A stretch of 5,794 nt of DNA from Thermoplasmata archaeon (GTDB taxonomy: Archaea; Thermoplasmatota; Thermoplasmata; UBA184). Position 1 is the first letter of the stretch. Each line of letters opens with the position of its first letter. Below are positions 1 through 5,794 of the stretch, in pieces. Both the position numbers and the translations under genes were made by a program. The notes beneath the pieces are model-generated. The model had not been told where the DNA came from and did not search any database. It saw nothing but the letters and a program-made list of their open reading frames with translations. The stretch spans positions 1 through 5,794 of the forward strand of contig JAKAVH010000275.1 of assembly GCA_021827545.1 (NCBI GenBank), given 5' to 3'.

Positions 1-1085
1 GAGTGGACCCGGTAGGCGACGGCACGGGCCGTCGTCTGGGCGGGAACGAGGAGCGCATCGGGGAGCACGCGGCCCTTCCCGTCGGTCCAGTGGGTCTCGT
101 CTTCGACCGGGTAGACCACGATCCGTCCGAGACGTTCGAAGACCATGCGTTCGAGCGCGGGCTGGACACCGGTCGACCCCCATCGCGCGAGGACCGCGCG
201 CACTTCGTCGAGCGCTTTGGCTTGCGCGCTCGACAGGCGTTCCGGGTCGCCGACCTCGAAGGTCGGGTCCCCCGGCCGGTACCCTATGAGACCGGCCCGC
301 GCCGCCCGTCGTAGGAGGAGCTCCGCGTCGGACGCGGTCGGCACCACGGGGATCGGGTCGATCGCGGCGGCGAGGGACTTCGCGGCCTCGGGAAGCGCGC
401 GATCGGACTTGTTCGCCGCGACGAGCCGGGGCTTCGACGTTCGCAGGAGCTCGAGCGCAATCCGCTTTCGGTCCGCCTCGGACCAGTGCGCGGGGTGGGC
501 GCGGTCGGCGGGCAGGTGCCGCAGCGCGGCCGCGATCGCGGAGGGAGAGATCGACAGTCCCGTAAGTCGTTCGGCGAGGAACTCCTCGACCTTTCGTCCT
601 TCGATCTCCGTTCCGCGGGCGTGGCGGGCGAAGTCGCGGCCGAGGATCTCGGCGACCCACGCGACCAATTCGTCTTCGAGCCAGCGAACCTCGTCGGCCG
701 GATCGTGGCGGCCCGGAGCGTCGATACGGCCCTCGGCGTCGGTCGCCCCGGAAAGGTCGACGACCTGCACGAACCCGTCCGCCGCCCGGAGGTCGTCGAG
801 AAATTTGTGCCCGAGGCCCTTCCCCGAACTGGCGCCCGGAACAAGCCCCGGCACGTCCACCAGGTTCACCGGGACCCAGCGCGTTCCGTTCACGCACTTC
901 GCGTTCCCCGGAGTGCACGCGGTCGCCTTCTCGACATGCGGGCACGGGGCTCGGACGGCCCCGACCCCCCGGTTCGGCGTGATCGTCGTGAACGGGTACG
1001 GGGCCATCGGGACATCCAGCAATGTCAGCGCGTTGAAGAACGTCGACTTTCCGACGTTCGGCTTTCCGACGACCCCGACCTCCAC
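1..1085 (-). CDS. YchF/OLA1-like archaeal GTPase (C-terminus cut by window edge)
   Basis: This is a translation-factor-class P-loop GTPase of the Obg/YchF group, expected to be cytosolic and ribosome-associated. The 361 residues present include G1 GKPNVGKST (residues 7-15), the switch I region PFTT (31-34), G3 DVPGLVPGA (77-85) and G4 NKSD (225-228). Near the end, STGVQ (304-308), VYPVEDE (324-330) and LPDALLV lead into a TGS-like domain. G4 is NKxD, as in archaeal homologues such as Pyrococcus PH0525, rather than the NxxE of bacterial and eukaryotic YchF/OLA1, so GTP specificity is likely. Cysteines 48, 57 and 64 lie in the insert before G3, a feature of archaeal members. From recalled family lengths near 395-400 residues, about 35-40 C-terminal residues are missing. 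The start is GTG at 1083-1085: it gives MEVGVVGKPN, matching family N-termini, and GGAGG lies 4 bases upstream. It begins 23 bases after the adenosyltransferase stop, so co-transcription is likely. The cellular role of this archaeal subgroup is not well defined. Confidence 0.93.
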   Translation of the reverse strand, partial: MEVGVVGKPNVGKSTFFNALTLLDVPMAPYPFTTITPNRGVGAVRAPCPHVEKATACTPGNAKCVNGTRWVPVNLVDVPGLVPGASSGKGLGHKFLDDLRAADGFVQVVDLSGATDAEGRIDAPGRHDPADEVRWLEDELVAWVAEILGRDFARHARGTEIEGRKVEEFLAERLTGLSISPSAIAAALRHLPADRAHPAHWSEADRKRIALELLRTSKPRLVAANKSDRALPEAAKSLAAAIDPIPVVPTASDAELLLRRAARAGLIGYRPGDPTFEVGDPERLSSAQAKALDEVRAVLARWGSTGVQPALERMVFERLGRIVVYPVEDETHWTDGKGRVLPDALLVPAQTTARAVAYRVH

Positions 1086-1089
1086 ACGG

Positions 1090-1094
1090 CCTCC
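1090..1094 (-). promoter_or_regulatory. Shine-Dalgarno site of the GTPase gene
   Basis: GGAGG on the minus strand, followed by CCGT and then the GTG start. It supports the GTG at 1085 and shows that internal genes of this operon use Shine-Dalgarno initiation. The 4-base spacer is slightly short. Confidence 0.6.
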
Positions 1095-1108
1095 GAACGG
1101 ACCTTGCT

Positions 1109-1684
1109 CTACACGGAATAGTCGGGGGGGATCTCGGAGACGCCCTGTTTCGCGTTCGCGGCCAGCGCGAGGGCAAAGAAGAGATCGCTCAGTCGGTTCG
1201 TCCACGCCAGCAGTTCGGGGCGGACCGGTTCCGAGCGGTTGAGGCTCCAGAGCTCGCGTTCCGCACGGCGGGCGACCGTCCGGCAGACGTGGAGCTCGGC
1301 CGCCGTTCGTGACCCTCCGGGGAGCACAAACGAATGGAGGTCGGGGTGGGCCGCGTCGAAGCGATCGATGTCCGCTTCGAGCCGATGTACGTGGCGCTCC
1401 TCGATACGGTGCGTGGGAACGGCGGCCGACGGCCCCCGGGCAAGCTCGGCCTGGCCGATGTAGAGCTCGTGCTCGAGCCTTCGCAAGACCGCACGGAACT
1501 CGGAGAGCCCTTCGGGGAGATCGGCGATCGCGAGCCCGAGGTGGGCCCCGAGCTCGTCGAGCGTCCCGTAGGCGCGGATGCGGGAGGAGTCCTTGTCTAC
1601 GCGCGGACCACCGGCGAGACCGGTCGTTCCCCGATCGCCCGTGCGGGTGTAGAGACGCGGGATGTTCTCGCCTCCGGCCGCCAC
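1109..1684 (-). CDS. Cob(I)alamin adenosyltransferase, PduO/MMAB type
   Basis: It transfers the adenosyl group of ATP to cob(I)alamin, making adenosylcobalamin for enzymes such as methylmalonyl-CoA mutase or B12-dependent ribonucleotide reductase. In the 191-residue version the N-terminal ATP loop is LYTRTGDRGTTGL (about 11-23), followed by GGPRVDKD and AYGTLDELG. The second half has FVLPGGS, the hallmark CRTVARRAEREL (substrate and ATP contact region) and NRLSDLFFALA near the C-terminus, all expected of the trimeric five-helix-bundle family. Length is normal. The usual DELN/DELS is DELG here, a minor change. The start is uncertain. GTG at 1684 is used here. TTG at 1726 is open in frame but adds a nonconserved tail. 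The conserved family start, (M)xRLYTRTGD, coincides with ATC at 1661-1663, which has a well-spaced GGAGG upstream. The gene follows a possible zinc-finger ORF and precedes the GTPase by 23 bases. No other cobalamin gene is visible, so the link to the neighbours is positional only. Confidence 0.93.
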   Translation of the reverse strand: MAAGGENIPRLYTRTGDRGTTGLAGGPRVDKDSSRIRAYGTLDELGAHLGLAIADLPEGLSEFRAVLRRLEHELYIGQAELARGPSAAVPTHRIEERHVHRLEADIDRFDAAHPDLHSFVLPGGSRTAAELHVCRTVARRAERELWSLNRSEPVRPELLAWTNRLSDLFFALALAANAKQGVSEIPPDYSV

Positions 1685-1824
1685 TGCAACTGGTCCAACG
1701 GAGAACTCAGGCCATGGACGGGACAAAACGAGATGTGCAGCACCTCATTATGCTTGGCGTCCTGTCGGCACAGTCGGCAGATGAACCCGCTCCGTTCGCT
1801 CCACGCAATCCCCATCGGTTCCAT
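1597..1824 (-). CDS. Possible small zinc-finger protein
   Basis: This is a 75-residue reading frame not recognised as a named family. Near the N-terminus Cys16-x2-Cys19 and Cys34-x2-His37 form a plausible single zinc-binding knuckle (CRLC, 14 residues, CPVH). The rest is proline- and arginine-rich and looks like the out-of-frame reading of the adenosyltransferase 5' end. For it: an ATG start 27 bases after the ribbon-helix-helix stop, a GGGAAGGG purine run about 7 bases upstream of the ATG, and a spaced metal-ligand pattern in a stretch otherwise without a gene. Against it: its tail overlaps the adenosyltransferase by 67-88 bp in another frame, which is long for a normal operon overlap. A sequencing or real frameshift near 1660-1750 could mean the true protein ends differently. 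If real it is probably co-transcribed with the neighbours; function unknown, with a nucleic-acid or protein contact role only a guess. Confidence 0.45.
   Translation of the reverse strand: MEPMGIAWSERSGFICRLCRQDAKHNEVLHISFCPVHGLSSPLDQLQWRPEARTSRVSTPARAIGERPVSPVVRA
1671..1675 (-). promoter_or_regulatory. Shine-Dalgarno-like GGAGG inside the presumed 5' end of the adenosyltransferase gene
   Basis: GGAGG is followed by the 7-base spacer CGAGAAC and then ATC (1663-1661), the codon for the residue where this protein family normally begins. The site lies downstream of the GTG and TTG candidates, so it cannot serve them. It may mark a non-AUG start, or it may simply be Gly-Gly codons in a GC-rich gene. 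Confidence 0.35.
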
Positions 1825-1851
1825 GTTGCAACCCTTCCCCAGTCCCGGAAG

Positions 1852-2253
1852 CTAGCGCCGGAGGAGCCCCCGACCCTCCCGTGCCGCCCGACGTCGGCCC
1901 TCGCGTCGTTCGTGCGCCGACCGCGCACGATCGCGCAGTGCCGGCACGTGTTCCGCGTGGGTGATCGCGAGCTCCCGGATGCCCAGCGTCAGCGCGAGCG
2001 CCACGGCGCTCTCGACGTCGCGGGCGTATCCGTCCTCGACCATTTCCTCGAGCTCGGCCCGCAGGGTCGCGGGTAGCTCAACGCCCGGAGGAGCCGTCTC
2101 TTCGGCCCCCTTCCGCACGAGCTCGCGGATCGCTTCGGACCGGTTCGCGAGATTGCGGTGCGTCTGGAACCGATCGAGGAGCGACGCCTCCTCGGACGTG
2201 AGGCGCACGCCGAGAAAGTGGGTCGCGGGAGCGTTGGCTCGAGCGGTCCGCAC
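1852..2253 (-). CDS. Ribbon-helix-helix (CopG/Arc-like) protein with two RHH-like modules
   Basis: This is a likely DNA-binding regulator. Residues 13-49 show a ribbon-helix-helix pattern: the strand FLGVRL, helix A SEEASLLDRF, and helix B RSEAIRELVRKG, whose RSEAIR core is typical of the CopG/Arc/MetJ superfamily. Residues 58-95 repeat the layout: the strand VELPATL, then LRAELEEMVEDGY, then RDVESAVALALTLGIREL, so the protein may carry two tandem modules. The C-terminal 25 residues are strongly arginine-rich (RREGRRRAAREGRG) and could contact nucleic acid nonspecifically. The start is GTG at 2251-2253, with an in-frame TAA shortly upstream and a TATA-like box at the right distance for a leaderless mRNA. 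It is the first gene of the minus-strand cluster and divergent from cas1, so it could regulate itself or the divergent promoter; the sequence does not show an operator. Base composition fits the host block rather than the mobile block. An antitoxin role is possible, but no toxin is adjacent. Confidence 0.75.
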   Translation of the reverse strand: MRTARANAPATHFLGVRLTSEEASLLDRFQTHRNLANRSEAIRELVRKGAEETAPPGVELPATLRAELEEMVEDGYARDVESAVALALTLGIRELAITHAEHVPALRDRARSAHERREGRRRAAREGRGLLRR

Positions 2254-2276
2254 GTGTTTTACATAAATTTAACACA

Positions 2277-2283
2277 TATTTAG
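2277..2283 (-). promoter_or_regulatory. TATA-like promoter element for the RHH gene
   Basis: Minus-strand CTAAATA, centred about 27 bases upstream of the GTG at 2253, sits in the most AT-rich patch of the window. This is the archaeal TATA-box spacing for a transcript starting at the start codon. A second AT-rich run (TTAAATTTATG, 2262-2272) is too close to the start to serve the same role. Confidence 0.5.
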
Positions 2284-2294
2284 ACGTTGCTCAC

Positions 2295-2306
2295 CTGACG
2301 TTTAAC
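2295..2306 (+). repeat. Weak candidate left inverted-repeat half (CTGACGTTTAAC)
   Basis: It matches the reverse complement of 5711-5722 at 10 of 12 positions, including seven consecutive bases. Similarity does not extend on either side, and a seven-base match between two regions of this size is close to chance, so it is only a hint of terminal inverted repeats. Confidence 0.2.
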
Positions 2307-2310
2307 AATA
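2301..2310 (+). promoter_or_regulatory. Possible TATA element upstream of cas1
   Basis: TTTAACAATA is the only AT-rich run in the right part of the divergent region. Transcription starting about 25-27 bases downstream would give a 5' leader near 45 bases containing the purine-rich stretch 2356-2365 and GGTG at 2371-2374 before the ATG. No TATA-like sequence exists at leaderless distance from 2379, so cas1 would be expressed differently from its neighbours. Confidence 0.3.
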
Positions 2311-2378
2311 GGGGGCATGGCGTCTCCAAACCCAGCAAGATACATCCGGCGGTAAGGGGAGGGGGCTCTTGGTGCTCC

Positions 2379-3248
2379 ATGAGACCCCTTGTGATCGCCG
2401 AATACTCGTCATGTTTGAAGGTGCGGAACGGGAAGCTCGTTCTGAGGCTGCAAGGCCAGAAGGTCGAGCAGGAATGGGCTCCGGGAGCGTTCCCTTACGA
2501 TACGGTGGTCTGCGATCCTATGGGCGGCTTTGTCACGTTTCCCGCTCTCCGCTGGCTTGCCGATAGGGGCGTAGTGCTGACTCTCCTGAACTTTGACGGG
2601 CGGCCGGTACTCACGGCCCTTCCCGACCACCCAATCAACGGACGAGATCGTATCGCCCAGCTGAAAGCCTACTCGAACCCCCAGAAACGTGTCGAGATGG
2701 CGCGCGAGATACTGCGGGCGAAAGTCGGTCGAGAGGTCCCACAAGACCTGCGTGACCTCAACCGGCTGCGGATGTGGGAGGCCGAGATTGCGGCTCGATA
2801 CTGGTCCGACCTTGGTATTGTGAGGGATTACCCTAAGGCTCGCGACCCCACGAACGCGGCCATCAACTACAGCTTCGGCCTCCTCGAGAGCGTCACGCGC
2901 CGCATGATACATCGTTTGGGCCTCGAGCCATCAATCGGCTTCCTCCATGTGCCCCGAGGTCCATCGGACGGGAAATCTGCGTTCGTCTACGATGTGATGG
3001 AACCCTACCGTGAGACCGCCGCCCGAGTCGCGCTTGCCGAGAGGCCGAGGCGCGCAGATTACTTCGTGATGTTTGGCGGGACCGTCCGGCTGCGCCAAGG
3101 ATTCACTCAAGCTCTCGCCCGACGCTTCGCGAAGGCGTTTCCCGAGCGCGAAATGGGCGAGTGGCTTAGGCGCCTCACCCTTCGTATGGCCCTGCCTCCG
3201 CTCTCCAATCTCCCAGGTCCTCAGCCGTCTCTTCCTGAGCGACCATAG
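2379..3248 (+). CDS. cas1: Solo Cas1 integrase (probable casposase)
   Basis: This is a metal-dependent integrase of the Cas1 family that joins DNA 3' ends to target DNA. The 289 residues match Cas1 throughout. The N-terminal beta domain contains SCLKVRNGKLVLR (11-23), GGFVTFPALRWLADRGV (49-65) and the linker motif DRIAQLKAY. The helical domain carries the catalytic residues: Glu134 in WEAEIAARYW, His190 in SIGFLHVPRG, and Asp205 with Glu208 in VYDVMEPYR. NYSFGLLES (163-171) is the usual helix after Glu134. All ligands are intact, so the enzyme is probably active. The ATG start fits the family N-terminus; GGTG lies 4 bases upstream and a longer GGGGAGGGGG run lies further back. No cas2, other cas gene or CRISPR repeat is present, and a PolB gene converges on it, which identifies it as a casposon-type Cas1 rather than an adaptation protein. 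Unlike several described casposases it has no evident C-terminal helix-turn-helix extension, ending in a short Pro-rich tail. The last 74 bp overlap the polymerase 3' end on the other strand. Confidence 0.93.
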   Translation: MRPLVIAEYSSCLKVRNGKLVLRLQGQKVEQEWAPGAFPYDTVVCDPMGGFVTFPALRWLADRGVVLTLLNFDGRPVLTALPDHPINGRDRIAQLKAYSNPQKRVEMAREILRAKVGREVPQDLRDLNRLRMWEAEIAARYWSDLGIVRDYPKARDPTNAAINYSFGLLESVTRRMIHRLGLEPSIGFLHVPRGPSDGKSAFVYDVMEPYRETAARVALAERPRRADYFVMFGGTVRLRQGFTQALARRFAKAFPEREMGEWLRRLTLRMALPPLSNLPGPQPSLPERP

Positions 3249-5232
3249 GGCGCCGACCGAAATTCGGCAGGTTGGGTGCACTCACTTCATCGTAGCCGAT
3301 GTCACGCTCGGGCAAGGTCCAGTAAAGTCGCCGAGATGGATTGTCCATTGCAGTGAACTTCGGCTTGGGGGCGAGATATCGCTTGCCGACCGCTCCGAGA
3401 CGGATTTCCTTTGGAACACTTGCCCAAGTCCTCGCATGATACCGTGACTGATGGGAGGCCCATCGGTGACCTATGAATCGCTTCAGCACATGAGTAACGG
3501 TTTGAGCACCATTCATCCAGCCCTCGTTGACTAGATCCCACGGCACGTTGCGGTTCGCGAACCCCCTCGCTCGGGTAATCCACTCCCCGTCCTTCTGTAG
3601 ACGATAGACTCCCGATTGGAGCGACTGCATTGCGTCGAAAGTCTCGCACTTCAGGGCCCCGAACTCGTCCGATACAGGTTCAACTTTGCCAAGAGTGTGT
3701 CCATCATCTGCTGAATCCAAGAGGCACAGAGGGGAAGTCGAGTAGACGGCATCGGTGCAGAACGAGATGATCTCGGTCTCATCACCCGAGTTGAAGTCAT
3801 CCAACATCTCCCATAGTCGCGCCCTGGTCATCGAGGTGATCAGCCCGGCATAGCACGGATGGTGAAACGTCGGCCGGACTCGACCCATGTGGCCATCGAC
3901 CTCCCCAATGCGCATGGAGGTCTGCTGCGCTAGCTTGCCATAGGCCGAATTCTGTCCCACCTTCAACGAGTGCGCCGGACCCGTGAGACCCCGCCGCTTC
4001 AGGTCGAGGGTCTGCCGATACACGTCAGCTTGCCAGCCGAACGGAGGGATGTTGTTCTTTGAAGCGATGAAATGCCAGCCATCTGAGAACCTCAGGAACT
4101 TGAGCATCCAAGGTTGAATCTCGGGAGCCCAGACCCAGCCGGTTCCTCGGGGTGGGTAGAACACAGCTCCGTTCTCAGCCCTCCACGGGAACGGGTAGAA
4201 CCGCCATCCCTCAGGGAAGTCCCAGCTGACTCGGTAGAGGGACCACCGTGACCTAGTTCTGAAGCGGAACGAGCGTTCCCAGGTCCCTTCCGAAAGATCG
4301 GGTAGAAGCGACATCGCATAGGGGTAGGCCCGATTGATGTCGTACTCGTAAACGGGGCCAAAGTAGGACCCGAACGCCGCACACTCAATCCGTCCGCCGA
4401 AGAATGCCGCGTATGCCGCCTTCTCGACTTGTGGCGGTGCCGGCATGATTGTGACGTGATACTTCTTGAACAGGGCGACCGCGAGATTCGCAGGCGAGTA
4501 GAAGTCTGATGACTGAAGGCCGGCGTCCTCGCGAGCCGACTTGAGCGCCCTGGCGAGGAGTACGAGCAGTTGCAGCTCGACTCGATTGTAGAGTTGGACA
4601 GATCCGTCCTCGAACGCGGCTCGGGTGAAAGCGCCCCGTAGTGCTTTCCCTTCGTGGAGGACTGACCTCTGCAGCGGTGTGATGTTCGGGAGCCACTCCT
4701 CGACCGCTTTTTCGAACGAGCAGGCGAAGTAGGAGAACACGTCGTCTATCCTAACCCGAGGACCTTTGACTGGCTTCCCGTCGACGGTCAGGACCCGGGT
4801 GATTTCGAACCGCTTCCTGGGCCAGAGTCGGATACGGTACGGGCCGTATAGGCAGCGTCCTGTTTCGTCTAGGATCTTCACGCGGTCCCGGTTCGTCGGT
4901 ATCCAGTACTCACTTTCGTACCCGAAGGAATAGCTCACGTAGATTGCGGGGCCGAATATCCTCGGAAGGGACAGGAGGAACTCCCAGCACTCCCGCGGAC
5001 TGAGGCCGTTCGGGTTGTAGACGCTCTCGAAATGGCCCCCATCTGACGCCGCCAGGTAGACGTAGAGGTGCCTCCCCGAATCATCGAATCCCTCCCCGTC
5101 GATGGCCACAAAGCGATTTCGTGCCATCGCAAAACCGGCCCTGGTCGTGTGGGTCTCCCCACGGTTGGGTCGGTGGGTGCGGTCGTACTCTCGGTGGTAT
5201 GCTCGGCGTTGTTCAGCGTTTGCCGCGGTCAT
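3175..5232 (-). CDS. polB: Family B DNA polymerase, protein-primed-like, of a casposon
   Basis: This is a DNA polymerase presumed to replicate the mobile element. In the 685-residue version the N-terminal exonuclease domain has Exo I AIDGEG (Asp45, Glu47), an Exo II candidate SFGYE (Glu106 where Asp is usual) and an Exo III candidate YNRVE (215-219, Glu219 where Asp is usual). The polymerase domain has motif A YDINRAYPYAM (Asp298), motif B KVGQNSAYG (424-432) and motif C SFCTDAVYS (490-498). KRY (617-619) resembles the KxY of protein-primed enzymes. Aligned by eye with phi29 YCDTDSI, motif C keeps the second Asp (Asp494), but Cys492 replaces the first. The size and the long segment between motifs A and B, room for TPR-like insertions, fit protein-primed PolB better than the larger cellular PolB. 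ATG at 5232 overlaps the stop of the upstream small gene (ATGA), with a GGGGG run about 12 bases upstream. Met36 is an alternative start just before Exo I; an open extension to 5484 is unlikely because it crosses the small gene in another frame. Composition is lower in GC than the host genes. Confidence 0.9.
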   Translation of the reverse strand: MTAANAEQRRAYHREYDRTHRPNRGETHTTRAGFAMARNRFVAIDGEGFDDSGRHLYVYLAASDGGHFESVYNPNGLSPRECWEFLLSLPRIFGPAIYVSYSFGYESEYWIPTNRDRVKILDETGRCLYGPYRIRLWPRKRFEITRVLTVDGKPVKGPRVRIDDVFSYFACSFEKAVEEWLPNITPLQRSVLHEGKALRGAFTRAAFEDGSVQLYNRVELQLLVLLARALKSAREDAGLQSSDFYSPANLAVALFKKYHVTIMPAPPQVEKAAYAAFFGGRIECAAFGSYFGPVYEYDINRAYPYAMSLLPDLSEGTWERSFRFRTRSRWSLYRVSWDFPEGWRFYPFPWRAENGAVFYPPRGTGWVWAPEIQPWMLKFLRFSDGWHFIASKNNIPPFGWQADVYRQTLDLKRRGLTGPAHSLKVGQNSAYGKLAQQTSMRIGEVDGHMGRVRPTFHHPCYAGLITSMTRARLWEMLDDFNSGDETEIISFCTDAVYSTSPLCLLDSADDGHTLGKVEPVSDEFGALKCETFDAMQSLQSGVYRLQKDGEWITRARGFANRNVPWDLVNEGWMNGAQTVTHVLKRFIGHRWASHQSRYHARTWASVPKEIRLGAVGKRYLAPKPKFTAMDNPSRRLYWTLPERDIGYDEVSAPNLPNFGRRPMVAQEETAEDLGDWRAEAGPYEG

Positions 5233-5639
5233 GCGTTGTAGATCCCCCTGTAGGATTCCGGAGCGCGTCCTAGGCCCTCGGAGCGGAACCTCTCCCTTGC
5301 CGCCTCTTGCTGAGCGGTCAACGGGCGAGGAATCCGCCCCCGGGGCTGAGAACCACGGATGCGATTCGCCCGTCCTTTCTCGGGGACGTTCCAGTTGTGT
5401 TCTCGGAGGAAGCGTCGCCAGTCGGCCTCTTCCTTCGCAGTGAGCCGATAACTGTGCCGAACCGGATTGTAGATGGGATGCCACCTTCCTGCGTACTCGG
5501 GGTGGATCTGGATGAACCCGTAGACGGCCGAGGCGAGGCGGGCCCGCTCCGAACGCTTGCGTTCGTATTCGGCCAGTGGGTGGGCACGATAGTATCGACC
5601 ACCTGCCGAGCGAGGCTTGTTCCGACCCTGGTGCTGCAT
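5229..5639 (-). CDS. Small arginine-rich protein coupled to PolB; candidate terminal protein
   Basis: I do not recognise the family of this 136-residue protein. It is very basic (about 25 Arg and 4 Lys against 13 Asp/Glu) and rich in aromatics (9 Tyr, 4 Trp or more His-flanked aromatics around 46-64). The N-terminus is disordered-looking and basic, the middle (65-80, LTAKEEADWRRFLREH) is probably helical, and residues 88-106 are an Arg-Gly-Pro linker. No signal peptide, membrane segment or zinc motif is visible. It is the first gene of a two-gene transcript: a TATA box sits about 27 bases upstream of its ATG, and its TGA stop overlaps the polymerase ATG by four bases, implying linked translation. 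In protein-primed replicons a basic terminal protein is often encoded just before the polymerase, and several Tyr residues could serve as priming hydroxyls. That position and charge are the only support for such a role; a DNA-binding or packaging protein is equally possible. Coding status is supported by the ATGA junction and promoter spacing. Confidence 0.72.
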   Translation of the reverse strand: MQHQGRNKPRSAGGRYYRAHPLAEYERKRSERARLASAVYGFIQIHPEYAGRWHPIYNPVRHSYRLTAKEEADWRRFLREHNWNVPEKGRANRIRGSQPRGRIPRPLTAQQEAARERFRSEGLGRAPESYRGIYNA

Positions 5640-5662
5640 CGTGTACTATGTGGTCAGCCTGG

Positions 5663-5670
5663 TAAATAAA
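5663..5670 (-). promoter_or_regulatory. TATA-box promoter of the small-gene/polB operon
   Basis: Minus-strand TTTATTTA is centred 27 bases upstream of the ATG at 5639. With the GC-rich sequence on both sides this is a clear archaeal TATA element and predicts a leaderless transcript covering the small basic protein gene and, by coupling, the polymerase gene. Confidence 0.6.
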
Positions 5671-5710
5671 CCGTGGAGAAGGTAGGGGGGTATCAGCTCC
5701 GGACCACTGC

Positions 5711-5722
5711 GTTTCACGTCAG
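5711..5722 (-). repeat. Weak candidate right inverted-repeat half (CTGACGTGAAAC on minus)
   Basis: Partner of 2295-2306 in inverted orientation. It lies outside the small-gene promoter and immediately beside the tandem repeat at 5722, where a casposon end might be expected. Confidence 0.2.
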
Positions 5723-5745
5723 AAAACAGGCCCGAAAACAGGCTC
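5722..5745 (+). repeat. Two tandem 12-bp repeats (GAAAACAGGCYC)
   Basis: GAAAACAGGCCC is followed directly by GAAAACAGGCTC, matching at 11 of 12 positions. It lies upstream of the small-gene/polB promoter near the presumed right end of the element. Short direct repeats here could bind a replication or integration protein, but two copies give no proof of function. Confidence 0.5.
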
Positions 5746-5794
5746 GATGTTGCGAGTATATTATTGGATGAACCAGTTGTATGATCCGTTCAGA

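Follow-up and report, generated by a model that had tools for sequence, protein, structure and literature searches.

A putative new lineage of casposons from soil archaea in or close to Lutacidiplasmatales

Casposons are widely held, according to parts of two published accounts (PMC6452270; PMC4046053), to be the origin of the CRISPR adaptation enzymes. Casposon family 1 consists of NitAR1-C1 and other thaumarchaeal elements, for which tandem insertion has been reported (PMC4046053; PMC6563490). Published family 2 casposons are 6–16 kb long. Here we analyze a 5,794-bp stretch of archaeal DNA, referred to as the window, whose positions 1 to 5,794 serve as coordinates, together with the genome that carries it (G000) and a longer locus around it (L003) (Table 1). 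The element in the window is very probably a casposon, that is, a DNA transposon with Cas1 as its integrase. A reading made from the sequence alone had proposed this and had suggested that the lineage, in an archaeon rich in GC, might be new, and both proposals are supported by terminal inverted repeats (TIRs), target-site duplications (TSDs) of 14–15 bp, empty sites, the Cas1 tree, and the lack of Cas2. We file the element as a new lineage of casposons whose hosts are soil archaea that belong to Lutacidiplasmatales or lie near it; among the published casposon families, the Cas1 tree samples family 2.

Table 1. Annotated features of the window and its continuation (window positions unless L003 is named)
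Feature	Position	Strand	Remarks
YchF-related GTPase, host flank	1..1085	-	runs off the window; NF007171, 441 bits; start from gene caller
cob(I)alamin adenosyltransferase, host flank	1109..1726	-	PF01923, 180 bits
rhh, host gene	1852..2253	-	weak RHH/NikR-like N-terminus; flank outside the element
operator-like region upstream of rhh	2254..2295	.	TTTAACA-like boxes; insertion hotspot
left TSD, TGACGTTTAACAATA	2296..2310	+	15 bp; identical 15 bp after the right TIR on G000 contig C9
left TIR, GGGGGCATGGCGTCTCCAAACCCAG	2311..2335	+	24/25 bases agree with those of the right end on contig C9
cas1 (casposase)	2379..3248	+	289 aa; no C-terminal HTH over cut-off
polB	3175..5232	-	family B polymerase of phi29 fold; exonuclease motifs present; 685 aa from ATG
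small basic protein gene	5229..5639	-	136 aa; coupled to polB
element interior	5640..5794	.	continues past the window end
253-aa ORF	L003 16078-16839		beyond the window, then contig end

The Cas1 protein scores 95.1 bits against PF01867 (cut-off 22.3) and 94.6 bits against the NCBIfam cas1 model (cut-off 71.7). The active-site residues that the sequence-only reading had described as intact (Glu134, His190, and Asp205) are kept, together with Glu208, in all 42 aligned rows, the window's own among them, and by analogy with known casposases the protein would act as the casposon integrase. Its description as a Cas1 without Cas2 or CRISPR agrees with our searches, which gave no Cas2 match in the G000 genome (83% complete) and showed nothing resembling a CRISPR array in the 20 largest of the 48 direct-repeat families of L003:11000-16940. 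Placing Cas1 in a tree had also been suggested. In our phylogeny, it belongs to a clade of its own (support 100/98) that falls on the casposase side and is separate from the Cas2-linked CRISPR Cas1 proteins; the careful tree held 58 rows under a midpoint root, fragments, near-duplicates, and long branches having been dropped and thaumarchaeal casposases not being among the rows, while a tree of 84 rows was a quick one. A score above the NCBIfam cas1 cut-off would also fit an adaptation gene left over from a degraded CRISPR-Cas locus, an explanation that we regard as extremely improbable given that no Cas2 was found, that the partner is a PolB, and that the phylogeny places Cas1 with the casposases. 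The protein is compact and has no extra domain, as is typical of family 1. A C-terminal HTH of the family 2 type fused to Cas1 was not found, the HTH_33 match lying inside the Cas1 length at 13.7 bits (E 0.05) against a cut-off of 25. In the available part of one study (PMC6977970), the M. mazei casposase without its HTH is inactive in vitro; since the window Cas1 also lacks this domain, another protein may be needed.

The element begins directly after the left TSD, and the start proposed earlier, at 2295, stands to within one base of that duplication. The right edge proposed at 5722, where there is a 7-bp inverted match (CTGACGT/ACGTCAG), had to be rejected, since both the TSD and the TIR are found again on a different contig, C9, which carries the right end of the window copy. 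No right end was found in the window or in the remaining sequence up to the contig end, and the repeat families listed in the flank repeat search include no further element end. The window holds the left 3.5 kb of the element, which extends over 4,630 bp of this contig and 2,929 bp of the second, contradicting the earlier statement that everything lies in about 3.3 kb; with its TSD and TIR split over two contigs, the copy is therefore at least 7.6 kb long if it is a single insertion. The ends of the two contigs do not overlap exactly over 12 bases or more, and as the right end lies on another contig, the two ends may come from two stacked elements. The cargo proteins of 775 and 253 aa had no match in PADLOC at E 0.01.

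Two relatives are complete and share the terminal GGGGGCA of the window TIR. The G181 element (5,751 bp) has 78-bp perfect TIRs and a 14-bp TSD, and its insertion corresponds to an uninterrupted empty site in three congeners, where the target is present once, while the G169 element (4,735 bp) has 59-bp perfect TIRs and a 15-bp TSD. These are hallmarks of casposons, and are what the sequence-only reading had proposed to seek in flanking sequence and related genomes. Its term "near-minimal" does not suit the window copy at the size estimated above, but it does suit these relatives (4.7 and 5.8 kb), in a size comparison made against family 2 casposons only.

The boxes upstream of rhh recur in relatives both with and without an element end, and would act as an operator. 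Cas1 adjoins rhh in G000, G169, and G317 and also in G201, which is from a different genus; a decayed copy lies beside rhh in G353, and in G278 Cas1 is 3.3 kb away. This recurrence would suit a domesticated cas1-polB locus, kept vertically beside rhh and now immobile. However, 22 of the 27 readable sites (among the best 30 rhh loci) have no element end, the elements of G181 and G073 are located elsewhere, and the TSDs are exact and the TIRs perfect, with a single-target empty site in three congeners. We consider a domesticated locus very unlikely and already mostly refuted. A fixed position across a lineage, with no empty sites, had been named beforehand as evidence against a casposon, and only its first half is seen, in that several copies do sit at rhh. 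Occupancy was scored from the operator side only, because the M29 aminopeptidase near rhh in several genomes, tried as a fixed right flank, differs in orientation and paralogue (G389 versus G365, G236, and G009). The target types are 5′ regions, namely the rhh operator and the cdc6 start.

The rhh operator-like site also holds small Cas1-less elements of 1.05–1.6 kb, which are likely natural non-autonomous partners. The two small elements have ends that agree perfectly over only 7 bases and were missed by a motif-free TIR/TSD scan; for one of them, just 11 of the 25 end bases agree. A fourth row of that scan, in G230, was dismissed, as the 13 bp that match in its flanks are those of the palindromic end.

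PolB converges on Cas1, as noted earlier from sequence, with a 74-bp overlap of the 3′ ends of the genes, and both exonuclease and palm motifs are present. It matches PHROG 11768 (DNA polymerase) at 138 bits, and its residue 106 is E, with D in the other 37 of the 38 rows, a deviation that we count against the main reading. The label "protein-primed-like" given to it is borne out by its phi29 fold and by its nearest annotated relatives, which are tectivirus polymerases. The third coupled gene is likewise present, overlapping the start of polB by 4 bp. Its product (mean pLDDT of the model 69.4) resembles those of the 97- and 98-aa genes that take its place in the G169 and G181 elements, and is a candidate terminal protein or probable replication partner of PolB. 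A codon model called none of the element's genes in the window copy, but it did call polB of G169 and the cas1 genes of G317 and G073; in view of these calls, its result was treated as weak evidence and left unused.

The polymerase also raises the possibility of a provirus or virus relic, in which a tectivirus-like virus gained Cas1 and lost its capsid genes. A tblastn search with PolB among phages matched 14 records, of which the three opened were all Tectiviridae, and a 157-aa G169 protein has a weak head-maturation-protease match (E 0.021). Cas1-encoding Toil-like prophages of Streptomyces were, according to part of one report, once filed as casposon family 3 (PMC5894146). We nevertheless judge such a relic distinctly unlikely, as no capsid or packaging gene exceeded the cut-off among the ORFs tested from the two complete 4.7–5.8 kb elements (Pfam and PHROGs, family scans that can miss divergent capsids), and a search of 50,697 phage records at E 1e-3 gave no match to Cas1. 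There was no Pfam match to HNH among the ORFs of the same two elements, and the 98-aa G181 protein gave a weak PHROG homing-endonuclease match (E 0.024).

Within the casposon reading, the element could be a plain member of published family 1 that spread from Thaumarchaeota into soil Thermoplasmatota. The architecture is that published for the family (Cas1 without extra domains, protein-primed PolB, and three small genes; PMC4046053); here a small gene that the elements have in common lies just upstream of polB, and those of G169 and G181 carry additional small ORFs. We find this rather unlikely, given that PolB of family 1 was published as the sister group of His1/His2, whereas the latter lie on a separate long branch (2.02) in our quick PolB tree, whose rows were picked by similarity to the window PolB and include no family 1 PolB. 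In the same tree, Toil and Badulia join the casposon PolBs at one fork (SH-aLRT 91), and two other tectiviruses, WheeHeim and PRD1, fall outside it; the placement of G347 was dismissed as meaningless on account of its very long branch (5.66). Two viral Cas1 contigs (L037 and L038), tried as family 1 stand-ins, were read by eye as phage-like loci and not as casposons.

A bolder reading, less likely than not, is a new family that combines a casposase with a tectivirus-type protein-primed polymerase, and in which the RHH operator box, as a leader, may collect arrays of autonomous and Cas1-less mini-casposons split by the duplicated target. In the main casposon reading, judging from characterized casposases, Cas1 would join the GGGGGCA ends to the target by a 14–15 bp staggered insertion, which would duplicate the target; the duplication itself is seen. 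The protein-primed-type PolB would copy the element, probably with the small coupled protein. In this genus the operator-like box upstream of rhh is the preferred target. Each insertion adds a box copy, so that elements, Cas1-less ones included, can stack at the site, a pattern observed in a few genomes. The Cas1-less elements would be moved in trans. If the bolder reading is true, the repeat-element-repeat-element order beside a leader would be a present-day counterpart of the step by which casposons are proposed to have given rise to CRISPR arrays, and stacked insertions would let one ask if repeated insertion at a leader-like site builds an array. The relatives, being unusually small and having a common favorite landing site, may help explain how CRISPR arrays arose, and a small HTH-less family with defined ends and targets offers a simpler system for the question of HTH-free target recognition.

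Among known systems, the lineage resembles family 1 in that Cas1 is compact and has no HTH, PolB is of the protein-primed type, small genes lie upstream of polB, and TIR and TSD are present. It differs in host phylum, in a PolB nearer to tectiviruses than to His1/His2 (quick tree), and in its targets, which are 5′ regions here (the rhh operator and cdc6 start), whereas the commonest published target is ef-2. Family 2 (A. boonei AciBoo-C1 and M. mazei) has the nearest solved and sampled casposases, 6opm and G013, the latter of which we take to be A. boonei. The 14–15 bp TSD is shared with that family, in which tandem insertion is also known; unlike family 2, the elements described here are smaller, their Cas1 lacks a C-terminal HTH, no clear HNH was recognized in them, and their PolB is phi29-type rather than RNA-primed. 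The Toil-like prophages of Streptomyces (StrAlb-C1, formerly casposon family 3), as portrayed in part of PMC5894146, likewise pair Cas1 with a Toil-like tectivirus polymerase, but they are bacterial and have a capsid gene, none being recognized here, a separation made by description. The proposed casposase family 5 from hot springs, in the available portion of PMC9755687, is similar in having no HTH and in keeping the active-site residues. Compared by description, that family was published near subtype I-A CRISPR Cas1 and mostly without PolB, whereas here a PolB accompanies a Cas1 on the casposase side.

The sequence-only reading took the window's cas1, convergent polB and small coupled gene for a small casposon-like element, possibly of a new lineage, and terminal inverted repeats (TIRs), target-site duplications (TSDs), empty sites and a Cas1 tree now make it very likely that the element is a casposon. 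Among its two complete relatives, the cas1-polB unit of genome G181 (locus L044) spans 5,751 bp, with 78-bp perfect inverted repeats that start GGGGGCACCCCCC and an exact 14-bp flanking repeat, GTTCTGCGCGGTTC, and that of genome G169 (locus L042) spans 4,735 bp, its perfect inverted repeats being 59 bp long and its exact flanking repeat, AGCTGTTTAACAGAA, 15 bp. When 376,304 bases from selected loci were scanned for pairs of GGGG[CT]A ends with near-identical flanks of 14-16 bp, five pairs emerged, comprising four elements and one pair from the outer ends of two abutting elements; each of 20 shuffles gave no pair, and no same-orientation pairs were found. Scanning without the end motif gave four rows: the elements of G169 and G181, a distinct casposon from G380, and one G230 row that lacks a clean TSD.

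When the G181 flanks were joined by a single TSD copy (900 positions) and compared with the five other genomes of that genus, three gave an uninterrupted match (G287, 1-899; G275, 1-900; G213, 1-886; 69-71%), each alignment crossing the insertion junction without a break, as expected of an empty site. The fourth, G209, matched as two neighbouring pieces and the fifth, G260, on the right side only. The G181 TSD overlaps what reads by eye as the start codon of a Cdc6/Orc1-like gene whose AAA and Cdc6_C matches lie below cut-off. A favourite site is the operator-like region upstream of the host ribbon-helix-helix gene (rhh), where 5 of 27 readable loci have an element end immediately after the third GTTTAACA-like box; the 27 come from the 30 best rhh loci (L071, L078 and L093 being unreadable), and the count excludes L069 and L083, which have GGGGGC without the A, as well as other genomes fetched for having an end there. 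In G073, this Cas1 lies away from rhh, adjoined by a GGGGGCACCCCC end, and the rhh site of that genome has no element end. In G278, an HFX_2341-like/DUF6293 protein (L040:2897-3667) is encoded between rhh and cas1.

Positions of genes, element boundaries and elements (window positions unless a locus is named)
Feature	Position	Strand
YchF-related GTPase (host chromosome)	left 2.25 kb	
Cob(I)alamin adenosyltransferase (host chromosome)	left 2.25 kb	
Small protein, weak RHH/NikR-like N-terminus (host chromosome)	left 2.25 kb	
Left TSD, TGACGTTTAACAATA	2296-2310	
Left TIR	begins 2311	
cas1	2379-3248	+
polB	3175-5232	-
136-aa gene	5229-5639	-
775-aa protein gene (G000, contig C9)	L053:8275-10602	
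1,593-bp stretch without Cas1 (G169)	L042:3723-5315	
1,054-bp Cas1-less element (G335)	L121:464-1517	
Complete casposon (G380)	L052:4345-14199	

The left 2.25 kb of the window is host chromosome, and a DNA search matched this block in 74 of 78 genus genomes, a count that includes the window's own genome (G000) and a few short, chance-like matches (e.g. G314, G368 and G383). The element part has a GC content of 59.8% vs 68.9% for the left flank; the 3' ends of cas1 and polB overlap, and the small gene overlaps the start of polB. Contig C10 of G000 equals the window in 5,791 of 5,794 bases; the last window bases (5791-5794) differ from it, probably as a contig-end artefact. C10 stops 4,630 bp into the element, and on contig C9 an inverted end matching the window TIR in 24 of 25 bases, followed by the same 15 TSD bases, sits 2.9 kb from the contig end. 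The gene beyond this right end is, by eye, presumably an M29 aminopeptidase. Any exact overlap between the C10 and C9 ends is shorter than 12 bases, and the element lengths on the two contigs therefore give a copy of at least 7,559 bp if there was one insertion; two stacked insertions across C10 and C9 are a possible alternative. The extra part of the element encodes a 253-aa protein without a family match, which had no match (E 1e-3) in the other genomes of the 78-genome genus set. The 775-aa protein is probable cargo of the window's element; it matches Mrr_cat with 22.5 bits, above the cut-off of 21, and PIN below threshold. Separately, two copies of TTTCACGTCAGAA lie 202 bp apart (window 5712-5724 and L003:15914-15926); in reverse complement the sequence is similar to the TSD, and it may be a degenerate target copy or a chance match.

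The 136-aa protein has seven database matches, itself included. In G169 and G181, the gene immediately upstream of polB encodes a protein of 97 and 98 aa, respectively, and the 136-aa protein is similar to both (E 0.006 and 0.028), a resemblance that is weak because only 16 proteins were compared; the G169 and G181 proteins share 79.5% identity over 83 residues. Its structure model is weak. Terminal proteins of protein-primed systems are encoded at the same gene position (PMC4046053), and we hypothesize that the 136-aa protein may be one.

In G169, the 1,593-bp stretch adjoins the casposon, with one target copy common to both; it has GGGGGCA ends and an outer target copy of 14/15 bases, but its ends are alike in only 11/25. 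The rhh site of G335 holds the other small element, whose 15-bp TSD is exact and whose GGGGGCA ends are alike in 19/25 bases. Neither small element appeared in the motif-free scan. Because these elements and the casposons have the GGGGGCA end in common, it is plausible that the casposon's Cas1 moves them in trans. In G230, two element ends, read by eye, flank one GACTGTTTAACAAAA. Tandem casposons are known from Methanosarcina and Thaumarchaeota (PMC10359463, PMC6563490).

Some Cas1 match occurs in 71 of 400 class genomes, and a near-full-length Cas1 more than 40% identical in six (G000, G073, G169, G181, G278 and G317); G201 and G353 have partial copies. A protein search returned 47 proteins, the query included. 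We take genome G013 to be A. boonei. In a careful, midpoint-rooted tree of 58 rows, the core family (22 rows, 100/98) joins the M. mazei casposase (6opm; PMC6977970) and family-2-like casposases at 93/97, and the CRISPR set of 18 Cas2-adjacent rows plus 7cr6 forms a separate group (100/99). The two known casposases group at 55/85 only; a quick tree of 84 rows is concordant. The 401-aa Cas1 of the complete G380 casposon (9,855 bp; exact 14-bp repeat CAAGCTCGGATGGG, ends GGGGTGATACCAAT) groups with the family-2-like casposases. A close Cas1 relative apparently lies beside a PolB only 50% identical (P0002 and P0056, taken as one contig from their equal size, 17,418), which suggests that polB may be exchanged between elements. 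Locus L153 of G308, with a PF03175 polymerase about 3 kb from a longer, divergent Cas1, is a further related element, although a search for its ends found none. An IMG/VR contig carries a Cas1 homologue at its end (L037:6777-7752), its other ORFs looking phage structural-like by eye.

Genome G201 belongs to the same family as G000, and its 19,146-base contig matches the public Thermoplasmata archaeon SubAcS13-24, which a table places in Lutacidiplasmatales (PMC9287336); we infer the same order for G000 from the shared family. The main text of that paper does not mention casposons, CRISPR, Cas1 or transposons. Among the openly accessible casposon and casposase papers listed by the searches, no description of this group was found; for E-plasma, the passages available mention only a casposon-associated protein (PMC10354927), and the proposed casposase family 5 is described as near CRISPR I-A and mostly without PolB (PMC9755687). 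The suggestion of a new lineage stands in part: the element may be new relative to families 1, 3, 4 and 5, and it is supported as new relative to family 2 because, in contrast to family 2 casposons, its Cas1 has no HTH and its polymerase is of another type, and because of the Cas1 tree.
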